A stretch of 64,000 nt of DNA, taken from NCBI GenBank assembly GCA_016235425.1, contig JACRLC010000091.1, positions 62,001 to 126,000 on the forward strand, written 5' to 3'. Positions 1 through 64,000 of this stretch are shown one piece after another. Below the pieces are notes generated by a model. It saw only the letters and a list, made by a program, of their open reading frames with translations, searched no databases and was not told the origin of the DNA. Position 1 is the stretch's first letter. The number at the start of each line of letters is the position of its first letter. The position numbers and the translations under genes were made by a program. This DNA is from Chloroflexota bacterium. Its GTDB lineage: Bacteria > Chloroflexota > Anaerolineae > Anaerolineales > Villigracilaceae.

Positions 1-2
1 AC

Positions 3-800
3 ACAGGGACTACAACGCCTGTCTCTGACACATATATTTATTACCAAGGTACGAGCATGGCCGCACCGCATGTCAGCGGCGTGGTCTCGTTGATGTTCTC
101 ACGTAACCCATACATGACTCCCAGTCAGGTATTGCAAATCCTGCAAAGTACGGCCAAGGCCTTCCCAGGCGGTGGTTCCTGCACCACCTCCATTTGTGGC
201 AGTGGAATTGTGAACGCCGGTGCCGCCGTCGGCGCCGTGACACCGCAGACTTTTTCCGACGTTTCCACCAGCTACTGGGCATACTCGTATATCGAAAAGC
301 TCTATAACGCCGGCATCACCGGCGGCTGTTCCAACAACCCGCTCATGTACTGCCCTGCGAGTTCGGTCACTCGCGCTCAAATGGCGGTCTTCCTGCTCAA
401 AGGCATTCACGGCTCTTCCTACTCGCCTCCCCCCGCAACTGGAGGAGTGTTCGGCGATGTCGCAAACTCGCATTGGGCGGCGGCCTGGATCGAGCGCCTA
501 TTTGCAGAAGGCATTACCGGCGGATGCGGCACTGGCATCTATTGCCCTGAAGACACCGTCACCCGCGCCCAAATGGCCGTCTTCCTCCTGAAGGCCAAGT
601 ATGGCACATCCTATGCCCCTCCCCCGGCTACCGGCGATTTCTCGGATGTGGCTACAGACCATTGGGCGGCGGCCTGGATCGAACAACTCGCCGCAGAAGG
701 CATCACCAGCGGGTGCGGCACTGGAATCTATTGTCCGGAATCCCCCGTTACGCGCGATCAAATGGCCGTCTTCCTCGTGAAGACATTCAACCTGCCGTAA
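3..800 (+). CDS. Subtilisin-like (S8) serine protease C-terminus with three SLH repeats (5'-partial)
   Basis: The reading frame is open to the left edge of the window, so the gene is cut at its 5' end. The first residues contain GTSMAAPHVSG, the S8 subtilase motif around the catalytic serine (Ser codon 54-56); the Asp and His of the triad would lie outside the window. After about 60 residues of the protease C-terminus come three SLH repeats, each with WAxxxIExLxxxGIT, a Cys-bearing GC...YCP loop and VTRxQMAVFLLK. The protein ends in KTFNLP, as do the two SLH proteins downstream. Family knowledge: SLH repeats attach exoproteins to cell-wall polysaccharide. A secreted, surface-anchored protease is inferred. 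One SLH has VTRDQ in place of VTRAQ. Confidence 0.88.
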   Translation, partial: TGTTTPVSDTYIYYQGTSMAAPHVSGVVSLMFSRNPYMTPSQVLQILQSTAKAFPGGGSCTTSICGSGIVNAGAAVGAVTPQTFSDVSTSYWAYSYIEKLYNAGITGGCSNNPLMYCPASSVTRAQMAVFLLKGIHGSSYSPPPATGGVFGDVANSHWAAAWIERLFAEGITGGCGTGIYCPEDTVTRAQMAVFLLKAKYGTSYAPPPATGDFSDVATDHWAAAWIEQLAAEGITSGCGTGIYCPESPVTRDQMAVFLVKTFNLP

Positions 801-815
801 ACTCTCCCATAACGC

Positions 816-850
816 AAAACAGGGACGGATTACACGCCGTCCCTGTTTTT
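816..850 (+). terminator. Rho-independent terminator
   Basis: A short A run, the stem arm agggacgg (821-828), a loop and the arm ccgtccct, followed by a T run ending at 850. It lies 16 bp after the stop of the subtilase-SLH gene. Confidence 0.85.
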
Positions 851-1010
851 GATTCCCCTGCCCCTCAATTCCGCTTCTCACGCTGACCGCGGACCGGTCC
901 CGGCACACCATCAGTTTTCCGGCTCAAGCATCTTCCATTTCCCCGGCGATGCAACGAGGTCTCCGCATACGGCCGATGGATTTTGAGCAACATCCTTCCA
1001 AAAACGCTAT

Positions 1011-1067
1011 TTTCAGTACAAATCAGTACAAATGCCTATTTCTTTTCGTATGAAATTTCTATATAAT
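1011..1067 (+). promoter_or_regulatory. Conserved upstream block of the NHL-SLH gene with a TATAAT box
   Basis: Two copies of cagtacaaat (from 1013 and from 1024) are followed exactly 38 bp after the second by TATAAT (1062-1067). The same element, box and 38-bp spacing recur at 5269-5312 upstream of the next SLH gene. No good -35 hexamer is visible, so the cagtacaaat element may be an activator or alternative sigma contact (inference). A start near 1074 would give a leader of about 285 nt. The rest of the 801-1358 gap holds only the terminator at 816 and no supported gene. Confidence 0.55.
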
Positions 1068-1358
1068 TTTTGTTGCAGAAACTCGCCGAATCAATCCCCA
1101 AAAGAACCAATACGTGATGAACGTCACTTGGCGCGCATTCTCAATAAGAGCATAATAAAAATCGAGGCAGGCCAAATAATATGCCCGGCTTTGGGCAGGA
1201 AGAAGAGGTGAAAACCGGAGAAAAATACACCAAAAAGACCTTACTTTATTCAGCAGGCGCAACAGACAAAAAAGCGGAACTTTGCTGTCAACTGAAAACC
1301 GCCTCTATCGTGTTCGTTCTTTTTCATAATTCATACGTTCCAATCCAAGGAGGATATT

Positions 1359-4300
1359 ATGCAACGCAAGTTGATGCTGTTCTCAGTGCTCGTCATATTG
1401 AGCCTGATAATTACACCCATCGGCGCCGCCAAGGCGCAAGGCCCCCTGCCCCCGCCGCCCCCAGTGGACGAGACAAAAGAGCCTGTGACAGATTGGCCGA
1501 CAAAGAACCCATTTCGCACCTATGACCTTTCGGAAAATATCGCCCCGGCAGCTGTGGGGGCATCGGGAACAAGTTTTCGTTATTTGCAGACTTTCGGCAC
1601 AACCAGCGTTCCCTATCTGGCAGACAACTCACACTTGAATAGACCGAGGGGGGTATTTGTTGATACAGGCGATAACCTATTTGTTGCTGAAACAGAGGGA
1701 AGCCGCGTTCTAAAATTTGACTCGTCAGGCAACAGCGTCCTCACACTTGGATATGCAGGCCAGCCCTGGTCGCATGATGATTTCCTCAGCTATGCGCGGG
1801 ACGTAGCTGTACGGGCCAGTGACGGACACATCTGGGTCATCGGCTCTCCCATGCTTAAAGAATTTGACTCCAGCGGCGTTTGGGTACAGACATTTCCTGA
1901 TCCCAATCCCTGGGAAACCGGTTCTGACAACGCTCACTTTAATGATCCATGGGGAGTAGCCTTTGGAGCGGGTGGTTATCTGTATGTAGCCGACTCTGGA
2001 AATCACCGTATCCAGGTTTTTGACATTTCAGGCGCCGCGCCGGTTTATGTCACCACCGTGGGTACCACCAGCGTCACTCAAACCGATAATACAGGCTTCG
2101 ATTATCCCAAGCAAATCGCCTTTGACAGCCTGAATCAGATGTATGTAATGGACTTGAATAATTTCCGGGTCCAACGCTGTACTTCCAGTTCTCCCTGGAC
2201 AACATGGACTTGCAGTACTTTCTTTGGCGGAGTTCAAGGGAACGATCTTACCCACATGAGTTATGCCGATGGGATCGGCATAGATGCCAGCGATAATATT
2301 TACATTGCCGATGGAAGCAACGCCCGCGTCTTGAAATGCAACACGTCGGCTGTCTGCGCAGAATTTGCAGGAATAAATGGCGTAACCGGCTCGGATAATG
2401 CGCATTTTATCTATCCAGACGATGTTGCAATCGATTCGTCCGGCAACGTATATGTCAGCGATCCCGATAATGACCGTGTTCAAAAATTCAATAGCGCAGG
2501 CGTTTACTTAAGCACCATCGGCGTCACCAAGGTTCCCTACCTGACCGATGGAACACACATCAACACCCCCTGGGGCATTGCGCTAGCGCCGGATGGCGGC
2601 TTCTATGTAACCGAAAGATCGGGCTATCGCCTGATCAAGATGGATGCTTCAGGCATACAGCAATGGACGGTTGGAGAAGCCGGCGTCTACGGCAACGATA
2701 ACGCTCACTTCGGAGACTGGTGGGGCGGTTTGGAAGGCAGCCCGGCAGTTGATGCCAGCGGACGCGTCTATGTGGGCGACACGGCCAATCACCGAGTCCA
2801 AATCTTTAACTCCAATGGCAGTTACTATGCCACTTTGGGCACGGGATGGGGTATGGGAAATTACGAGTTCGATTGTCCCACAGAGGTTGCAATCAGCCCC
2901 GCCAACGGAGATATTTACGTTCTTGATCGCTGCAACCAACGTGTGCAAGTTTTTACTTCCAGCCTGACTTATAAAGCCACTCTGGGAGCAACCGGCACAT
3001 CTGGAAGCGATAACCTGCATTTCAACTGGCCCTGGGGTGTGACAGTGGACGGTTCAGGTAACATCTATGTGGCAGATAGCGACAATCACCGCATTCAAAA
3101 ATGCGTGCTGATCACCAGCGCTCCCGGATATTCCTGCTCCACCTTCGCCGGGGTAAGCGGGGTATCAGGCTGGGATCTTGCCCATTTTGCCCATCCCTTA
3201 TCGGTCGAATTGGACAGCGCGGGCCGTGTGTACGTCGCAGACGAATGGAATAGCCGCATTCAGGTCTTTGACTCCAATGGCGCGTACTTGACCACAATTG
3301 CCGGAAATTGGGGAACAACCAGCGGAGACACGATCAGCCCATCCGGTGTAGTTGTGGATAACAGCGGGAACGTTTATGTCACAGACCGCGAAAACCACCG
3401 CATCCAAAAATTTGCCCTGGGCACGCCGAACTGGGTTCAATCTAATGTTAACGGCTTTGGCGATCTTTCCAATGGCATGGCCGCTACCCTGACAACTTTC
3501 AATAACCAACTGTACGCGGGGACACTCAATAGCACAACCGGCGGTCAGCTCTGGCGGAGCGGTGACGGAATTTCCTGGAGTTCAGTAATGACCAATGGCT
3601 TTGGAGACAACACCAACCTCGCCATAGATCATCTCTTTGCTTTCAATGGACAGCTATATGCTGGAACATGGAATTGGGATAATGTTGCCAATCAAACAAC
3701 TGGCGGTCAACTCTGGCGTTCCGCAGACGGCACAACCTGGAGTCAACTGACCTTAACCGGTTTTGACCCGCTCACCAACTCGGAGTTCTTCCACCTGGCA
3801 TCGTTCAACGGACAAATCTATGCCAGCACTTGGGCCGATGGCAGCACCCACGGTGGTGAGATCTGGCGCAGCGCCACAGGCAATAGCAGTGATTGGACAC
3901 AAGTCGAAAACAATGGCTTTGGAGATATAAATAACGTAGGTGTTCTATCTTTTGCGGGCTTTAACAACAATTTCTATGCAAGCACCGATAATTGGATAAC
4001 CGGGGCCGAGGTTTGGCGAAGCCCATCGGGCAACGCCGGTACCTGGACACAAGTAAACACGGACGGGTTTGGAGATAGTGGAAACTATAGGGTCAGCGCC
4101 CTCACCGTTTTTGGAAGCTACCTGTATGCCGCCACAGGTCACGACACATCCTCGGCGGGCTCAGAAGTTTGGCGTTGCCAGGTCTGCGATGGAAGCGATT
4201 GGGCGCAAGTGGTGGATAATGCTTTTGGCAATCCTGGTTCCGGCTATGGCCCAGCCCTGGAAATCTCAAATGGGCGATTGTATCTGGTTTTGGGAAATTA

Positions 4301-5048
4301 CGACACAGGCATCGAGGTATGGCGCACAACAAACGGCACTGTCTGGGAACAGGCAGCGTCTGGCGGTTTCGGTTCAAAGAATACCCGTCGTCCATACTAT
4401 GATAACTCGGTAACATCTTTTGGCGGAAGCCTGTATGTCGGCACCATTAACTGGGTAAACGGCGGCCAGATCTGGCGTGATACCTTCCCGGCTTCTTTCA
4501 CAGATGTAAGTAAAAGTTACTGGGCGTGGTCATGGATCGAACGGCTGTACGCGGCCGGCGTCACCAGCGGATGCGCGACGGGGCTTTACTGCCCGGAGAA
4601 TTCAGTCACGCGCGCGCAGATGGCTATATTTCTGTTGAAGGGCGCACATGGCTCCGCATACACACCGCCCGCCGTGGGCACTGGCACTGGCTTTACGGAT
4701 GTTGCCACCAACTATTGGGCGGCGGCATGGATCAAACAGCTTGCAGCAGAGGGCATTACCGCTGGCTGTGGAACAGGGATTTACTGCCCCGAGAACCCTG
4801 TTACCCGCGCGCAAATGGCCGTCTTCCTGCTGAAGTCAGAGCATGGTACCGCATACAGTCCGCCAGACGTGGGGGCGGGAACCGGCTTCACCGATGTTCC
4901 TGCTGATTACTGGGCAGCCGCCTGGATCAAACAACTCGCCGCAGAAGGCATCACCAGCGGGTGTGGCGCAGGAGTCTATTGTCCAGAATCTCCCGTTACG
5001 CGCGCACAAATGGCCGTCTTCCTTGTGAAGACGTTCAACCTGCCGTAG
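1359..5048 (+). CDS. Secreted NHL-repeat protein with three C-terminal SLH repeats
   Basis: A 1229-residue exoprotein. A strong aaggagg at 1347-1353 fixes the ATG. Residues 1-28 form a signal peptide (basic MQRK, hydrophobic core, cleavage after AKA/Q). From about residue 65 to 690 are many NHL-type units (GNVYVSDPDNDRVQKF, GRVYVADEWNSRIQVF), which fold as a beta-propeller. From about 690 to 1040 a second repeat set has FNGQLYAGTW and GGQLWRSADGTTW motifs, also propeller-like. The last 185 residues are three SLH repeats with the GC(A/G)TGxYCPE cysteine loop, ending KTFNLP. A wall-anchored binding or adhesion protein is inferred; the ligand is unknown. Terminators flank it, so it is probably monocistronic. 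Confidence 0.85.
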   Translation: MQRKLMLFSVLVILSLIITPIGAAKAQGPLPPPPPVDETKEPVTDWPTKNPFRTYDLSENIAPAAVGASGTSFRYLQTFGTTSVPYLADNSHLNRPRGVFVDTGDNLFVAETEGSRVLKFDSSGNSVLTLGYAGQPWSHDDFLSYARDVAVRASDGHIWVIGSPMLKEFDSSGVWVQTFPDPNPWETGSDNAHFNDPWGVAFGAGGYLYVADSGNHRIQVFDISGAAPVYVTTVGTTSVTQTDNTGFDYPKQIAFDSLNQMYVMDLNNFRVQRCTSSSPWTTWTCSTFFGGVQGNDLTHMSYADGIGIDASDNIYIADGSNARVLKCNTSAVCAEFAGINGVTGSDNAHFIYPDDVAIDSSGNVYVSDPDNDRVQKFNSAGVYLSTIGVTKVPYLTDGTHINTPWGIALAPDGGFYVTERSGYRLIKMDASGIQQWTVGEAGVYGNDNAHFGDWWGGLEGSPAVDASGRVYVGDTANHRVQIFNSNGSYYATLGTGWGMGNYEFDCPTEVAISPANGDIYVLDRCNQRVQVFTSSLTYKATLGATGTSGSDNLHFNWPWGVTVDGSGNIYVADSDNHRIQKCVLITSAPGYSCSTFAGVSGVSGWDLAHFAHPLSVELDSAGRVYVADEWNSRIQVFDSNGAYLTTIAGNWGTTSGDTISPSGVVVDNSGNVYVTDRENHRIQKFALGTPNWVQSNVNGFGDLSNGMAATLTTFNNQLYAGTLNSTTGGQLWRSGDGISWSSVMTNGFGDNTNLAIDHLFAFNGQLYAGTWNWDNVANQTTGGQLWRSADGTTWSQLTLTGFDPLTNSEFFHLASFNGQIYASTWADGSTHGGEIWRSATGNSSDWTQVENNGFGDINNVGVLSFAGFNNNFYASTDNWITGAEVWRSPSGNAGTWTQVNTDGFGDSGNYRVSALTVFGSYLYAATGHDTSSAGSEVWRCQVCDGSDWAQVVDNAFGNPGSGYGPALEISNGRLYLVLGNYDTGIEVWRTTNGTVWEQAASGGFGSKNTRRPYYDNSVTSFGGSLYVGTINWVNGGQIWRDTFPASFTDVSKSYWAWSWIERLYAAGVTSGCATGLYCPENSVTRAQMAIFLLKGAHGSAYTPPAVGTGTGFTDVATNYWAAAWIKQLAAEGITAGCGTGIYCPENPVTRAQMAVFLLKSEHGTAYSPPDVGAGTGFTDVPADYWAAAWIKQLAAEGITSGCGAGVYCPESPVTRAQMAVFLVKTFNLP

Positions 5049-5107
5049 ACTCTCGCTTCGGTTGTTGGGATGAAAAAGTGCATCATCCCTTCAGCTAACT
5101 TCTCAAT

Positions 5108-5147
5108 AAACACAGGGGCGGTACCCGCAACCGTCCCTGCGTTTATT
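5108..5147 (+). terminator. Rho-independent terminator
   Basis: Arms aaacacaggggcggt (5108-5122) and accgtccctgcgttt (5130-5144) pair with one A-C mismatch and one G-U pair, followed by a T-rich tail. The hairpin resembles the one at 816-850. Confidence 0.75.
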
Positions 5148-5268
5148 TATGCAATAGCAAAGCAGATACTATCTTATTCCGCGTCTAATCTTATCCCGCA
5201 CCCTGAAAGAAACGCCTCGCCAAACATCAGGTCCGCCGGCAAAGACGTGTAATATTTTCATCCAGATT

Positions 5269-5312
5269 CAGTACAAATGTCTATTCTTTTAGCATGAAAT
5301 TTCTTGTACAAT
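5269..5312 (+). promoter_or_regulatory. Conserved upstream block of the third SLH gene with a TACAAT box
   Basis: One copy of cagtacaaat (5269-5278) lies 38 bp before TACAAT (5307-5312). Between them, atgaaatttct is shared with the block at 1011-1067. Identical spacing in front of two SLH exoprotein genes supports a common promoter. The remainder of the 5049-5456 gap holds the terminator at 5108 and nothing else recognised. Confidence 0.55.
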
Positions 5313-5456
5313 AGACACAGGTAATCTGCCAGAACCAAGAACCAAAAAGAAGATCAAGATGGGAGGGCCATGCGCAACCAGAAAAATACTTGACACACAT
5401 CTTTGCAAGAGTATGTGCTAACAAATCGTCAATAAATCTGCAATCAGGGAGAAAAC

Positions 5457-8345
5457 ATGTTCACAAAACGACTGTATACACTAATTACACTGGCAGTTAC
5501 AGCAGCCTTGTTGGCCGCTTCCCTGCCAACAGGGGCTTCAATTGCGCAGGAAAATCCGCAAGATTCCCAACCCAATTGTCCGCCGACTGATCCAACCTCG
5601 ACACAGGATCCGAACTTCATTAAATCGCTTCCCCCAGAGTGCCGGAAAGCATACAGGCAATCCGTCTCATCAGAACAACAAGCTGATCCTCAGCCCGGCC
5701 CGTTCTCCGTCGGCGGCCCGGATGCTTTTGGTTACACCTTCGACAATACTGTTGCATACAGTTGGATCAGCGCATCCACAAACAGCGGGATCGTTGGCGA
5801 TGATGCTACCTCAGGATTGGTAAACATTGGATTCAATTTTCCATTTTATGGAATCACACAATCCCAGCTCTATTTCAGCACCAACGGGTTGATCACTTTT
5901 GGAGAAGGATATAACTGGGGCAGCTGGGGATACAATATCCCAGCTACATCGGCTCCTAACAACTTTATTGCCCCCTTCTGGGATGATTTGGTAGTGGGCA
6001 GTTCGTATAATAGCGGTGCAATTTATTATTCACAGGGCGGAAGTGCGCCCAATCGCTATTTCGTGATAGAGTGGCGCAATATTACAACATTTGAAGGCTC
6101 CTCCGCTTTTTCCTTTGAGGCCATCCTTTATGAAAACGGCGATATCGTTGTCCAGCAGCAGTCGCTGCCAGCTTCCTATTATTCCACTGTTGGAATAGAA
6201 AACAGTGTTGGCAATGAAGGCTTGCAATATCTATCCGGCACCAGCGGCCTAAGCGCCCCTAAAGCCATTCGCTTCTATTACCCCACTGCCCCAACCGCGC
6301 GCGTACTGGTTTCTCCACTGGAAGCAGGAAGTTTTGCCGCCATCAGTGGGAATGTCAATTTCATGATTACCGTAACCAACACGGGTAATATGGGGACCGA
6401 TACCTATGACTTGGCATCAGCCTCTGCCTGGCCGGTTACGCTCTACGCTTCAGACGGTACTACAGCCCTGACCGACACAGATGCAGACACCCTCATTGAC
6501 ACAGGCCCCATTCCCCAGGAAGCATCCGCCACTATCTTCGCGAAATTTGACGCTCCGGGGGACGCACAAACTGGCGATAGCAATGCCGCCACCGTAACGG
6601 TCACATCCTCCTTGGATAACTCCAAAACGAAAACAGTCAATGTATCAATGAGTGTGCCGGCCAGATTTACCGGAATATTTGAAGACGATACCGACGGCGC
6701 TATGAGCCTTATGACAGCTAATCCCTCCGGCCAGAATACGTATAAGGCCACTGCCGACGGCTATTACGGCTACAATATGGCAACGGCCCAAACCAGGAGT
6801 GGTTCATATCTGTACGCCTGGAATCGCTCCAGAAATATCGCAAATTACTCAGTTACCGAGGTGGAATATGCGATCATAGGACAAAACGGCAGTATCATCC
6901 GCCCAATCACGAAATTGATTGATAATTCCAGCGTTACCACAAGCACCAGAGATTTCTCGCCATCTGTCACCGTCGCGCCAAATGGAACTATTGGATTGAC
7001 TTGGAGGCACTACCTTGGCAATAGTTCAAACCATAACGATAATATCTACTTTGCCACTCTGGATAGCTCAGGCAATCTGCTCACTGGTCCAACCAGCATA
7101 ACCAATAATACGGCCTGGGGCAATTGGGATACTCTGAACGTTCCCTTCTACTACTACCCAACCATTGCCGCCAGCGACGATAACCGCTTCATCATTGGAT
7201 GGGAAGAATACAAAAACGTTGGATCAGGTGTGGTTCCAAATATCTGGTACACCACGCGCGACACAGCCGGGGCAAGTGTATTTACTCCCTCTGCACTAAC
7301 TAGCGATAACATGAGCTTCGGACCTGTCCTCAATAGTCTGACAGGCGGCAAGGCCATCCTGACATGGTTGACAGATGTTGGCGGACCGTACTATGCGGTC
7401 GTCAACAGCAGTGGATCCGTATCCAAAGCTACTACTTCCCTCGACGCTGGCACTATTTACTACTCACCCGATGCGGTGGTGCTCGCCAATGGAAAGGTGG
7501 CCATTACCTGGGGAACAGATACCGGTATTGGCTTATCCATTCTAAATTCATCCTACGCATTAGAAACCGGGCCCGTCAACGCAGTCAATCCACACAGTTC
7601 AACATACAATACGGGCATATCCGTCACCACAGATGTATCTGGCCATATAATCATAACGTGGGCGGAGGGCAACAGCTACCAGCACCTATTTTATGCTTTG
7701 GCAGATGGAACCGGCTCGATCATTACGTCTCCAATGCCATATAGAAGTTCGCCAGGGGTTTACACCAGTTGGAACGGACTGGGCAGTGCTCCATACACAA
7801 AATTCGGAGATGTGCCTCCCACCTACTGGGCAGCATCCTGGATCGAACGTCTCGCCAATGCCGGCATCACCGGCGGTTGCGGTACTGGAATTTACTGCCC
7901 GGATGATTCCGTCACCCGCGCCCAAATGGCGGTTTTCCTGCTCAAAGGCATTCACGGTTCATCCTACTCGCCTCCCCCCGCAACTGGAGGAGTGTTCGGT
8001 GACGTTTTAAGTTCGCATTGGGCGGCGGCCTGGATCGAGCGCTTATTTGCAGAAGGCATTACCGGCGGATGCGGCACTGGCATCTATTGCCCTGAAGACA
8101 CCGTCACCCGCGCCCAAATGGCCGTCTTCCTCCTGAAGGCCAAGTATGGCACATCCTATGCCCCTCCCCCGGCCACCGGCGACTTCTCGGATGTGGCTAC
8201 AAACCATTGGGCGGCGGCCTGGATCGAACAACTCGCCGCAGAAGGCATCACCAGCGGGTGCGGCACTGGAATCTATTGTCCAGAATCTCCCGTTACGCGC
8301 GCACAAATGGCTGTTTTCCTCGTGAAGACATTCAACCTGCCGTAG
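5457..8345 (+). CDS. Secreted SLH-anchored exoprotein of unknown function
   Basis: A 962-residue protein with an N-terminal signal peptide (MFTKRLYTLITLAVTAALLA, cleavage near SIA-Q) and a purine-rich RBS at 5446-5452. Residues about 85-275 form a beta-rich domain (GFNFPFYGITQSQLYFSTNG, then FIAPFWDDL and YFVIEWRNI), a type found in bacterial exoproteins. About 285-400 is Ig-like, resembling CARDB-type repeats (VTNTGNMGTDTYDL). About 405-770 is a propeller-like region with TWxxxxG motifs. Three SLH repeats start near residue 780. The SLH-coding DNA from about 7916 is nearly identical to that of the protease gene at 372-800. Its ligand or substrate cannot be told from sequence. Confidence 0.8.
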   Translation: MFTKRLYTLITLAVTAALLAASLPTGASIAQENPQDSQPNCPPTDPTSTQDPNFIKSLPPECRKAYRQSVSSEQQADPQPGPFSVGGPDAFGYTFDNTVAYSWISASTNSGIVGDDATSGLVNIGFNFPFYGITQSQLYFSTNGLITFGEGYNWGSWGYNIPATSAPNNFIAPFWDDLVVGSSYNSGAIYYSQGGSAPNRYFVIEWRNITTFEGSSAFSFEAILYENGDIVVQQQSLPASYYSTVGIENSVGNEGLQYLSGTSGLSAPKAIRFYYPTAPTARVLVSPLEAGSFAAISGNVNFMITVTNTGNMGTDTYDLASASAWPVTLYASDGTTALTDTDADTLIDTGPIPQEASATIFAKFDAPGDAQTGDSNAATVTVTSSLDNSKTKTVNVSMSVPARFTGIFEDDTDGAMSLMTANPSGQNTYKATADGYYGYNMATAQTRSGSYLYAWNRSRNIANYSVTEVEYAIIGQNGSIIRPITKLIDNSSVTTSTRDFSPSVTVAPNGTIGLTWRHYLGNSSNHNDNIYFATLDSSGNLLTGPTSITNNTAWGNWDTLNVPFYYYPTIAASDDNRFIIGWEEYKNVGSGVVPNIWYTTRDTAGASVFTPSALTSDNMSFGPVLNSLTGGKAILTWLTDVGGPYYAVVNSSGSVSKATTSLDAGTIYYSPDAVVLANGKVAITWGTDTGIGLSILNSSYALETGPVNAVNPHSSTYNTGISVTTDVSGHIIITWAEGNSYQHLFYALADGTGSIITSPMPYRSSPGVYTSWNGLGSAPYTKFGDVPPTYWAASWIERLANAGITGGCGTGIYCPDDSVTRAQMAVFLLKGIHGSSYSPPPATGGVFGDVLSSHWAAAWIERLFAEGITGGCGTGIYCPEDTVTRAQMAVFLLKAKYGTSYAPPPATGDFSDVATNHWAAAWIEQLAAEGITSGCGTGIYCPESPVTRAQMAVFLVKTFNLP

Positions 8346-8400
8346 ACACGGGCAAGAATCCTTCCATGCCGTAAAGATGAGATTTGCGGTCTGGAGAACC

Positions 8401-8440
8401 ACAAGCTCCCTGCGGACAAATTGCCGCAGGGAGCTTGTTG
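8401..8440 (+). terminator. Terminator-like hairpin after the SLH gene
   Basis: Perfect 15-bp stem: acaagctccctgcgg (8401-8415) with ccgcagggagcttgt (8424-8438), separated by an 8-nt loop. The T tract after the stem is weak, so termination efficiency is uncertain. Confidence 0.6.
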
Positions 8441-8463
8441 AATAACCGAACAGTATCTATATT
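8435..8463 (+). promoter_or_regulatory. Candidate promoter of the wecB operon
   Basis: TTGTTG (8435-8440), a 17-bp spacer and TATATT (8458-8463), about 40 bp upstream of the wecB start. The -35 box overlaps the foot of the preceding hairpin. Confidence 0.45.
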
Positions 8464-8506
8464 ATACTTGTCCAAGTTTCTCCAAACCATAACATCAGGA
8501 AAATCC

Positions 8507-9643
8507 ATGCCCCCCATCAAGGTACTCTCAATAGCAGGCACGCGGCCCGAAGCCATCAAAATGGCCCCGGTCGTTCGTGCTTTGCAAGGCCAGCCGCAGC
8601 AATTCGAATCTCATCTCTGTGTTACCGCCCAGCACCGCCAAATGCTTGACCAGGTTCTGGAGCTGTTCCAGATCCAGCCGGATTTCGACCTGAACCTGAT
8701 GAAGCCCAATCAAACGCTGGCTGAAATTACGGCTTCGATATTTACGCATCTTGATCCGCTTATTGAAAAACTCAAACCGGATTGGATATTGTCCCAGGGT
8801 GACACGACCACCGTCATGGCAACCGCATTATTAGCTTACTACCATCAGGTACGTTTTGGGCATGTCGAGGCGGGGCTGCGAACGGGCGATAAGTTTCAAC
8901 CGTTCCCCGAGGAGATAAATAGAAGAGTTGCCGGAGTAGTGGCCGACCTGCATTTTGCGCCCACTTCCTGGTCGCGCGATAATCTGCTGAAAGAGAATGT
9001 GCCTGCAAATCAAATCATAGTTACAGGAAATCCCGTCATAGACGCCCTGCAATGGGTTGCAGAACGGCCCTTTGATCTCTCGTCGCTAAAGAACCTTGGA
9101 ATTGATCTTGAAGCCATCAAGGCTGATGGAAAAGAAATCATATTAGTAACAGCGCATCGCCGCGAAAATTTCGGCGAACCCCTGGAAAATATCTGCCGCA
9201 CCATTCTCTCTTTGACCGAACGGTATCAAGGCAAGGTGCATTTCATCTACCCGGTGCATCTCAATCCCAACGTGCAAAAGGTCGCTTACCCGATGCTGGG
9301 CAATAATCCTCACATCACTCTTGTGCCGCCGCTGGATTACCTGCCCATGGTGAATATCCTCAAGCGTTCACGCCTGGCCCTAACCGATTCAGGCGGTTTG
9401 CAGGAGGAAGCTCCCGGCTTCGGCGTGCCGGTCCTCGTCATGCGCGAAGTGACGGAACGCCCCGAAGGTGTTCAGGCTGGAATCGTGCAATTGGTGGGAA
9501 CGGACCCGCAGAAGATTTTCACCCAAACGTGCCGCCTGCTCGACGATCCTGCGGCATATGCAAGCATGGCTCAGGCTGTCAACCCCTATGGTGACGGCCA
9601 TGCCGCCGAACGAATTACCGAAGCCATCATCGCTCACAGTTAG
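8507..9643 (+). CDS. wecB: UDP-N-acetylglucosamine 2-epimerase (non-hydrolysing)
   Basis: A 378-residue protein starting MPPIKVLSIAGTRPEAIKMA, the typical family N-terminus. An open frame extends further upstream, but it would run through the promoter and hairpin. Motifs of the family are GDTTTVMAT, HVEAGLRT, FPEEINRR near residues 90-140 and DSGGLQEEAP near 290. Family knowledge: interconverts UDP-GlcNAc and UDP-ManNAc in the cytoplasm, giving ManNAc-type precursors for wall or capsule polymers. It leads a run of glycosyltransferase genes (next start 7 nt after the stop). That context suits synthesis of the envelope polysaccharide to which SLH proteins could bind (inference). Confidence 0.93.
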   Translation: MPPIKVLSIAGTRPEAIKMAPVVRALQGQPQQFESHLCVTAQHRQMLDQVLELFQIQPDFDLNLMKPNQTLAEITASIFTHLDPLIEKLKPDWILSQGDTTTVMATALLAYYHQVRFGHVEAGLRTGDKFQPFPEEINRRVAGVVADLHFAPTSWSRDNLLKENVPANQIIVTGNPVIDALQWVAERPFDLSSLKNLGIDLEAIKADGKEIILVTAHRRENFGEPLENICRTILSLTERYQGKVHFIYPVHLNPNVQKVAYPMLGNNPHITLVPPLDYLPMVNILKRSRLALTDSGGLQEEAPGFGVPVLVMREVTERPEGVQAGIVQLVGTDPQKIFTQTCRLLDDPAAYASMAQAVNPYGDGHAAERITEAIIAHS

Positions 9644-9650
9644 TTTTCCC

Positions 9651-10802
9651 ATGCCCTCGCGTCCAACAGTTCTCTTTTTGCGCTCCAACCCAATCGCCCC
9701 GGATCCGCGCGTCGAGAAGGAAGCCCGCGCGCTCGCCAGCGCCGGATACATCGTCCGCGCACTCGGGTGGGATCGTACCGCTCAATTACCTGCCATCGAA
9801 AATCAGGATGATTTCGAGATCGTCCGCCTCCCCATTCAAGCAGGCTTTGGCAGAGGTATCGGTAATCTTCCTCAATTGTTACGCTGGCAATGGGGGTTGT
9901 GGCGTTACCTGGCAAGCCAGCGCGGGAAGTACGATGCGCTTCATGCCTGCGATTTCGACACCATCCTGCCCGCTCTCTTCGCCGGTTTTTTTTGGAAGAA
10001 ACCTGTTGTTTACGACATCTTCGACTTCTATGCCGAACATTTACGCCGCACGCCGAACTGGATCAAACACACGATTCGCCGCGTGGACCTGTGGGCTGTT
10101 TCGCAAGCCAGGGCTGTGATCCTCGCCGACGATTCGCGCCGCGGACAAATCCGCGGCTCCAGCCCGCGCAGAGTGGAGGTCATTTACAACTCCCCGGAAG
10201 ATGCCGGCAAAAACCTGATACCAGAAAACGATGTCTATCCCACTGCCAGTCAATTGCGCCTGGCTTACATCGGATTACTACAAATCGAGCGCGGCTTGAT
10301 CGAAATGCTGGATGTTTTGCAGAAGCACCCGGAATGGCATCTGGTAATGGCCGGTTTTGGCGGCGACCAGGAACAGCTGCTAAGCCTGGCACTGGGACTT
10401 CCAAATGTTACATTCCTGGGCCGCATTTCTTATGAACGCGCCTTGCGTGTGAGCGCCGCATCCGACGCTCTCTTCGCCACCTATGATCCGGCAATTCCAA
10501 ATCACCGCTATTCCAGCCCAAACAAGGTATTCGAAGCCATGATGCTGGGAAAACCAATTGTGGTGGCGCACGGCACAAACATGGACAGGATCATTGAGGA
10601 AAACGAATGCGGCCTGGTGATAGAGTATGGCAAAGCAGATGAATTGGAAACCTCCCTGGCGCGCCTGGCCAATGACCCCGCCCTGAGACATGGCCTGGGT
10701 AAAAACGCCCGCAACGCTTACGAAAATATTTACAGCTGGCAGCTTATGCAGAGGCACCTGCTCGATTTATATCAGGGCATTTTCCCCCTTTCACATGCCT
10801 AA
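9651..10802 (+). CDS. GT4-family glycosyltransferase
   Basis: A 383-residue GT-B glycosyltransferase. The start MPSRPTVLFLRSNPIAPDPRVEKEA at 9651 matches the usual GT4 N-terminus (DPRVEKEA motif); an upstream in-frame extension would overlap wecB by about 175 bp and is rejected. The C-terminal half has LAYIGLLQIERGL, HLVMAGFGGD, FLGRISYERA and SSPNKVFEAMMLGKPIV, the nucleotide-sugar binding region with the E-x7-E type element. Its last 8 bp overlap the next gene, so the two are translationally coupled. The sugar donor and acceptor cannot be told from sequence. Confidence 0.85.
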   Translation: MPSRPTVLFLRSNPIAPDPRVEKEARALASAGYIVRALGWDRTAQLPAIENQDDFEIVRLPIQAGFGRGIGNLPQLLRWQWGLWRYLASQRGKYDALHACDFDTILPALFAGFFWKKPVVYDIFDFYAEHLRRTPNWIKHTIRRVDLWAVSQARAVILADDSRRGQIRGSSPRRVEVIYNSPEDAGKNLIPENDVYPTASQLRLAYIGLLQIERGLIEMLDVLQKHPEWHLVMAGFGGDQEQLLSLALGLPNVTFLGRISYERALRVSAASDALFATYDPAIPNHRYSSPNKVFEAMMLGKPIVVAHGTNMDRIIEENECGLVIEYGKADELETSLARLANDPALRHGLGKNARNAYENIYSWQLMQRHLLDLYQGIFPLSHA

Positions 10803-11904
10803 AATCCTCCTCATCGCCAATACAGATTGGTATCTCTATCGCTTCCGGCTTTCTCTGGCGCGCTATTTGCAGGCACATGGGATGGATGTGGTTTTGGTTT
10901 CGCCGTCCGGGCAGTATGTCTCGTCCATTCAAGCTGAGGGTTTTCGCTGGCTGAACTGGGAGATAGGCCGGCAAAGCGTGAATCCATTGGGAGAGATCGC
11001 GGCAACGCTAAACCTGGTGCGCCTCTTTCGTCAGGAAAAACCTGATCTGGTTCATTTGCACACCATAAAGCCTGTGCTGTACGGCTCACTGGCCGCGCGA
11101 TTGACGCACACTTCGGGGGTTATTCGCTCCGTCACCGGACGCGGTTATGTCTTTTTAGGCACTGACCTGAGAGCACGCTGGCTACGACCGCTGGTCAAAG
11201 GGCTCTATCGCTTCGCTCTGCGGTCTGGCACTACATTATTCGAGAACGAGACCGACCGCCAATACTTCCTCGACGAAAACCTGGCCGCGCCTGAACAAGC
11301 GCTCCTGATCGAGGGAGTGGGCGTGGACACGGATTTCTACCAGCCTTTGCCCGAACCGGATGGTCCTCCCATTGTACTCATGGCCTCGCGCATGTTGTGG
11401 GATAAAGGTGTTGATACGCTGATCGAGGCGGCACGCTTTCTCAAAACCGAAAGGGGAACGCGCGTTATCCTGGTCGGCGAACCCGATCCGGGAAACCCGG
11501 CCAGCATCGAGGTCCAGACATTGAGGCGCTGGGCGGAGGAGGGCTTAATTGATTGGTGGGGCTGGCAAACCGACATGCGCGCAGTCTTTGCCGCCTGTCA
11601 CATCGTCACGCTGCCAAGTCTTGGCGAGGGTCTTCCAACGGTATTATTGGAGGCGGCCGCGTGCGGCCGCTCCATCGTCACAACCGATGTCTCTGGTTGC
11701 CGGGAAGTTGTCAGGGATGGCATCAACGGCCTGTTGGTTCCGCCCAGGAATCCATCTGCCCTCGCCAAAGCATTGATGAAACTCATTGATGACCCCGCCC
11801 TGCGTGGTAAAATGGGCGCGAATGGCAGAAAGTTCGCCGTGGAGCGCTTTGACGTAAAGCACATTAGCGAACAAACACTCGAAATTTACCGGAACATTGG
11901 GTAA
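10795..11904 (+). CDS. GT4-family glycosyltransferase
   Basis: A 369-residue glycosyltransferase. The start MPKILLIANTDWYLYRFRLS lies within the last codons of the previous gene. The N-terminal domain carries KPDLVHLHTIKPVLYGSLAA and SVTGRGYVF. The C-terminal donor-binding domain has MLWDKGVDTLIEAARFL, ILVGEPDPGNPASI, LPSLGEGLPTVLLEAAACGR and NGLLVPPRNPSALA, which are strong GT4 features. This arrangement resembles O-unit or capsule glycosyltransferases that act on lipid-linked intermediates (family knowledge; exact linkage unknown). A 198-bp gap follows without a clear terminator. Confidence 0.85.
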   Translation: MPKILLIANTDWYLYRFRLSLARYLQAHGMDVVLVSPSGQYVSSIQAEGFRWLNWEIGRQSVNPLGEIAATLNLVRLFRQEKPDLVHLHTIKPVLYGSLAARLTHTSGVIRSVTGRGYVFLGTDLRARWLRPLVKGLYRFALRSGTTLFENETDRQYFLDENLAAPEQALLIEGVGVDTDFYQPLPEPDGPPIVLMASRMLWDKGVDTLIEAARFLKTERGTRVILVGEPDPGNPASIEVQTLRRWAEEGLIDWWGWQTDMRAVFAACHIVTLPSLGEGLPTVLLEAAACGRSIVTTDVSGCREVVRDGINGLLVPPRNPSALAKALMKLIDDPALRGKMGANGRKFAVERFDVKHISEQTLEIYRNIG

Positions 11905-12102
11905 ATATGTTGTGCGTCTTTCGATGCACCAAAAGAGGGGTGTTCCTGGATTTCAAGGTTTTTCATGATTTGCGACTCATCCCAACTACCACTTGTTGCA
12001 TAAATTGCTAAACTTGTTGGCAGAAATCTCGAGTGAAAATGATAATTCTGGTTTAGTATTTATGCGGCACTATGTAATATCACCGATTCAAATAGAAACT
12101 AA

Positions 12103-13170
12103 TTGACCGCTGTGGGTAACTTCTTTCTTTACATCCTTCTAAGCATCCTGATAAGCGCCGCGCTGGGGTACCCGGCCATGCGGCTGGCTCAACGCTTCAA
12201 TCTTGTGGACGTACCTGGCTCCGCGCCGCACAAGCAACACGCCCGCCCCACTCCACTGGCCGGCGGGATACTGGTTTTAATGACATTAGCCCTGACATTC
12301 CTGATCCTGCATCAATGGTTGACGCGTGAAATCATCGTCGTATTGTGCGGAAGCCTGGTCATTCTTTTGTTTGGGTTTTGGGATGATGCCCGGGGCCTCT
12401 CCGCGCTCCCCAAACTCGCAGGACAATTTCTCGCAGCCGGCATATTGATCGCGGCGGGCATACAGGTGAATTTTTTTGAAAGCCTCGAACTGCTTCAAGG
12501 CGCGCCTCAAAACATCATCCAGACTCTCAACCTGGGTGTGACAGTCTTATGGTTCGTGGGGATCACCAATGCGATGAACCTGGTGGATAGCATGGACGGC
12601 CTGGCGGCAGGCTTGAGCATCGTCACATCCGCGTTCTTCCTCGGCGCAACCATCCTATCGAATCAGCCCACACTGATAACCTTATCCGCCGTTCTGCTGG
12701 GACTTTGCGTTGGGCTGTATTTCTGGAACGCCAAGATGGGTTATTTTTTTCTCGGCGATTCAGGAACCCAGACGCTGGGGTTTTTACTGGCCGCCATCGG
12801 AATTCTTTATACGCCCCTGGACTTCAAACAAGAATCTTCCTGGTTCGTCCCAATTATTCTGTTAGGTGTACCCATCTTCGATACGAGTTTGGTTGTGCTT
12901 TCCCGTATCAAGAGAAGACAACCTATTAGAGAGGGCAGGCGGGATCACACCTATCATCGGCTGATCGTTTTGGGATTCACTCCCAATCGAGCGGTGCTGG
13001 CAATTCATTTGACAGCCCTGATCGTCAGCTGCCTGGCGTTTTTGGCATTGTCCCTGCCTCCACTTTGGGCTAACATCACATTTGCCCTGACAGTCCTCTG
13101 CGGATTGGGTACTCTGCTCTGGCTGGAACGAAAACCGACTCTTGATGATGCTGAGAAGGGAAGTGAGTAG
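12103..13170 (+). CDS. Undecaprenyl-phosphate GlcNAc-1-phosphate transferase (WecA/TagO family)
   Basis: A polytopic membrane enzyme of 355 residues in the MraY/WecA superfamily. Visible motifs are APHKQHARPTPLAGGI after the first membrane segment, FGFWDDARGLSALPK, NAMNLVDSMDGLAAGLS (catalytic Asp region), FLGDSGTQTLGF and GRRDHTYHRL near the C-terminus. Family knowledge: transfers a sugar-1-phosphate from its UDP derivative to undecaprenyl phosphate, which starts polysaccharide synthesis at the cytoplasmic face. TTG at 12103 is used as the start; an in-frame GTG at 12112 is equally possible. Its stop overlaps the next start by one base. It probably primes the polymer built by the upstream glycosyltransferases. 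Confidence 0.88.
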   Translation: MTAVGNFFLYILLSILISAALGYPAMRLAQRFNLVDVPGSAPHKQHARPTPLAGGILVLMTLALTFLILHQWLTREIIVVLCGSLVILLFGFWDDARGLSALPKLAGQFLAAGILIAAGIQVNFFESLELLQGAPQNIIQTLNLGVTVLWFVGITNAMNLVDSMDGLAAGLSIVTSAFFLGATILSNQPTLITLSAVLLGLCVGLYFWNAKMGYFFLGDSGTQTLGFLLAAIGILYTPLDFKQESSWFVPIILLGVPIFDTSLVVLSRIKRRQPIREGRRDHTYHRLIVLGFTPNRAVLAIHLTALIVSCLAFLALSLPPLWANITFALTVLCGLGTLLWLERKPTLDDAEKGSE

Positions 13171-15812
13171 TGGCTCGCAGGCTATCTGACTACGCGAAGC
13201 AGTTGCGCCAACCTTACCTACTATTGGCTTTTTACGGCGCGTTCGCGAGCGCAGGGGCGCTGATCATTTTGCCTTCGATTTTGGGAATCGAATCGGGCCC
13301 GGGGAATGTTCCCGCTTTGGATTTCTCATTGCAGAGGATCTTCCTCGGTAGTGTCATTTTATTGGCGGCCCTGATATTTCTTGGCGCGGCAATAAAATCG
13401 ATCAAGGATCATGACTGGGCGGAAAAACTATGGGACCGGGGGATGAGGCGAAAAACTGTCAGCGATGTGATACTTTGGGGCGCGGCGGCCAGCTTTCTGG
13501 CCGGTTGGATCGGCTGGTTTCTCCCGGTATATCGAATAGCCGAGAGTCTGTCTGAATATGTTGTGCGTTTGCGGCCGGTCATCATCTGGATTACAACGGT
13601 TAGCATTGTCACGCTCCTGCTCATTTTTTGGGAACGCGGGAAGGGACAAGTCCGGCCGCTCATAACTTCAAATAAAATCGCAATCCGGGCGGGAATTATT
13701 GCTCTCACGATTCTCTTCCTGGTCGGGGTGTTGATCGCGGCAACAGGCGTTGGCATCCGCATCCGCGAGGATTACTGGTATGGCGCGGGAGTGCCGGCGC
13801 TCGGTTTGCAGATCATCTTTTCCCTTGTGATCGGGGCTTTCGTATTTTGGGTGGAACTTCGGATGGAGAACAAGTCTTTCCGCAAATTCGACCTGACAGC
13901 CTGTATCGTGATCTGGGCTATAACGGCTGTGGTATGGGCGCGCGAGCCTCTTCGTCACGCATTTTTCATGCCGGGGCCCTATGCTCCCAACAGCGAGTTT
14001 TTTCCGTATTCCGACGGTGCATTATTCGATATGGGAAGCCAGTTTGCATTGATCGGACAGGGGATTTTTAATGGCCAGTACTTTGACCGCGCACTTTATA
14101 CGGCATTTCTTACATATCTTCACGCCTTGATGGGACAAAACAGCGAACAACTAATGGCGGCACAAGCCGTTATTTATGCAGTTTTTCCGGTGATCGTTTA
14201 CTTGATCGGCAAAACATTACACAACCGCGCAGTGGGTTTTGCCGCAGGGATACTTGTTCTGTTTCGGGGAATAAACTCCATCGCGGCCGCCACATGGATC
14301 GACCTGGCCAGCCCCAAGATGATGCTGACCGATTTTCCAACAGCCATTGGCATTGCGCTTGTCCTATTATTTCTCTTGACGTGGATGAAGCGGCCATCAA
14401 AGTTACATTTCATGGTATGGGCCGGCGGCGCCCTCGGCTTGACATTAATGCTGAGGATTCACGTTCTGCTGTTATTGCCAATCGTACTGGTTTATCTTTT
14501 CATCAGCACACATCCGCGAAAAAAGTTACTGCTTGCAGGCGCGTTGTTGGTGATGGGAATGCTTACCGCCACCCTGCCATGGGACATGCGAAATCATGCA
14601 AAGGGCACACCCATGTTTTACATGTATTACGCCCGCATCTATTACGTCCTCCAACAGCGTTTTGGGTTCCCGGCCGACACGTTTATTCCTGAATCACCGG
14701 CTGTCCACATTCGGGTATTGCATTCCGAAAGACTGCGTTCAGGTTCATTAATTCAACCAGATGCCAATGAGATTGGCCCGCGCTCCTGCGATACCAAAGC
14801 ATGTTCCATTACCAATCATTTCCTGCACAATCTCACATCATCCGTGCTCTTTCTGCCTGCCTCATTTGTATTGGACGATCTTTGGCACACTGTAAAGGAA
14901 AATACGCCCTACTGGCAACAGAACTGGAGAGGCGAAGGATTTAGTGCAACCCAGGGATTTTTTCTTACCCTGAACCTGGCCATGATCGCACTGGGGATCG
15001 GTGCCGCCTGGCAACACTCAAAGTTTATTGGGTTTTTACCTGCGGTTGTTTTATTGACATATATTTTGTCGAATGCGCTGGCTTTAACTTCAGGCGGGCG
15101 TTATGTCGCTCCTGTTGACTGGATCATTGCTCTTTATTTCATGATCGGCGCGTTGCAATTGGCAGCCTGGGCATTCAACCTGTTAGGCTTTGCTCCCCAT
15201 CCTGAAACGGCGCAAATGGACGGCGAAACGACATCGAAAGCCATTCCCCCCATAAAAAATGCGGGACTTATCCTGGGTTCCCTCGCTCTTGTCTTCGCTG
15301 TCGGGGCTTTGGTGCCATTGGCAGAAACGCCTTTCAATCGCCGTTATCAAACATCCACACCGGCAGAGACACTTGCCATGCTGGATGAACAGGGATGGCT
15401 TGAAAAAGCCCACCTCGACAAAGAAGCGTTGACCGGTTTTCTGAACTACCCGGGCGCAGAGATCATCGTGGGGCGGGCACTTTACCCGCGCTATTATCGA
15501 ATATACGACGGCGAACCCGGACGCGATTATCCTTACATTGCGCTTGATTTTCCACGCCTGGTTTTCACAGCAATAGGGCCCTTTGGAGAAGCGGGTATTA
15601 TTCTCCCCGGCTCGGAACCGGATTTTATTCCACAGGCCGCAGATGTAGTTACGCTGGGTTGCCGCGGGGATCAGTACATGGATGCGCTGGCTGTCTTTGT
15701 GTTGACCGAGCCAGGGGCGGTCTATCTGCGTTCGCCAGAGTCAGCATTGCAGTGCCCATTGCAGGAGATCTACTGTGAAAATAACGACCTGTGCTGGCCC
15801 AAGCCCAAATAG
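13170..15812 (+). CDS. Large polytopic membrane protein, GT-C glycosyltransferase-like
   Basis: An 880-residue protein with about 12-15 predicted membrane segments spread along residues 15-700 and a soluble C-terminal part (about 715-880). The GTG start overlaps the previous stop by one base. After a membrane segment near residue 265 there is an acidic loop (ALFDMGSQFALIGQ), and long hydrophobic hairpins follow. This layout resembles lipid-linked-sugar dependent GT-C glycosyltransferases. No decisive motif is seen, so the assignment rests on topology and context. Cysteines near the C-terminus (ALQCPLQEIYCENNDLCW) suggest an extracytoplasmic tail. Coupling to the WecA-type gene suggests a role in the same envelope glycan pathway. 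Confidence 0.6.
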   Translation: MARRLSDYAKQLRQPYLLLAFYGAFASAGALIILPSILGIESGPGNVPALDFSLQRIFLGSVILLAALIFLGAAIKSIKDHDWAEKLWDRGMRRKTVSDVILWGAAASFLAGWIGWFLPVYRIAESLSEYVVRLRPVIIWITTVSIVTLLLIFWERGKGQVRPLITSNKIAIRAGIIALTILFLVGVLIAATGVGIRIREDYWYGAGVPALGLQIIFSLVIGAFVFWVELRMENKSFRKFDLTACIVIWAITAVVWAREPLRHAFFMPGPYAPNSEFFPYSDGALFDMGSQFALIGQGIFNGQYFDRALYTAFLTYLHALMGQNSEQLMAAQAVIYAVFPVIVYLIGKTLHNRAVGFAAGILVLFRGINSIAAATWIDLASPKMMLTDFPTAIGIALVLLFLLTWMKRPSKLHFMVWAGGALGLTLMLRIHVLLLLPIVLVYLFISTHPRKKLLLAGALLVMGMLTATLPWDMRNHAKGTPMFYMYYARIYYVLQQRFGFPADTFIPESPAVHIRVLHSERLRSGSLIQPDANEIGPRSCDTKACSITNHFLHNLTSSVLFLPASFVLDDLWHTVKENTPYWQQNWRGEGFSATQGFFLTLNLAMIALGIGAAWQHSKFIGFLPAVVLLTYILSNALALTSGGRYVAPVDWIIALYFMIGALQLAAWAFNLLGFAPHPETAQMDGETTSKAIPPIKNAGLILGSLALVFAVGALVPLAETPFNRRYQTSTPAETLAMLDEQGWLEKAHLDKEALTGFLNYPGAEIIVGRALYPRYYRIYDGEPGRDYPYIALDFPRLVFTAIGPFGEAGIILPGSEPDFIPQAADVVTLGCRGDQYMDALAVFVLTEPGAVYLRSPESALQCPLQEIYCENNDLCWPKPK

Positions 15813-15832
15813 CAAGGCCGGAAGACAAAAAA

Positions 15833-15866
15833 GAATAAAGGGACCCGTCACCGGGTCCCTTTATTC
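15833..15866. terminator. Bidirectional terminator between convergent genes
   Basis: Perfect 15-bp inverted repeat, gaataaagggacccg (15833-15847) and cgggtccctttattc (15852-15866), with loop tcac. Its A-rich and T-rich sides suit both the + gene ending at 15812 and the minus gene ending at 15879. Confidence 0.88.
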
Positions 15867-15878
15867 TTTGGGAACGAT

Positions 15879-18800
15879 TTACTTTATTGCATGCAAGGCG
15901 TGATTCCATGCATTGCGATATTGCTCAATTGCGCTTTCTGTTTTACCTGCGGACAGGAAGCCATCACCTTTGGCTAGTGTATCCTGGGCCTTGGCAATAT
16001 CCTTCGCATCACCAGATTGGGCGATCGCATCGTCAATCGCGGCCTGGGCCAGCATTCGATCGGCGCCGACCAGGAAGCCGATATATTTCTGCAAGATTTC
16101 CGGGGAAAGAGTGCTGTTCGGATCTTCAAGTCTTTCATTCAGTTTGTTGACTGCATTCTTCTCTTCCTCGAAAACCTTTTGACCATGATCCGAATCGACA
16201 TGGTTATCGTCAACCCACAAGGAGGGATCGAGGGACCTGGTCAGGTGTTCGATGGCCTCATCCAGTTTTTCGGCATCCTTCCCTTCGGTAACAATGGCGC
16301 GCAACGCGATCAGACTGTCGAGGACGTATTGCTTCGCCGGTCTCGGTGAGATTTCCAGGTCCAGGCCGATGATGACCGGGTCGTGATCGGAGGAGCGGTA
16401 TGCATCTGGCGCATAGATCGCATCCTGGGCAGGCTGTTTGAACGAGGTATCGTAGTCAATCAAATCAGGTTCATCGGAATTGATGTGCCAATCCACCACG
16501 CCCGTCACCTGGCCTGCCAGTCCGGCATTGGCGAGGGCATGGTCAAGATAACCCAACTGCCCGTCGAAGACGTAGGAGTAGGCATCCTCACCCTGGAACT
16601 GGAAGACCATATCGGTATAGTCATCGGCAGTGCCGAGGATATCATCGGGGCCGGCTTTAATGGAATCGATGGGATCTTCCTTGTCGTAGGAGTTCAAATC
16701 ACCGATGATCAGGAAATCGCCGTCACCGCTGCCGGTTGGATCCGTTGCAAGCCAATCCACCAACGCTTCAGCCGCGGCCTTGCGTGTGAGGTTGCAGTTC
16801 CCGGCGCCATCGCCCAGATCGGGATCGCCCACGTCATTACAATCCGATCCCTTGGATTTGAGATGATTCACCGCCACGGTAAAGATGCCGCCGGTGCTGT
16901 AATCGAAGAAGGACTGGGCTAATGCCGGGCGGTTTTTCGTATCAATGAAGCGTGGATCCACCGTTGAATCGAGGACTGCGTGAGCCCCGAGCGGTGTCAC
17001 CGAGGCCGGTTTGTAGATTATGGCGAGGCGGATCGCGTCCGTGCCAATTGCGCCGGTGACGATGTAATCATACGTTCCAGCGCCGAATACATCGTTGAGT
17101 CCACTGACCAAATCCGCGGTGGGGACATCGGCGGGATGGTTTTCGATCTCGATCAAACCGACAATATCCGCGTCAATGGCGGTCAGTGCGGCGATGATCT
17201 TGGCCCGCTGACGGGCAAGTTCGTTGGCATCGTCTGCACCGCGGCATTCCTGATTCCCAGCCGGGCCGCAGATGAACGCGCCTGTGTCAATGGTCGTGAA
17301 GTAGTTCAGCACGTTGAAAGACGCGACCTTCAAACTGCCGCCCACATCATCGGGTTGTGCTGTGCGAGGATTGACTGACGTGTAATCCGCTCCCGCAGTC
17401 GGCTGGATGCGATAGAGGTTGAAGGAGTAGTCCATCACGCCGGTGACATTTTGAACAGTATCGCCGCCGCGGAACAAGTTATTCAGGTCAAAGACGTTTC
17501 CGTTCGGGTGGATGGCCGGATCGGGATTTTGCGCAGACCGCCCATCGTCAAGTGTGATGCGGTCAAGCAGGAATTCCTGCGCGGCCTGGATTGAATCCAG
17601 ACCGGGTTCAAATTCGGCGGTCGGTGTGAGATGCCGCTCGGAGGTCAGCACGATCTCGCCGAAGCGGTCGAAGTTGAAGTACTCGGAAATGTAGAGCGCC
17701 TGCGGGAATGTGACTGCCATGCCCTCGAAGGGTTCAAAATCATCCACGCTTGCAACAGGCAGGCTCAGCGCCGCCGCAGTGGGAAGCGCATTGCCAGTCG
17801 AGCATTGCAGGAGCAATGAGACACCGCCGATTTCGGTCATGCTGTTGAATTCGCTGACTGTACCGCGCACGCGGACATGGTCACCAACGCTCACGTCAAT
17901 GCTGCCTGGGGCAAAGACAAAGATACCGTCCGATGTGGCTGCGTTGCCGTCAGATTCGGCATCTTCTTCTTGAACGTGGAAGCCGTTCAGGTTGCCGTTA
18001 TCAGGCGATGCGTTGTTTTGGAAATCGCCGACAACAATGGCTTCAATGGCAACTTCCGTGCCAACAATGGGCGATGAAAGTCCATTGCCTTGAATTTCGT
18101 AAACGAAGGTCAGTCCCGGGTCACCGCAGGCTTCCGGGGGCGGCACGAAGAGTGCATTCGTTGCGCCCGGAGTATTCAAAGCTTCACCAACGACCGGAGT
18201 GCCGGTGAAACCGGGGATGCCGGCCAGGTCGAAGTCGTTGCGGACCCAATCAGTGGCGGCTTCTGTATCAAATCCATCTGGGATGCGCGATGCGCCGCCG
18301 GGAGCGAAACTACCGAGTCCGTCATAGTTCGGGCCAAGAGATGGACCGCCATAGGTCATGTCGCCTGCACCGCCATCGTTCACCGCAACGGAATCCACGA
18401 GCGCATCCCAGGGAGTTACGTCAAAGACGCCATCGTTGTTAGTATCAAGGTCATTGCCGAATGCACCCGTGAAGTTAGTGACGAGCAGCAGCGAGACCGT
18501 ACCATTTTCAAGCGCGTTTGCGGCCAGATTGCCAAGCCAGAAACCATTGACATCGGTTGTCCCAACGGCAATGACTTCGTCCACAACGCCGGAGCCGGTC
18601 GTGTCGCCTTCAATCTCAAGCATCGTGTAAGCAGAATAGTCAGTGTTGGGCACGCCGAAGACTTCCACATACTCAACGTCTGTGCCGGTTGTGCTGGCAG
18701 AGAACTCGTTGATCTTGGGTTCGACCACGCCACAATTGGCGGTGTGAGCGCCCAAACCGGCGAAGGTATCGGTTGCAAACGCGTCCCACTCAACGGCAGG

Positions 18801-19331
18801 ATCGAACGCATTCGAGCCATCCGGGTCACCAGCGCAAACAGTGGCTTTGCGGCTTAGGGTGTTGTCCGCGGTGCTGGCCGGATCTGTGCCCCACTGGGTA
18901 CCTGGATCAACCCCAATTTGGCCGATGACATCAATGACGGTTGTCCCTTTGCGAAGCACAACCGCGTCATCGCCGTTGAACCAGCCAGAGCTATTGGTCT
19001 GATCAGCCTGAGCCAGAATGGTCGCGCTGGCGGACGAATGAGCCACCACGTACACATCCCCATCGGCCACGCTGCCGGTCAGGTTGATGGTCAAACCCAC
19101 AGTGGGGCTTCCATTGAAATACATCTGGATATTGTAGCCGCCAGCCGCAAGGTCCACTGCCGCGCCGGTGCCGTTATAAATTTCAAGTGCTTTGTTATTG
19201 CTTGTACCTTCGATATATTCCGAAAAAAATAGCTCCGATGTCGCCGCACTTGCAAAGTGTACGGGCATCAGAGCTAACGTCATGCTCAGGATCATAATGG
19301 AGGCCAACAACTTATTCAGAAGTCTTATCAT
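15879..19331 (-). CDS. Secreted nuclease, ExeM/NucH-like (lamin-tail plus endonuclease/exonuclease/phosphatase domain)
   Basis: An 1150-residue exoprotein. The minus-strand start has AAGGAG upstream and a signal peptide (MIRLLNKLLASIMILSMTLA, cleavage after ASAA). Residues about 33-170 are a lamin-tail domain (LFFSEYIEGTSNNKALEIYN), a second one lies about 205-390, and an OB-like domain about 410-530. The catalytic EEP domain spans about 660-1000: GLIEIEN (metal-binding Glu), NHLKSKGSDC, IIGDLNSYDKEDP near 880 and SSDHDPVIIG near 978. About 145 helical residues follow at the C-terminus. Family knowledge: ExeM/NucH-type enzymes are extracellular DNases for nutrient DNA or biofilm matrix. It stands alone, convergent to the glycan genes. 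Confidence 0.9.
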   Translation of the reverse strand: MIRLLNKLLASIMILSMTLALMPVHFASAATSELFFSEYIEGTSNNKALEIYNGTGAAVDLAAGGYNIQMYFNGSPTVGLTINLTGSVADGDVYVVAHSSASATILAQADQTNSSGWFNGDDAVVLRKGTTVIDVIGQIGVDPGTQWGTDPASTADNTLSRKATVCAGDPDGSNAFDPAVEWDAFATDTFAGLGAHTANCGVVEPKINEFSASTTGTDVEYVEVFGVPNTDYSAYTMLEIEGDTTGSGVVDEVIAVGTTDVNGFWLGNLAANALENGTVSLLLVTNFTGAFGNDLDTNNDGVFDVTPWDALVDSVAVNDGGAGDMTYGGPSLGPNYDGLGSFAPGGASRIPDGFDTEAATDWVRNDFDLAGIPGFTGTPVVGEALNTPGATNALFVPPPEACGDPGLTFVYEIQGNGLSSPIVGTEVAIEAIVVGDFQNNASPDNGNLNGFHVQEEDAESDGNAATSDGIFVFAPGSIDVSVGDHVRVRGTVSEFNSMTEIGGVSLLLQCSTGNALPTAAALSLPVASVDDFEPFEGMAVTFPQALYISEYFNFDRFGEIVLTSERHLTPTAEFEPGLDSIQAAQEFLLDRITLDDGRSAQNPDPAIHPNGNVFDLNNLFRGGDTVQNVTGVMDYSFNLYRIQPTAGADYTSVNPRTAQPDDVGGSLKVASFNVLNYFTTIDTGAFICGPAGNQECRGADDANELARQRAKIIAALTAIDADIVGLIEIENHPADVPTADLVSGLNDVFGAGTYDYIVTGAIGTDAIRLAIIYKPASVTPLGAHAVLDSTVDPRFIDTKNRPALAQSFFDYSTGGIFTVAVNHLKSKGSDCNDVGDPDLGDGAGNCNLTRKAAAEALVDWLATDPTGSGDGDFLIIGDLNSYDKEDPIDSIKAGPDDILGTADDYTDMVFQFQGEDAYSYVFDGQLGYLDHALANAGLAGQVTGVVDWHINSDEPDLIDYDTSFKQPAQDAIYAPDAYRSSDHDPVIIGLDLEISPRPAKQYVLDSLIALRAIVTEGKDAEKLDEAIEHLTRSLDPSLWVDDNHVDSDHGQKVFEEEKNAVNKLNERLEDPNSTLSPEILQKYIGFLVGADRMLAQAAIDDAIAQSGDAKDIAKAQDTLAKGDGFLSAGKTESAIEQYRNAWNHALHAIK

Positions 19332-19473
19332 AGCATTCTCCTTTTATATTGATGGACAGACTGTAACGAACAAAAGAAAACATGCGCGAGCAAAGATATT
19401 TTAGGTGAGACCTTGCAAAAACGCAAGAAATACCAATAGCCAATTTCACCTATTCCCAGGTTCAATCCGCTTG

Positions 19474-19486
19474 TATAATCCGCCGC
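19474..19486 (+). promoter_or_regulatory. Candidate -10 box giving a nearly leaderless mRNA
   Basis: TATAAT at 19474-19479 ends seven bases before the ATG at 19487. Transcription would start at or next to the initiation codon, and no Shine-Dalgarno is visible. The -35 region is weak. Confidence 0.4.
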
Positions 19487-20329
19487 ATGGAAAACGCAAA
19501 ACGGCGCTTCTGGACGCGGGACAGCAGTATTCTTCTCGGTGGATTCTTTATCACAATCTTTTTGATCGTTTACATCTGGTGGCCGCTTGCGGAGGAATAT
19601 CTCGCGTACATTGATTGGAACGGCCCGTGGTGGCTTTACATGGACTGGCTATTGCTGGAGATTTTTCTGTTCATGTCCATCACCATCATCGCCCGCGCAA
19701 ATCTCAAAACGGATGTGCTGATCGTCTTTGCAGGCATTTGCGGCGGGCTGGCAATTGAGTCATGGGGCACTCAGACGAATCTCTGGCACTATTACACGGC
19801 CGAACGGCCTCCCCTTTGGATTATCCCTGCCTGGCCGATTGCTTCTCTTTCGATTGACCGCATCACAAGATTTCTGAACTATGGAGTCCAACGACTCCAG
19901 TCGTTGGAGCGCAAACAGATTCAAAGTCAGGAGACTTTGGACTCCACTTTCAAGATACTTTACTGGCTCACCTTCGCCTCTTTCCTGACCTTGATGCTGG
20001 TCTTCGTTTCCCCAACATTCGACAAGTCCTACACAATTCTCTCTCTGTTCCTTTGCATTCTCCTCATCCTCACGCCAACGGATCGTCGTTTCGCGTTTCT
20101 CACCTTCATCGCAGGCACGGGACTTGGCTACTTCCTCGAGTTGTGGGGCACAACGCGTCAGTGCTGGACATACTACACCTACCAAACACCGCCGCTGTTT
20201 GCGGTCCTCGCGCACGGCATGGCCGCGGTCGCTTTTTGGAGAGCGGGGTTGGTGTTGAAATTATTGTGGGAGAAGACTGGAAAAAGGGAACGTTTACCAG
20301 TGGTCAGTGAACGGCAGGCAAGTGATTGA
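19487..20329 (+). CDS. Integral membrane protein with an internally duplicated motif
   Basis: A 280-residue polytopic protein (about 7-8 membrane segments), not recognised as a known family. Two halves carry related motifs: ESWGTQTNLWHYYTAERPPL near residue 90 and LELWGTTRQCWTYYTYQTPP near 220, each in the pattern E-x-WGT-x5-W-x-YY-x5-PPL. This points to an internal duplication. The middle loop (FLNYGVQRLQSLERKQIQSQ) is charged and probably cytoplasmic. The conserved Glu, Trp and Tyr residues at the membrane edge suggest ligand or pigment binding, as in small carotenoid or lycopene cyclase-like membrane proteins, but that is only an analogy. It stands alone, with a terminator 7 bp after the stop. 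Confidence 0.7.
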   Translation: MENAKRRFWTRDSSILLGGFFITIFLIVYIWWPLAEEYLAYIDWNGPWWLYMDWLLLEIFLFMSITIIARANLKTDVLIVFAGICGGLAIESWGTQTNLWHYYTAERPPLWIIPAWPIASLSIDRITRFLNYGVQRLQSLERKQIQSQETLDSTFKILYWLTFASFLTLMLVFVSPTFDKSYTILSLFLCILLILTPTDRRFAFLTFIAGTGLGYFLELWGTTRQCWTYYTYQTPPLFAVLAHGMAAVAFWRAGLVLKLLWEKTGKRERLPVVSERQASD

Positions 20330-20336
20330 AAGTGTG

Positions 20337-20367
20337 GCGCAAGATGATTATCTTGCGCTATTTTTTT
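20337..20367 (+). terminator. Rho-independent terminator
   Basis: Stem gcgcaagat (20337-20345) with atcttgcgc (20350-20358), tetraloop gatt, followed by a run of T. Confidence 0.88.
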
Positions 20368-20454
20368 AACGAGATAAAGCATGGGGAAAGAATCAGCCAA
20401 TTGAGGCCTCAGCAGGCTGAGGTCACGCGCGAAGCGGCGGTGATTTTAGTCATC

Positions 20455-20514
20455 TTGACACAGGGGGGATTCGTTCTATAATGTGACCTGCTAGTCACAT
20501 GACCTGGAGGTCAT
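20455..20514 (+). promoter_or_regulatory. Consensus promoter with two nested inverted-repeat operators
   Basis: TTGACA (20455-20460), a 16-bp spacer and TATAAT (20477-20482) form a consensus promoter. Immediately downstream are two perfect inverted repeats: atgtgac-N6-gtcacat (20481-20500) and atgacct-N2-aggtcat (20499-20514). The first touches the -10 box and covers the predicted start. The second contains the GGAGG ribosome site of the tetR gene. Autorepression by the TetR protein encoded next is inferred. Confidence 0.75.
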
Positions 20515-20518
20515 TTTC

Positions 20519-21181
20519 GTGCCCAAACAAACCTTCATCAACCTCCCCGAAGAAAAGCGCCAGATCATTGTCAATGCCGCAATTGAAGAGTTCGCGGAAC
20601 ACGGCCTGGACAACGCGTCTACGAATCGGATCGTCGCAAACAGCGGAATTTCAAAGGGAAGTTTCTACCAGTACTTTGAAGACAAACAGGATGTTTTCAT
20701 GTATTTGCTCACAGTGCTGGAGCGCGAAAAAATAGAATACTTTAAGGGCAAGCATCCGCCGAGCAATAACATGGATACCTTTCAATATTTTCGATGGATG
20801 GTCAAAACGGGCATGGAGTTCAACAGCGCCAACCCGCGCCTCACACAAGCCATCAGCCGCGTGTTGCTGGGCGAAGGATTATATTACGGAAAACATTTCA
20901 CCGAGATCCGCCAGAAGACAACGCAGGCGCTTTCAGCGATGATCCAACAGGCCATCGAACGCGGAGAGGTTGACCCCAGTGTGGATGTGGATCTGGCAGT
21001 CATGATCATGGACACGTGGAGCAATGCCATCAGCACGTACATCCTGAACGAAGGGATGAAACAGAAAGATATCATGAAATGGGTGCGCTCCTCGAAGACC
21101 CAGGAAAAGATAGACAAACTGTTGTATGTCATGGAATATGGTTTGCGTAAGACCGAATCGGAATTTGAAAAGCACTTCTAG
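20519..21181 (+). CDS. TetR-family transcriptional regulator
   Basis: A 220-residue protein with a GTG start (GGAGG at 20506-20510, 8 nt upstream). The N-terminal helix-turn-helix is visible at about residues 25-50 (NASTNRIVANSGISKGSFYQYFEDKQDVF), the TetR signature. The C-terminal part is a ligand-binding/dimerisation domain with no recognised ligand. It is the first gene of an operon with two ABC permeases, an ATPase and two lipoprotein adaptors. It probably represses this export system, with a substrate of the pump as inducer (inference). Two palindromes over the promoter are the likely operators. Confidence 0.92.
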   Translation: MPKQTFINLPEEKRQIIVNAAIEEFAEHGLDNASTNRIVANSGISKGSFYQYFEDKQDVFMYLLTVLEREKIEYFKGKHPPSNNMDTFQYFRWMVKTGMEFNSANPRLTQAISRVLLGEGLYYGKHFTEIRQKTTQALSAMIQQAIERGEVDPSVDVDLAVMIMDTWSNAISTYILNEGMKQKDIMKWVRSSKTQEKIDKLLYVMEYGLRKTESEFEKHF

Positions 21182-21196
21182 AGAAAGGAAATCACA

Positions 21197-22426
21197 ATGA
21201 CCTTATACCTGCGCCTTGCATGGCGCAATGTGTGGCGGCAAAGACGCCGGACATTTTTGATCGCGATCGGCATGGGCGTGACCATGGCCATGCTGGTGAT
21301 TTACGATGGGCTGATCGTCGGCTTCGAGCAGGCGATCTACGGCAATGCCATCCAGTTGCTGGGCGGAAACATTCAGGTGCACGCGCCCGGTTACGCGGAA
21401 AAGGCGGGACGGAAACCGCTCCTGCCGATGGCGGACCCCGACGCCGTTGTGCGGACGGCGGAGAGTCACCCCAATGTTGTGATCGCCTCGAAGCGCATCG
21501 TGACGGGCGGGCTGGTGACCAACCGCGAGGGCGCGTTTGCCGTCTCAATCATCGGCGTGGACACCGACAAGGAGATCAAGGTCACGCCGGTGGCGGATAA
21601 CATCTCCAGCGGGCGTTACCTGAACGCGGACGACGGCGATCTGATCGTCATCGGCCAGGGACTCGCCACCGCGATGGAAGTTGAAGTCGGCGAACGCATC
21701 ACGATGGTCGGCAATTCGACCCACGAGCAGACGCGCCAGCGCACGATGACGATTGTCGGCATCTACGACGTGGGCGTGCCTTCGGTGGAAAAGACCACGA
21801 TTTACATGTCGCTCAAAGAGGCACAGGGTTTGTTCGGGCTGGACGGACAGGTGACCGAGGTTGTCATTTCCCTGAAGCAGATCGGGCAGGAACCGGGCGT
21901 GATGAACCTCATTAACCAATCGGCGCCGGGCTATGAAGTGGATAGCTGGGTGAACAGCATCCCGGACTTGAAAAAGACCATGGACATGAAGACCGGAGTG
22001 ATGGACGTGTTGGGCGTGTTCCTGCTGGGCATTGCCGCCATCGGCATTCTCAACCTGCTGATGATGGCGGTCTTCGAGCGTACGCGCGAGATCGGTGTCA
22101 TTGGCGCGCTGGGGTTGAAGCCGTGCCAGATCACCTTCCTGTTCCTGTTGGAAGGGATTTTGATCGGTTTGATGGGCGCGGCCTTCGGCGCGATTTTGGG
22201 GACGCTCACCAATGGAGTGCTCGGCGTTTACGGATTGGACTACAGCGCGTTCGCCAACCTGACCGAGTACACTGCCCTGATCAGTGGAAGCATCTATCCT
22301 CAATTGGTTCCATTGAAGGTGCTTCTACACGCGCTGACGGTCGCGGTCATTGCCGCGCTCGCGGCGTTGTACCCGGCAATTGAAGCCTCAAGGCGCGAAC
22401 CGGCTGAGGCGCTGCATTACGTGTAA
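21197..22426 (+). CDS. ABC transporter permease, MacB/LolC-like (FtsX domain)
   Basis: A 409-residue permease starting MTLYLRLAWRNVWRQRRRT, the usual arginine-rich N-terminal end before the first membrane segment. A large extracytoplasmic (MacB periplasmic-like) domain spans about 45-270. Three C-terminal membrane segments contain ERTREIGVIGALGLKPCQI, the FtsX-family coupling helix. It ends YPAIEASRREPAEALHYV, the usual end of the family. It lies 15 bp after tetR and 16 bp before the second permease, with which it probably forms a heterodimer. The substrate is unknown; peptides, lipids or drugs are exported by relatives. Confidence 0.88.
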   Translation: MTLYLRLAWRNVWRQRRRTFLIAIGMGVTMAMLVIYDGLIVGFEQAIYGNAIQLLGGNIQVHAPGYAEKAGRKPLLPMADPDAVVRTAESHPNVVIASKRIVTGGLVTNREGAFAVSIIGVDTDKEIKVTPVADNISSGRYLNADDGDLIVIGQGLATAMEVEVGERITMVGNSTHEQTRQRTMTIVGIYDVGVPSVEKTTIYMSLKEAQGLFGLDGQVTEVVISLKQIGQEPGVMNLINQSAPGYEVDSWVNSIPDLKKTMDMKTGVMDVLGVFLLGIAAIGILNLLMMAVFERTREIGVIGALGLKPCQITFLFLLEGILIGLMGAAFGAILGTLTNGVLGVYGLDYSAFANLTEYTALISGSIYPQLVPLKVLLHALTVAVIAALAALYPAIEASRREPAEALHYV

Positions 22427-22442
22427 GGTTGGAGAATATCTC

Positions 22443-23663
22443 ATGATGAATTATTTCAAAATGGCGTATCGCAACCTGGGCAGGCATCGCCGCCGCTCCA
22501 TCCTTTCGGGGTTGGCGCTCGCCCTGGGAACGGCGTTGCTCATGTTCATTGCTGCATTTTTTGAGGGCGAAATGCGAAGTTCCATGGAGGCCACCCTGCG
22601 ACTCAACAGCGGGCATCTCCAGGTGCAGGACGCGGATTACGACCCCGACAAACTCAGCGTCGCCTGGGAATATTTGATCGAGAACCCGCAGCAGGTCGCG
22701 GCGCAGATCGAAGCGCTGGACGAGGTGCAAGCCGCGACCCCGCGCCTGTTCGCCAGCGGAATCGTATCGGTGGCGGATGAGTCCATCGGAGTCCAGATCA
22801 TGGGCATCGTCCCAGATTCCGAGGCGAATGCTCCTTATACGGAGGGACTGGTCTCCGGCGAGTTCCTGAGCGCAGATGACCGCGAAGGCATCGTGATCGG
22901 ACTTCCACTGGCGGAGAGTTTGGGGCTGAAAGTCGGCGACCAACTCAACCTTCTGGTGAACACATCCGACGGCAGTGTGGACGAGCAGTTGTTTACCGTG
23001 CGCGGCATCTTCACGACCGGTACAACCGCCTATGACAAGGGCATCGTGTTCCTGCCGCTTGCCAAGTCACAGGCGTTTTCGGGCGCGGAGAATCACGCCA
23101 GCATGATCTTCATTTTATTGAAAGACCGCGAACAGGCGGAGGCTGTTGCCGCCGCGATCCAGGGTCCAGGCTATCAGGTCAAGACCTGGACCGAGTTGAA
23201 CGAACTGCTCGTGCTGGTCAACGATTTTTCCGACGCCTATCTCTCGATCATCAACCTGATCATTCTCGGTGTGACCGCCACGGTCATCGTCAACACCCTG
23301 CTCATGTCCGTCTTCGAGCGCACGCGCGAGATCGGCATCCTCTCCGCCATCGGCATGAAGGGCAGGCAGGTCATCACCCTGTTCCTTGCCGAAGCCAGCT
23401 TGCTGGCACTGGGCGGAATCACCTTCGGCTCATTGGCCGGCTGGGCGATCTCTGCCTATTACGGCAAAGTCGGCATCTATTTCGGGGATTTCGGCATGAG
23501 CAATGACTTTATCCTTCAGGATCGCATCTACACCATCCTGACGCCCGATGCCGCGCTCAACCTGATTGTCACGGCGTTCATCATCACTGTACTCTCTTCA
23601 CTCTACCCGGCGCGGATGGCTTCCCGCATGGAACCTGTCGAAGCATTGCACAAGGCACAATAA
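22443..23663 (+). CDS. ABC transporter permease, MacB/LolC-like (FtsX domain)
   Basis: A 406-residue paralogue of the previous permease, starting MMNYFKMAYRNLGRHRRRS at 22443; an upstream in-frame extension would overlap the first permease and is rejected. The layout is the same: an N-terminal membrane segment, a large extracytoplasmic domain, then three C-terminal segments with ERTREIGILSAIGMKGRQV and the ending YPARMASRMEPVEALHKAQ. It is 12 bp from the ATPase gene, which has a good aaggag site. It is the partner subunit of the same exporter. Confidence 0.88.
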   Translation: MMNYFKMAYRNLGRHRRRSILSGLALALGTALLMFIAAFFEGEMRSSMEATLRLNSGHLQVQDADYDPDKLSVAWEYLIENPQQVAAQIEALDEVQAATPRLFASGIVSVADESIGVQIMGIVPDSEANAPYTEGLVSGEFLSADDREGIVIGLPLAESLGLKVGDQLNLLVNTSDGSVDEQLFTVRGIFTTGTTAYDKGIVFLPLAKSQAFSGAENHASMIFILLKDREQAEAVAAAIQGPGYQVKTWTELNELLVLVNDFSDAYLSIINLIILGVTATVIVNTLLMSVFERTREIGILSAIGMKGRQVITLFLAEASLLALGGITFGSLAGWAISAYYGKVGIYFGDFGMSNDFILQDRIYTILTPDAALNLIVTAFIITVLSSLYPARMASRMEPVEALHKAQ

Positions 23664-23675
23664 AGGAGAATCAAA

Positions 23676-24359
23676 ATGGAAGTCGCAAAATTAACGGATG
23701 TCACCCGCATCTATAGAATCGGCGAAGTGGAAACCCGCGCCTTGAATGGCATCACCATGACCATCGAAAGCGGTGAGTTTACCTCCCTGGTTGGCCCCTC
23801 CGGTTCCGGCAAGACCACCCTCCTGCAACTCATCGGCTGTCTCGACCGTCCCACCTCCGGGCAGGTGGTCATCAACGGCAAAGAGACCACCAACCTGAAT
23901 CGCAACCAGCGCGCAGACTTACGCAAAGGGACGATCGGCTTCGTGTTCCAGTTCTTTGCGCTCATCCCCACACTCACCGCCTACGAGAACGTGGAAATGC
24001 CGCTCCTGCTCAACGGCAAGAGTCCGTCCGAACGCAGGAAGCGCGTCATGGAACTGCTGGAAGCCGTCGACATTACCAATCACGCCCACCATCGCCCCGA
24101 CCAGTTGAGCGGCGGTCAGCAACAACGCGTGGCTGTGGCACGCGCCCTGTCCACAAATCCCAAAATGATCCTGGCGGACGAACCCACCGCCAACCTCGAT
24201 ACCGAAAACGGCGAGCAGGTCATGGAGATTATGAAGAAACTCAACAAAGAGACCGGCACCACATTCGTCTTTGCCACCCATGACCCACGCGTGATCAAAC
24301 ATGCAACACGCGTTGTCACGCTGCATGATGGCTTGATCGAAAAGGATAGCAAACAATAA
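23676..24359 (+). CDS. ABC transporter ATP-binding protein (MacB/LolD type)
   Basis: A 227-residue ATPase. Walker [10 protein letters not shown] is near residue 40, the Q-loop in VFQFFALIP, the signature [15 protein letters not shown] near 145, Walker [13 protein letters not shown] and the switch His in FATHDPRV. Size and motifs fit the LolD/MacB subclass, which works with FtsX-type permeases by mechanotransmission instead of passing substrate through a channel (family knowledge). It is encoded directly after its two permeases with a strong RBS (aaggag). Confidence 0.93.
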
Positions 24360-24360
24360 A

Positions 24361-24515
24361 TTCGTCCTGAACGAAGCGGAGCGAAGTCGAAGGACATTAC
24401 GCATGAATGTCTTGGATTTCCATGTGATTTGCGCTTCGACTGCGGGTTTCGATACGCCTCTCGAAAAACACTCGGGGCTACTCAACCCTCCGCTCAGCGC
24501 GAAGATTATTTCATT
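24361..24515. repeat. Palindromic intergenic repeat inside the ABC operon
   Basis: The 170-bp gap between ATPase and adaptor genes holds tcctgaacgaagcggagcga followed by agtcgaagga. Further on it has gggtttcgatacgcctctcg and ctactcaaccctccgctcag. These segments match repeat units at 40760-40850 and 47018-47161. It contains no gene and no clear terminator, so the operon may continue across it. Confidence 0.6.
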
Positions 24516-24529
24516 GGAGAACACTCACC

Positions 24530-25324
24530 ATGAAGAAAACATTACTGATCCTGGTTTTGCTTTTGGCGGTGGCGCTCACAGCGTGTGGTCAGGCCCCTAC
24601 AACGGCAGCCATCCCAACGGTCCAGCTTGATGCGGGGCCATCGCAAGGCAACACATCATCCGGCGCGGTCACCGCATCCGCGGAGGTCGTGCCTGCTAGC
24701 AAAGTCGAATTGAGCTTTCCAACGATTGGCACAATCCAAACGGTGGACGTGAAGGTTGGTGACACGGTCACGGCTGGGCAGGCATTGGCTTCGCTCAACA
24801 CGGTGATTCTGGAAGCGAAAGTGGCTGAGGCTGAGGCAAATGTTGCGACTGCCGATACGCAAGTCCGTTATTTGAGGCGCGTCGGGCCGGGGCAGGAACA
24901 ACTCGATTCCGCGAAGGCCGATTTGGATCGCGCCAATGCCGCGCTTGAAATGGCAAAAGCAATGCTGGCGCAAGCGACGCTGGTTACACCGATTGATGGC
25001 ACGGTTGTCTCGGTTGAGCTCTCGGTTGGCGAAACTGCCACACCTGGATTGGTGGTCGTGGTCGTTGGCGATTTGTCAAATATGCAAATCGAGACCACAG
25101 ACTTGAGCGAACGCGATGTGCCTTCTGTGAAGGTCGGTCAATCTGCGAGCGTGTTCATCGAAGCCTTGAATGAAACCTTTACCGGCAAAGTTGTGGGTGT
25201 TGCGCGGCAGGCGACAACAGTTGGCGGAGATACGGTTTACAAAGTGACGGTTGAATTGGACGAACAGCCGCAGGGATTGCTCTGGGGCATGAGCGCCGAA
25301 GTTGAAATCCAGACGGAGCAATAA
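24530..25324 (+). CDS. HlyD/MacA-like efflux adaptor lipoprotein
   Basis: A 264-residue exported lipoprotein: signal peptide MKKTLLILVLLLAVALTAC with lipobox LTAC and Cys19 as the anchor. The mature part has the biotinyl-lipoyl-like domain split by a short coiled-coil hairpin (VAEAEANVATADTQVRYL to ANAALEMAKAMLAQA, about 95-150), then TLVTPIDGTVVSVELSVGE and a beta-barrel part. Family knowledge: MacA/HlyD adaptors bind the permease extracytoplasmic domain. With no TolC-like partner nearby, a role in substrate capture or release at the outer membrane face of a monoderm cell is inferred. A paralogue follows after 1 nt. Confidence 0.85.
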   Translation: MKKTLLILVLLLAVALTACGQAPTTAAIPTVQLDAGPSQGNTSSGAVTASAEVVPASKVELSFPTIGTIQTVDVKVGDTVTAGQALASLNTVILEAKVAEAEANVATADTQVRYLRRVGPGQEQLDSAKADLDRANAALEMAKAMLAQATLVTPIDGTVVSVELSVGETATPGLVVVVVGDLSNMQIETTDLSERDVPSVKVGQSASVFIEALNETFTGKVVGVARQATTVGGDTVYKVTVELDEQPQGLLWGMSAEVEIQTEQ

Positions 25325-25325
25325 C

Positions 25326-26114
25326 ATGAAACGCTTTCTCTGGATGGCGTTCCTGATATTGGCAGTTGCTTTATCAGGATGTACCGCGCCTCAAACTGCC
25401 TCGCCTACGCCTGCTCCAACAATTGCTTCCCCGCAGGAAGTTTCGGGGAATGTGGCGGCTTCTGCAACCGTAGAACCTGCGCGCGCATCAAATTTGAGCT
25501 TCGTCATTTCTGCGCCTGTCAAAGAGATCGCCGTCAAGGAAGGCGATGTAGTTAAGGCCGGTCAAAATCTGGTAACGTTGAACAGCCCCGATTTGGAATA
25601 TGGCCTTTCCCAGGCTGAAGCCGCATTGCGCGCCGCAGAATTTGATTATGAATATTGGATTCCGCCGCGCTTCAATCGTCCGCCTGAACGGCGGCAATTA
25701 GCCCAGGCAGTGCTGGTCGTTGCGCAGAAGGAATATGAAACAGCCCAGGCCAATTTGACACAAGCCGCCCTGACTGCACCATTCGATGGAACCGTAATCG
25801 CCATCAACGTTCAACAAGGTGAATTCATTCAACCAGGACAAGCCGTCATCACCCTTGCAGATTTGAGCGCTCTTCAAATTGAAACCACAGATTTAAGCGA
25901 GCGCGATATTCCAAAGGTGAAGCTCGGACAGAGCGCGCTCGTCTTTGTTGAAGCGTTGGATGCAGAATTCAATGGCATGGTCACGTCCATCTCTCCCATC
26001 GCGGATATTGTCGGCGGTGATGTGGTTTACAAAGTTATTGTCACATTGGACGAGCAACCCGCAGGTCTGCTCTGGGGCATGAACACAGAAGTGGAAATCA
26101 ACACCGGGCAATAG
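25326..26114 (+). CDS. HlyD/MacA-like efflux adaptor lipoprotein (second copy)
   Basis: A 262-residue lipoprotein with signal peptide MKRFLWMAFLILAVALSGC and lipobox LSGC. It is a tandem paralogue of the preceding adaptor: both have QIETTDLSERD(V/I)P, VGGD(T/V)VYKV and LDEQP(Q/A)GLLWGM. The coiled-coil hairpin differs, with an insertion containing YWIPPRFNRPPERRQ. A single base separates the two genes, so they are co-translated. The pair may form a mixed ring with the two permeases. A terminator follows at 26132. Confidence 0.85.
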   Translation: MKRFLWMAFLILAVALSGCTAPQTASPTPAPTIASPQEVSGNVAASATVEPARASNLSFVISAPVKEIAVKEGDVVKAGQNLVTLNSPDLEYGLSQAEAALRAAEFDYEYWIPPRFNRPPERRQLAQAVLVVAQKEYETAQANLTQAALTAPFDGTVIAINVQQGEFIQPGQAVITLADLSALQIETTDLSERDIPKVKLGQSALVFVEALDAEFNGMVTSISPIADIVGGDVVYKVIVTLDEQPAGLLWGMNTEVEINTGQ

Positions 26115-26131
26115 AATCAAGATGTACAATT

Positions 26132-26163
26132 GAGCGCGTTGGAGAAATCCAGCGCGCTATTTT
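26132..26163 (+). terminator. Rho-independent terminator of the ABC operon
   Basis: Stem agcgcgttgga with tccagcgcgct (one G-U pair), loop gaaa, followed by a T-rich run (atttttaa). Confidence 0.82.
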
Positions 26164-26187
26164 TAATGACATGCAAGGAGATATTTC

Positions 26188-27573
26188 ATGACCATCATCA
26201 CTGTCATCGGCGCGGGAAGCGCATCGTTTGGCGAGAATACACTGTCCGCGCTTTTGCGTTCCAGGAAATTGAAGGGTTCGACACTTCGTCTCGTGGACAG
26301 GAACGCGCAAAGTCTGGATATCGTTCATCGCCTTGCAAATCGTTTGAACAAGGAATGGGATGCCGAATTCACCATCAGCAAACACACGCATCATCGCGAC
26401 GCGCTTGAGGGAACCAAATTTGTTGTCTCTGCGATTGAAGTTGGGCCGCGTGAGGAACTGTGGAAATCAGATTATGAATTGACGTTGAAGCATGGCGTCC
26501 ATCAACCCTACGGTGAAAACGGCGGGCCGGGAGGCTTTGCGCATGCCGCGCGCAACATTGGCCCGGTTATGGAAATCTCGCACGATATGGAGCAGGCCTG
26601 TCCCGACGCTTGGTTTATCAATTTCACAAACCCGATGGTGCGAATTTGCGACGCGGTCAACCGTTACAGCAAGATCAAGGTGGTTGGGTTATGCCATCAA
26701 ATCTACGCGGGATATGGCATGGTGGGCGTTGCACTTGCGAAGGACCTCGGCATCGAAATTCCCGATGGGCTTGAAGGCATGCACGCGGATGTGATGCAAC
26801 ATCCGCTTCAGCATTTGGTTAAGCAACAAACTGTCCCACTGGTGGATATTCGCGCCGCGGGGACCAATCACTTCTCATGGCTTCTCTCCATTCACGACAG
26901 GCGGACAGGGGAGGATTTATATCCGCTTCTCCGCGAACGATTCTTTGAACTCGACCCCGGCTTCGAACCGCTCACTCGCCGCGTCTTTCAGGACTTCGGC
27001 CTGTTCCCGATACCCGGAGATACCCACCTCTGTGAATACCTTCCGTGGATGAGCGACCCCGTCACAAAGCCATGGGAAAAATTCAATATTCGTCTCTATG
27101 GCTGGGAGGCGATGGCTGGACTCCGTGACTTTAGCCTTGATCGCTTGAACGATATGGCAAACGGCATTCTTACCATCGAGAGTCTGATTGACACAGATTC
27201 AGAGGGTGCGCTTGAGATGATCGAGAATGTGACATGCGCGGGAACACATTACCATCTCGCCGCGAACCTTCCAAATGAAGGACAAATCTCAAACCTGCCA
27301 TCTGGCTCAATTGTCGAAACTCCCGTTATCGTTGATGGCGCGGGGATACATCCTGTCCACGCGGGTGCATTACCTGAATCCATTGCGGAACTGAATCGCC
27401 GCGAATTGATGGTCTCGCAATTATGTGTTGATGCGGCCATCGAAGGCAGTTACGAAAAAGCATTACAGTGTATGCTGCTCGATCCGATGATCAGGGATAT
27501 GCACACGGCAAAAAACGTTCTTGATGATTATCTTGAGACATACAAGGATTACCTGCCGCAATTCTGCAAATAA
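26188..27573 (+). CDS. GH4-family glycosidase (alpha-galactosidase/alpha-glucosidase type)
   Basis: A 461-residue NAD-dependent glycosidase preceded by aaggag at 26176-26181. The N-terminal Rossmann motif is VIGAGSASFGENTL. Family features are the dinucleotide-binding core, INFTNPM near residue 150, GLCHQ near 172 (Cys and His ligands of Mn2+) and GTNHFSW near 228 (metal-binding His). Family knowledge: GH4 enzymes cleave glycosides by an oxidation/elimination cycle with NAD+ and Mn2+. Residues recognising a 6-phosphate cannot be judged here, and no PTS or sugar transporter is adjacent. The substrate anomer and sugar therefore stay open. A terminator follows 18 bp after the stop. Confidence 0.88.
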   Translation: MTIITVIGAGSASFGENTLSALLRSRKLKGSTLRLVDRNAQSLDIVHRLANRLNKEWDAEFTISKHTHHRDALEGTKFVVSAIEVGPREELWKSDYELTLKHGVHQPYGENGGPGGFAHAARNIGPVMEISHDMEQACPDAWFINFTNPMVRICDAVNRYSKIKVVGLCHQIYAGYGMVGVALAKDLGIEIPDGLEGMHADVMQHPLQHLVKQQTVPLVDIRAAGTNHFSWLLSIHDRRTGEDLYPLLRERFFELDPGFEPLTRRVFQDFGLFPIPGDTHLCEYLPWMSDPVTKPWEKFNIRLYGWEAMAGLRDFSLDRLNDMANGILTIESLIDTDSEGALEMIENVTCAGTHYHLAANLPNEGQISNLPSGSIVETPVIVDGAGIHPVHAGALPESIAELNRRELMVSQLCVDAAIEGSYEKALQCMLLDPMIRDMHTAKNVLDDYLETYKDYLPQFCK

Positions 27574-27591
27574 AACAACACATGATTACAG

Positions 27592-27624
27592 GAAGCACAG
27601 GATACCATCCTGTGCTTCTTTTCT
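27592..27624 (+). terminator. Rho-independent terminator
   Basis: Stem gaagcacagga (27592-27602) with tcctgtgcttc (27608-27618), loop tacca, then tttt. Confidence 0.88.
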
Positions 27625-27639
27625 TAAAAACGTTAAAGA

Positions 27640-27876
27640 CCTTAAGATCCTTAATGACTCAACACACATATCATAATAAAACAGCTGATAATATTTTAAG
27701 ATAAGTATATACTCAAAACCCTTTACATAAACTGATATTCATATACAATAAACATGTGATCAATGATTTTATGATCATTACGATTGAATAAATGATAAAC
27801 ATAAAATCATCCAACATGATTCATCATGACGAATCAATAAAAAGATACAAAGGAAAGACAACACAAAGGAAAGATC
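27640..27876 (+). promoter_or_regulatory. AT-rich, palindrome-rich leader of the ATP-grasp gene
   Basis: About 240 bp far richer in A+T than its surroundings. A possible promoter is TTTACA (27722-27727), 16 bp, TACAAT (27744-27749). Several palindromes follow, for example tgatcaatgattttatgatca and gattcatcatgacgaatc. The 12-mer acaaaggaaaga occurs twice (27847-27858 and 27863-27874), doubling the Shine-Dalgarno-like sequence before the ATG at 27877. Confidence 0.5.
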
Positions 27877-28899
27877 ATGTACATTTGCGCATTGACGAGT
27901 GTTCCAGACAAGGATGATATTCCATACGATCCATCACCTTACATGAAAGGATACAGGTGGAAACACCATCTTGTTGAACCGGAAAACGTTGAAAAACAAA
28001 TCCGCGATTTAATGAATGACGGGGTTGAAGTATTTATCAATTTATGTGACGGCACACCCGACGATCCGCTGTCAGGGATCAGCCTGGTACACGCCATGGA
28101 AAAACTTGGCGCCGCATTCACAGGCGCAGATTCTAAATTTTTCGATCCAACGCGCGATGAAATGAAGAATGCCGCAAAGCGCGTCTCTGTCCCCACACCG
28201 AACTGGATGTTCGTGAACCGGGTCGAAGATGCAGAGAAGGTGGTGAAACGCCTGCGATTCCCCATGCTTGTCAAACCGCCGCATGGATATGCAAGCGTCG
28301 GCATTCGCCGCGATTCACGCGTCGAAAACATTGACCGGCTCAAGAGCCAGATGGAAGCGGCGATCAATGAGTTTGGCCGCGCGCTGATCGAGGAGTTCAT
28401 CGAAGGCCGTGAATTTACCTGTCTCATCGCCGAAGATCCGGATGCTCCCGGGCAACCCATCACATTCAAGCCGGTCGAGTTCATTTTCCCGGATGGCGAA
28501 TCATTCAAACATTACAACATGAAATGGGTGGAATACGAGAGGATGTCTGTTGCGCCGGTCGACGATGCGCGGATTGAGAAAACTCTGCGTGAACAGACCA
28601 CACGCTTGTTCAAGGAACTCGGCGGCAATGGATATGCGCGTTGCGATTACCGCATGGATGCAAACGGAACGATCTATATGCTGGAGATCAATCCCAACTG
28701 CGGTATCTTCTACCCGCCCACCGAACCCGGTTCGGCGGATTTCTCCCTGTTGAACGATCCCAAATATAACCATGCCAAATTCATGAAGATGATCATCCAC
28801 TCCGGGCAAAAGCGGCAGGCTCGCATGGCTGTTGAGAAACTGCTCAAACGCCAGCCGCGTAAACGAACGGTTGAAGTCGAGCAGATGGCGTATTCATAA
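27877..28899 (+). CDS. ATP-grasp protein, D-alanine-D-alanine ligase-like
   Basis: A 340-residue protein. The ATP-grasp fold is seen in VSVPTPNWMFVNRVEDAEKV (about residue 108), FPMLVKPPHGYASVGI (ATP-binding Lys and glycine loop, about 129), RALIEEFIEGREFTCLI (about 168), YARCDYRMDANGTIYMLEINPNCG (about 250-275; metal-binding Asp, Glu and Asn). It resembles D-Ala-D-Ala ligases, but the N-terminal domain is different and a true Ddl is encoded at 43657, so another carboxylate-amine ligation is likely. The substrate is unknown. The basic C-terminus (KRQARMAVEKLLKRQPRKR) is unusual. It lies alone between two terminators. Confidence 0.8.
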   Translation: MYICALTSVPDKDDIPYDPSPYMKGYRWKHHLVEPENVEKQIRDLMNDGVEVFINLCDGTPDDPLSGISLVHAMEKLGAAFTGADSKFFDPTRDEMKNAAKRVSVPTPNWMFVNRVEDAEKVVKRLRFPMLVKPPHGYASVGIRRDSRVENIDRLKSQMEAAINEFGRALIEEFIEGREFTCLIAEDPDAPGQPITFKPVEFIFPDGESFKHYNMKWVEYERMSVAPVDDARIEKTLREQTTRLFKELGGNGYARCDYRMDANGTIYMLEINPNCGIFYPPTEPGSADFSLLNDPKYNHAKFMKMIIHSGQKRQARMAVEKLLKRQPRKRTVEVEQMAYS

Positions 28900-28917
28900 T
28901 CGAATCACAAACGTCTT

Positions 28918-28951
28918 CAAGGGACACGGAAATCGTGTCCCTTGTTTTTTT
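28918..28951 (+). terminator. Rho-independent terminator
   Basis: Stem caagggacacg (28918-28928) with cgtgtcccttg (28934-28944), loop gaaat, followed by seven T. It separates the ATP-grasp gene from the convergent methyltransferase gene. Confidence 0.9.
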
Positions 28952-29870
28952 AATTGCATTCCCAGCGCGCATACACCGCCTGTGACAACAACCTCCCCGC
29001 GCTTTGCTCTCTTGTTACCAATTCACCGCTGTCAATTGTCCCCCTAAAACCTTTCATCATTTCGTCCATTGCCTGCGCTACATGGATCGCAGACGCGCGC
29101 ACTGCATAGACCGTGACCGCCACAAACAACGGGTTATCGCTCAAACATTCGCGGCACATCTCCAGCAAATTTGGCAGGGACTTATACACTTCCCAGACTT
29201 CTCCTTTTGGTCCGCGTCCGAACTTCGGCGGATCAAGAATGATCCCATCATATTTCACCCCACGCCTTGACTCGCGTTGCACGTACTTGAGCGCGTCCTC
29301 CACAATCCAGCGGATGGGTCTATCGCTCAAACCGGATAATTCCTGATTCTTGCGCGCCCAATTCACAGACTTCTTCGACGCGTCCACGTGAGTCACTTTT
29401 GCGCCCGCGGCCGCGGCGGCCAATGTCGCCAACCCTGTATAGCCAAATAGGTTGAGAACATTCACGGGACGATTCGCTTTTTGAACGAGACCAGCCACAA
29501 AGTCCCAGTGAGAGGCGACTTCGGGAAAGACTCCGAGATGGCGGCCAGGGGTTGTCATCACGTTGAAGCGCAACTCCCCTCTCCATGAGAGAAAGGGAGA
29601 TGATGTGAGGGTGAGCGGGTAGGTCATCTCCCATTTTTCAGGAATCTTCTTTTTGATAATCCAGTGTCCACCGCTTTCTTCGGCAGTGGGTTGAAAGACT
29701 GCATGGGCATTCTTCCACTCTGATTCAGGCAATGCGCGCTTCCACATCGCCTGCGACTCGGGGCGCTCAAAAACATACTTGCCGAAGCGTTCGAGTTTCA
29801 ATCCATCGCCGCTATCGAGCAGGGCATAGTCTTTCCAGCTGGGGGATTCGAGGAGGGTAAATTGAGTCAT
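28950..29870 (-). CDS. Class I SAM-dependent methyltransferase (RlmI-like catalytic domain, no PUA domain)
   Basis: A 306-residue protein. The SAM-binding core has VLNLFGYTGLATLAAAAAGA near residue 140 (motif I), THVDASKKSVNWARKNQ (acidic end of strand 2) and IILDPPKFGRGPKGE near 212 (DPPK catalytic motif). This motif set is typical of the COG1092 group of rRNA (cytosine) methyltransferases. The N-terminal PUA domain of RlmI is absent; a longer RlmI-type gene lies at 61440. Residues about 86-98 (LTLTSSPFLSWRGEL) look like an in-frame insertion derived from a palindromic repeat (29573-29614). The RNA target cannot be told. Confidence 0.82.
   Translation of the reverse strand: MTQFTLLESPSWKDYALLDSGDGLKLERFGKYVFERPESQAMWKRALPESEWKNAHAVFQPTAEESGGHWIIKKKIPEKWEMTYPLTLTSSPFLSWRGELRFNVMTTPGRHLGVFPEVASHWDFVAGLVQKANRPVNVLNLFGYTGLATLAAAAAGAKVTHVDASKKSVNWARKNQELSGLSDRPIRWIVEDALKYVQRESRRGVKYDGIILDPPKFGRGPKGEVWEVYKSLPNLLEMCRECLSDNPLFVAVTVYAVRASAIHVAQAMDEMMKGFRGTIDSGELVTREQSAGRLLSQAVYARWECN
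29573..29614. repeat. Half of a palindromic repeat element, in frame in the methyltransferase gene
   Basis: The plus strand reads ctcccctctccatgagagaa then agggagatgatgtgagggtg, the 3' half of the ccctctccc/gggagaggg...gatgaggg element found complete in murD at 36812-36884. It is read through in frame as part of LTLTSSPFLSWRGE. Confidence 0.55.
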
Positions 29871-30030
29871 TTGTTTTTTGCAATCAGCTTTTGCGACATT
29901 TTATAACGCAATACCGCCAGGATTCTCGTTTTTCCTTCGCGGCTCTGCGCCTTTGCCTCAAATCATTGCCCACGAAACACGCAAGATCCCCGCCTCTTAT
30001 CGAAAAGTAGGCGATAACCCAAAGTACTAC

Positions 30031-30085
30031 TTGCTTTTTGCCCACGAAATCTGTATAATGTGGGAAAAAGTGGTAGAAAGTGGTA
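30031..30085 (+). promoter_or_regulatory. dcw promoter and MraZ box
   Basis: TTGCTT (30031-30036), 17 bp, TATAAT (30054-30059). Directly behind are three direct hexamers, GTGGGA (30060), GTGGTA (30070) and GTGGTA (30080), spaced exactly 10 bp apart. Family knowledge: MraZ binds direct repeats of this type with about 10-bp period at its own promoter and usually represses the dcw operon. Confidence 0.88.
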
Positions 30086-30136
30086 AGAGCGCCGGACTTC
30101 CCGGCGTTCGACGCATTAAAAGGTAAACTAGCACAA

Positions 30137-30577
30137 ATGTTCTTGGGTCACTTCCAGCACAATCTTGATGACAAAGGCCGCCTGATGATACCGGCGCGCT
30201 TTCGCGAGTTGCTGGAAGGCGGCGCTTACATCACCCAGGGCTTCGACAAATGCCTGATGGTGATGACGGAGGCCTACTTCAAACAGGTCTACGAGCGCAT
30301 CGAGGCCATGAACCTCGCCGACCCCACCGCCCGTCTCCTGCGCCGACTCATCCTCTCGAACGCATATTCCGTTGAAGTGGACAAGGTCGGGCGCATCCTC
30401 GTCCCGCAAAACCTGCGGGCTTTCTTGCAAATCGAGGGCGAGGCCATCGTCGCGGGTCAGGGCGAGTATTTTGAAGTGTGGCGGCCTGCAGAATGGAACG
30501 AGCAAATGGCTCAATTGCAGAATACCGAAGCTAACAACCAGCGCTTCTCCGCGCTTGACCTTTCAAAGCAACCGTAG
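30137..30577 (+). CDS. mraZ: Transcriptional regulator MraZ
   Basis: A 146-residue AbrB-like protein with two SpoVT-AbrB-type halves: FLGHFQHNLDDKGRLMIPARFRELL at the N-terminus and SVEVDKVGRILVPQNLRAF in the second half, each with the DxKGR/DKVGR element. ATG at 30137 matches the family start; the open frame starting upstream runs through the MraZ box and is not used. It is the first gene of the division and cell-wall cluster and probably regulates the cluster through the box at 30060-30085. Confidence 0.95.
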   Translation: MFLGHFQHNLDDKGRLMIPARFRELLEGGAYITQGFDKCLMVMTEAYFKQVYERIEAMNLADPTARLLRRLILSNAYSVEVDKVGRILVPQNLRAFLQIEGEAIVAGQGEYFEVWRPAEWNEQMAQLQNTEANNQRFSALDLSKQP

Positions 30578-30630
30578 GGGCGACCGTAAAGGTCGCCCAT
30601 TCAGGGCAGGCGCAAGGCCAGCCCCTACAA
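30578..30630. repeat. Two-hairpin intergenic repeat between mraZ and rsmH
   Basis: ggggcgaccgtaaaggtcgc is followed by gggcaggcgcaaggccagcccc: two adjacent hairpins, gggcgacc/ggtcgccc and ggggc.gg/cc.gcccc type. A sibling lies at 42525-42578 between the 81-aa gene and murB. It fills almost the whole intergenic gap. Confidence 0.7.
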
Positions 30631-30631
30631 C

Positions 30632-31546
30632 ATGGCGCATCAACCTGTACTTTACAAAGAGATTATACACGCGTTGCAACCCCAACGCGGCGGCCGATAC
30701 GTTGATTGCACTTTGGGCGCGGGCGGACACGCTCGCGGCATCCTGGAGGCCTGTGCGCCAGACGGGCTCCTGCTCGGTCTCGATGTAGACCCGCAGGCGC
30801 TGGCGCTTGCTCGTGAGACCTTGGCTCCTTACGAGGGGCGCACTCGTCTCGTACAGGCCTCCTACACTACCCTCAGCGATCAGCTCAAAGCCGCCAATTG
30901 GGACGCGGTGGACGGAATCGTCCTTGACCTCGGGGCCTCATCCATGCAATTCGACTCCCCCTCCCGAGGTTTTTCCTTCCTCCATGAGGGCCCGCTCGAC
31001 ATGCGCTTCGGCCCTCACGCAACGCAAAGCGCGGCGGATTTGGTCAATACGCTGGATGAAAGAGAACTGGCTGACATCATCTTCCGCTACGGCGAAGACC
31101 GCGACTCCCGCAAGATTGCGCGTGCCATCGTCAACAACCGACCGCTTCACACGACCCGCGAGCTGGTCGCCGTTATCGAAAAAGTCTCTCCCCGGCGCGG
31201 TGACCGCCTCCATCCAGCCACACGGACATTTCAGGCCCTGCGCATCGCGGTGAATGAGGAACTGGCCGCAGTGGAGAAGGTCCTTCCCCAAGCGGTGGCA
31301 GGACTCAGGCCCGGAGGTAGATGCGCTGTCATCTCCTTCCACTCGCTGGAAGATCGAATCGTCAAAGACTATTTCAGAGAGCAGAGCAAAGACCTCGTCA
31401 ATCCGCCTTACGAAAAGATTTATGAAGTTGAACGCAGTGCAGCGTTGAAGCTGATTAGCAAAAAACCAATCGTGCCAACGGATGAAGAAATTAAAAATAA
31501 TCCGCGGGCGCGCAGTGCAAAACTTAGAGTTGTCGAGAAAGTGTGA
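30632..31546 (+). CDS. rsmH: 16S rRNA (cytosine(1402)-N(4))-methyltransferase RsmH
   Basis: A 304-residue protein (synonym MraW). It starts MAHQPVLYKEIIHALQP; motif I is YVDCTLGAGGHARGIL (about 24-40), then GLDVDPQAL, VDGIVLDLGASSMQFD near 95, GFSFLHEGPLDMR, and the C-terminal ISFHSLEDRIVKDYF near 240. Family knowledge: N4-methylation of C1402 in 16S rRNA. It stands in the conserved place after mraZ. The next gene is separated by a 146-bp TIR-bordered repeat that begins right after the stop. Confidence 0.96.
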   Translation: MAHQPVLYKEIIHALQPQRGGRYVDCTLGAGGHARGILEACAPDGLLLGLDVDPQALALARETLAPYEGRTRLVQASYTTLSDQLKAANWDAVDGIVLDLGASSMQFDSPSRGFSFLHEGPLDMRFGPHATQSAADLVNTLDERELADIIFRYGEDRDSRKIARAIVNNRPLHTTRELVAVIEKVSPRRGDRLHPATRTFQALRIAVNEELAAVEKVLPQAVAGLRPGGRCAVISFHSLEDRIVKDYFREQSKDLVNPPYEKIYEVERSAALKLISKKPIVPTDEEIKNNPRARSAKLRVVEKV

Positions 31547-31692
31547 TGTCGTTGCGAGGAGGACGCTCTTCCCGACGAAGCAACCCTCGGTTAAACGGAA
31601 GAGATTGCTCGATAAGATTTATCTGCTAAACCGGAGATTGCTTCGGCACACCGTCCTGCGTACGGTGCAGGGAAAAACGCCTCGCAATGACA
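31547..31692. repeat. Mini-element with terminal inverted repeats (copy 1)
   Basis: A 146-bp element: left end tgtcgttgcgag (31547-31558), right end ctcgcaatgaca (31681-31692), 11 of 12 bases in inverted match. Inside are cgaagcaaccctc and ggagattgcttcgg. Copies with the same ends lie at 40698-40867 and 43506-43647. It has no coding capacity and begins one base after the rsmH stop codon. No target duplication was recognised. Confidence 0.75.
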
Positions 31693-31711
31693 CGAACAAG
31701 AGTGAGAGAGA

Positions 31712-32191
31712 ATGAACCTGCAAAACGTCAACCTGAATCATTTCGTCCACGCATACAAGATTGCCCCCTGGCGCATCCAGCGACAGTGGATTGGCAGCGT
31801 TTTGCTCGCGGTTGTAACGCTTGCCATGATCGCCGCGTTGTACCTCGACGTGACCGCGCAGGCCGCGATTGCCGGGCGCGAAATTCAAGACCTCACCGCC
31901 GCGATTGCCGCCAGCGAACAGGCCAGCGCAGACTTGCAAACCCAGCTCGCCGCGTTGACCTCCGCCAGTGTGATGGAGCAACGCGCCGAGGCGCTTGGCT
32001 TCCGCCCGATGGAAACCGTCGAGGTGGAATATCTCATTGTCCCCGGCTACACGGCTCCCAAAGCTGAAATCCTGGCCGCCGCGCCACTGCCGCAGTTGAG
32101 CGCGCCGACCATTTCCCCCGAATACAACCAGTCGTTGTTGGATTGGCTGGATGAGACGCTTTCTTCATCCTCATCGGGGGGCCTGCAATGA
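31712..32191 (+). CDS. FtsL-like cell division protein (septum formation initiator type)
   Basis: A 159-residue bitopic protein in the position of ftsL between rsmH and ftsI. A short cytoplasmic N-terminus is followed by a membrane helix (about 27-50, WIGSVLLAVVTLAMIAALYL) and a heptad-rich coiled coil (about 52-95, QAAIAGREIQDLTAAIAASE and onward). The ARAEALGF-like motif of FtsL/DivIC proteins appears as QRAEALGFRPME. The C-terminus is Pro/Ser-rich. Family knowledge: bridges FtsQ/FtsB-like proteins and activates FtsWI. The stop overlaps the ftsI start by ATGA. Confidence 0.8.
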   Translation: MNLQNVNLNHFVHAYKIAPWRIQRQWIGSVLLAVVTLAMIAALYLDVTAQAAIAGREIQDLTAAIAASEQASADLQTQLAALTSASVMEQRAEALGFRPMETVEVEYLIVPGYTAPKAEILAAAPLPQLSAPTISPEYNQSLLDWLDETLSSSSSGGLQ

Positions 32192-33939
32192 GACAGCAGT
32201 ATGCCTGGCGCTCGAATACGCTGGGTGGTATTCTGGGGTTGATTGCGCTTGTCATCATCGTGCAGATCGTTCGCATTCAAAACAGCGAAGAAGCCGCCAT
32301 CTTTCGCCAGCGCGCGTTGAACTACGCCAGCGAACTCAGAACCTTTTATCCCGACCGCGGCGAAATCTACGACCGCAACGGTCACCTGCTGGCAGGCAAC
32401 ATAACCGTTTACGAAGTGGGCGTGGATTTGACCACCGTCAAGGACGCGAATGCCATTGCAATGACAGTGAGCGTGGAACTCGGCGTGGATTTTGCCGAGA
32501 CGCTTGCGTTGATCCAAAACCCGCCAGAGGGACTTTCCTATCTGGTCATCAAGGATTTTGTGGATGCCGAGAAAGCCGCTTCGCTCCAGCAACTAAAAGT
32601 CATGATGCAGGAACAGGCTGCCGACGGCGCGCTCGGAAGCCTGACCGGGCTTGAATTCAAGGCGCACCCGCAACGCAGTTATCCCGAAGGCGCGCTGGCT
32701 TCGAATGTGCTGGGTTTTGTCAACCGCGAGGGACGCGGCTACTTCGGCGTGGAAGAAAAATACGACACATTGCTGGCGGGCAATCCTGTGCACGTCATCG
32801 TACCCACCGACCCGAACAAAGCCGTGGACATTCCTCACGTCCCGGATGGCACAACGCTTGTCTTGACCATCAACCGCGACCTGCAAGCCGCAGTTGAAGG
32901 CATCCTCGACGACGCGCTGGATACCTACGGCGCGGACGGCGGTACAATCGTGGTGATGGACCCGCGCAACGGCGAAATCCTTGCAATGGCCGTCACTCCG
33001 CGCATGGATTTGAATCAGTTCTGGAATTACGGCGTCATCTACCAAAACGCCAGCGAGTTCAATCCCGCCATTTCCATGCCGTACGAACCCGGCTCCGTGA
33101 CCAAGATTCTCACCATGGCCGCCGCGCTCGACACCGGCACGGTTCAGCCCGGCACGCAATTCCTCGACACCGGCTCGATTCTCGTCGGCGGGATCAACAT
33201 CCGAAACTGGAACAGTGAAGCCTGGGGTATGCAGGATATGACCGGTTGTCTCCAACATTCGTTGAACGTCTGCCTGGCATGGGTTTCAACGCAAATGGGC
33301 GCGCAGAATTTCTACGGCTACATGGACAACTTCGGCTTCGGTCATCTCACAGGGGTGGATCTGGCCGGTGAAGCGGCCGGCAGGCTCAAGGTCCCGGGTG
33401 ATGCGGATTGGTATCCCGTTGACCTCGGCACAAATGCCTTCGGTCAAGGTGTGGCCGCCACGCCCATCCAAATCATGATGGCGGCGTCATCCATCGCCAA
33501 CAACGGGCGCATCGTCACGCCGCACGCGCTTCACGCAATGGTGCGCGACGGAAGGCAATACAGCGCGCCCGCACAATATGCCGGTTCGCCCATCTCCGAA
33601 CAAACCGCCGGCACGCTCAGCGCCATGCTTGCCGTCTCGCTTGAAAACGAATCGTCGCTTGCGCTCGTGCCGGGTTACCGCGTGGCGGGAAAAACCGGCA
33701 CCGCGCAAATCCCAACCGAAACCGGCTTCTACGACACCACCTCCACGAACGCGTCATTCATCGGCTGGGGGCCGGTGGATGAACCGCAGTTCATGATCTA
33801 CGTCTGGCTCGAAAAACCCTCGGCTTCCATCTGGGGTTCCGAAACGGCCGCCCCCGTTTTCTCCCAGGTAGCCGAAAAAACCGTCATCCTGATGGACATT
33901 CCTCCCGACGCCGTTCGACAGCAGATTGCCGTCAAATAA
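32188..33939 (+). CDS. ftsI: Peptidoglycan transpeptidase FtsI/PBP2-type (class B penicillin-binding protein)
   Basis: A 583-residue class B PBP. A membrane anchor at about 12-30 is followed by the dimerisation domain (FYPDRGEIYDRNGHLLAGN near 50) and the transpeptidase domain. Active-site motifs are EPGSVTK (Ser303, the SxxK element), SLN (Ser358) and KTGTAQ (Lys502). It makes septal peptide cross-links with FtsW, outside the membrane. The start overlaps the ftsL-like stop, and murF begins one base after its stop, so these genes are translationally coupled. Confidence 0.94.
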   Translation: MRQQYAWRSNTLGGILGLIALVIIVQIVRIQNSEEAAIFRQRALNYASELRTFYPDRGEIYDRNGHLLAGNITVYEVGVDLTTVKDANAIAMTVSVELGVDFAETLALIQNPPEGLSYLVIKDFVDAEKAASLQQLKVMMQEQAADGALGSLTGLEFKAHPQRSYPEGALASNVLGFVNREGRGYFGVEEKYDTLLAGNPVHVIVPTDPNKAVDIPHVPDGTTLVLTINRDLQAAVEGILDDALDTYGADGGTIVVMDPRNGEILAMAVTPRMDLNQFWNYGVIYQNASEFNPAISMPYEPGSVTKILTMAAALDTGTVQPGTQFLDTGSILVGGINIRNWNSEAWGMQDMTGCLQHSLNVCLAWVSTQMGAQNFYGYMDNFGFGHLTGVDLAGEAAGRLKVPGDADWYPVDLGTNAFGQGVAATPIQIMMAASSIANNGRIVTPHALHAMVRDGRQYSAPAQYAGSPISEQTAGTLSAMLAVSLENESSLALVPGYRVAGKTGTAQIPTETGFYDTTSTNASFIGWGPVDEPQFMIYVWLEKPSASIWGSETAAPVFSQVAEKTVILMDIPPDAVRQQIAVK

Positions 33940-33940
33940 C

Positions 33941-35356
33941 ATGCTCACACTTGCCGACGCGCTCGAAGCCCTGACCACGCTCCACATTCCAACCGCCGCC
34001 AGTGTCATCACTGAAGCGGCCATTGATTCACGCCAGGTCATCCCCGGCTCGCTGTTTGTAGCGATCCCCGGAAGCCGCGTGGATGGACACGACTTTATTC
34101 AAGAGGCATTCAGACGGGGGGCATCTTTTGCTTTAACGCAGAAGGACCTGCCCGCCTCTTTTCGGACCCTCGACCTGCGCGGCGGCTTATCAGCACTTCC
34201 TCCCCTCGACCTGACTCCTCCTCTCTGCCTGCGCGTCGACAACACCGTCTCCGCCCTTCAGCAGATCGCCCGCTTCTGGCGCCGCAAACTGGATTTGCGC
34301 GTGATCGGCATCACGGGCAGTGTGGGGAAATCGACCACAAAGGAACTGGTTGCCGAAGTTTTGGGCATGCGTTATCGCACTCTCAAAAATCCCGGCAACC
34401 TCAACAACGAAATCGGCCTGCCGCTCACGATTCTGAGACTCAGCTCCGGTTACGAACGCGCCGTGCTTGAAATGGGATTTTACGTCCCCGGCGAAATCCA
34501 ATTCCTGTGCGACATTGCCATGCCCCAGATCGGCGTTATCACCAACGTAGGCACAGTCCATGCCGAGCGCGCCGGTTCGCAGGAAGCGATTGCACGCGGC
34601 AAAACCGAACTCGTGCAGTACCTGCCCGAAGACGGCGCGGCTGTGTTAAACTTCGACGACCCCTGGGTTCGCAAGATGGAAGAGAAGACCAAAGCCCGCG
34701 TATTCTTCTACGGGCTTTCCCCCGAAGCGGACCTTTGGGCAGATCACATTGAAGGCCTCGGCCTCGAAGGCATCCGTTTCCGCCTGCACTACAACCACGA
34801 AACGTTACACGCCCGCATTCCCATGATCGGACGTCACTCCGTGCACACCGCCTTGCGCGCGGCCGCGGTGGGCCTGCTCGACGGGCTGACGTGGCAGGAA
34901 ATCTTCGAAGGCCTGCAACAGGGACATACGCAACTGCGACTCGTTGCAGTCCGCAGTGGGTCGGGCGCGTTGATCCTCGATGACACGTACAACGCCTCGC
35001 CCGAGTCCATGCTGGCCGCGCTGAACCTGCTCGATGAAATGGACGGGCGCAAGATCGCCGTGCTCGGCGACATGCTCGAACTCGGCCCCTACGAAAAGCA
35101 GGGACACGAAATGGTCGGCTTGCGCGCGGCACAGGTCGCGAAAATGTTGATCACGCTTGGGACACGCGGTCACATGATCGCAAACGCAGCGCGGCGCGCA
35201 GGCATGAAGCCTTCAAATATTTTGGAATTCGAGGAACCCGAACCGATCGTGAACTGGTTAAATCAAAATCTCTCTGCAAACGACGCGGTATTAATCAAAG
35301 GCTCGCACGGCCTGCGCATGGACCGCATCACTGCCGCGCTGGAGGTACGCTCATGA
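33941..35356 (+). CDS. murF: UDP-N-acetylmuramoyl-tripeptide-D-alanyl-D-alanine ligase
   Basis: A 471-residue Mur ligase. The start MLTLADALEALTTLHIP lies one base after the ftsI stop. The N-terminal UDP-binding part contains AAIDSRQVIPGSLFVAIPG; the central ATP loop is GITGSVGKSTTKELVAEVL near residue 127; LKNPGNLNNEIGLP follows, and ILDDTYNASPESMLAALN near 350 marks the C-terminal domain as MurF. It adds D-Ala-D-Ala to UDP-MurNAc-tripeptide in the cytoplasm. murE is missing from this cluster and must be elsewhere. ATGA overlap with mraY. Confidence 0.95.
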   Translation: MLTLADALEALTTLHIPTAASVITEAAIDSRQVIPGSLFVAIPGSRVDGHDFIQEAFRRGASFALTQKDLPASFRTLDLRGGLSALPPLDLTPPLCLRVDNTVSALQQIARFWRRKLDLRVIGITGSVGKSTTKELVAEVLGMRYRTLKNPGNLNNEIGLPLTILRLSSGYERAVLEMGFYVPGEIQFLCDIAMPQIGVITNVGTVHAERAGSQEAIARGKTELVQYLPEDGAAVLNFDDPWVRKMEEKTKARVFFYGLSPEADLWADHIEGLGLEGIRFRLHYNHETLHARIPMIGRHSVHTALRAAAVGLLDGLTWQEIFEGLQQGHTQLRLVAVRSGSGALILDDTYNASPESMLAALNLLDEMDGRKIAVLGDMLELGPYEKQGHEMVGLRAAQVAKMLITLGTRGHMIANAARRAGMKPSNILEFEEPEPIVNWLNQNLSANDAVLIKGSHGLRMDRITAALEVRS

Positions 35357-36357
35357 TAAGACAGACCGCGCTGGCGCTTGCTCTCGCCGGTTTATCTTTC
35401 ATGATGACGGTCATTTGGGGCGGGCCATTGCTTCGCATTCTGCGCCATTTCAAGATCGGCAAGATCATCCGCGTGGAAGAACCCGGCCATCACGGGATCA
35501 AAATGGGCACGCCAACGATGGGCGGCGTGATGTTCATCCTGCCGGTGTTATTGCTCAGCGGCCTGCTCAACGCCGCCGCTTTGATCGGCGCGGCGGTAAT
35601 AAGCGGTACTGGTCGTTCCATCCTCGTCCCGATGATCGTCATGGTTGGCTACGCCATCCTCGGCGCGGCGGACGACTGGGAGGGCATTCGCGGCAAGCGC
35701 AAAGGCGAAGGGATGCGCGCCCGCACGAAGTTCGCATTCCAGGTCGTCCTCGCCCTGGGCACTGCCTGGGTTTTGAAATACATACTCGACGTTCCCGATG
35801 CCTTCTTCCCCGGCCTGAACTTTGAAGTGGAACTCGGCTGGTGGTACGTGCCGATTGCCGCGTTCATCATCGTCAGCGAATCCAACGCCGTCAACTTCAC
35901 GGATGGACTCGACGGCCTCGCCGGTTTGATCTCCGCCACGGCCATCGCGGCTTTCGGCGGCATTGCCTTGATACAGGAACAGGTTTTCATCGCGCGCTTC
36001 TGCTTCACGCTCGTGGGCGCGCTCTTCGGCTTTTTATGGTTCAACGTCCACCCGGCGGAACTGTTCATGGGCGATACCGGCTCGCTCGCGCTCGGCGCGG
36101 TGCTTGCCACCGTCGCGTTGATGACCGGCCAGTGGCCGATGCTGCTCATCATCGGCATCATCCCTCTCAGCGAAATGTTGAGCGTTGTCATTCAAATCGG
36201 TTACTTCAAACTGACGAAGGGCAAGCGCTTCTTCAAAATGGCTCCCATTCACCTGCACTTTGAATTGCTCGGCTGGAGCGAAACGCAGGTCGTTCAACGC
36301 TTCTGGCTCATCGGTTTGATGGCGGCGCTCATAGGTATAGGATTATCGCAGGTGTAA
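35353..36357 (+). CDS. mraY: Phospho-N-acetylmuramoyl-pentapeptide transferase
   Basis: A 334-residue polytopic enzyme. Diagnostic motifs: EEPGHHGIKMGTPTMGGVMF near residue 40, GAADDWEGIRGKRKGEGM near 100, SNAVNFTDGLDGLAG near 178 (catalytic Asp), FMGDTGSLALGA near 240 and FKMAPIHLHFELLGWSETQV near 300. It makes lipid I from UDP-MurNAc-pentapeptide and undecaprenyl phosphate at the inner face of the membrane. It is coupled to murF by ATGA. A 51-bp gap with a hairpin separates it from murD. Confidence 0.96.
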   Translation: MIRQTALALALAGLSFMMTVIWGGPLLRILRHFKIGKIIRVEEPGHHGIKMGTPTMGGVMFILPVLLLSGLLNAAALIGAAVISGTGRSILVPMIVMVGYAILGAADDWEGIRGKRKGEGMRARTKFAFQVVLALGTAWVLKYILDVPDAFFPGLNFEVELGWWYVPIAAFIIVSESNAVNFTDGLDGLAGLISATAIAAFGGIALIQEQVFIARFCFTLVGALFGFLWFNVHPAELFMGDTGSLALGAVLATVALMTGQWPMLLIIGIIPLSEMLSVVIQIGYFKLTKGKRFFKMAPIHLHFELLGWSETQVVQRFWLIGLMAALIGIGLSQV

Positions 36358-36361
36358 CGAT

Positions 36362-36403
36362 CGTGTTGCGTATTCCGTTTACTACGCAACACGCAACACG
36401 AAA
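36362..36403. repeat. Hairpin between mraY and murD
   Basis: Perfect inverted repeat cgtgttgcgta (36362-36372) and tacgcaacacg (36383-36393), followed by a partial tandem copy caacacg. It fills nearly the whole gap. There is no T tract, so it looks like a repeat element, not a terminator. Confidence 0.6.
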
Positions 36404-36408
36404 CAACA

Positions 36409-37863
36409 ATGACCAACTGGCCCGGAACCCGCACCCTCATCCTCGGCGCGGCGAGACAAGGTTTAGCCCTCGCCCGCTGGTTAGCGCGTCACGGTTCACG
36501 CGTGACCTTGAGCGACTCGCGCGGCATGGATGAATTATCCGCCGCCCGCGCATCCCTCGCCGACGCGGGCGTAAAATGGGCAGTCGGCGGCCATCCGCTT
36601 GAACTGCTGGATGATTGCGATGTGCTGTGTCTCTCCGGCGGAGTCCCGCTCACCCTCCCAATCGTGCAGGAAGCTGTCAAGCGCGGCATTCATCTTACGA
36701 ACGACACACAGATCTTCATGGAAGTCGTCCCGTGCAGAACGATTGGAATTACGGGTTCGGCAGGCAAGACGACAACGACAACATTGGTTGGCGAAATGGC
36801 AAAACTTTCGTTCCCTCACCCTAACCCTCTCCCGCAGGGAGAGGGGACTCCCTTCTCCTGCGGGAGAAGGGCTGGGGATGAGGGAGAGCGTCCACCTTCT
36901 ATCTACACTGGCGGCAACATCGGTGACCCGCTCATCAACTACGTGGACGATATGAAAGCCAACGACCTGGCGATTCTGGAGATTTCATCCTTTCAGCTCG
37001 ACCAGATGACCATCTCGCCAAACATCGCCGCGGTCTTGAACATCACGCCGAACCATCTTGACCGTCACGGCACGATGGAAGCGTACACTGCCGCGAAGGC
37101 GCGCATCCTTGAATTTCAAAGCGGCAAGGACATCGCGATCTTGGGCCGCGACGACAAAGGCGCCTGGAATTTACGAAACAAAGTGAGAGGCAGGCTCATC
37201 ACTTTCAGTTTGCACGAACTCGATGAAGGTTTGGACGGCGCATATCTGCACGATGACCTGCTCAACCTGCGCGACGGCGACGCCTACCTGCCGCTCATCC
37301 TGCGCGAGAAGATTCAACTGCGCGGCGATCATAACGTGAGCAATGTCCTTGCCGCGTTCGCCATTGGGCACGCGGCTGGCTTTACACTGGACGCCATGCT
37401 CGAAGCTGCCGAGGAATTCCGCGGCGTGGAACACAGGCTTGAGCTTGTCCGTGAGCTGCGCGGCGTGCGCTGGTACAACGACTCGATTGCGACCGCGCCC
37501 GAACGAAGCATGGCCGCCGTCCATTCATTCGATGAACCGATCGTGCTTCTGCTCGGTGGGCGCGACAAGGATTTGCCGTGGGAAGACCTCGCTGATCTCA
37601 TCCATGAACGCGTAGACCACGTTGTGCTCTTTGGCGAGGCGGCGGAAAAAATTGAAATAGCGGTGGCAGGTTCAGCGTCCGAAAAAAGACGCGCTGATGT
37701 CTGCCGCGTCAAGAATCTTAAAGAGGCAGTTGTCAAAGCCGCGGGAGTGGCACAGGAAGGAGACGTCGTCCTGCTTTCGCCCGGCGGCACGAGTTTTGAT
37801 GAGTTCAAGGATTTTGCGGAGAGAGGAGAAGCTTTTAGAAAATGGGTACTGGAACTTTCGTGA
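36409..37863 (+). CDS. murD: UDP-N-acetylmuramoylalanine-D-glutamate ligase carrying an in-frame repeat insertion
   Basis: A 484-residue Mur ligase, about 30 longer than usual. N-terminal Rossmann part TRTLILGAARQGLALARWLARHG; ATP loop GITGSAGKTTTTTLVGEMA near 115-130; GGNIGDPLINYVD near 168; LEISSFQLDQM; NITPNHLDRHGTMEAY; FRGVEHRLELVRELRGVRWYNDS near 345; LLLGGRDKDLPWEDL. It adds D-Glu to UDP-MurNAc-L-Ala. Residues 135-164, between the ATP-loop helix and GGNIG, are encoded by a palindromic repeat element (36812-36884) and are not part of the family fold; the frame stays open. Confidence 0.94.
   Translation: MTNWPGTRTLILGAARQGLALARWLARHGSRVTLSDSRGMDELSAARASLADAGVKWAVGGHPLELLDDCDVLCLSGGVPLTLPIVQEAVKRGIHLTNDTQIFMEVVPCRTIGITGSAGKTTTTTLVGEMAKLSFPHPNPLPQGEGTPFSCGRRAGDEGERPPSIYTGGNIGDPLINYVDDMKANDLAILEISSFQLDQMTISPNIAAVLNITPNHLDRHGTMEAYTAAKARILEFQSGKDIAILGRDDKGAWNLRNKVRGRLITFSLHELDEGLDGAYLHDDLLNLRDGDAYLPLILREKIQLRGDHNVSNVLAAFAIGHAAGFTLDAMLEAAEEFRGVEHRLELVRELRGVRWYNDSIATAPERSMAAVHSFDEPIVLLLGGRDKDLPWEDLADLIHERVDHVVLFGEAAEKIEIAVAGSASEKRRADVCRVKNLKEAVVKAAGVAQEGDVVLLSPGGTSFDEFKDFAERGEAFRKWVLELS
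36812..36884. repeat. Palindromic repeat element in frame inside murD
   Basis: Hairpin 1: ccctctccc-gca-gggagaggg (36825-36845). Hairpin 2: cccttctcc-tgcg-ggagaaggg (36850-36871). Outer arms ccctcaccc and ggggatgaggg close a cloverleaf-like structure. The element is translated as murD residues 135-160 (start HPNPLPQGEG, end RRAGDEGE) with no stop. Confidence 0.85.
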
Positions 37864-39107
37864 ACGAACGACCCTACACACCGTCGAGGCCATCCATTCA
37901 AAGGCGCGGGTTCGATATGCCCCTGCTCGTGACGGTGATCGCCCTGGTGGTGTTCGGGTTGTTGATGTTGTTCTCCGCATCGTGGGATTTTTCTTTCGGC
38001 GCGTACGGCGACTCCATGCACATGTTCAACCGCCAGTTGATGTGGCTGGGGTTGGGGACAGTAGCCGCGTTGATATTGGCTTTCTTCGATTATCACCACT
38101 GGCGCAAATTCGTGGTTCCCGCCATGGCAATCACAATCCTTTTGCTGGTGACGGTGCTCGTGTTCAGCGAGATCCGTTTCGGCGCAAAACGCAATTTGTG
38201 TTCGGAAGGTTCGTGCCAGCCGTCGGAAGCGGCGAAACTTGTTTCAATTCTGTATCTTGGCGTGTGGCTTTACTCCAAACGCGAACACCTGCACGACATT
38301 TCACTCGGACTGATCCCGCTCGGTGTGATCCTCGGTATCGTCGGCGGCTTGATCTACCAGCAGCCGGATTTGAGCGCGGCGGCCACCGTGTTGATGCTTG
38401 GCGGCCTGCTCTTCTTCCTGGCGGGCGGCGACTTGAAACAGATCGGTGTATTGCTCGTGGTTTCAATCGCCGCGGCATGGTTGATCACCCGGGTCAGCGT
38501 GACGGGGCGCGAGCGCGTGGGCGATTTTCTCGCCGGGATCAAAGACCCGCTCCAGGCTTCGTATCATGTGCGCCGTTCGTTTGAAGCCATTGTCAACGGC
38601 GGGTGGTTCGGCGTGGGACTCGGCCAGTCGAAATCGAAACTCACCGGCCTGCCTGTGCCTCCCACCGATAGCATCTTTGCGGTGGTGGCCGAGGAGTTGG
38701 GGCTCCTCGGTTCTGTCGCTCTCATCGGGTTATACGGTGCGCTCGTGTGGCGCGGCTTTGTCATTGCCCGACGCGCACCCGATATGCTCGGCACTCTGCT
38801 CGCTTCCGGCCTCGTCCTTTGGATTGGCACGGAAGCTCTTGTCAACATGGCCGTGATGGTCGGCCTCTTGCCCTTCGCGGGCAATGCCCTGCCCTTCGTC
38901 AGCGCGGGCGGCTCGAACCTCGTGGCAACCCTCGCGGCGATTGGCATTCTCTTCAATATCTCCCGCCAAAAAGGCGAAGGCACAATGACGGACGAAGAAT
39001 GGAGGTCTTACGGTGCGGTTGTTGATTTGCGCTGGTGGAACCGGCGGCGGAGTGTATCCCGCCCTCGCCGTCCTCGAACGGTTGAAGGTGGCAAGTTCAA
39101 AAGTTAA
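37842..39107 (+). CDS. ftsW: Septal peptidoglycan polymerase FtsW (SEDS family)
   Basis: A 421-residue SEDS protein with about 10 membrane segments. It has GLLMLFSASWDFSF near residue 40, QPSEAAKLVSILYLGVWL near 127, QQPDLSAAATVLMLGGLLFF, GGWFGVGLGQSKSKLTGLPVP near 250, TDSIFAVVAEELGLLGSVAL and LPFVSAGGSNLVATL near 350. It polymerises glycan strands from lipid II at the septum with FtsI. ATG at 37842 overlaps murD by 22 bp; an in-frame GTG at 37860 is an alternative. The 3' end overlaps murG by 95 bp, and the last residues (GGKFKS) and stop come from a repeat inserted in murG. Confidence 0.93.
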   Translation: MGTGTFVNERPYTPSRPSIQRRGFDMPLLVTVIALVVFGLLMLFSASWDFSFGAYGDSMHMFNRQLMWLGLGTVAALILAFFDYHHWRKFVVPAMAITILLLVTVLVFSEIRFGAKRNLCSEGSCQPSEAAKLVSILYLGVWLYSKREHLHDISLGLIPLGVILGIVGGLIYQQPDLSAAATVLMLGGLLFFLAGGDLKQIGVLLVVSIAAAWLITRVSVTGRERVGDFLAGIKDPLQASYHVRRSFEAIVNGGWFGVGLGQSKSKLTGLPVPPTDSIFAVVAEELGLLGSVALIGLYGALVWRGFVIARRAPDMLGTLLASGLVLWIGTEALVNMAVMVGLLPFAGNALPFVSAGGSNLVATLAAIGILFNISRQKGEGTMTDEEWRSYGAVVDLRWWNRRRSVSRPRRPRTVEGGKFKS

Positions 39108-40158
39108 AGGAATGGGGCGCGGCCCCAACTTTCAACTTGCCACTTCCAACTTTGAACTTCTTTGGGTCGGCGGTGAAGGCGGCATGGAAGAGGAACTCGT
39201 GAATCGTGCGGGCATCCCCTATCAATCCATTCCAGCCGCGGGCGTGCATGGCGTTGGCCTGCGCGCGCTTCCCCGCAACATCGCGAAGCTCACGCGCGGT
39301 GTCGTCGCTTCGCGCCGCATCCTCAAAGAGTTCCGTCCCGACGTGCTTTTCTTCACCGGCGGTTACGTCGCCGCGCCAATGGCAGTTGCAGGCCGCGGCA
39401 TTCCCACCCTTTTATTTGTGCCCGATATCGAACCGGGCCTTGCCTTGAAATTCCTCGCGCGTTATGCGGACCGCGTCACCCTGACCGCGCCGGACTCAAA
39501 AAAATATTTCCCGCGCCCCGAGAGACTCGTCCTCACCGGCTACCCGCTTCGCGCGGACCTCGCGGCCTGGTCCCGCCAAAAAGCGACTCAGCACTTCGGC
39601 CTCTCCAGCGACCTCCCCACCCTGCTCATCTTCGGCGGGAGCAAGGGCGCGCGTTCGATCAACATGGCAGCCATCAAACATCTCAAGTCATTGCTTGAGA
39701 TGGCGCAGGTCATCCACATCACAGGCAGTCTCGATTGGCAGACCGTCGAAGCGGCCTCCAGGGAATTGCCTGAGGCGCTTTCGGTCCGCTATCACATCAT
39801 GCCCTATCTTCACGAAATGGGCGCGGCCCTCGCTGCGGCAGACCTGGTCATCTCGCGCGCAGGCGCGTCCACGCTGGGCGAATATCCGTTCTTTGGCTTG
39901 CCCGCCATCCTTGTGCCATATCCGTACGCGTGGCGCTACCAAAAAGTCAACGCAGATTATCTCGCCGGGCGCGGCGCGGCGGTCATTTTGCAGGATGAAT
40001 TCCTCGACGAAAAATTACCGGTGCTTGCGAGAACCCTGCTCGACAACCTAAACAAGCGTGAGGCCATGCGCGCCGCCATGCAAAACTTATCCCACCCACA
40101 CGCGGCGGACGCGATTGCCAGCCAGTTACTCGAACTGGCAGGAGAACAGCCTTTATGA
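39013..40158 (+). CDS. murG: UDP-GlcNAc:undecaprenyl-PP-MurNAc-pentapeptide GlcNAc transferase MurG with an N-terminal repeat insertion
   Basis: A 381-residue GT28 enzyme. GTG at 39013 has GGAGG 8 nt upstream (39000-39004) and gives MRLLICAGGTGGGVYPALAV. Other motifs: LWVGGEGGMEEELV, VLFFTGGYVAAPMAVA, TLLIFGGSKGARSIN near 210, DLVISRAGASTLGEYPFFGLPAILVPYPYA near 280. It converts lipid I to lipid II. Residues 25-49, between the first helix and LLWVGGEGG, are encoded by a repeat element with inverted arms; without them the length is about 356, normal for MurG. It overlaps ftsW by 95 bp and the CvpA-like gene by 4 bp. Confidence 0.94.
   Translation: MRLLICAGGTGGGVYPALAVLERLKVASSKVKGMGRGPNFQLATSNFELLWVGGEGGMEEELVNRAGIPYQSIPAAGVHGVGLRALPRNIAKLTRGVVASRRILKEFRPDVLFFTGGYVAAPMAVAGRGIPTLLFVPDIEPGLALKFLARYADRVTLTAPDSKKYFPRPERLVLTGYPLRADLAAWSRQKATQHFGLSSDLPTLLIFGGSKGARSINMAAIKHLKSLLEMAQVIHITGSLDWQTVEAASRELPEALSVRYHIMPYLHEMGAALAAADLVISRAGASTLGEYPFFGLPAILVPYPYAWRYQKVNADYLAGRGAAVILQDEFLDEKLPVLARTLLDNLNKREAMRAAMQNLSHPHAADAIASQLLELAGEQPL
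39085..39158. repeat. Inverted/heptamer repeat in frame in murG, also ending ftsW
   Basis: Arms gtggcaagttcaaaagtt (39088-39105) and aactttcaacttgccac (39127-39143) are near-perfect inverted copies. The right part reads as 7-mers: caacttt caacttg ccacttc. It is translated as murG residues 25-49 and, in the ftsW frame, supplies the last residues and the TAA stop (39105-39107). Confidence 0.8.
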
Positions 40159-40688
40159 TGAACCTCATTTATGTCTTGTGGATGTACGTGATCCTGTTCG
40201 CAATCATCGGCGCAATGCGCGGCTGGGCGAAGGAATTGCTGGTGGCATTCAGCGTGATTGCCGCGCTGGCGGTCAATCACATATTGGATAAATACATTCC
40301 CATCGTCCGTGATCTCACCGACGAAAGCACATCGCTCTTTGGGATCCGCGCGATCGTCCTGCTGGCCCTGGTCTTCTTCGGCTACCAGACCGTGCTCATC
40401 ATCCCGCGCCTCGCATCCAAAGCCGCACGCGAACGTCTGCAAGATTCGCTCTTCGGCGCAGTGCTCGGCGGTGTCAATGGATATTTGATTGCCGGGACGA
40501 TCCTGTATTACTACCACCAGGCCAATTATCCCTATCCCAACATCATCTCACCGCCGGGCCCCGGAACCCCCCTCGCAGATTCAGTGGCGTTCATGATGCA
40601 ATACATGCCCCCGCGCTGGCTCGGCGAACCCGGCATCTACATTGCCATCGTTCTCATCCTGATCTTTATTATTGTTGTGTACATCTAA
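40155..40688 (+). CDS. CvpA-family membrane protein
   Basis: A 177-residue protein with about five membrane segments. It starts in the murG stop (ATGATG; ATGA overlap). Features of the CvpA (colicin V production) family are IIGAMRGWAKELLVAFSVIAAL at about 15-37 and RLQDSLFGAVLGGVNGYLIAG at about 97-117. The C-terminus is a long hydrophobic end (IAIVLILIFIIVVYI). Family knowledge: CvpA proteins are linked to envelope stress and export, with unclear biochemistry. Its placement between murG and murC suggests co-expression with wall synthesis. A TIR-bordered repeat follows. Confidence 0.78.
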   Translation: MMNLIYVLWMYVILFAIIGAMRGWAKELLVAFSVIAALAVNHILDKYIPIVRDLTDESTSLFGIRAIVLLALVFFGYQTVLIIPRLASKAARERLQDSLFGAVLGGVNGYLIAGTILYYYHQANYPYPNIISPPGPGTPLADSVAFMMQYMPPRWLGEPGIYIAIVLILIFIIVVYI

Positions 40689-40697
40689 ATCCATTTA

Positions 40698-40867
40698 TGT
40701 CACTGCGAGCGTTTGCCGCGAAGCAGTCTCCTTGCAACAGGGGATTGCTTCGGCGCTTCGACCCTTCGACAAGCTCAGGGCGGCGCTACGGGTCTCGATA
40801 CGGGCTGAGAAGAACACCCAGCCCTACTCGACCCTCCGCTCAGCGCGAACACCGCATCGCAACGACA
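40698..40867. repeat. Mini-element with terminal inverted repeats (copy 2, composite)
   Basis: Left end tgtcactgcgag (40698-40709), right end atcgcaacgaca (40856-40867). The interior has gcgaagcagtctcc and ggattgcttcgg as in the other copies, plus nested units: cccttcgacaagctcagggc and ggtctcgatacgggctgaga with ccctactcgacc. It looks like a mini-element that received two other repeats. Confidence 0.7.
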
Positions 40868-40880
40868 TGTGAAACCAACT

Positions 40881-42266
40881 ATGACACGCGTCCACTTCAT
40901 CGGCATCGGCGGCTCGGGGCTTTCTGCAATCGCGCGTCTCCTCAAGGAGAGCGGCTTCGAAGTGACCGGCTCGGACCGAGCCGCGTCGCAATTCGCTCTG
41001 GACCTGCAGAATGACGGTGTCGCTGTTTTCATCGGCCATCATCCGCGCAACATCGTTGGAGCGGATTTGGTGATTCGCTCCTCCGCCATAACGGACGACA
41101 ATCCCGAGGTCGAGGCCGCGAAACTGGCGGGCATCCCGGTTTACAAGCGCGCTGATTTCCTCGGTCAGTTAATGGCTGAAAAAACAGGGATTGCCGTCGC
41201 CGGTACGCACGGCAAGACGACAACAACCGCCATGATCGCCTGGGTACTTTACATGCTTGGCCGCGACCCATCCTTCATCGTCGGCGGCACGCTGAATAAT
41301 CTCAAAGTCAACGCGCGCGCGGGCAAGGGCGAACCATTCGTCATCGAAGCAGACGAGTACGACCGCATGTTCCTCGGCCTCAAGCCGCGCATCGAAGTCA
41401 TCACCAGCCTCGAACACGACCACCCCGATATTTATCCCAAGTTCGAAGATATGTACGCCGCATTTCAAAGTTTCGTGGATCTGCTCCCTCCCGACGGTAC
41501 ACTGATCGTCTGCGCGGAGGAGGAACATGCCGTGAGCCTGCTCAGCCACGCACGCCGCAAGGGACACAACGTGGTCTCGTACAGTGTGCAGAGTGAAATG
41601 ACCATCAACAGCCCGCAGTGGATGCAGGCGCGCAGCCTCAAGCCCAACGACCGCGGCGGCTTCAACTTCAACGCCATGACCAATGTCGGTGAAGCCGCGG
41701 CCGCATCGGTAAATGTTTCTTTGCAGGTTCCGGGCGAACACAACGTCCGCAACGCGCTGGCTGCACTATCCGTCATCGCAACGATGGGACTATCCCTCCA
41801 AATGGCGGCAACGGCGCTCGGCCAATTCACAGGAACGGGCCGCCGCTTCGAAGTGCGCGGCGAGAAACACGGCGTCATCGTTGTGGACGATTACGCCCAC
41901 CACCCCACCGAAATCCGCGCCACACTTGCGGCCGCGCGTGCGCGCTATCCGAATCATCGCGTTTGGGCCGTGTGGCAGCCGCACACCTACTCGCGCACGC
42001 AGACCCTCTTCTATGAATTCACACGCGCATTCAACGATGCGAACGAAGTACTCGTCACAGAAATTTATGCGTCACGTGAAAAGACACAGAATTTTTCCTC
42101 CGCCGAGGTCGTGAGCGCGATGCCCCACCCATCAGCGAAGTTCACAGGCACGCTCGAAAACACGACCAAATATTTGCTCAAGCATCTTCGCTCCGGCGAC
42201 GTTTTACTCGTCCTCTCCGCCGGCGACGCCGACCAGATCAGCGCCAATGTTTTGAAAGGATTGTGA
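40881..42266 (+). CDS. murC: UDP-N-acetylmuramate-L-alanine ligase
   Basis: A 461-residue Mur ligase (start MTRVHFIGIGGSGLSAIARL; a GTG at 40869 lies at the end of the repeat and is less likely). Motifs: GSDRAASQFALDLQ, VAGTHGKTTTTAMIAWVL near 110 (ATP loop), EADEYDRMFLGLKP near 155, SLEHDHPDIYP, GEHNVRNALAALSV near 290, VVDDYAHHPTEIRATL near 335 and WQPHTYSRTQTL. It joins L-Ala to UDP-MurNAc, the first Mur ligase step. No Shine-Dalgarno is obvious. The next gene starts 8 bp after the stop. Confidence 0.95.
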   Translation: MTRVHFIGIGGSGLSAIARLLKESGFEVTGSDRAASQFALDLQNDGVAVFIGHHPRNIVGADLVIRSSAITDDNPEVEAAKLAGIPVYKRADFLGQLMAEKTGIAVAGTHGKTTTTAMIAWVLYMLGRDPSFIVGGTLNNLKVNARAGKGEPFVIEADEYDRMFLGLKPRIEVITSLEHDHPDIYPKFEDMYAAFQSFVDLLPPDGTLIVCAEEEHAVSLLSHARRKGHNVVSYSVQSEMTINSPQWMQARSLKPNDRGGFNFNAMTNVGEAAAASVNVSLQVPGEHNVRNALAALSVIATMGLSLQMAATALGQFTGTGRRFEVRGEKHGVIVVDDYAHHPTEIRATLAAARARYPNHRVWAVWQPHTYSRTQTLFYEFTRAFNDANEVLVTEIYASREKTQNFSSAEVVSAMPHPSAKFTGTLENTTKYLLKHLRSGDVLLVLSAGDADQISANVLKGL

Positions 42267-42274
42267 GGTGCAAA

Positions 42275-42520
42275 ATGGCTGAACAAAAGAAGAAAGCGCA
42301 AAACGGCAAGTCCGCTGCGACGAAACGCACGTATCAAGCTGAGATCCATTCGACTTCGCTCAGGACAGGCTTGGGCCTGCCTCCGCTAAAAATGGTTTTG
42401 GTCCACGCTGAAAACGACCGCGCCAACGCGGCCGCGAAGCCAGTGACAAAATCGAAGAAGGCCCTCACGCGCGAAGAAGCCGTGATGAAAATTATCGAGC
42501 ATTTGACGAAGGTGCAATAA
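42275..42520 (+). CDS. Small basic protein between murC and murB, unknown function
   Basis: An 81-residue lysine-rich protein (starts MAEQKKKAQNGKSAATKRTY), 8 bp after murC, with a GAGGTG Shine-Dalgarno-like site. The C-terminal part ALTREEAVMKIIEHLTKVQ could be helical. No membrane segment or known domain was recognised. Codons 26-38 (nt 42349-42385) match a repeat unit (cgacttcgctcaggac), so part of the ORF may come from a repeat. It could be a real nucleic-acid-binding or division accessory protein, or a repeat-derived ORF. The coupling to murC favours translation. Confidence 0.5.
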   Translation: MAEQKKKAQNGKSAATKRTYQAEIHSTSLRTGLGLPPLKMVLVHAENDRANAAAKPVTKSKKALTREEAVMKIIEHLTKVQ

Positions 42521-42524
42521 CGTA

Positions 42525-42578
42525 GGGACGACCCTTGCGGTCGTCCTGGGCAGGGGCAAGCCCTGCCCCTGCGAGAAA
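42525..42578. repeat. Two-hairpin intergenic repeat before murB
   Basis: gggacgacccttgcggtcgtcc followed by gggcaggggcaagccctgcccc: two adjacent hairpins. The layout is the same as in the element at 30578-30630 (gggcgacc...ggtcgccc, then gggcagg...cagcccc). Confidence 0.72.
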
Positions 42579-42582
42579 AACC

Positions 42583-43500
42583 ATGACCACACCCGCCCGT
42601 CCCGTTGATGTATTACGCGTCCACTTTGGGGACGCGGTGCAAGAGAATGTACCGCTTGCGCCGTATACGTCTGCGCGTATTGGCGGGAATGCGGATGTGC
42701 TGGTCACGGTCAAATCTGCAGATGAGCTGGCAAATGTAATGCAGGTGATATGGTCGCAGGGCGTTTCATACTATATCCTTGGCGGCGGCTCGAATGTTTT
42801 GGTCAGTGACAAGGGCATGCGAGGGGTAACGGTATTGAACCGGGCGAAGGAAGTCAAATTTTTTGGCGGCGGCCAGCCCAAAGTCTGGTGCGAAGCGGGT
42901 GTCGTCTTCAGCAATCTGGCGAATCGTTGTGCGTCCAAAGGTTACGCGGGATTGGAATGGGGTGCGGCAGTCCCAGGCACAATTGGCGGCGCGGTATTTG
43001 GAAATGCAGGCGCGTTCGGCGGAGACGTCGCGGGGAATTTGATCTGCGCCGAATTGTTGACGAAGAACGGCCGTGAAAAATTTTCGGCTGCGCAAATGGG
43101 TTACGGTTATCGCACGAGTGTTTTGAAACGCGGTGACGTAAAAGCAATAGTACTTTCAGCAGAGTTGAGTTTAAAAAACGCGACAAAAGAGGAAGTTACT
43201 GTTAAAATCGAGGAATTCAGTGAACGCCGCAAAGCGACACAACCGCCTGGCGCCAGCATGGGTTCGATGTTCAAAAACCCTGCGGGCGATTATGCAGGCC
43301 GTTTGATCGAGGCCGCGGGTTTGAAAGGCGCCCGCATCGGCAACGCTGAAATCAGCACGCTGCACGGAAATTTCTTTATCAATCATGGCAGGACAGAGGC
43401 CGAAGATATTCGCGCCTTGATTCTGTTGGCGCAAAAAACTGTGAAGGAAAAGTTCGGCGTTGAGTTGGAATTGGAGATTGAGTTGGTTGGTGAGTGGTGA
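42583..43500 (+). CDS. murB: UDP-N-acetylenolpyruvoylglucosamine reductase
   Basis: A 305-residue FAD enzyme starting at ATG 42583; an upstream in-frame extension would be encoded by the hairpin repeat. Motifs: APYTSARIGGNADVLV (FAD-binding start), YYILGGGSNVLVSDKGMRGV near 64, YAGLEWGAAVPGTIGGAVFGNAGAFGG near 120-147, GYRTSVLKRG near 175, PPGASMGSMFKNPAGDYAGRLIEAAGLKG near 230 (catalytic Ser) and HGNFFINHG. It lacks the extra loop of type I MurB, fitting the shorter type II. NADPH-dependent formation of UDP-MurNAc. A mini-element separates it from ddl. Confidence 0.95.
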   Translation: MTTPARPVDVLRVHFGDAVQENVPLAPYTSARIGGNADVLVTVKSADELANVMQVIWSQGVSYYILGGGSNVLVSDKGMRGVTVLNRAKEVKFFGGGQPKVWCEAGVVFSNLANRCASKGYAGLEWGAAVPGTIGGAVFGNAGAFGGDVAGNLICAELLTKNGREKFSAAQMGYGYRTSVLKRGDVKAIVLSAELSLKNATKEEVTVKIEEFSERRKATQPPGASMGSMFKNPAGDYAGRLIEAAGLKGARIGNAEISTLHGNFFINHGRTEAEDIRALILLAQKTVKEKFGVELELEIELVGEW

Positions 43501-43505
43501 CGGGA

Positions 43506-43647
43506 TGTCGTTGCGAGCGCACGTTGCGAAGCAATCCCCCGTTAAACGAGCAGAGTTTATCGAGGAGCCCTTCCGCCGAATTGGAGATTGCTTCGTCGGG
43601 AAGCCTGCCCTGAGCCTGTCGAAGGGAACACCCTCCTCGCAGCGACA
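43506..43647. repeat. Mini-element with terminal inverted repeats (copy 3)
   Basis: A 142-bp element: left end tgtcgttgcgag (43506-43517), right end ctcgcagcgaca (43636-43647), 11 of 12 in inverted match. Inside: gcgaagcaatccc, ggagattgcttcg and gccctgagcctgtcgaaggg. Length and ends match copy 1 at 31547-31692. Confidence 0.75.
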
Positions 43648-43656
43648 TAAAATATT

Positions 43657-44772
43657 ATGAACAAGAAGCTTCGGATTGCAGTAATTTTCGGTGGTCGTTC
43701 GGGCGAACATGACGTTTCGCTTATGTCTGCGCGCTCGGTGCTGAATGTGCTCGACCCCGAAAAATACGAAGTGACCCAGGTTGGCATCACACTCGATGGC
43801 GAGTGGCTGCACGGTGAAGATACGATTGCCGCGTTTGAAAAAGGAAACTTTAGCCAACTCAATCATGTTGTCCTTCCGAGCGAGCCTTCGCATTCTGCAC
43901 TGTACGTGTTACGCAACAGGAAGAATGGCGAAGTCCTCGAAAAACTTGCAGACGTTGACGTTTTCTTCCCCGTCCTTCACGGCCCCTTTGGTGAAGATGG
44001 GACCATTCAAGGCCTGTTTGAAATGGCGGACGTTGCCTACGTGGGCGCGGGCGTGGTCGGTTCGGCAGTCGGCATGGACAAGGGCATCTTCAAGGATGTG
44101 ATGCGCGCCAACAACATCCCGATTGTGGAGTCGCTTTTGGTCTCGCGGGGTGAGATCGAAAAAGATATGAACGCGGTGATTGAAAAGGCCGAAAAGTTGG
44201 GCGCGTATCCGATGTTTGCAAAGCCTGTCAACCTTGGCTCATCGGTTGGGATCACCAAATGCAATTCGCGCTCCGATCTGGGCGAAGGCCTGATGGAAGC
44301 CATGCGCTATGACCGCCGTGTGCTCATCGAACGCGGCGCTGTGAATGCGCGCGAGGTCGAGGTCAGCGTGCTGGGCAATGAACATCCCGAGGCTTCAGTT
44401 TGCGGTGAAGTTCTGCCAAGCCGCGAGTTTTATTCGTATGAATCCAAATACATTGACGGCACGTCGGGTTTGCTCATCCCCGCGCAACTGCCCGTTGAAG
44501 TGAGCGAGAAAATCCGTGAGTACGCGGTGAGCGCCTACAAGGCCATTGATTGCGCCGGCATGGCACGCGCCGATTTCTTCGTCGAAAGAGACACGAACAG
44601 GATCTTCCTGAACGAGTTGAATACCCTGCCTGGCTTCACGTCCATCAGCATGTATCCCAAACTCTGGGAAGCCAGCGGGCTGCCTTATGCAAAATTGGTT
44701 GACCGTTTGATCGAACTGGCGCTCGAGCGCAAAGCCGAACGCGACCGCACGGAGCACAAGAGAAGCGCATGA
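43657..44772 (+). CDS. ddl: D-alanine-D-alanine ligase
   Basis: A 371-residue ATP-grasp ligase. N-terminal IAVIFGGRSGEHDVSLMSARSV; VFFPVLHGPFGEDGTIQGLFEMADVAYVG near 105-135; central MFAKPVNLGSSVGITKC near 185; YDRRVLIERGAVNAREVEVSVLGN near 225; C-terminal YKAIDCAGMARADFFVE and FLNELNTLPGFTSISMYPKLWEASG. It makes the D-Ala-D-Ala dipeptide used by MurF. YDRRVLIE rather than a tyrosine-bearing omega loop is seen; specificity for D-Ala is taken from context. ATGA overlap with ftsQ. Confidence 0.95.
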   Translation: MNKKLRIAVIFGGRSGEHDVSLMSARSVLNVLDPEKYEVTQVGITLDGEWLHGEDTIAAFEKGNFSQLNHVVLPSEPSHSALYVLRNRKNGEVLEKLADVDVFFPVLHGPFGEDGTIQGLFEMADVAYVGAGVVGSAVGMDKGIFKDVMRANNIPIVESLLVSRGEIEKDMNAVIEKAEKLGAYPMFAKPVNLGSSVGITKCNSRSDLGEGLMEAMRYDRRVLIERGAVNAREVEVSVLGNEHPEASVCGEVLPSREFYSYESKYIDGTSGLLIPAQLPVEVSEKIREYAVSAYKAIDCAGMARADFFVERDTNRIFLNELNTLPGFTSISMYPKLWEASGLPYAKLVDRLIELALERKAERDRTEHKRSA

Positions 44773-45761
44773 CCGAAAAAAGCGACCTCTCACGCGCCGA
44801 AGCTGTCCGCAAGCGGCGCGCGCAACAGAATACGAAACGCCTCAAGCAGGCCACTGAGCGCGCGTACAAGCCCACGCCCACGGTCACTTCGCGGAGCAGG
44901 AACTACGTCGCGAATAAATACAAGCGCTCATCCAATCAGCGCCGTTACAACATCGCGCTTGGCCTGCGCGACCTGCACCTTCACAGGCCGACGATCCACC
45001 TTCCGCATCTGCGCGCCGGATGGAGAACCGCGTCACTTCTCCTGACCTTTGTGCTGGCCGCGGCCATCTATTTAGCGTGGACTCTCCCCTACTTCCACGC
45101 GACGTGGGCGACGGTGATCGGCAATAACCGCCTGACCGCAGACGAGATCAACGCAGTGCTCGGCGTCGCGGGCCAGTCCATTTTCACGATCCAGCCAGAT
45201 GAAGTGGAAACCCGCCTGCGATTGAATTACCCCGAATTGTCTTCGGCGGAGGTAAAGGTCTATTTGCCGAACCATGTTTACGTCACGGTAACAGAGCGGA
45301 CTCCCGTCATTTTGTGGCAACAAGGCGAAGGCTACACGTGGATCGATTCAACGGGAGTCGCTTTTCGTCCGCGCGGAGTCGTGACCGGAATGGTTCCCGT
45401 CGTTGGGCTGGCGAATCCGCCCGCGGGCATTGCTTTGCTGGATGACCCATTCAGTCCGCCGCCCTACATCTCCCAGGAGATGGTGGAAGCGATCCTCGTG
45501 CTGGCTCCCAACGTGCCCGAGGGCGTGATGATGATGTATGACCCGCGCAACGGTCTCGGCTGGAACGACAGCCGCGGCTGGCGGGCCTTCTTTGGCGCAG
45601 ACTCAAAGGACATGGCATTGAAGGTGCGCGTGTACCAGTCGCTTGTGGATTCGCTCATGGCGCGTGGACTGTATCCCGCGTTTATCAGCGTCGCGTATGC
45701 AGATGCACCGTATTATCGAATGGCGCGGCCGCTCAACGAAGCGAATGATGTTGGTGAATAG
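44769..45761 (+). CDS. ftsQ: Cell division protein FtsQ (POTRA domain)
   Basis: A 330-residue bitopic protein. A long, strongly basic cytoplasmic N-terminus (about 1-78; RKRRAQQNTKRLKQATERAY) is followed by a membrane helix (about 79-100, TASLLLTFVLAAAIYLAW). The POTRA domain follows at about 105-180 (VIGNNRLTADEINAVLGVAG, then IFTIQPDEVETRL), with the FtsQ beta domain after it (VTVTERTPVILWQQGEGYTWID). It links FtsL/B-type proteins to the divisome on the outer side of the membrane. It overlaps ddl by 4 bp and ends 1 bp before the ftsA start. Confidence 0.9.
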   Translation: MTEKSDLSRAEAVRKRRAQQNTKRLKQATERAYKPTPTVTSRSRNYVANKYKRSSNQRRYNIALGLRDLHLHRPTIHLPHLRAGWRTASLLLTFVLAAAIYLAWTLPYFHATWATVIGNNRLTADEINAVLGVAGQSIFTIQPDEVETRLRLNYPELSSAEVKVYLPNHVYVTVTERTPVILWQQGEGYTWIDSTGVAFRPRGVVTGMVPVVGLANPPAGIALLDDPFSPPPYISQEMVEAILVLAPNVPEGVMMMYDPRNGLGWNDSRGWRAFFGADSKDMALKVRVYQSLVDSLMARGLYPAFISVAYADAPYYRMARPLNEANDVGE

Positions 45762-45762
45762 T

Positions 45763-47010
45763 ATGGATGAAATTGTCGTTGGCATAGACGTTGGCACTAC
45801 AAAGGTCTGCACCCTCGTCGGGCGTGTGGAGGACGAAAAGTCCATCCGCATTCTCGGCGTGGGCATCGAGCCGTCCGATGGGATCCGCAAGGGCATCATC
45901 GTGGACCTGGGCGCAGCTTCGCAGGCCATTGCGCGCTCGGTGGAAAAAGCCGAACAAACTTCGGGACTTGAGATTACCACTGCAATGGTCAGCCTAGCGG
46001 GCGCGCACGTTTCGTCCGTGAACAGCCGCGGCGCGGCGGGTGTGCCAAACGGCATCATTGACGCAATTGACGTGGCACGCGCACTCGAGCAGGCCCAGGC
46101 CGTCGCCATTCCGCACGACCGCGAGATCATACACGTCGTCCAACGCGGATTCAACGTGGACGGGCAGGATGGCATCCGCACGCCGGTTGGGATGCACGGC
46201 TTCAAACTCGAAGTGGAGACCCACATCATCACAGCCTCGGCCGCGACGGTGGACAACCTGCGTCAATGCGTGGGCGCGGCGGGTGTGGAGATTCAACAGT
46301 TCGTTTTGAACCCGCTTGCTTCTGCCGAAGTTGTCCTGACCGAGCAGGAACGCGAGATGGGCGTCGCAGTCTGCGACATCGGCGGCGGCACAACCGATTT
46401 GGCAATCTACGTGGACGGCGATGTGTGGCACACAATGGTGCTCGCGGTCGGCGGCAATCACATCACACAGGATATTGCTCACGGCCTGCGGCTTCCCGTC
46501 TCTCAGGCGGAGGAAGTGAAAAAGCAACAGGGCCATGCCATTCGGTCCGAAGTTGGAAGCGAGGAATACTTCGCGATCCGTCCTTTCGGAGAAGACCACG
46601 ATGTCCAAATCAACCGCCAGGACCTCGCGCACATCATCGAAGCGCGTACCGCAGAGACCTTCAACCTGATCCTGCAGGAGATCAAACGCTCCGGCTATGA
46701 CGGCCTCCTCCCTGCCGGCGTGGTGTTGACAGGCGGCACGTCTGCCTTGCCCGGAATTAAACGAGTCGCATCTGAAGTGTTAGGGTTGCCGGTGAGAACG
46801 GCGCAGCCAGAAAATCTCACGGGCTTGATAGACAAACTCAACTCACCCGCGTATTCAACAAGCGTTGGGCTATTGCGCTGGGCCGTGTCCATGCACGAAC
46901 ATGACCTTGCGTTTGCAGGCGGTGGCCGCAGACAGCGACGCCGTTCGAAAGGAGAGAGCACTATGAATTTTGATGCGATCAAGAATTGGATAAAAAGATT
47001 ATTACCGTAA
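45763..47010 (+). CDS. ftsA: Cell division protein FtsA
   Basis: A 415-residue actin-like protein. The start MDEIVVGIDVGTTKVCTLVG at 45763 is chosen from family alignment; in-frame ATGs upstream lie in the ftsQ end. Phosphate-1 motif GIDVGTTK, ALVED-like region near 100-130, phosphate-2 CDIGGGTTDLAIY near 205, GGNHITQDIAHGLRLP, and adenosine motif VVLTGGTSALPGI near 320. The C-terminal amphipathic helix (FDAIKNWIKRLLP) is the membrane anchor. It tethers FtsZ filaments to the membrane. Confidence 0.95.
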   Translation: MDEIVVGIDVGTTKVCTLVGRVEDEKSIRILGVGIEPSDGIRKGIIVDLGAASQAIARSVEKAEQTSGLEITTAMVSLAGAHVSSVNSRGAAGVPNGIIDAIDVARALEQAQAVAIPHDREIIHVVQRGFNVDGQDGIRTPVGMHGFKLEVETHIITASAATVDNLRQCVGAAGVEIQQFVLNPLASAEVVLTEQEREMGVAVCDIGGGTTDLAIYVDGDVWHTMVLAVGGNHITQDIAHGLRLPVSQAEEVKKQQGHAIRSEVGSEEYFAIRPFGEDHDVQINRQDLAHIIEARTAETFNLILQEIKRSGYDGLLPAGVVLTGGTSALPGIKRVASEVLGLPVRTAQPENLTGLIDKLNSPAYSTSVGLLRWAVSMHEHDLAFAGGGRRQRRRSKGESTMNFDAIKNWIKRLLP

Positions 47011-47017
47011 GCCTCTG

Positions 47018-47161
47018 TTGGTCGAGTAGGGCTGAGTGCTCTTCTCAGCCTGTATCGAGACCAACAAGTAACATGCAAACTTGAAATGAAGAGTAAGCAT
47101 GTTATCGGTGGTCTCCTCGATACGCTCCTCGCAGAGAACGCTCGTCGCTACTCGACCACCA
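47018..47161. repeat. Two opposite hairpin-repeat units between ftsA and ftsZ
   Basis: Unit A (47018-47065) runs from ttggtcgagtagggctgag to tgtatcgagaccaa. Unit B (47107-47161) runs from ggtggtctcctcgatacgct to ctactcgaccacc, in the opposite orientation. Unit A is a close reverse-complement match of the unit nested at 40789-40833. The remaining gap up to 47255 has no gene; a small hairpin ggcaa/ttgcc at 47230-47245 lies just before the ftsZ RBS. Confidence 0.7.
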
Positions 47162-47255
47162 GCAGTGACAAGATTCACAAAGAATCTCTCTCCAACCCTT
47201 TTAAAAATCGTCATTCTCGTTTAAGATTGGCAACATTCCTTGCCAGGAGGAACAC

Positions 47256-48416
47256 ATGGACTCGAACAAAAGACATCTGCAAGCAACAGAAGCCTTCGCC
47301 CGCATCAAAGTGATCGGTGTCGGCGGCGGCGGACAGAACGCTGTCAACCGCATGATGGAAGAAGGCATTCAAGGCGTCGAATTTATCGCATGCAATACCG
47401 ACGCCCAGGCCCTCCAACTCTCGAAGGCCCCCGTGCGCGTACGCCTCGGTGACAAACTCACACGCGGCCTCGGCGCCGGCGGCGATCCCGAGATCGGACG
47501 CAAAGCCGCGGAAGAATCTTCAGACGAACTCTACAACGTGCTCAAAGGCGCGGACATGGTCTTCGTCACTGCGGGCATGGGCGGCGGAACAGGCACAGGC
47601 GCGGCCCCTGTCGTTTCACAGGTCGCGAAAGAGTGCAGTGCGCTCACGATCGGTGTTGTCACTCGCCCCTTCACGTTCGAGGGCGGCAGGCGCTCGCAAG
47701 CCGCCGAAGCAGGTATCAGCAAAATGAAAGAGCACGCGCACACGCTCATTTCAATTCCGCACGACCGCCTGCTCCAGCTTGCGGATAAAAAGTCCAGCCT
47801 GCAAGACGCCTTCCGCATGGCCGATGAAGTTCTTCACCAGGGCATTCAAGGCATCTCCGAACTCATCACCATCCCCGGCCTCATCAACCTCGACTTCGCC
47901 GACGTACGCGCGATCATGTCCGAAGGCGGCGCAGCGCTCATGGCAGTCGGCCGCGGCTCAGGCGATGAACGCGCCAAGCAGGCCGCCGAACAGGCCATCT
48001 CGAGCCAACTGCTCGACATCACCATTGACGGCGCACGCGGCGTTCTTTTCAACGTGACCGGCGGCTCGAACCTGACCCTCTTCGAGGTCAACCAGGCCGC
48101 GGCCATCATCCGCGAGACCGCGCATCCCGATGTCAACATGATCTTCGGCGCGGTGATCGATCCCGAAATGGGCGACGAAATCCGCGTGACGGTCATTGCG
48201 ACCGGGTTCGAACGGAGCGGAGTCCCGCGGCGCGCCCTCGAACGCCTCCCGCGGACCGAGAAACCTGCTCCCGCTTCGATGCCCTTCATCCGCCCGACAG
48301 AATCCGTCAGCGTGGGCGTGGAAAGAAGCGGTGGCGAAACCAAGTCCGCGGCTTCCAATCCCACCATCAACAGCGACGACCTGGACATCCCGACGTTTTT
48401 GAGAAATCGCAGATAG
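47256..48416 (+). CDS. ftsZ: Cell division GTPase FtsZ
   Basis: A 386-residue tubulin-like GTPase with a strong AGGAGG (47246-47252). [21 protein letters not shown] near 20, CNTDAQAL near 50, tubulin signature GGGTGTG at residues 109-115, [18 protein letters not shown] (T5/T6 region), [22 protein letters not shown] near 215. A variable linker is followed by the conserved C-terminal peptide [11 protein letters not shown] that binds FtsA. It forms the cytoplasmic Z ring. It is the last gene of the cluster, followed by a strong terminator and a second long inverted repeat. Confidence 0.97.
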
Positions 48417-48423
48417 CAAGATC

Positions 48424-48495
48424 AGACCCTAAAGGTTTTGCGAAGCACCCCCGAAGTGAAACGGAGGGGGCGGAAACCTTTAGGGTCTTTTTATT
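48424..48495 (+). terminator. Terminator of the dcw cluster
   Basis: Outer stem agaccctaaaggttt (48424-48438) with aaacctttagggtct (48474-48488), inner stem caccccc/gaggggg type, followed by tttttatttt. Confidence 0.9.
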
Positions 48496-48497
48496 TT

Positions 48498-48609
48498 GGG
48501 TGCGTTTCAAATGAGTTGAAGGGAAGAACGTCCCGAAGGTTTTCTCAAGAGATTTTGGCCGTTTTTTAAACCTTCGGGACGATTGTTTCAACTGAAATGA
48601 AACACACCC
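48498..48609. repeat. Long inverted repeat after the ftsZ terminator
   Basis: A 112-bp imperfect palindrome. Outer arms gggtgcgtttca and tgaaacacaccc, next ttgaa/ttcaa, inner arms cgtcccgaaggttt (48529-48542) and aaaccttcgggacg (48568-48581), perfect over 14 bp. aaccttcgggacg recurs at 63555-63567. The 48417-48736 gap otherwise shows nothing except the terminator and a weak -10 (TAAAAT, 48724-48729). Confidence 0.7.
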
Positions 48610-48736
48610 TTTTATTTTCCGTGCGCGGGTGCGTCGCACCTGACTAAACGAGACAAACTCCATCGGCAAGAATCAACCGCCCGAATGACATTATCCAGCC
48701 CGTTTGGTGCGGCGCACTTATGCTAAAATACAACCA

Positions 48737-49156
48737 ATGAAAGCTGCCCTCCCCAAACCCGAACACCATTCCTACTTAGTCCATCGCAAGCAAGTGGCGA
48801 CTCAGGTCTTTCTGCCAATCATCGTGGCGGGACTGTTGATGATTGGCGCAATCGTTCTCGTCAGCGTCGCAGCCTTCCGCAATGGAGGTGACGCGGGCCG
48901 CTGGGCGGCGGTTTCAACCATCTGGATCATCCTCCCCGTCATGCTTGCAGGGATCGTTTTTCTGGCATTATTGATCGGCCTTATTTACCTGATCGCCCGC
49001 CTGCTTGGCATCCTCCCCGTCTACACAGGCATGGCACAGGATTACGTCTACAAGGCTCGCGGCTGCATCATCCGCGCCGCGGACATGGTCGTAAAACCGA
49101 TCATCGGTCTCGAAGTTTTCATCGAAAACGTCAGGGCATTTTTTGGAAGGATATAA
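48737..49156 (+). CDS. Small membrane protein with two membrane helices
   Basis: A 139-residue protein, not recognised. Two hydrophobic helices are visible (about 27-50, VFLPIIVAGLLMIGAIVLVS; and about 68-97, WIILPVMLAGIVFLALLIGL). An amphipathic C-terminal region follows (RAADMVVKPIIGLEVFIENV). TAAAAT (48724-48729) ends 7 bp before the ATG, suggesting a leaderless or near-leaderless message. The next gene starts 3 bp after the stop, so the two form a unit of small membrane proteins. Confidence 0.7.
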   Translation: MKAALPKPEHHSYLVHRKQVATQVFLPIIVAGLLMIGAIVLVSVAAFRNGGDAGRWAAVSTIWIILPVMLAGIVFLALLIGLIYLIARLLGILPVYTGMAQDYVYKARGCIIRAADMVVKPIIGLEVFIENVRAFFGRI

Positions 49157-49159
49157 CCC

Positions 49160-49357
49160 ATGCAAAACAAAGGACGAATTATTTTAGGCGGCGCGTTGCT
49201 CGGCGCGGTGACAGGTCTCATCGCCGCATTGCTCCTCACCCGCCGCGCGGAGAAAAACGAAACCTCAACCGCCCTCACCGCAGGCGAGGGACTCAAACTC
49301 GGCGTGCTGGTATTCGGATTATTGAGGGCGATTGCGAGTTTGGGGGATGAGAAGTGA
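49160..49357 (+). CDS. Small single-helix membrane protein
   Basis: A 65-residue protein with one N-terminal membrane helix (IILGGALLGAVTGLIAALLL) followed by RRAEKNETSTALTAGEGLKL and a second hydrophobic stretch (GVLVFGLLRAIASLG). The glycine-rich helix resembles the YtxH/gas-vesicle-like small membrane proteins, but this is weak. The 3' part (from 49231) is duplicated at 49950-50076, behind the DUF4160/DUF2442 pair. Its stop overlaps the DUF4160 start (GTGA). Confidence 0.65.
   Translation: MQNKGRIILGGALLGAVTGLIAALLLTRRAEKNETSTALTAGEGLKLGVLVFGLLRAIASLGDEK
49231..49314 (+). repeat. Direct repeat, left copy (84 bp perfect)
   Basis: Bases 49231-49314 are identical to 49950-50033. Beyond 49314 the two copies diverge at the DNA level but encode almost the same end (LLRAIASLGDEK versus LLRAIASLGDDK). 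Together they bracket the DUF4160/DUF2442 pair. Confidence 0.92.
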
Positions 49358-49623
49358 GTCCTGTCGTTTTCAGGGAAGGAGAATTTGTATTCTGGTTTCA
49401 TAGTTACGATGTCTTGCATGAAAACCGGGCCAGCATCCATGTTGGCAAGGGTTCGCAAAACGATGCAAGCGATGCTAAAATCTGGCTGGAGCCGCAGATC
49501 CAAATTGGGCGGGCTGGACGTACGCTAAGTCGCAGTGAATTGAATGTTGTGGTCGGAATTGTCGAAAGAAATCTTGATCGGTTGCAGGAGGCCTGGAATG
49601 TCCACAAAAGCAAAGCAAAGTGA
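49354..49623 (+). CDS. DUF4160 protein
   Basis: An 89-residue protein starting with GTG in the stop of the previous gene: MSPVVFREGEFVFWFHSYD, then HVGKGSQNDASDAKIWLEPQ (the K-x-WLEP element) and VVGIVERNLDRLQEAWNVH. These are features of DUF4160. Family knowledge: DUF4160 genes are often next to DUF2442 genes. A toxin-antitoxin or mobile-module role has been suspected but is not proven here. It overlaps the DUF2442 gene by 26 bp, so the two are co-translated. Confidence 0.8.
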   Translation: MSPVVFREGEFVFWFHSYDVLHENRASIHVGKGSQNDASDAKIWLEPQIQIGRAGRTLSRSELNVVVGIVERNLDRLQEAWNVHKSKAK

Positions 49624-49939
49624 GCAAACGGAAAAGTGGTACGACATTGCGTATCCTGCCTCAGCTTATACATTTCCGCGTGAGGCTCTCCTTCACCGCG
49701 TGCGCTTTGACAAGGATTATATGCACCTCGAGTTGACTGATGGGCGGATGCTCTCCGTTCCGCTCTCCTGGATCCCAACCTTGCACAACGCCGCCCCTGA
49801 AGAGCGTGAAAAATATGAAATCAGCCAGGACCGCAAGATGATCATCTGGAACCCGGACAAGTGCTCGATTAACGATGAAGTTCGGATTGAGGATTATCTT
49901 GTCAGTCGTCCAACTAATGAATCTGAAGAGCAGGAATGA
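49598..49939 (+). CDS. DUF2442 protein
   Basis: A 113-residue protein; ATG 49598 has GGAGG 5-9 nt upstream. The DUF2442 core is VRFDKDYMHLELTDGRMLSVPLSWIPTLHNA (about 36-66) followed by REKYEISQDRKMIIWNPD and EDYLVSRP. Family knowledge: small DNA-binding-like or partner proteins encoded beside DUF4160. It overlaps the DUF4160 gene. The stop (49937-49939) is followed 10 bp later by the second copy of the flanking gene end. Confidence 0.8.
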   Translation: MSTKAKQSEQTEKWYDIAYPASAYTFPREALLHRVRFDKDYMHLELTDGRMLSVPLSWIPTLHNAAPEEREKYEISQDRKMIIWNPDKCSINDEVRIEDYLVSRPTNESEEQE

Positions 49940-49947
49940 TCGCGGGT

Positions 49948-50076
49948 ATGCTCCTCACCCGCCGCGCGGAGAAAAACGAAACCTCAACCGCCCTCACCGC
50001 AGGCGAGGGACTCAAACTCGGCGTGCTGGTATTTGGGCTGTTGAGGGCGATTGCTTCACTGGGTGACGATAAATAA
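49948..50076 (+). pseudogene. Truncated second copy of the small membrane protein gene
   Basis: An ATG at 49948 opens 42 codons that match the last 39 residues of the 49160 gene (LLTRRAEKNETSTALTAGEG and onward), ending GDDK. The N-terminal membrane helix is missing. Bases 49950-50033 are identical to 49231-49314; the following bases differ mainly at synonymous positions. It is either the displaced end of the original gene or the remnant of a tandem paralogue. Confidence 0.75.
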
Positions 50077-50100
50077 ACAATGGCTCAAATCAAAGTTGAT

Positions 50101-50129
50101 GACCGAGGTTTCACGCCTCGGTCTTTTTT
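50101..50129 (+). terminator. Rho-independent terminator
   Basis: Stem gaccgagg (50101-50108) with cctcggtc (50116-50123) and six T. Confidence 0.88.
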
Positions 50130-50142
50130 GTAGGAGAAATTC

Positions 50143-50347
50143 ATGACCGCGAATCCAATCGTCTGGTGGGAACTGGCAGCTCACGACGCCGAAAAGACCG
50201 TCCAGTTTTTTCGCGATGTGTTCGATTGGCGGATTGACTTCGATGAAAAGCTCATTTGGCGGAGGCGTTGCAGTGCAGGCCCCAAACCCTGGTGTCTGGA
50301 TAAGCCATTATTACCATAATCTACGGAAGACCCGTCCAGGGACATGA
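50143..50347 (+). pseudogene. VOC/glyoxalase-family gene remnant with deletion and frameshift
   Basis: From an ATG at 50143 (aggag 10 bp upstream) the reading begins MTANPIVWWELAAHDAEKTV and continues QFFRDVFDWRIDFDEK, a typical VOC-family N-terminus. The frame then leaves the family and stops at 50319. In the +1 frame from 50249, SSFGGGVAVQAPNPGVWISH resumes the family pattern and stops at 50347. The middle and C-terminal parts are missing, so the gene is broken. The following 50348-50596 stretch shows no recognisable gene. Confidence 0.6.
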
Positions 50348-50596
50348 CATAAATCCTATTTACACGTGGTTCAGTTTTTGTATTATCATATATACAGACA
50401 ATTTTGCTCCTGTTTTGTGGATATTGCCATCGCAGGTGGACAGCCGCAAATGGCTCAACCAAATGATAGAAGCTCTCGCTCACCGGGAGAGGAAGTTGGG
50501 AGAAGGAAAAGGCTGCAAACTTTTAGCAATTAATAAGGAGCTGCGATTGCTAAATATAAACGGACGTTCGCGGTTGAATAGAAGGCGGTGTCAGGT

Positions 50597-50755
50597 ATGA
50601 ACCCGAAGAATGCACTTCGCTACACATGGCAACCTTATGTCGTGGTCATAGCCCTTATCGCCGTGGCCGTTCAGTTCGGCGCGCTAGCCGTCTTGCGGAC
50701 CCAAAGCAGTGGAGGCGTTCTTGAGAATGGATCCCCAAATGATCCTGCAATCTGA
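50597..50755 (+). CDS. Short ORF with one membrane helix upstream of the kinase
   Basis: A 52-codon ORF (MNPKNALRYTWQPYVVVIAL, then a hydrophobic stretch to about residue 33). It overlaps the histidine kinase start in another frame. It may be a real small membrane peptide or the N-terminus of a former sensor gene that was fused out of frame. It has no recognised family. Confidence 0.35.
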   Translation: MNPKNALRYTWQPYVVVIALIAVAVQFGALAVLRTQSSGGVLENGSPNDPAI

Positions 50756-52460
50756 TTCTCGCCTCGTCTCCTTATTCAAATCCATCTCAGCTGCCGCCAG
50801 CTTTTCCGTTGTCTTGGTGAGTCTGCTGGTGCTTGCCGGCTGGGCTTTTGACATCGAGTTCTTGCAGCGGGTGATCCCAGGCGCCATAGCCATGAACCCC
50901 ATGACCGCCATCGCCTTCATTCTGTCCTCCGCCAGCCTGTGGCTTTACCGCGCGGATGTTTCGAATGCGGCGCGTCTTGCCAGGGCTCGACGCGCCGCAT
51001 TCTTGTGCGCGGCCATGGTTGCGCTGATCGGCTTGGTGAGGCTTTTGGGATACGCGGCCGGCTGGGATGTGGGATTGGATCGGCTGCTTTTCGCCTCGAA
51101 ACTGGCTGCGGCTGGCGGGGACCCGAATATCCCCAACCGGATAGCCCCCAACACCGCCTTGAACTTCTTTCTTGCCGGTGTCGCCCTAATTTTTGCCAAC
51201 TCAAAGAATGGACGGCTTGCATGGCCCAGTCGGGGTATGCTCTTTTTTGCGCTGCTTACCTCATTTCTGGCATTCCTGGGCTATATCTTTGACGCTCCCG
51301 GGCTCTACCGGATATTCAACTTTATTGGGATGGCGGTGAATACTGCCGCCTGTTTTATGATACTCATCCTGGGGATTCTTGCGGCCAGTCCGGATCAAGG
51401 CATCATGGCCGTTGTTGCAAGCCCGCACATGGGCGGAATCGCGGCTCGCCGCCTCCTCCCAGTCGCCTTTTTGGTTCCCGTGACGCTGGGGTTGATACGG
51501 CTGTGGGGGCAGCGTGTAGGTCTTTATGACACAGAGTTTGGGCTGGGGCTAATGGTTGCCGCCTCCGTGATTATGTTGACCATGGTGATCCTTGGAACTG
51601 CGGCCTCCCTCAACCGGGCGGAAGAAGAAATCCGCAAATCCAATCAAGAACTGGAGAAGCGTGTCATTGAACGCACTGCCCAGTTGGAAGCCGCCAATAA
51701 AGAACTGGAGGCGTTCTCGTACTCGGTCTCGCACGACCTGCGCGCGCCGCTGCGCGCGATAGACGGGTTTTCGCGCATCCTGATGGAAGAGCACGCGCCG
51801 CAACTCGCTCCCGAAGCCCTGCGTTATTTGCAATTGGTGCGCGATAACACCAGGCAAATGGGAAACCTGGTGGACGATCTGCTTGCCTTCTCGCGCCTGA
51901 GCCGCCAGGAACTCAGGAAACAATCTGTGAAAACGGACGCACTGGTTCGCCAGGCGCTTGAAAAACTGGGCGCAGAGACGAAGGGGCGGCAAGTCGAGTT
52001 TGCGATCGGCGACCCTTCGACAGGCTCAGGGCAGGCTTTGCCCGAATGCCAGGGCGATCCGAACTTGTTGAAGCAGGTTTGGATCAACCTGCTGTCCAAT
52101 GCGCTCAAGTACACGCGCCAACGCGAACCCGCGCGTATTGAAATTGGGTGGAAAAAGGAAAACGAGGAACAGGTGTTTTTCGTCAAAGACAACGGCGTGG
52201 GTTTCGATATGCAGTACGCGCACAAACTATTCGGCATCTTTCAGCGATTGCATCGCGCTGAAGATTACGAAGGCACAGGGGTGGGGCTGGCAATTATTCA
52301 ACGAATCGTTCATCGGCACGGCGGACGCGTATGGGCGGAGGGCCAGGTGGACGAGGGCGCCGCGTTTTATTTCTCACTGCCATTTATCGAACCCGAAGCG
52401 CCTCCGCAGGTCATCGAGCAAGTGGATGAAGTAGCGGAACGCGCGCTGGAATTGGTCTGA
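50727..52460 (+). CDS. Membrane sensor histidine kinase
   Basis: About 577 residues. Seven to eight membrane helices (about 20-290) form an unrecognised sensor region. A coiled coil (LNRAEEEIRKSNQELEKRVI) leads to the HisKA domain with SYSVSHDLRAPLRAIDGFSR (His336 as phosphate acceptor). The HATPase domain has INLLSNALKYT, FFVKDNGVGFDMQYAHKLFG and GTGVGLAIIQRIVHRHGG. Close relatives act with single-domain response regulators such as the one encoded at 53307. GDPSTGSGQALPE near residue 430 is a repeat-derived in-frame insertion. ATG 50727 was chosen; GTG 50709 is an alternative. Confidence 0.88.
   Translation: MDPQMILQSDSRLVSLFKSISAAASFSVVLVSLLVLAGWAFDIEFLQRVIPGAIAMNPMTAIAFILSSASLWLYRADVSNAARLARARRAAFLCAAMVALIGLVRLLGYAAGWDVGLDRLLFASKLAAAGGDPNIPNRIAPNTALNFFLAGVALIFANSKNGRLAWPSRGMLFFALLTSFLAFLGYIFDAPGLYRIFNFIGMAVNTAACFMILILGILAASPDQGIMAVVASPHMGGIAARRLLPVAFLVPVTLGLIRLWGQRVGLYDTEFGLGLMVAASVIMLTMVILGTAASLNRAEEEIRKSNQELEKRVIERTAQLEAANKELEAFSYSVSHDLRAPLRAIDGFSRILMEEHAPQLAPEALRYLQLVRDNTRQMGNLVDDLLAFSRLSRQELRKQSVKTDALVRQALEKLGAETKGRQVEFAIGDPSTGSGQALPECQGDPNLLKQVWINLLSNALKYTRQREPARIEIGWKKENEEQVFFVKDNGVGFDMQYAHKLFGIFQRLHRAEDYEGTGVGLAIIQRIVHRHGGRVWAEGQVDEGAAFYFSLPFIEPEAPPQVIEQVDEVAERALELV
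52014..52044. repeat. CCCTTCGACAGGCTCAGGG-type repeat in frame in the kinase
   Basis: cccttcgacaggctcagggc at 52014-52033, followed by aggctttgccc. It is read as PSTGSGQALP between the helix before the N box and the N box itself, where homologous kinases normally have a shorter loop. Confidence 0.7.
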
Positions 52461-52478
52461 TCAACATAGGAGGCGACG

Positions 52479-53249
52479 ATGTTTCAAATCACGCTCTTGA
52501 TTAGCACACTCTTTTCTGTGGTTTCGGCGGCCATTTACGGTTACGTGGCCGCGCGCCTGGGCCAGCGGACGATTTCCAACCCGGGTGCGCGCTTGGCCTG
52601 GCAATTGTTCGGCCTTTGGTGGTACTGTCTCGCCGCGACGACGCTGGTGAGCGGTATCCTGCATTTGCTCGGCGCGTTCAACATTGTCTCTCTTCCGCTC
52701 TTTGTTGCACTGACGCACGTCAACATCCTGCTCATCTGCATCGCGCTGTGGGGATTGCTCTACTATCTCGTTTATCTCTTCACGGGGAATCAGCGGTTCT
52801 TGACCCCGCTGACGATTTTCTACGTTCTCTATTACGTTTTGCTGGTTTACTACATCACCGTGAGCGATCCGGCCCGCGTGGAAATCACACGATGGATGAC
52901 TCGGCTTGTTTACGCTCATCCACTCACGGGTACTTTTTTTGCACTGGCACTTGTCCTGCTCGTGTTCCCGCAGATTTTGGCTTCGCTCGCGTATTTCACG
53001 CTTTTTTTCCGTGTGCATGAGGTGACGCAGCGTTATCGTGTTCTGCTCGTCTCGTGGTGCATCATTCTTTGGTTCGGCAGTGCGTTTGTTGCCTCGGTGG
53101 CAGGTTTGTCCCGGGAAGATTGGTGGCAGATTGTCAGCCGGTTAATTGGGCTGGGCGCGGCGATGGGAATTTTGTTCGCGTATTTCCCGCCGGCAATCAT
53201 CCGGCGGAGATTCGGAATTGCATCTATTGCTGAGCAAATGCAAGCATAG
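52479..53249 (+). CDS. Seven-helix membrane protein of unknown function
   Basis: A 256-residue protein with AGGAGG before the ATG and about seven membrane helices. The third to seventh are dense (VALTHVNILLICIALWGLLY, YVLYYVLLVYYITVSD). Conserved-looking polar residues within the helices (WWYC, HVN, YYLVYLF) could form a sensor pocket. No family was recognised. Its place between a histidine kinase (18 bp upstream) and a single-domain response regulator (57 bp downstream) suggests a sensory partner of that pair. The C-terminus is short and basic. Confidence 0.7.
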   Translation: MFQITLLISTLFSVVSAAIYGYVAARLGQRTISNPGARLAWQLFGLWWYCLAATTLVSGILHLLGAFNIVSLPLFVALTHVNILLICIALWGLLYYLVYLFTGNQRFLTPLTIFYVLYYVLLVYYITVSDPARVEITRWMTRLVYAHPLTGTFFALALVLLVFPQILASLAYFTLFFRVHEVTQRYRVLLVSWCIILWFGSAFVASVAGLSREDWWQIVSRLIGLGAAMGILFAYFPPAIIRRRFGIASIAEQMQA

Positions 53250-53306
53250 AGCGAAACGGGTTTTTCTCGTTTTGCTCGACAACCATCAAGTAATAAGGAG
53301 GCAGCG

Positions 53307-53750
53307 ATGAAGGATAGACCCGTCGAAATTCTTTTGGTCGAAGATAATCCTAACGACGTCGAACTGGCACTCCACGCCCTGAAGAAGAACAACCTCGCCA
53401 ATCATATCGAGGTTGTGCGCGACGGGGCCGAGGCGCTCGACTTCCTCTTCGGTATAGGCGCACACGCGGGGCGCAATATCCAAAATGGGCCTAAAGTGGT
53501 TTTGCTGGATTTGAAACTACCAAAAGTGGATGGCTTGGAAGTGCTGGAACAGATCAGATCTGATCCGCGCACAAAAACCATCCCGGTTGTAGTGCTTACA
53601 TCGTCGCGCGAGGAGCGCGATATTGCCGAGAGTTACAACCTGGGCGTTAACAGTTACATCGTCAAGCCGGTGGACTTTGAGCAGTTCACCGAAGCCGTAC
53701 GACAGTTGGGTCTTTATTGGCTATTGCTCAATCAACCACCGGCGATTTGA
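53307..53750 (+). CDS. Single-domain response regulator (Rcp1-like)
   Basis: A 147-residue REC domain without an output domain; AGGAGG precedes the [23 protein letters not shown] at the N-terminus gives the acidic pocket, [20 protein letters not shown] has the phosphorylated Asp68, [12 protein letters not shown] has the conserved Thr/Ser, and [13 protein letters not shown] the Lys. The [10 protein letters not shown] start is typical of the Rcp1 group, which receives phosphate from phytochrome-type kinases (family knowledge). It probably receives phosphate from the kinase at 50727 and passes the signal by protein contact. Confidence 0.92.
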
Positions 53751-53780
53751 GATTTTAGATTTGAGATTGCAGATTGGAGA
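53751..53780. repeat. Heptamer tract before the four-helix-bundle gene
   Basis: The tract has gatttgagattttagattt followed by gagattgcagattggaga: imperfect 7-mers of the gagattt/gagattg type, in the same family (opposite strand) as the tract at 54139-54225. Confidence 0.6.
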
Positions 53781-53787
53781 GCGAATT

Positions 53788-54138
53788 ATGGATCAAGAGC
53801 AGATGAAGAAACGAACCAAGGAGTTTGCTAAACGGGTGATTAACCTGTGCCGGCAACTCCCGAACACTCGAGAAGCACGACTCATCGGAGATCAGCTTTT
53901 TCGGTCAGGCACTTCAGTGGGCGCAAATTGTCGCGCCGCTTGCCGTGGGCGCTCCAAGGCCGATTTCGTCTCCAAACTGGGCATCGTCCTCGAAGAGGCG
54001 GATGAATCGCTCTACTGGCTGGAGATACTTGCCGAAACCCAAATTGTGAAGGCTGACCTTCTTGAACCGCTCATGAAGGAGGCTGATGAATTGGTGGCGA
54101 TCTTTGTTACCAGCCTCAACACGGCAAAAGGCAAGTGA
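53788..54138 (+). CDS. Four-helix-bundle protein (S23/23S rRNA intervening-sequence family)
   Basis: A 116-residue helical protein. Family features: KRTKEFAKRVINLCRQLP, RLIGDQLFRSGTSVGANCRAA (conserved RSxTSVGAN element), SKADFVSKLGIVLEEADESLYWLE. Family knowledge: four-helix bundles of this type occur inside 23S rRNA intervening sequences and, as Avd, beside diversity-generating retroelement reverse transcriptases; most are orphans. No reverse transcriptase or rRNA is present here. Heptamer tracts lie on both sides of the gene, so it may have been inserted into the signalling cluster as a unit (inference). Confidence 0.85.
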   Translation: MDQEQMKKRTKEFAKRVINLCRQLPNTREARLIGDQLFRSGTSVGANCRAACRGRSKADFVSKLGIVLEEADESLYWLEILAETQIVKADLLEPLMKEADELVAIFVTSLNTAKGK

Positions 54139-54225
54139 TTTGAGATTTGAGATCGCAGATTTCAGATTGAAAATCTGCGATCTGAAATCTGCAATCTGAA
54201 ATCTGCAATCTACAATCCGGAATCC
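54139..54225. repeat. Heptamer tandem tract
   Basis: A run of 7-mers: atctgaa atctgca is repeated twice, followed by atctaca atccgga atccaca. The start (gatttgagatcgcagatttc) is complementary to the following agattgaaaatctgcgatct, giving an inverted repeat. It sits between the four-helix-bundle gene and the REC-HD-GYP gene. Confidence 0.78.
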
Positions 54226-54240
54226 ACAATGGAGATTCTG

Positions 54241-56526
54241 ATGTCCATTCCCCTTCGTGTTTTAATCCTCGAGGACCGTCCGGTAGATGCCGAACTGTTA
54301 CTGCGCGAACTGCGCCAGGCTGGGTTCGATCCTGAATGGCAACAGGTAGAGACCGAAGAAGAGTACCTTGTTGCCCTCCACTCGTCTTTGGATATCATCC
54401 TCTCCGATTACAGCCTGCCGCAATTCGATGGACTGAGCGCCCTACGGCTTCTGCGGACGCGCGGCTTTGACATCCCTTTCATCCTCATCTCCGGCACGAT
54501 CGGCGAGGAGGTGGCGGTGGAGTGCATCAAGCAGGGCGCCGCTGACTACCTGCTCAAAGACCGGCTGACCCGCCTGGGGTCCGCGGTGACAAACGCGCTG
54601 GAGCAGAAACGACTCCGCGACGAACGCAAACAGGCGGAAGAAACCTTGCGCGCGAGCGAAAAGCGCTTCCGCACGTTGATCGAGAATGGCCTGGATGATA
54701 TATCGCTTCTGACTGCTGACGGAACCTTAATATGGGAAAGCCCGTCCGTCATTCGCAACCTAGCCTACGCTCCAAACGAGTTTTTAGGCCGCAATATCTT
54801 TGAATTAATGCACCCGGATGATTTAGAACAGAACCAGAATTTATATGCCGAGCTTATTCAAAAACCAGCCAGCCGACAGTCTGGCACTTTCCGCCTAAGA
54901 CACAGTGACGGAACGTGGCGTTGGGTTGAAGCCATAGCATCCAACATGCTCAATGAACCAAGTGTTCAAGCTATCGTGATTAACTATCGCGACATCACCG
55001 AGCGCAAGCAGGCGGAAGAGGCACTGCGGGCATCGAAGCTTATCATCGAAGGGATTATCAACGCGATACCCGTGAGGGTATTCTGGAAGGACAAGAATCT
55101 CGTTTACTTGGGCTGTAACGTGGTATTCGCGCACGATAAGGGATTTACCGATCCAAAGGAAGTCATTGGGAAAGATGATTACCAGATGGCGCCGCGTGAT
55201 CAGGCGGAATTGTATCGCGACGATGATCGCCAGGTCATCGAGAGCGGTCGTTCCAAGCTTTTCATCGAAGAACCCCAGACCACCCCTGAGGGGAACATCA
55301 TCACGCTTCTTACGAGCAAGGTGCCTCTGCGAAGTTCCAAGGGGGAAATCATCGGCGTAATCGGAACGTATATGGACATCACCGAGCGCAAACAGGCGGA
55401 GGAACAAACCCAGCGTCAATTGCAGCGCCTGGCCGCCCTGCGCGCGATTGACCAGGCGATAGCCGGCAGCATGGATGTCAACTTTGTTTTCAAGGTGATC
55501 CTCGACCGGGTGATTTCCCAACTGGCAGTGGATGCGGCTGTCATTCTTTTATACAACCCGGCTGCGCAGGCATTGGAATACTCCACGGGGCGCGGCTTTC
55601 GCACAGAGGCCCTGCAGCACACACGCCTGCCGCTGGGGGAAGGGTACGCTGGCCGGGCAGCGCAGGCGCGCCAAATGGTACACATTCCGGACCTTCAAGG
55701 AAGAAAGACGGATTTTCTGCGTTCACCCACATTCTCCCAGGAGGGTTTCGTCTCCTATTTTGGTGTTCCCCTGATAGCCAAAGGCGAGATCAAGGGCGTG
55801 CTGGAGGTCTTCCATCGCGCCGCTTTCGAGGCGGAAGCCGAATGGCTGAATTTCCTTGAAATGCTAGCCGGGCAAACGGCAATCGCAACTGACAATGCGG
55901 CCTTATTCAAAGGTTTGCAGCTTTCAAATATCGAACTAACCATGGCCTACGATGCCACCATCGAAGGCTGGTCGCGCGCCCTCGACCTGCGCGACAAAGA
56001 GACCGAGGGCCACACCCAGCGCGTGACCGAGATGAGCCAGCGTCTGGCGCGCGCCATGAGGATCAAGGAAGCAGAACTGATCAACATGCGGCGCGGGGCA
56101 TTGCTCCACGACATCGGCAAGATGGGTGTTCCTGATTCCATTCTGCTCAAGCCCGGCGAACTCACAGACGAAGAATGGGTGGTCATGCGCCAGCATCCGC
56201 AGTTTGCGTTTGACATGCTCTCCCCGATTGCCTACCTGCATTCGGCGCTGGACATCCCATACTGTCACCACGAGAAGTGGGATGGCTCCGGCTATCCACG
56301 TGGATTGAAGGGCGAGGAGATTCCGCTGGCCGCGCGCATCTTCGCAGTGGTGGACGTGTGGGACGCGCTGAACTCAGACCGTCCGTATCGCCCCGCCTGG
56401 CCGGAAGAAAAAGTGCGAGAGTACGTCCGTGAGCAGGCCGGAAAGCATTTTGACCCGCAGGTGGTGGAAGCGTTCTTCCAAATGATCGGAGAGAATAATC
56501 CCGCGCAGGGAGGAGGAGGAACATGA
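54241..56526 (+). CDS. REC-PAS-PAS-GAF-HD-GYP protein, predicted c-di-GMP phosphodiesterase
   Basis: About 761 residues (ATG 54241 with GGAG 6 bp upstream; ATG 54229 also in frame). Domains: REC about 1-120 (LILEDRPVDAELLLRELRQA, phospho-Asp in LDIILSDYSLPQFDG); PAS about 135-260 ending DITERKQAEEAL; PAS about 265-385 ending DITERKQAEEQT; GAF about 400-555; HD-GYP about 570-760. The active site is complete: GHTQRV, LLHDIGKMGVPDS near 620, HHEKWDGSGYPRGLKGEEIP near 680. Family knowledge: HD-GYP enzymes hydrolyse c-di-GMP. Its stop overlaps the start of a diguanylate cyclase gene, so both are made together. Confidence 0.9.
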   Translation: MSIPLRVLILEDRPVDAELLLRELRQAGFDPEWQQVETEEEYLVALHSSLDIILSDYSLPQFDGLSALRLLRTRGFDIPFILISGTIGEEVAVECIKQGAADYLLKDRLTRLGSAVTNALEQKRLRDERKQAEETLRASEKRFRTLIENGLDDISLLTADGTLIWESPSVIRNLAYAPNEFLGRNIFELMHPDDLEQNQNLYAELIQKPASRQSGTFRLRHSDGTWRWVEAIASNMLNEPSVQAIVINYRDITERKQAEEALRASKLIIEGIINAIPVRVFWKDKNLVYLGCNVVFAHDKGFTDPKEVIGKDDYQMAPRDQAELYRDDDRQVIESGRSKLFIEEPQTTPEGNIITLLTSKVPLRSSKGEIIGVIGTYMDITERKQAEEQTQRQLQRLAALRAIDQAIAGSMDVNFVFKVILDRVISQLAVDAAVILLYNPAAQALEYSTGRGFRTEALQHTRLPLGEGYAGRAAQARQMVHIPDLQGRKTDFLRSPTFSQEGFVSYFGVPLIAKGEIKGVLEVFHRAAFEAEAEWLNFLEMLAGQTAIATDNAALFKGLQLSNIELTMAYDATIEGWSRALDLRDKETEGHTQRVTEMSQRLARAMRIKEAELINMRRGALLHDIGKMGVPDSILLKPGELTDEEWVVMRQHPQFAFDMLSPIAYLHSALDIPYCHHEKWDGSGYPRGLKGEEIPLAARIFAVVDVWDALNSDRPYRPAWPEEKVREYVREQAGKHFDPQVVEAFFQMIGENNPAQGGGGT

Positions 56527-59500
56527 AGATCTTTGCCAGTGTGAAAGCATTCGTCCGGATGATTGGGAGAAGCCTCTCACACCTGGGGGCTAAAGCGCCT
56601 CGCCCGCCGCAGTTCTCCCTGCGTATCCGCTTCGCCATCGGCATGGCCGCCATGCTCCTGCCGCTCGTGCTGTTGGTAGCGGCGGGCCGTCTCTATTTTC
56701 TGCCTCGATTGACACAATCCCTGGAAAAAGTCGTCGAGGAGGTGCTCGAGGAGATGGTGCCCGTCGCGCATCTCCAGAATGCGCTCCTGCAGGCCGCCAT
56801 GCCGGCCAACGACTATCTCATCCACGGCGACCCCGCCGAGCGCGAGAACTTCGCCCGCCTGAGCCAGGAGGTGGATCAGGCCTTCGAAGAAGCCCTCGCC
56901 GCGCCCTATGCGCTGGGGGAGGAACGGGCATTCCTGCAGGCCGCCTGGGAGGAGTGGCAGCAGGCCCGCCCCCTGAGCGAAGCCATCCTGGCCTTGCCCA
57001 ATCCGGTGGGAGATCCGCTGGCGGCGCAGGAGATGGAACGCCTGGATGCCCACGTTGACCGGGCGGTGGAGCTCCTCGACCAGCAGCATGGCCTGACCCA
57101 CCGCGAGGCGGGTGAACTGTTGACCGCCGCCACGGCTGACCGGCAGAGGGCAGAGTTTTTCTCCGGCGGCGTTTTCGGGGTGGCATTGGCCATCGCCATA
57201 GCCGCCAGCCTGGCGCTGGCCCACTCTGTGCTGGCGCCGGTGCGCGCCCTCCGGCAAGGCGCCATCCGCTTGGGCGAGGGCGACCTGTCTCACCGGCTGG
57301 CCGTGGAGAGGCAGGACGAACTCGGGCAACTGGCTGGGGCGTTCAACCAGATGGCGGAACATCTGGAAAAGAGCCGGGAGACGCTGCACCGCCGCGATGC
57401 AGTTCTCGAAGCCGTCAGTTTTGCCGCCGAGCGGTTCTTGAAGGCAACAGCTTGGGAGGAGAATATCCCACAGGTATTGGAGCGGCTGGGCCGGGGGACG
57501 GAAGTGAGCCGGGTCTACATTTTCGAGAACCAGAGCGGCGAAGATGGCATCCTCTTGACCAGCCAGCGTTACGAATGGGCCGCGCCGGGCATTACGCCGC
57601 AAATTGGCAGCCCGGAACTGCAGAGTTTTCCCCTGCGCGCGGCAGGCTTTGCACGCTGGGAAGAGATGTTGAGTAATGGCGAGCTCGTCTGCGGACACGT
57701 GCGCGAGTTTCCGGAAAGTGAACGAGAAGTGCTGGCCGCGCAAGGCATCCAATCCATCGCCGTTGTGCCGATCTTTGTCGGCCAGGCGTGGTGGGGATTC
57801 ATCGGCTTCGACGAGTGCCAGGCCGAACGGGAATGGTCTATGGCAGAATTGGAGGCGCTCAAAACGGCGGCGGATACGCTGGGCGCCGCGCTCCAGCGCC
57901 AGCAAGTGGAAGCCGAACTGCAAACATACGCGCGCCAGCAGGCGGCCATGGTCAAGATCAGCGCCGATCTCGCCGCCGCCCTGGATGAGACCGAGATTTG
58001 TCAGAAAGTGGTGCGCGGGCTGCACGAAGTACTGGGCTATGCTCACACGTACCTGTTCTTGGTGGATGAAGCGACGGGCGAACGCGTGCTGCCCGAAGGG
58101 GCCAGCATTGGCTGGCGGGATGCCCCGACCAACTGGCGCATCCCGCCCGGCCAGGGGCTGAGCGAGTACGCGCTCTTATCCGGCCAACTCCACTACACCC
58201 CGGACGTGACGCGCGATCCCCGCTACGTCCCCGGGATTGGCACAGGCGCCGAGGTGGACGTGCCAATCCTCATCGGCGACCCTTCGTCCCTTCGGCAAGC
58301 TCAGGGCAAGCTCTTCGACTATCGCTCAGGAGGTTCAGGGCGGGTGGTGGGTGTGCTGATTGTCGAGAGCGAGCAGCCCGGCGCTTTCGGTCAACGTGAT
58401 TTTGCGGTGCTGACCGCTGCCGCCGACCAGACGTCCCTCGCCCTGCAGCGCGCCCGCGAGCATCAAGCGGTGAAAGAGGCCGAAGCCCGCTACCACGACC
58501 TCTTCAACACCGCGCCGGTGGGCATCTACCAGACGACGCTCGACGGAGGTTACGTGCTGGCAAACCCAACGCTGGCGCGTATCTATGGCTACGAGTCGCC
58601 TGAGGAACTAATGGCGACTGTCACCGACCTCGATCGGCAATTCTACGTCCAGCCGCAGCGGCGCGCAGAATTCATTCGGCTGATGGAGGCGCACGACGCA
58701 GTGCAGGAGTTTGAGTCGGAGGTCTATTGCAAAGACGGCCGCGTCATTTGGATTTCGGAGAACGCGCGCTCAATTCGGGATGCCAGCGGTGAGATCGTGG
58801 GTTTTGAAGGCACGACCCTGGACATCACCGAACGCAAGCGGGCGGAGGAAGCCATAAGCCAGCTCAGCCACCAGAACCGGTTGATCCTGGACTCGCTGGG
58901 CGAGGGCGTCTACGGCGTGGATCCGTCAGGCGACACCACCTTCGTCAATTCAGCCGCGGCGCAGTTGCTCGGCTACGAAGCAGAAGAATTGATTGGCCGC
59001 TTCATGCACGAGACAGTGCACCACTCGAAGCCGGACGGCGCTCCCTACCCGCAGGAGGAATGTCTCATGTACGCGGCCTTCCGGGATGGCCGCGCACACC
59101 GTGTGACCGACGAAGTCCTCTGGCGGAAGGATGGCACGAGTTTCCCCGTCGAGTACGTGAGCACACCCGTTCGTGAAGGCGAGAAGTTGGTCGGCGCAGT
59201 CATCGTGTTTCGCGACATCACCGAGCGCAAGCGGGCGGAGGAGGAGTTGGTCAAACTGAGGCAGGCGGTGGAAGCCTCTGGCGAAGCGATTTTCTTGACA
59301 GACCGCGACGGTCTCATCACCTACGTGAATCCGGAGTTTACCCTTCTCTACGGCTACACCGCTGACGAGGTGGTCGGAAAAGTTACGCCGCGCATCCTGA
59401 AAAGCGGGCTGCTGAAGCCGGAAGACTACGAAATGTTTTGGAAGACCATCCTGAGCAAGCAAGTGGTCAAAGGCGAAATCATCAACAAGACGAAAGATGG

Positions 59501-61169
59501 CAGGTTCGTGACCGCTGAGGGTTCCGCGAGCCCCATTCTCGATGAGCAAGAGAATATCATCGGCTTTCTGGCTATTCAACGCGACATCAGCGCGCGCAAG
59601 CGCGCAGAGGAGTCGTTGCACGAGAGTGAAACACGCTTCAAAAGCCTCTTTGAAGATTCCCCCATCTCGCTCTGGGAAGAGGACTTCTCTCTCGTTGCCG
59701 CGTACCTCGACGAGTTGCGGCAGTCAGGAGTCACAGACTTTAGAGCCTATTTCGAGAACCATCCCGAAGCGGTGGCCCATTGCGCGGCGCTGGTGAAGGT
59801 CATTGACATAAACCAGGGAACGCTCAAGTTGTACAAAGCCGACTCGAAAGAGGATTTTCTGGCCGACCTGAGCGTAGTGTTCAGCGAAGAGTCAACCCTC
59901 ACCTTTAGAGAAGAACTGATTGCCCTCGCCGAAGGCAAAACCAGATTTGAAGGTGAAGCCATCAACCAAACTTTGACGGGTGACAAAATTCATGTTGCGC
60001 TCAGTTGGTCGGTGGCTCCTGGCGCTGATCAAGCCTCCCGGCGGCTGTTTGTCTCGATCACTGACATCACCGCGCGCAAACGGGCGGAGGAGAAATTGGA
60101 CGCCAAGGTGACTGAACTGGAACAGCATAACCGCGAAATCAAACTGCTCAACGAAATGGGCGACTTGTTACAAAGCTGTCATACCGTCGAAGAAGCCAGT
60201 GCGGCCGTCACTCAGTTCGCCCAAAGATTATTTCCGAATCAATCGGGCGCGCTGTACCTCATCGCCGCCTCGCGGAATCTCGTGAATGCCATAACGACCT
60301 GGGGTGAGTTCCCGTCCCAGGACCTCATCTTCACCCCCGACGACTGCTGGGCATTGCGGCGCGGCCAAGTACACAGCGTGACCGACCCTGGCTTGGGGGG
60401 TTTGCCCTGCAAACATGTCAGCCCGTCCCTTGATGGTACTCAGGATGTACCATTGCCTGCGAGCTACCTATGCGTGCCGATGATGGCGCAGGGTGAAACG
60501 TTGGGGATTCTGCATCTGCGAAGCGGCCAACCCGCTGCGAGTCAAACCAGGGAAGAACAAGCGGCTGTCATGGCGTCGCAACAACAACTGGCGGTCACCC
60601 TGACTGAACAGATTTCCCTGGCGCTGGCAAACTTGAAACTGCGGGAAGCCCTGCACAGCCAGGCCATTCGCGATCCGCTCACCGGTTTGTTCAACCGCCG
60701 GTATATGGAAGAGACGCTGGAGCGCGAACTGCGCCGGGCGGAACGCCGCAAAGCCTCGCTGGGGATCATCATGTTCGATCTCGATCACTTCAAGAAATTC
60801 AACGATACCTTCGGTCATCCTGCGGGTGATGTAGTCTTGCGTGAAATCGGCGCTTTCTTGCAGACATGTGTTCGAGCGGAAGACATTGCCTGCCGCTATG
60901 GAGGTGAGGAGTTTCTCGTCATCCTTCCGGAAGCCTCGTTGAAAGATACTCTGAAGCGGGCCAAGCAGCTCCGCGAGGGCATAAAACAACTGCACGTGCG
61001 GTATCATGACCAGGCACTCGGAGCCGTCACTGTCTCGCTGGGTGTGGCTGTCTTTCCCGATCATGGTTCGACCACAGAGGCCATCATGCGAGTGGCCGAT
61101 GACGCTCTTTATCGTGCCAAACAAGAGGGGCGTGATCGGGTAGTCGTTGCGCCAAGTATGAACGCGTAA
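56523..61169 (+). CDS. Membrane HAMP/GAF/PAS protein with C-terminal GGDEF diguanylate cyclase domain
   Basis: 1548 residues, ATGA overlap with the HD-GYP gene. First membrane helix about 36-60, an extracytoplasmic helical region about 60-213, second helix about 215-237, HAMP about 238-290. GAF about 295-460, GAF about 470-650, then four PAS segments to about 1190 (each ended by an ITERKRAEE/ITARKRAEE linker), GAF about 1205-1375, GGDEF about 1380-1548. The catalytic GGEEF is at 1460-1464. RAED at 1451-1454 is the allosteric I-site, 5 residues before it. It is predicted to make c-di-GMP with product inhibition. GDPSSLRQAQGKLFDY near residue 590 is a repeat-derived in-frame insertion. Confidence 0.9.
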   Translation: MKIFASVKAFVRMIGRSLSHLGAKAPRPPQFSLRIRFAIGMAAMLLPLVLLVAAGRLYFLPRLTQSLEKVVEEVLEEMVPVAHLQNALLQAAMPANDYLIHGDPAERENFARLSQEVDQAFEEALAAPYALGEERAFLQAAWEEWQQARPLSEAILALPNPVGDPLAAQEMERLDAHVDRAVELLDQQHGLTHREAGELLTAATADRQRAEFFSGGVFGVALAIAIAASLALAHSVLAPVRALRQGAIRLGEGDLSHRLAVERQDELGQLAGAFNQMAEHLEKSRETLHRRDAVLEAVSFAAERFLKATAWEENIPQVLERLGRGTEVSRVYIFENQSGEDGILLTSQRYEWAAPGITPQIGSPELQSFPLRAAGFARWEEMLSNGELVCGHVREFPESEREVLAAQGIQSIAVVPIFVGQAWWGFIGFDECQAEREWSMAELEALKTAADTLGAALQRQQVEAELQTYARQQAAMVKISADLAAALDETEICQKVVRGLHEVLGYAHTYLFLVDEATGERVLPEGASIGWRDAPTNWRIPPGQGLSEYALLSGQLHYTPDVTRDPRYVPGIGTGAEVDVPILIGDPSSLRQAQGKLFDYRSGGSGRVVGVLIVESEQPGAFGQRDFAVLTAAADQTSLALQRAREHQAVKEAEARYHDLFNTAPVGIYQTTLDGGYVLANPTLARIYGYESPEELMATVTDLDRQFYVQPQRRAEFIRLMEAHDAVQEFESEVYCKDGRVIWISENARSIRDASGEIVGFEGTTLDITERKRAEEAISQLSHQNRLILDSLGEGVYGVDPSGDTTFVNSAAAQLLGYEAEELIGRFMHETVHHSKPDGAPYPQEECLMYAAFRDGRAHRVTDEVLWRKDGTSFPVEYVSTPVREGEKLVGAVIVFRDITERKRAEEELVKLRQAVEASGEAIFLTDRDGLITYVNPEFTLLYGYTADEVVGKVTPRILKSGLLKPEDYEMFWKTILSKQVVKGEIINKTKDGRFVTAEGSASPILDEQENIIGFLAIQRDISARKRAEESLHESETRFKSLFEDSPISLWEEDFSLVAAYLDELRQSGVTDFRAYFENHPEAVAHCAALVKVIDINQGTLKLYKADSKEDFLADLSVVFSEESTLTFREELIALAEGKTRFEGEAINQTLTGDKIHVALSWSVAPGADQASRRLFVSITDITARKRAEEKLDAKVTELEQHNREIKLLNEMGDLLQSCHTVEEASAAVTQFAQRLFPNQSGALYLIAASRNLVNAITTWGEFPSQDLIFTPDDCWALRRGQVHSVTDPGLGGLPCKHVSPSLDGTQDVPLPASYLCVPMMAQGETLGILHLRSGQPAASQTREEQAAVMASQQQLAVTLTEQISLALANLKLREALHSQAIRDPLTGLFNRRYMEETLERELRRAERRKASLGIIMFDLDHFKKFNDTFGHPAGDVVLREIGAFLQTCVRAEDIACRYGGEEFLVILPEASLKDTLKRAKQLREGIKQLHVRYHDQALGAVTVSLGVAVFPDHGSTTEAIMRVADDALYRAKQEGRDRVVVAPSMNA
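58279..58343. repeat. CCCTTCG...AAGCTCAGGG-type repeat in frame in the diguanylate cyclase gene
   Basis: cccttcgtcccttcggcaag followed by ctcagggcaagctcttcgac and a second ctcaggaggttcaggg. It is read as PSSLRQAQGKLFDYRSGGSG inside the second GAF domain, between IGD and VVGVLIVESE, where GAF domains have a short turn. Confidence 0.7.
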
Positions 61170-61198
61170 TATGTAATATGATGAATTGCTCTTCTCCA

Positions 61199-61437
61199 TA
61201 TTGTCATCACAAAGAGCAGGACGGCACGGGCTGCTGTACAGGTTGAAAGGCGTACAGATTCCGCTGGCAGCGCGCGTCTTCGCCGTTGTGGATGGGTGGG
61301 ATGCCCTGACCAGCGGCCGTCCCTATCGCAAGGCCTGGTTAAGGAAGAAAGCCATCCAGTACATCAAAGAGCAAAGCGCAAAACACTTCGATCCGCGTGT
61401 GGTGGAGATGTTTTTGAAAGAATTCGGGAGAGAATAG
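61199..61437 (+). pseudogene. Frameshifted remnant of an HD-GYP gene
   Basis: In one frame (from 61199) the sequence reads YCHHKEQDGTGC, a degraded form of HHEKWDGSGYP. From 61243 in another frame it reads LKGVQIPLAARVFAVVDGWD and continues AKHFDPRVVEMF to the stop at 61437, the typical HD-GYP end. It resembles the end of the intact gene at 54241 (GEEIPLAARIFAVVDVWDAL). The N-terminal HD half is missing. It is probably the tail of a duplicated PDE module. Confidence 0.8.
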
Positions 61438-61439
61438 AT

Positions 61440-62618
61440 TCAACCTCTCACACACACCAGCCCCTTCAAATACGTGCCCTCGGGGAAACTCAACAAAACG
61501 GGATGATCCGCGGCCTGCGACAAATGCTCGACGATCTGCGCGTCCACGCCTGCGTCCAAAGCTGATCCCGCTATAATTTTTTGGAACAGCGCCGCGTCGA
61601 CTCCGCCGGAGCAGGAGAAAGTGACCAGGATACCACCGGGCCGCAAAAGTTTGAACGCCAGCAGGTTAATATCCTTGTAGGCGCGCGCGGCTTTATCCAC
61701 CTGCGCGGAGGTGGGAGCAAACTTGGGCGGATCGAGGATGATCATATCGAAGGAGCGGGCTTCGTCGCGGAATTTGCGAAGGAGGTGGAAGACATCGCCT
61801 TCGAGTGTTGTATGGCGATCGGTGGGAAGGTCGTTGAGCGCAGCATTTTCCTTGCACAATTCCAACGCATCGGCTGATGAATCCACGGATAAAACAGACA
61901 TCGCTCCCCCACTCAAGGCATTGACCGAAAACCCGCCGGTGTAGCAGAAGCAATCCAGCACATCCCTGTCCTTCGCCAACTCGCGCACGCGCTGGCGGTT
62001 GGCGCGCTGGTCGAGGTAGAAGCCGGTTTTGTGGCCGCTTTGCAGGTTGATGTTGAATTTCAGATTGTGTTCGGTAATTGGTAATTGGGTAATTGATGAA
62101 CCGCGCAGTGTTCCGGCGATAGAAGGGAGTCCTTCGAGTTCGCGGACATCGGCGTCGGAGCGTTCGTAGATGTTTTTCAGGCCGGTCTCTTCGAGGAGGA
62201 CGTCTGCTATCGTTTCCTTCCAGAATTCGGAACCGGCGGTCAATGATTGCAGGACGAGCACGTCACCATAGCGGTCAACGATGAGGCCGGGGAGGTTATC
62301 GGATTCGGCGTAGATGAGGCGGAGGGCATCGGTGTGTTGTGGGACGAGTAACGAGTGACGGGTGGCGAGTGACGAGCGGATTCGTTTGCGGAAAAATTCC
62401 TTGTCAACGGGTTCGTCATCAAACGTCCAGATACGGGCGCGGATTTGCGAGTGCGGAGAGTAAGAGGCCCGAGCTAGAAAATGTTTGTTAAACGAGAGCA
62501 GGTCAACGGTCGAGCCGGATGCGGGTTCTTCATCCACATTTTGAATCGCGCCGGAGAAGATCCACGGGTGGCGGCGAAGCAGGGACTTTTCGCGTCCGGG
62601 TTTGAGGAGGATGGGCAT
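61440..62618 (-). CDS. rlmI: 23S rRNA (cytosine-C5) methyltransferase, RlmI type
   Basis: A 392-residue protein. The N-terminal PUA domain is about 1-75 (LLKPGREKSLLRRHPWIFSGAI), then an EEHEE-like domain (LRLIYAESDNLPGLIVDRYGD) and the SAM-binding core with VLDCFCYTGGFSVNALSGGA near 230, LSVDSSADALELCKENA and MIILDPPKFAPT near 300; TFSCSGGVD near 345 carries the catalytic Cys. Family knowledge: RlmI makes m5C1962 in 23S rRNA. Two segments are encoded by repeats: SSLATRHSLLVPQHTD near residue 85 and SSITQLPITEHN near 180. It converges on the HD-GYP remnant. Confidence 0.9.
   Translation of the reverse strand: MPILLKPGREKSLLRRHPWIFSGAIQNVDEEPASGSTVDLLSFNKHFLARASYSPHSQIRARIWTFDDEPVDKEFFRKRIRSSLATRHSLLVPQHTDALRLIYAESDNLPGLIVDRYGDVLVLQSLTAGSEFWKETIADVLLEETGLKNIYERSDADVRELEGLPSIAGTLRGSSITQLPITEHNLKFNINLQSGHKTGFYLDQRANRQRVRELAKDRDVLDCFCYTGGFSVNALSGGAMSVLSVDSSADALELCKENAALNDLPTDRHTTLEGDVFHLLRKFRDEARSFDMIILDPPKFAPTSAQVDKAARAYKDINLLAFKLLRPGGILVTFSCSGGVDAALFQKIIAGSALDAGVDAQIVEHLSQAADHPVLLSFPEGTYLKGLVCVRG
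62073..62096. repeat. ggtaatt heptamer tract in rlmI
   Basis: Plus strand ggtaattggtaattgggtaa then ttga: two exact ggtaatt 7-mers and a third with one extra base. On the minus strand it is read as TQLPIT within rlmI without a frame break. Confidence 0.65.
62343..62379. repeat. acgagtg-type heptamer tract in rlmI
   Basis: Plus strand gacgagt aacgagt gacgggt ggcgagt gacgagc: five near-identical 7-mers, read on the minus strand as SSLATRHSLLV in rlmI. A shorter tract of this type (gacgagt aacgagg) lies at 63301-63315. Confidence 0.72.
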
Positions 62619-62632
62619 AACCTGAGTTTATC

Positions 62633-63295
62633 ATGGTATCATCCCGCCTTATGTTCAAACCTATTCGATGGAACACTTTTCCGAAAGACTTTTTGAGGAT
62701 ACAAGCGGGCTTTGTGTTGTTCGGCCTGGCAATTGCGTTGATGATCCGCGGCAACATCGGGACGAGCGCGTGGGCGGTGCTGGAAGTGGCGCTCGCGAAA
62801 ATTCTGCGCATCACACCCGGCACAATGACCGTGATCATGGGATTCATTGTGCTTTCGGGCGCGCTGATTTTACGCGAGAAGATCGGCTGGGGGACGCTGG
62901 CGAATATCCTTTCGATTGGGCCGTGGGAGGATTTGGCGCTTTCGATCATCCCGTCTGTGACGAATGACCTGCCCCTGCAAATCGGCATGTTGCTGCTGGC
63001 GATCCTGTTGATGGGAATGGCCAGCGCAATCTACATCGGCGTGGATGCGGGCGCGGGGCCGCGTGACAGCATGATGCTGGCGATCAAACGCACGACGGGC
63101 GTAAGCATCCGCACAGCACGCATCGCCATTGATGTGACGGTCGTGACGATTGGCTGGCTTCTCGGCGGGCCAGCGGGTGTTGGCACACTAGTCTTTGCTT
63201 TGCTGGCGGGGCCATCGGTACAATGGGGATTCAATCTGTTCAAAGTGGAGCCGCATAAGCCGGTGGAGGTGGAGGCGATGGTGGAGGATGGATGA
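62633..63295 (+). CDS. YczE/YitT-like membrane protein
   Basis: A 220-residue protein with about five membrane helices. IQAGFVLFGLAIALMIRGNI near 25, GTSAWAVLEVALAKILRITPGTMTVIMG near 45-70, IYIGVDAGAGPRDSMMLAIK near 145 (the GxGPRD element of the YczE family) and a GWLLGGPAGVGTLVFALLAGP segment near 180. Family knowledge: YczE/YyaS/YitT proteins are membrane proteins of unknown transport function. It is divergent from rlmI with only 14 bp between starts; an in-frame ATG at 62651 is possible. The charged C-terminus (VEPHKPVEVEAMVEDG) is cytoplasmic. Confidence 0.78.
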   Translation: MVSSRLMFKPIRWNTFPKDFLRIQAGFVLFGLAIALMIRGNIGTSAWAVLEVALAKILRITPGTMTVIMGFIVLSGALILREKIGWGTLANILSIGPWEDLALSIIPSVTNDLPLQIGMLLLAILLMGMASAIYIGVDAGAGPRDSMMLAIKRTTGVSIRTARIAIDVTVVTIGWLLGGPAGVGTLVFALLAGPSVQWGFNLFKVEPHKPVEVEAMVEDG

Positions 63296-63619
63296 GGAAG
63301 AGACGAGTAACGAGGAATGAGGGGAAAGTAATTGGTCCCACGGGGATGCTCCGCGATAATTGGGGATTGGTAATACTTCGACAAGCTCAGTACAAGTTTG
63401 AGATTGGAGATTTGAATCGGGTTGTGTGGTTTTTCGATTTACAATTGGAATACAATAGACATTATCGGAAATAATGCACAAGCACCGTCCCGCCCCGTCC
63501 TGACCCGGACGGGACAGGGAAGGTTTATTTCGAGTGGTTCGGGAGCTTAGCGGCAACCTTCGGGACGTTTTCTCCAATTGGAATACAATTGAACAAAAGT
63601 TGGAAATCAGGAGGCTTTG
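63296..63619. repeat. Repeat-rich intergenic region
   Basis: No gene is supported. It holds heptamers gacgagt aacgagg (63301-63315), ttcgacaagctcag (63378-63391), gagattggagattt (63409-63422), a hairpin ccccgtcc/ggacgggac (63493-63515) and aaccttcgggacg (63555-63567). A 15-bp direct repeat caattggaatacaat occurs at 63442-63456 and 63575-63589. Its tacaat could be a -10 box for the gene at 63620. Confidence 0.6.
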
Positions 63620-64000
63620 ATGACTGAAATGGAAAATCCCATTCCTGCGCCGGAAGTGAAACCGCGTTCAGCCGGCGCGTTGGCTTTGTTCCTACTGCTT
63701 GCATTGAGCATCCCGGTTTGTTCGCTTGTGTATCATTTTATCGCCTGGTCAATGGAACAAACGGCAATCACTTCCTTGAGCCTGGGTCAGTTCGCGTGGG
63801 CGGGGCCAATTGGGCTGGCCGGGCAAGGGTTGATCATGTCCGTGATTACGGGCCTGCTCTGGTATTTCACAAAAGATGACCGTTTCAAGCCTGTCTATTT
63901 TGGTTGGTTTGTGGCCTCCCTTTTGGCTTTCCCTGCGTTGATCCTGCGCGCGCTTGGCCCGAACAATGACCAGCTTGGCTCGATCCTGCAATTTTTGTTG
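63620..64000 (+). CDS. Membrane protein, 3'-partial
   Basis: ATG at 63620 with AGGAGG at 63609-63614; 127 codons are visible before the window ends. A Pro-rich cytoplasmic N-terminus (MTEMENPIPAPEVKPRSAG) is followed by membrane helices at about 20-42 (ALALFLLLALSIPVCSLVYH), 58-82 and 92-110. The part seen would suit a CPBP-type membrane protease or another small polytopic protein, but the diagnostic C-terminal motifs lie outside the window, so no function is assigned. Confidence 0.65.
   Translation, partial: MTEMENPIPAPEVKPRSAGALALFLLLALSIPVCSLVYHFIAWSMEQTAITSLSLGQFAWAGPIGLAGQGLIMSVITGLLWYFTKDDRFKPVYFGWFVASLLAFPALILRALGPNNDQLGSILQFLL

Follow-up and report, generated by a model that had tools for sequence, protein, structure and literature searches.

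Integrative elements that use tRNA genes or gene 3' ends restore those ends. The locus described here resembles them in its restored 3' end and in the displaced copy at the far end, and a true integrative element (in genome G108) shares a tRNA-Met site with toxin-antitoxin (TA) pairs of the kind considered below. However, our units are 0.6-0.7 kb long and carry no integrase, and no attachment core is constant among the insertions, a core being common to the tRNA-Met cases only. How chromosomal TA pairs move is an old open question because solitary pairs carry no transposase or integrase.

The closest described pattern is insertion with long target duplication, reported for restriction-modification genes of Helicobacter pylori (Nobusato et al. 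2000, via PMC1643837 and PMC3031569). There, an addiction-type module likewise lacks a transposase and is bordered by a long target repeat of variable length. Our modules are instead DhiTA or PIN-toxin pairs, nearly every repeat comes from the 3' end of a gene, and its copies resemble diverged orthologues rather than fresh duplicates. In the displacement of Vibrio T6SS effector-immunity modules (Kirchberger et al. 2017, PMC5361080), a homologous anchor likewise lies upstream of the toxin module and the end of the previous gene comes to lie 3' of the incoming module. There a fixed secretion locus is the anchor and the effector is replaced, whereas here any host gene may serve and is kept complete. 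The nearest precedents also include homology-facilitated illegitimate recombination, which would have a homologous left side and a non-homologous joint on the right. A homologous tail joined to the TA genes occurs in G019, a possible counterpart of the left side, and the right joint lies at the DUF2442 stop codon. In an incomplete coverage of the literature, no earlier description turned up in which diverged 3' ends of a neighboring gene bracket a TA pair.

The pair itself is a member of a described family. DUF4160/DUF2442 modules were named DhiTA, and their activity has been shown in Dickeya dadantii and E. coli (PMC8198452). A module from Thermus thermophilus is reported to stabilize plasmids, and deletion tests suggest that its ORF1 is toxic and its ORF2 neutralizing (PMC12724237). 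The families and the toxin-first gene order described in these sources are shared by the pair studied here. The original prediction had called it the best candidate for an undescribed mobile small module; the pair itself is not new, being a member of an experimentally shown family. Mobility with gene tails goes unmentioned in the available text of both accounts (PMC8198452 and PMC12724237).

A DhiTA-type pair between two s65 3' ends

The window (the whole stretch of 64,000 nucleotides that was analyzed) lies on contig C89 of a 5.0-Mb genome in 109 contigs, and the closest relatives of this genome that bear a name are Anaerolineales/Chloroflexota MAGs. The locus, on the forward (+) strand from m139 onward, reads ftsZ, m139, s65, DUF4160, DUF2442, partial s65, terminator, and truncated VOC gene. 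The native left neighbor of s65 is m139 (48737-49156), a conserved small membrane-protein gene downstream of ftsZ, and the order m139-s65, often 3' of ftsZ, is present in the sister species G001 and in many genomes of the family. Copy 1 of s65 (49160-49357) is a complete gene of 65 aa with a weak, sub-threshold match to ATP-synt_I (Pfam E 0.0015). Its TGA stop codon (49355-49357) is overlapped, as GTGA, by the GTG start codon at 49354 of the DUF4160 gene (49354-49623, 89 aa; PF13711, 1.6e-6), a DhiT-type toxin gene. The DhiA-type antitoxin gene, DUF2442, follows at 49598-49939 (113 aa; PF10387, 1.1e-10). Both pass the Pfam cut-offs, and the two genes overlap by 26 nt with DUF4160 first. The roles of DUF4160 as toxin and DUF2442 as antitoxin are predicted by analogy with the Thermus and Dickeya relatives. 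The subfamily of the window is a divergent branch of DUF4160 (28.6 bits in Pfam), and no relative of it was found in IMG/VR contigs, so that viral carriage of the subfamily was rejected.

Behind the pair lies copy 2 of s65 (49933-50076), a displaced 3' part of about 47 codons that was recognized by the repeat and by colinearity with an empty site. Its ORF (49936-50076, 46 aa) begins with an ATG that overlaps the DUF2442 stop codon as ATGA. An intrinsic terminator (GACCGAGG..CCTCGGTCTTTTTT) at 50101-50129 follows. It is normally found 3' of s65 in relatives, directly so in G027, and it stands 3' of the TA pair in G031. The last gene, a truncated VOC/glyoxalase-like gene (50143-50319; sub-threshold Pfam match to Ble-like_N), is the native right neighbor of s65: the order s65-terminator-VOC is found in G027, and VOC also lies to the right of s65 in G010 and G038. 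The VOC gene of the window is shortened to 58 aa. The genes beyond it encode a sensor kinase and a response regulator, whereas relatives have a YcaQ-like neighbor there, which points to another, later rearrangement in the window.

The direct repeat spans 49212-49353 and 49931-50072 with a spacing of 719 and 87% identity overall, and only the two TA genes lie between its copies, with no integrase in the element. It contains a perfect core, 49231-49314 and 49950-50033. The original prediction had placed the pair exactly between these two identical stretches and had described the last 39 codons of s65 as repeated. The identity (84/84) and the position of the pair were confirmed and the repeat is real; its extent has to be revised, as homology also runs about seven codons to the left of the core (GMIAGM in copy 2 against GLIAAL in s65). 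This short stretch scores in the top 5e-5 of all seven-codon windows against a profile of 132 family s65 proteins, and copy 2 therefore covers about 47 codons rather than 39. It also follows that the copies differ on both sides of the core, where 10/17 positions on the left and 27/40 in the tail are identical. For the reading that we favor below, a perfect core of 84 nt set in flanks of ~60-67% identity is a difficulty, as it calls for a further event, either gap repair or gene conversion. Outside the core, 10 synonymous and 4 non-synonymous codons differ, in agreement with the claim that the ends differ mostly at synonymous positions, and the mismatches fall on codon positions 1/2/3 as 4/2/11. 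Chance as the origin of the repeat was rejected, since s65 is otherwise single-copy and random segments of 500-650 bp show such repeats in 0.24% of cases.

The s65 site in related genomes

Among 152 genomes of the family, which are species representatives and include many MAGs, s65 is single-copy in 141. The proposed search for s65 without the insert yielded an empty site in G027, where s65, the terminator, and the VOC gene follow one another without the pair. Copy 2, the terminator, and VOC of the window are colinear with G027 over 273 nt (49979-50251, 80%), and the alignment of copy 1 to G027 ends at the s65 stop codon. The resident s65 has been split functionally, with a complete s65 next to the pair and a second tail behind the pair, and this second tail remains attached to the old terminator and VOC gene. 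The other origin that had been offered is a pair of tandem s65 paralogues whose middle was replaced by the TA genes, with gene conversion over 84 nt. This would explain why the sequence on either side of the core is s65-derived, coding-like, and diverged; however, s65 is single-copy across the family, an empty site exists, and the same arrangement recurs at dozens of unrelated genes, so that a tandem origin is very improbable.

The 3' end of s65 has taken in TA pairs repeatedly. DUF4160 pairs stand behind it in G004 and G007, PIN-type pairs in G017 and G023, and a decayed PIN-type pair in G021. In G019, a member of another genus, s65-DUF4160-DUF2442 has the identical junction and start/stop overlap and lacks copy 2. 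Between the window genome (G000) and G019, the DNA of the pair is 76-82% identical and that of m139 60%, and the higher identity of the pair points to its horizontal transfer. A second s65 3' end is convincing only in G000 and in G021 (56 nt, 91%) among an initial 95 loci, for most of which 5 kb of downstream sequence was covered, and none was found in the distant-genus loci added afterward. The surveyed loci contain no relative of the G108-type integrase within ~5 kb of s65. The idea that s65 is a dedicated att site of larger integrase-bearing elements was abandoned in view of the rare second ends and the lack of such an integrase nearby.

Copy 2 was taken as the resident tail by synteny with the VOC flank only; the tail sequences themselves agree poorly. 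The copy-1 tail (88% identical to G001, over tails of only ~40 nt) is closer to the sister species than expected if copy 1 is foreign, which counts against the explanation that we favor below.

Two further inserts were seen at s65. In G021 (locus L036, 2850-3440, minus strand), a gene of 188-189 aa and of unassigned family is inserted behind the displaced s65 tail. In G031 (L141, ~214-799 counted along the gene from the start of s65), a BrnT toxin gene (PF04365, 5e-28) and an unclassified partner of 107 aa sit between s65 and its terminator.

Flanking repeats at other TA loci and the origin of the copies

DUF4160/DUF2442 pairs were collected from the family genomes and from a scan for the subfamily, and the 300-nt left flank of each was compared with its right flank, a score of at least 20 being counted. 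Direct repeats flank 38 of 126 distinct DhiTA loci (~30%), mostly in relatives of the window bacterium; the number is 42 at a threshold of 16, 33 at 25, and 27 at 40. By comparison, none of 368 ordinary genes, drawn from conserved neighborhoods and not from horizontally acquired small non-TA genes, has flanking repeats (Fisher p = 2.4e-25). Mismatched flanks reach the threshold in 0.1%, and random 500-650-bp segments in 0.24% (0.3 loci expected). These three controls rule out plain chance. Pair detection had been relaxed to admit strongly overlapping pairs such as that of the window, and the automatic set omits L243 and L173, true cases seen by direct reading. About 70% of the loci have no repeat in the 300-nt test, and these may have lost it or may have been clean insertions. 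Within the window's own subfamily, the repeat is present in 4 of 32. Both figures weigh against the reading that we favor below. The original prediction had proposed searching for other flanked DUF4160/DUF2442 pairs and had named pairs never flanked elsewhere as the contrary outcome, which did not occur.

The repeats measure 36 to ~416 nt. Where the repeated part of a gene could be recognized, 16 cases involve the 3' end and three apparently the 5' end, two of these three being doubtful ORFs (L374 and L342, probably spurious). Further 3'-end cases are a ThiS-like gene, the window, tRNA-Met, and proC (L173). The repeated gene is usually quite different from s65. Pfam names a 5'-3' exonuclease, an alpha/beta hydrolase, the ThiS-like gene, an NAD epimerase, and a CbiA-like ATPase, while PDH E2, lipoyl dehydrogenase (lpd), proC, RsmG, and a xanthine-dehydrogenase-like subunit were read from sequence only. 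The last of these is the repeated gene twice, in two genomes, and so is one NAD-epimerase family. As in the window, 13 of the 17 coding cases have the full gene 5' of the pair and on the same strand. Repeats also flank several unrelated pairs with a PIN toxin, among them one behind a YdeI/OmdA-like gene (L328) and one in an intergenic stretch (L324). The two longer repeats at L181 and L250 seem to be of the dispersed kind and not gene ends. The repeated stretch is single-copy in relatives with an empty site, as found for s65 (G027), for tRNA-Met, and for lpd (G049, G047, G044, and G046); for the lipoyl dehydrogenase of G048, orthologues from sister species do not separate the native from the foreign tail. 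Overall, these loci show insertion at gene ends, a displaced tail, and diverse targets. Beside another DhiTA pair, L261 (G093:C47), lies a DUF5131-like gene, named by eye, in the opposite orientation; a second copy of its 3' 416 nt, at 84%, lies beyond the pair.

Across the 17 coding cases, the copies differ at codon positions 1/2/3 by 46/31/139 mismatches. The rate at position 3 relative to positions 1 and 2 is 3.6 (bootstrap 2.3-5.0), or 3.2 without the largest case, whereas a limit of ~2 is expected if a partial copy decayed neutrally after local duplication (P(ratio<=2) = 0.009). The copies thus resemble a pair of orthologues whose divergence took place under function, and the third-position bias implies that the tails diverged as working genes before they were joined, which bears out the claim that the copies were once separate sequences. 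Such a pattern fits the arrival of a gene tail together with the pair, where it met the resident tail, and speaks against a plain duplication of the target with later decay.

Insertion with target duplication, the differences between the copies having come later, possibly by imported alleles that replaced the intact gene, is nevertheless worth weighing. It agrees with repeats that range in length from 36 to 416 nt, with the variety of targets, and with the pattern known for another addiction module (PMC1643837 and PMC3031569), and some repeats are perfect or nearly so (97% at L335; 42/42 at the tRNA of G099, which could fit copying of one target sequence). However, the mainly third-position differences of the coding repeats imply separate origins rather than copies of one target sequence, and their bias is too high for neutral decay. 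Moreover, 5' ends would be expected as often as 3' ends, against 16 and 3 seen, and the mosaic of core and flanks in the window is a non-uniform divergence. We consider target duplication unlikely.

The reading that we favor, with a probability of roughly 0.55, is that 49354-49939 is a DhiTA-type pair that entered joined to an s65 3' end from another lineage; the shared tails would have recombined without help from a dedicated recombinase. A TA pair would thus move together with a host gene's 3' end, this end would recombine with its counterpart in the orthologous gene, and the resident tail would be pushed behind the pair. The event could be a single-crossover (Campbell-type) integration of a circle made of gene tail and TA genes, or homologous recombination on one side only, the joint on the other side, behind the TA genes, being illegitimate. 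The perfect 84-nt core might then be a crossover or conversion tract, and the repeats could let the unit loop out again. We infer the recombination step from its products only, and the pair would act as an addiction module, so that its loss would be costly and its retention favored. A tentative and somewhat doubtful extension is that many small TA pairs are self-perpetuating gene-tail cassettes: tail-tail recombination would free a circle of gene 3' end and TA genes, and an ordinary RecA-type crossover would bring this circle into the orthologue in a different cell. The pair would thereby spread from chromosome to chromosome without a recombinase gene, and each target would be left intact.

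The pattern suggests a route by which addiction genes spread without a mobility enzyme. The second gene tail behind the pair is a recurrent and datable scar that makes this route testable, as it identifies the target gene, gives a lead to the donor, and implies that a circle or crossover product should be measurable. The scar is also a cheap marker of recently acquired TA pairs and a warning for annotation, since short "orphan" gene ends beside TA pairs are insertion scars.

Insertions at a tRNA-Met gene

In G119, a pair of the window's subfamily lies 3' of a tRNA-Met(CAT) gene. The tRNA 3' half stands on both sides of this DhiTA pair, the last 43 nt of the tRNA being repeated (41/43) at the DUF2442 stop codon. 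The site is empty in six relatives (G139, G142, G137, G112, G103, and G110), in which the tRNA and the right flank overlap by exactly the stretch repeated in G119. Together with the 38 of 126 flanked loci, this case strongly supports the proposal of a cassette that enters the 3' end of a gene and brings a replacement end. At the same tRNA-Met, perfect 42-nt repeats enclose a VapBC pair (a PIN_3 toxin and a small partner) in G099, and 33-nt repeats enclose a 9.2-kb element that encodes a tyrosine integrase (PF00589, 8e-8) in G108.

These cases bear on the possibility that the pairs are att-bounded mini-elements moved in trans by tyrosine integrases, or remnants of larger elements, as the att repeat of the G108 element is the same tRNA-Met 3' half that brackets the pairs of G119 and G099. 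However, most targets are different protein genes without a shared core, the repeats, which reach 416 nt, are longer than is usual in att sites, and s65 has no G108-type integrase in its surveyed vicinity. Remnants, moreover, would not leave the pair so regularly abutting both repeats. We therefore regard integrase-dependent movement as quite improbable. The original prediction had noted that the unit would need help in trans. One integrase acting in trans is not supported as a general mechanism: with many unrelated targets and repeats from 36 to ~416 nt, homologous recombination through the tail fits better.

The G108 element (L311, G108:C210, 756-10078) also has Zot-like and replication-like genes, the integrase alone being confirmed by Pfam, and is possibly an inovirus-like prophage of Anaerolineae. 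Other small inserts at tRNA-Met (e.g. in G097, G104, G123, and G121) have no repeat. A hotspot of insertion (L303-L310) is the tRNA-Arg/Gly/Met cluster that precedes an inositol-monophosphatase-like gene, with a different small insert in each of G095, G097, G104, G101, G123, G131, G130, and G121.
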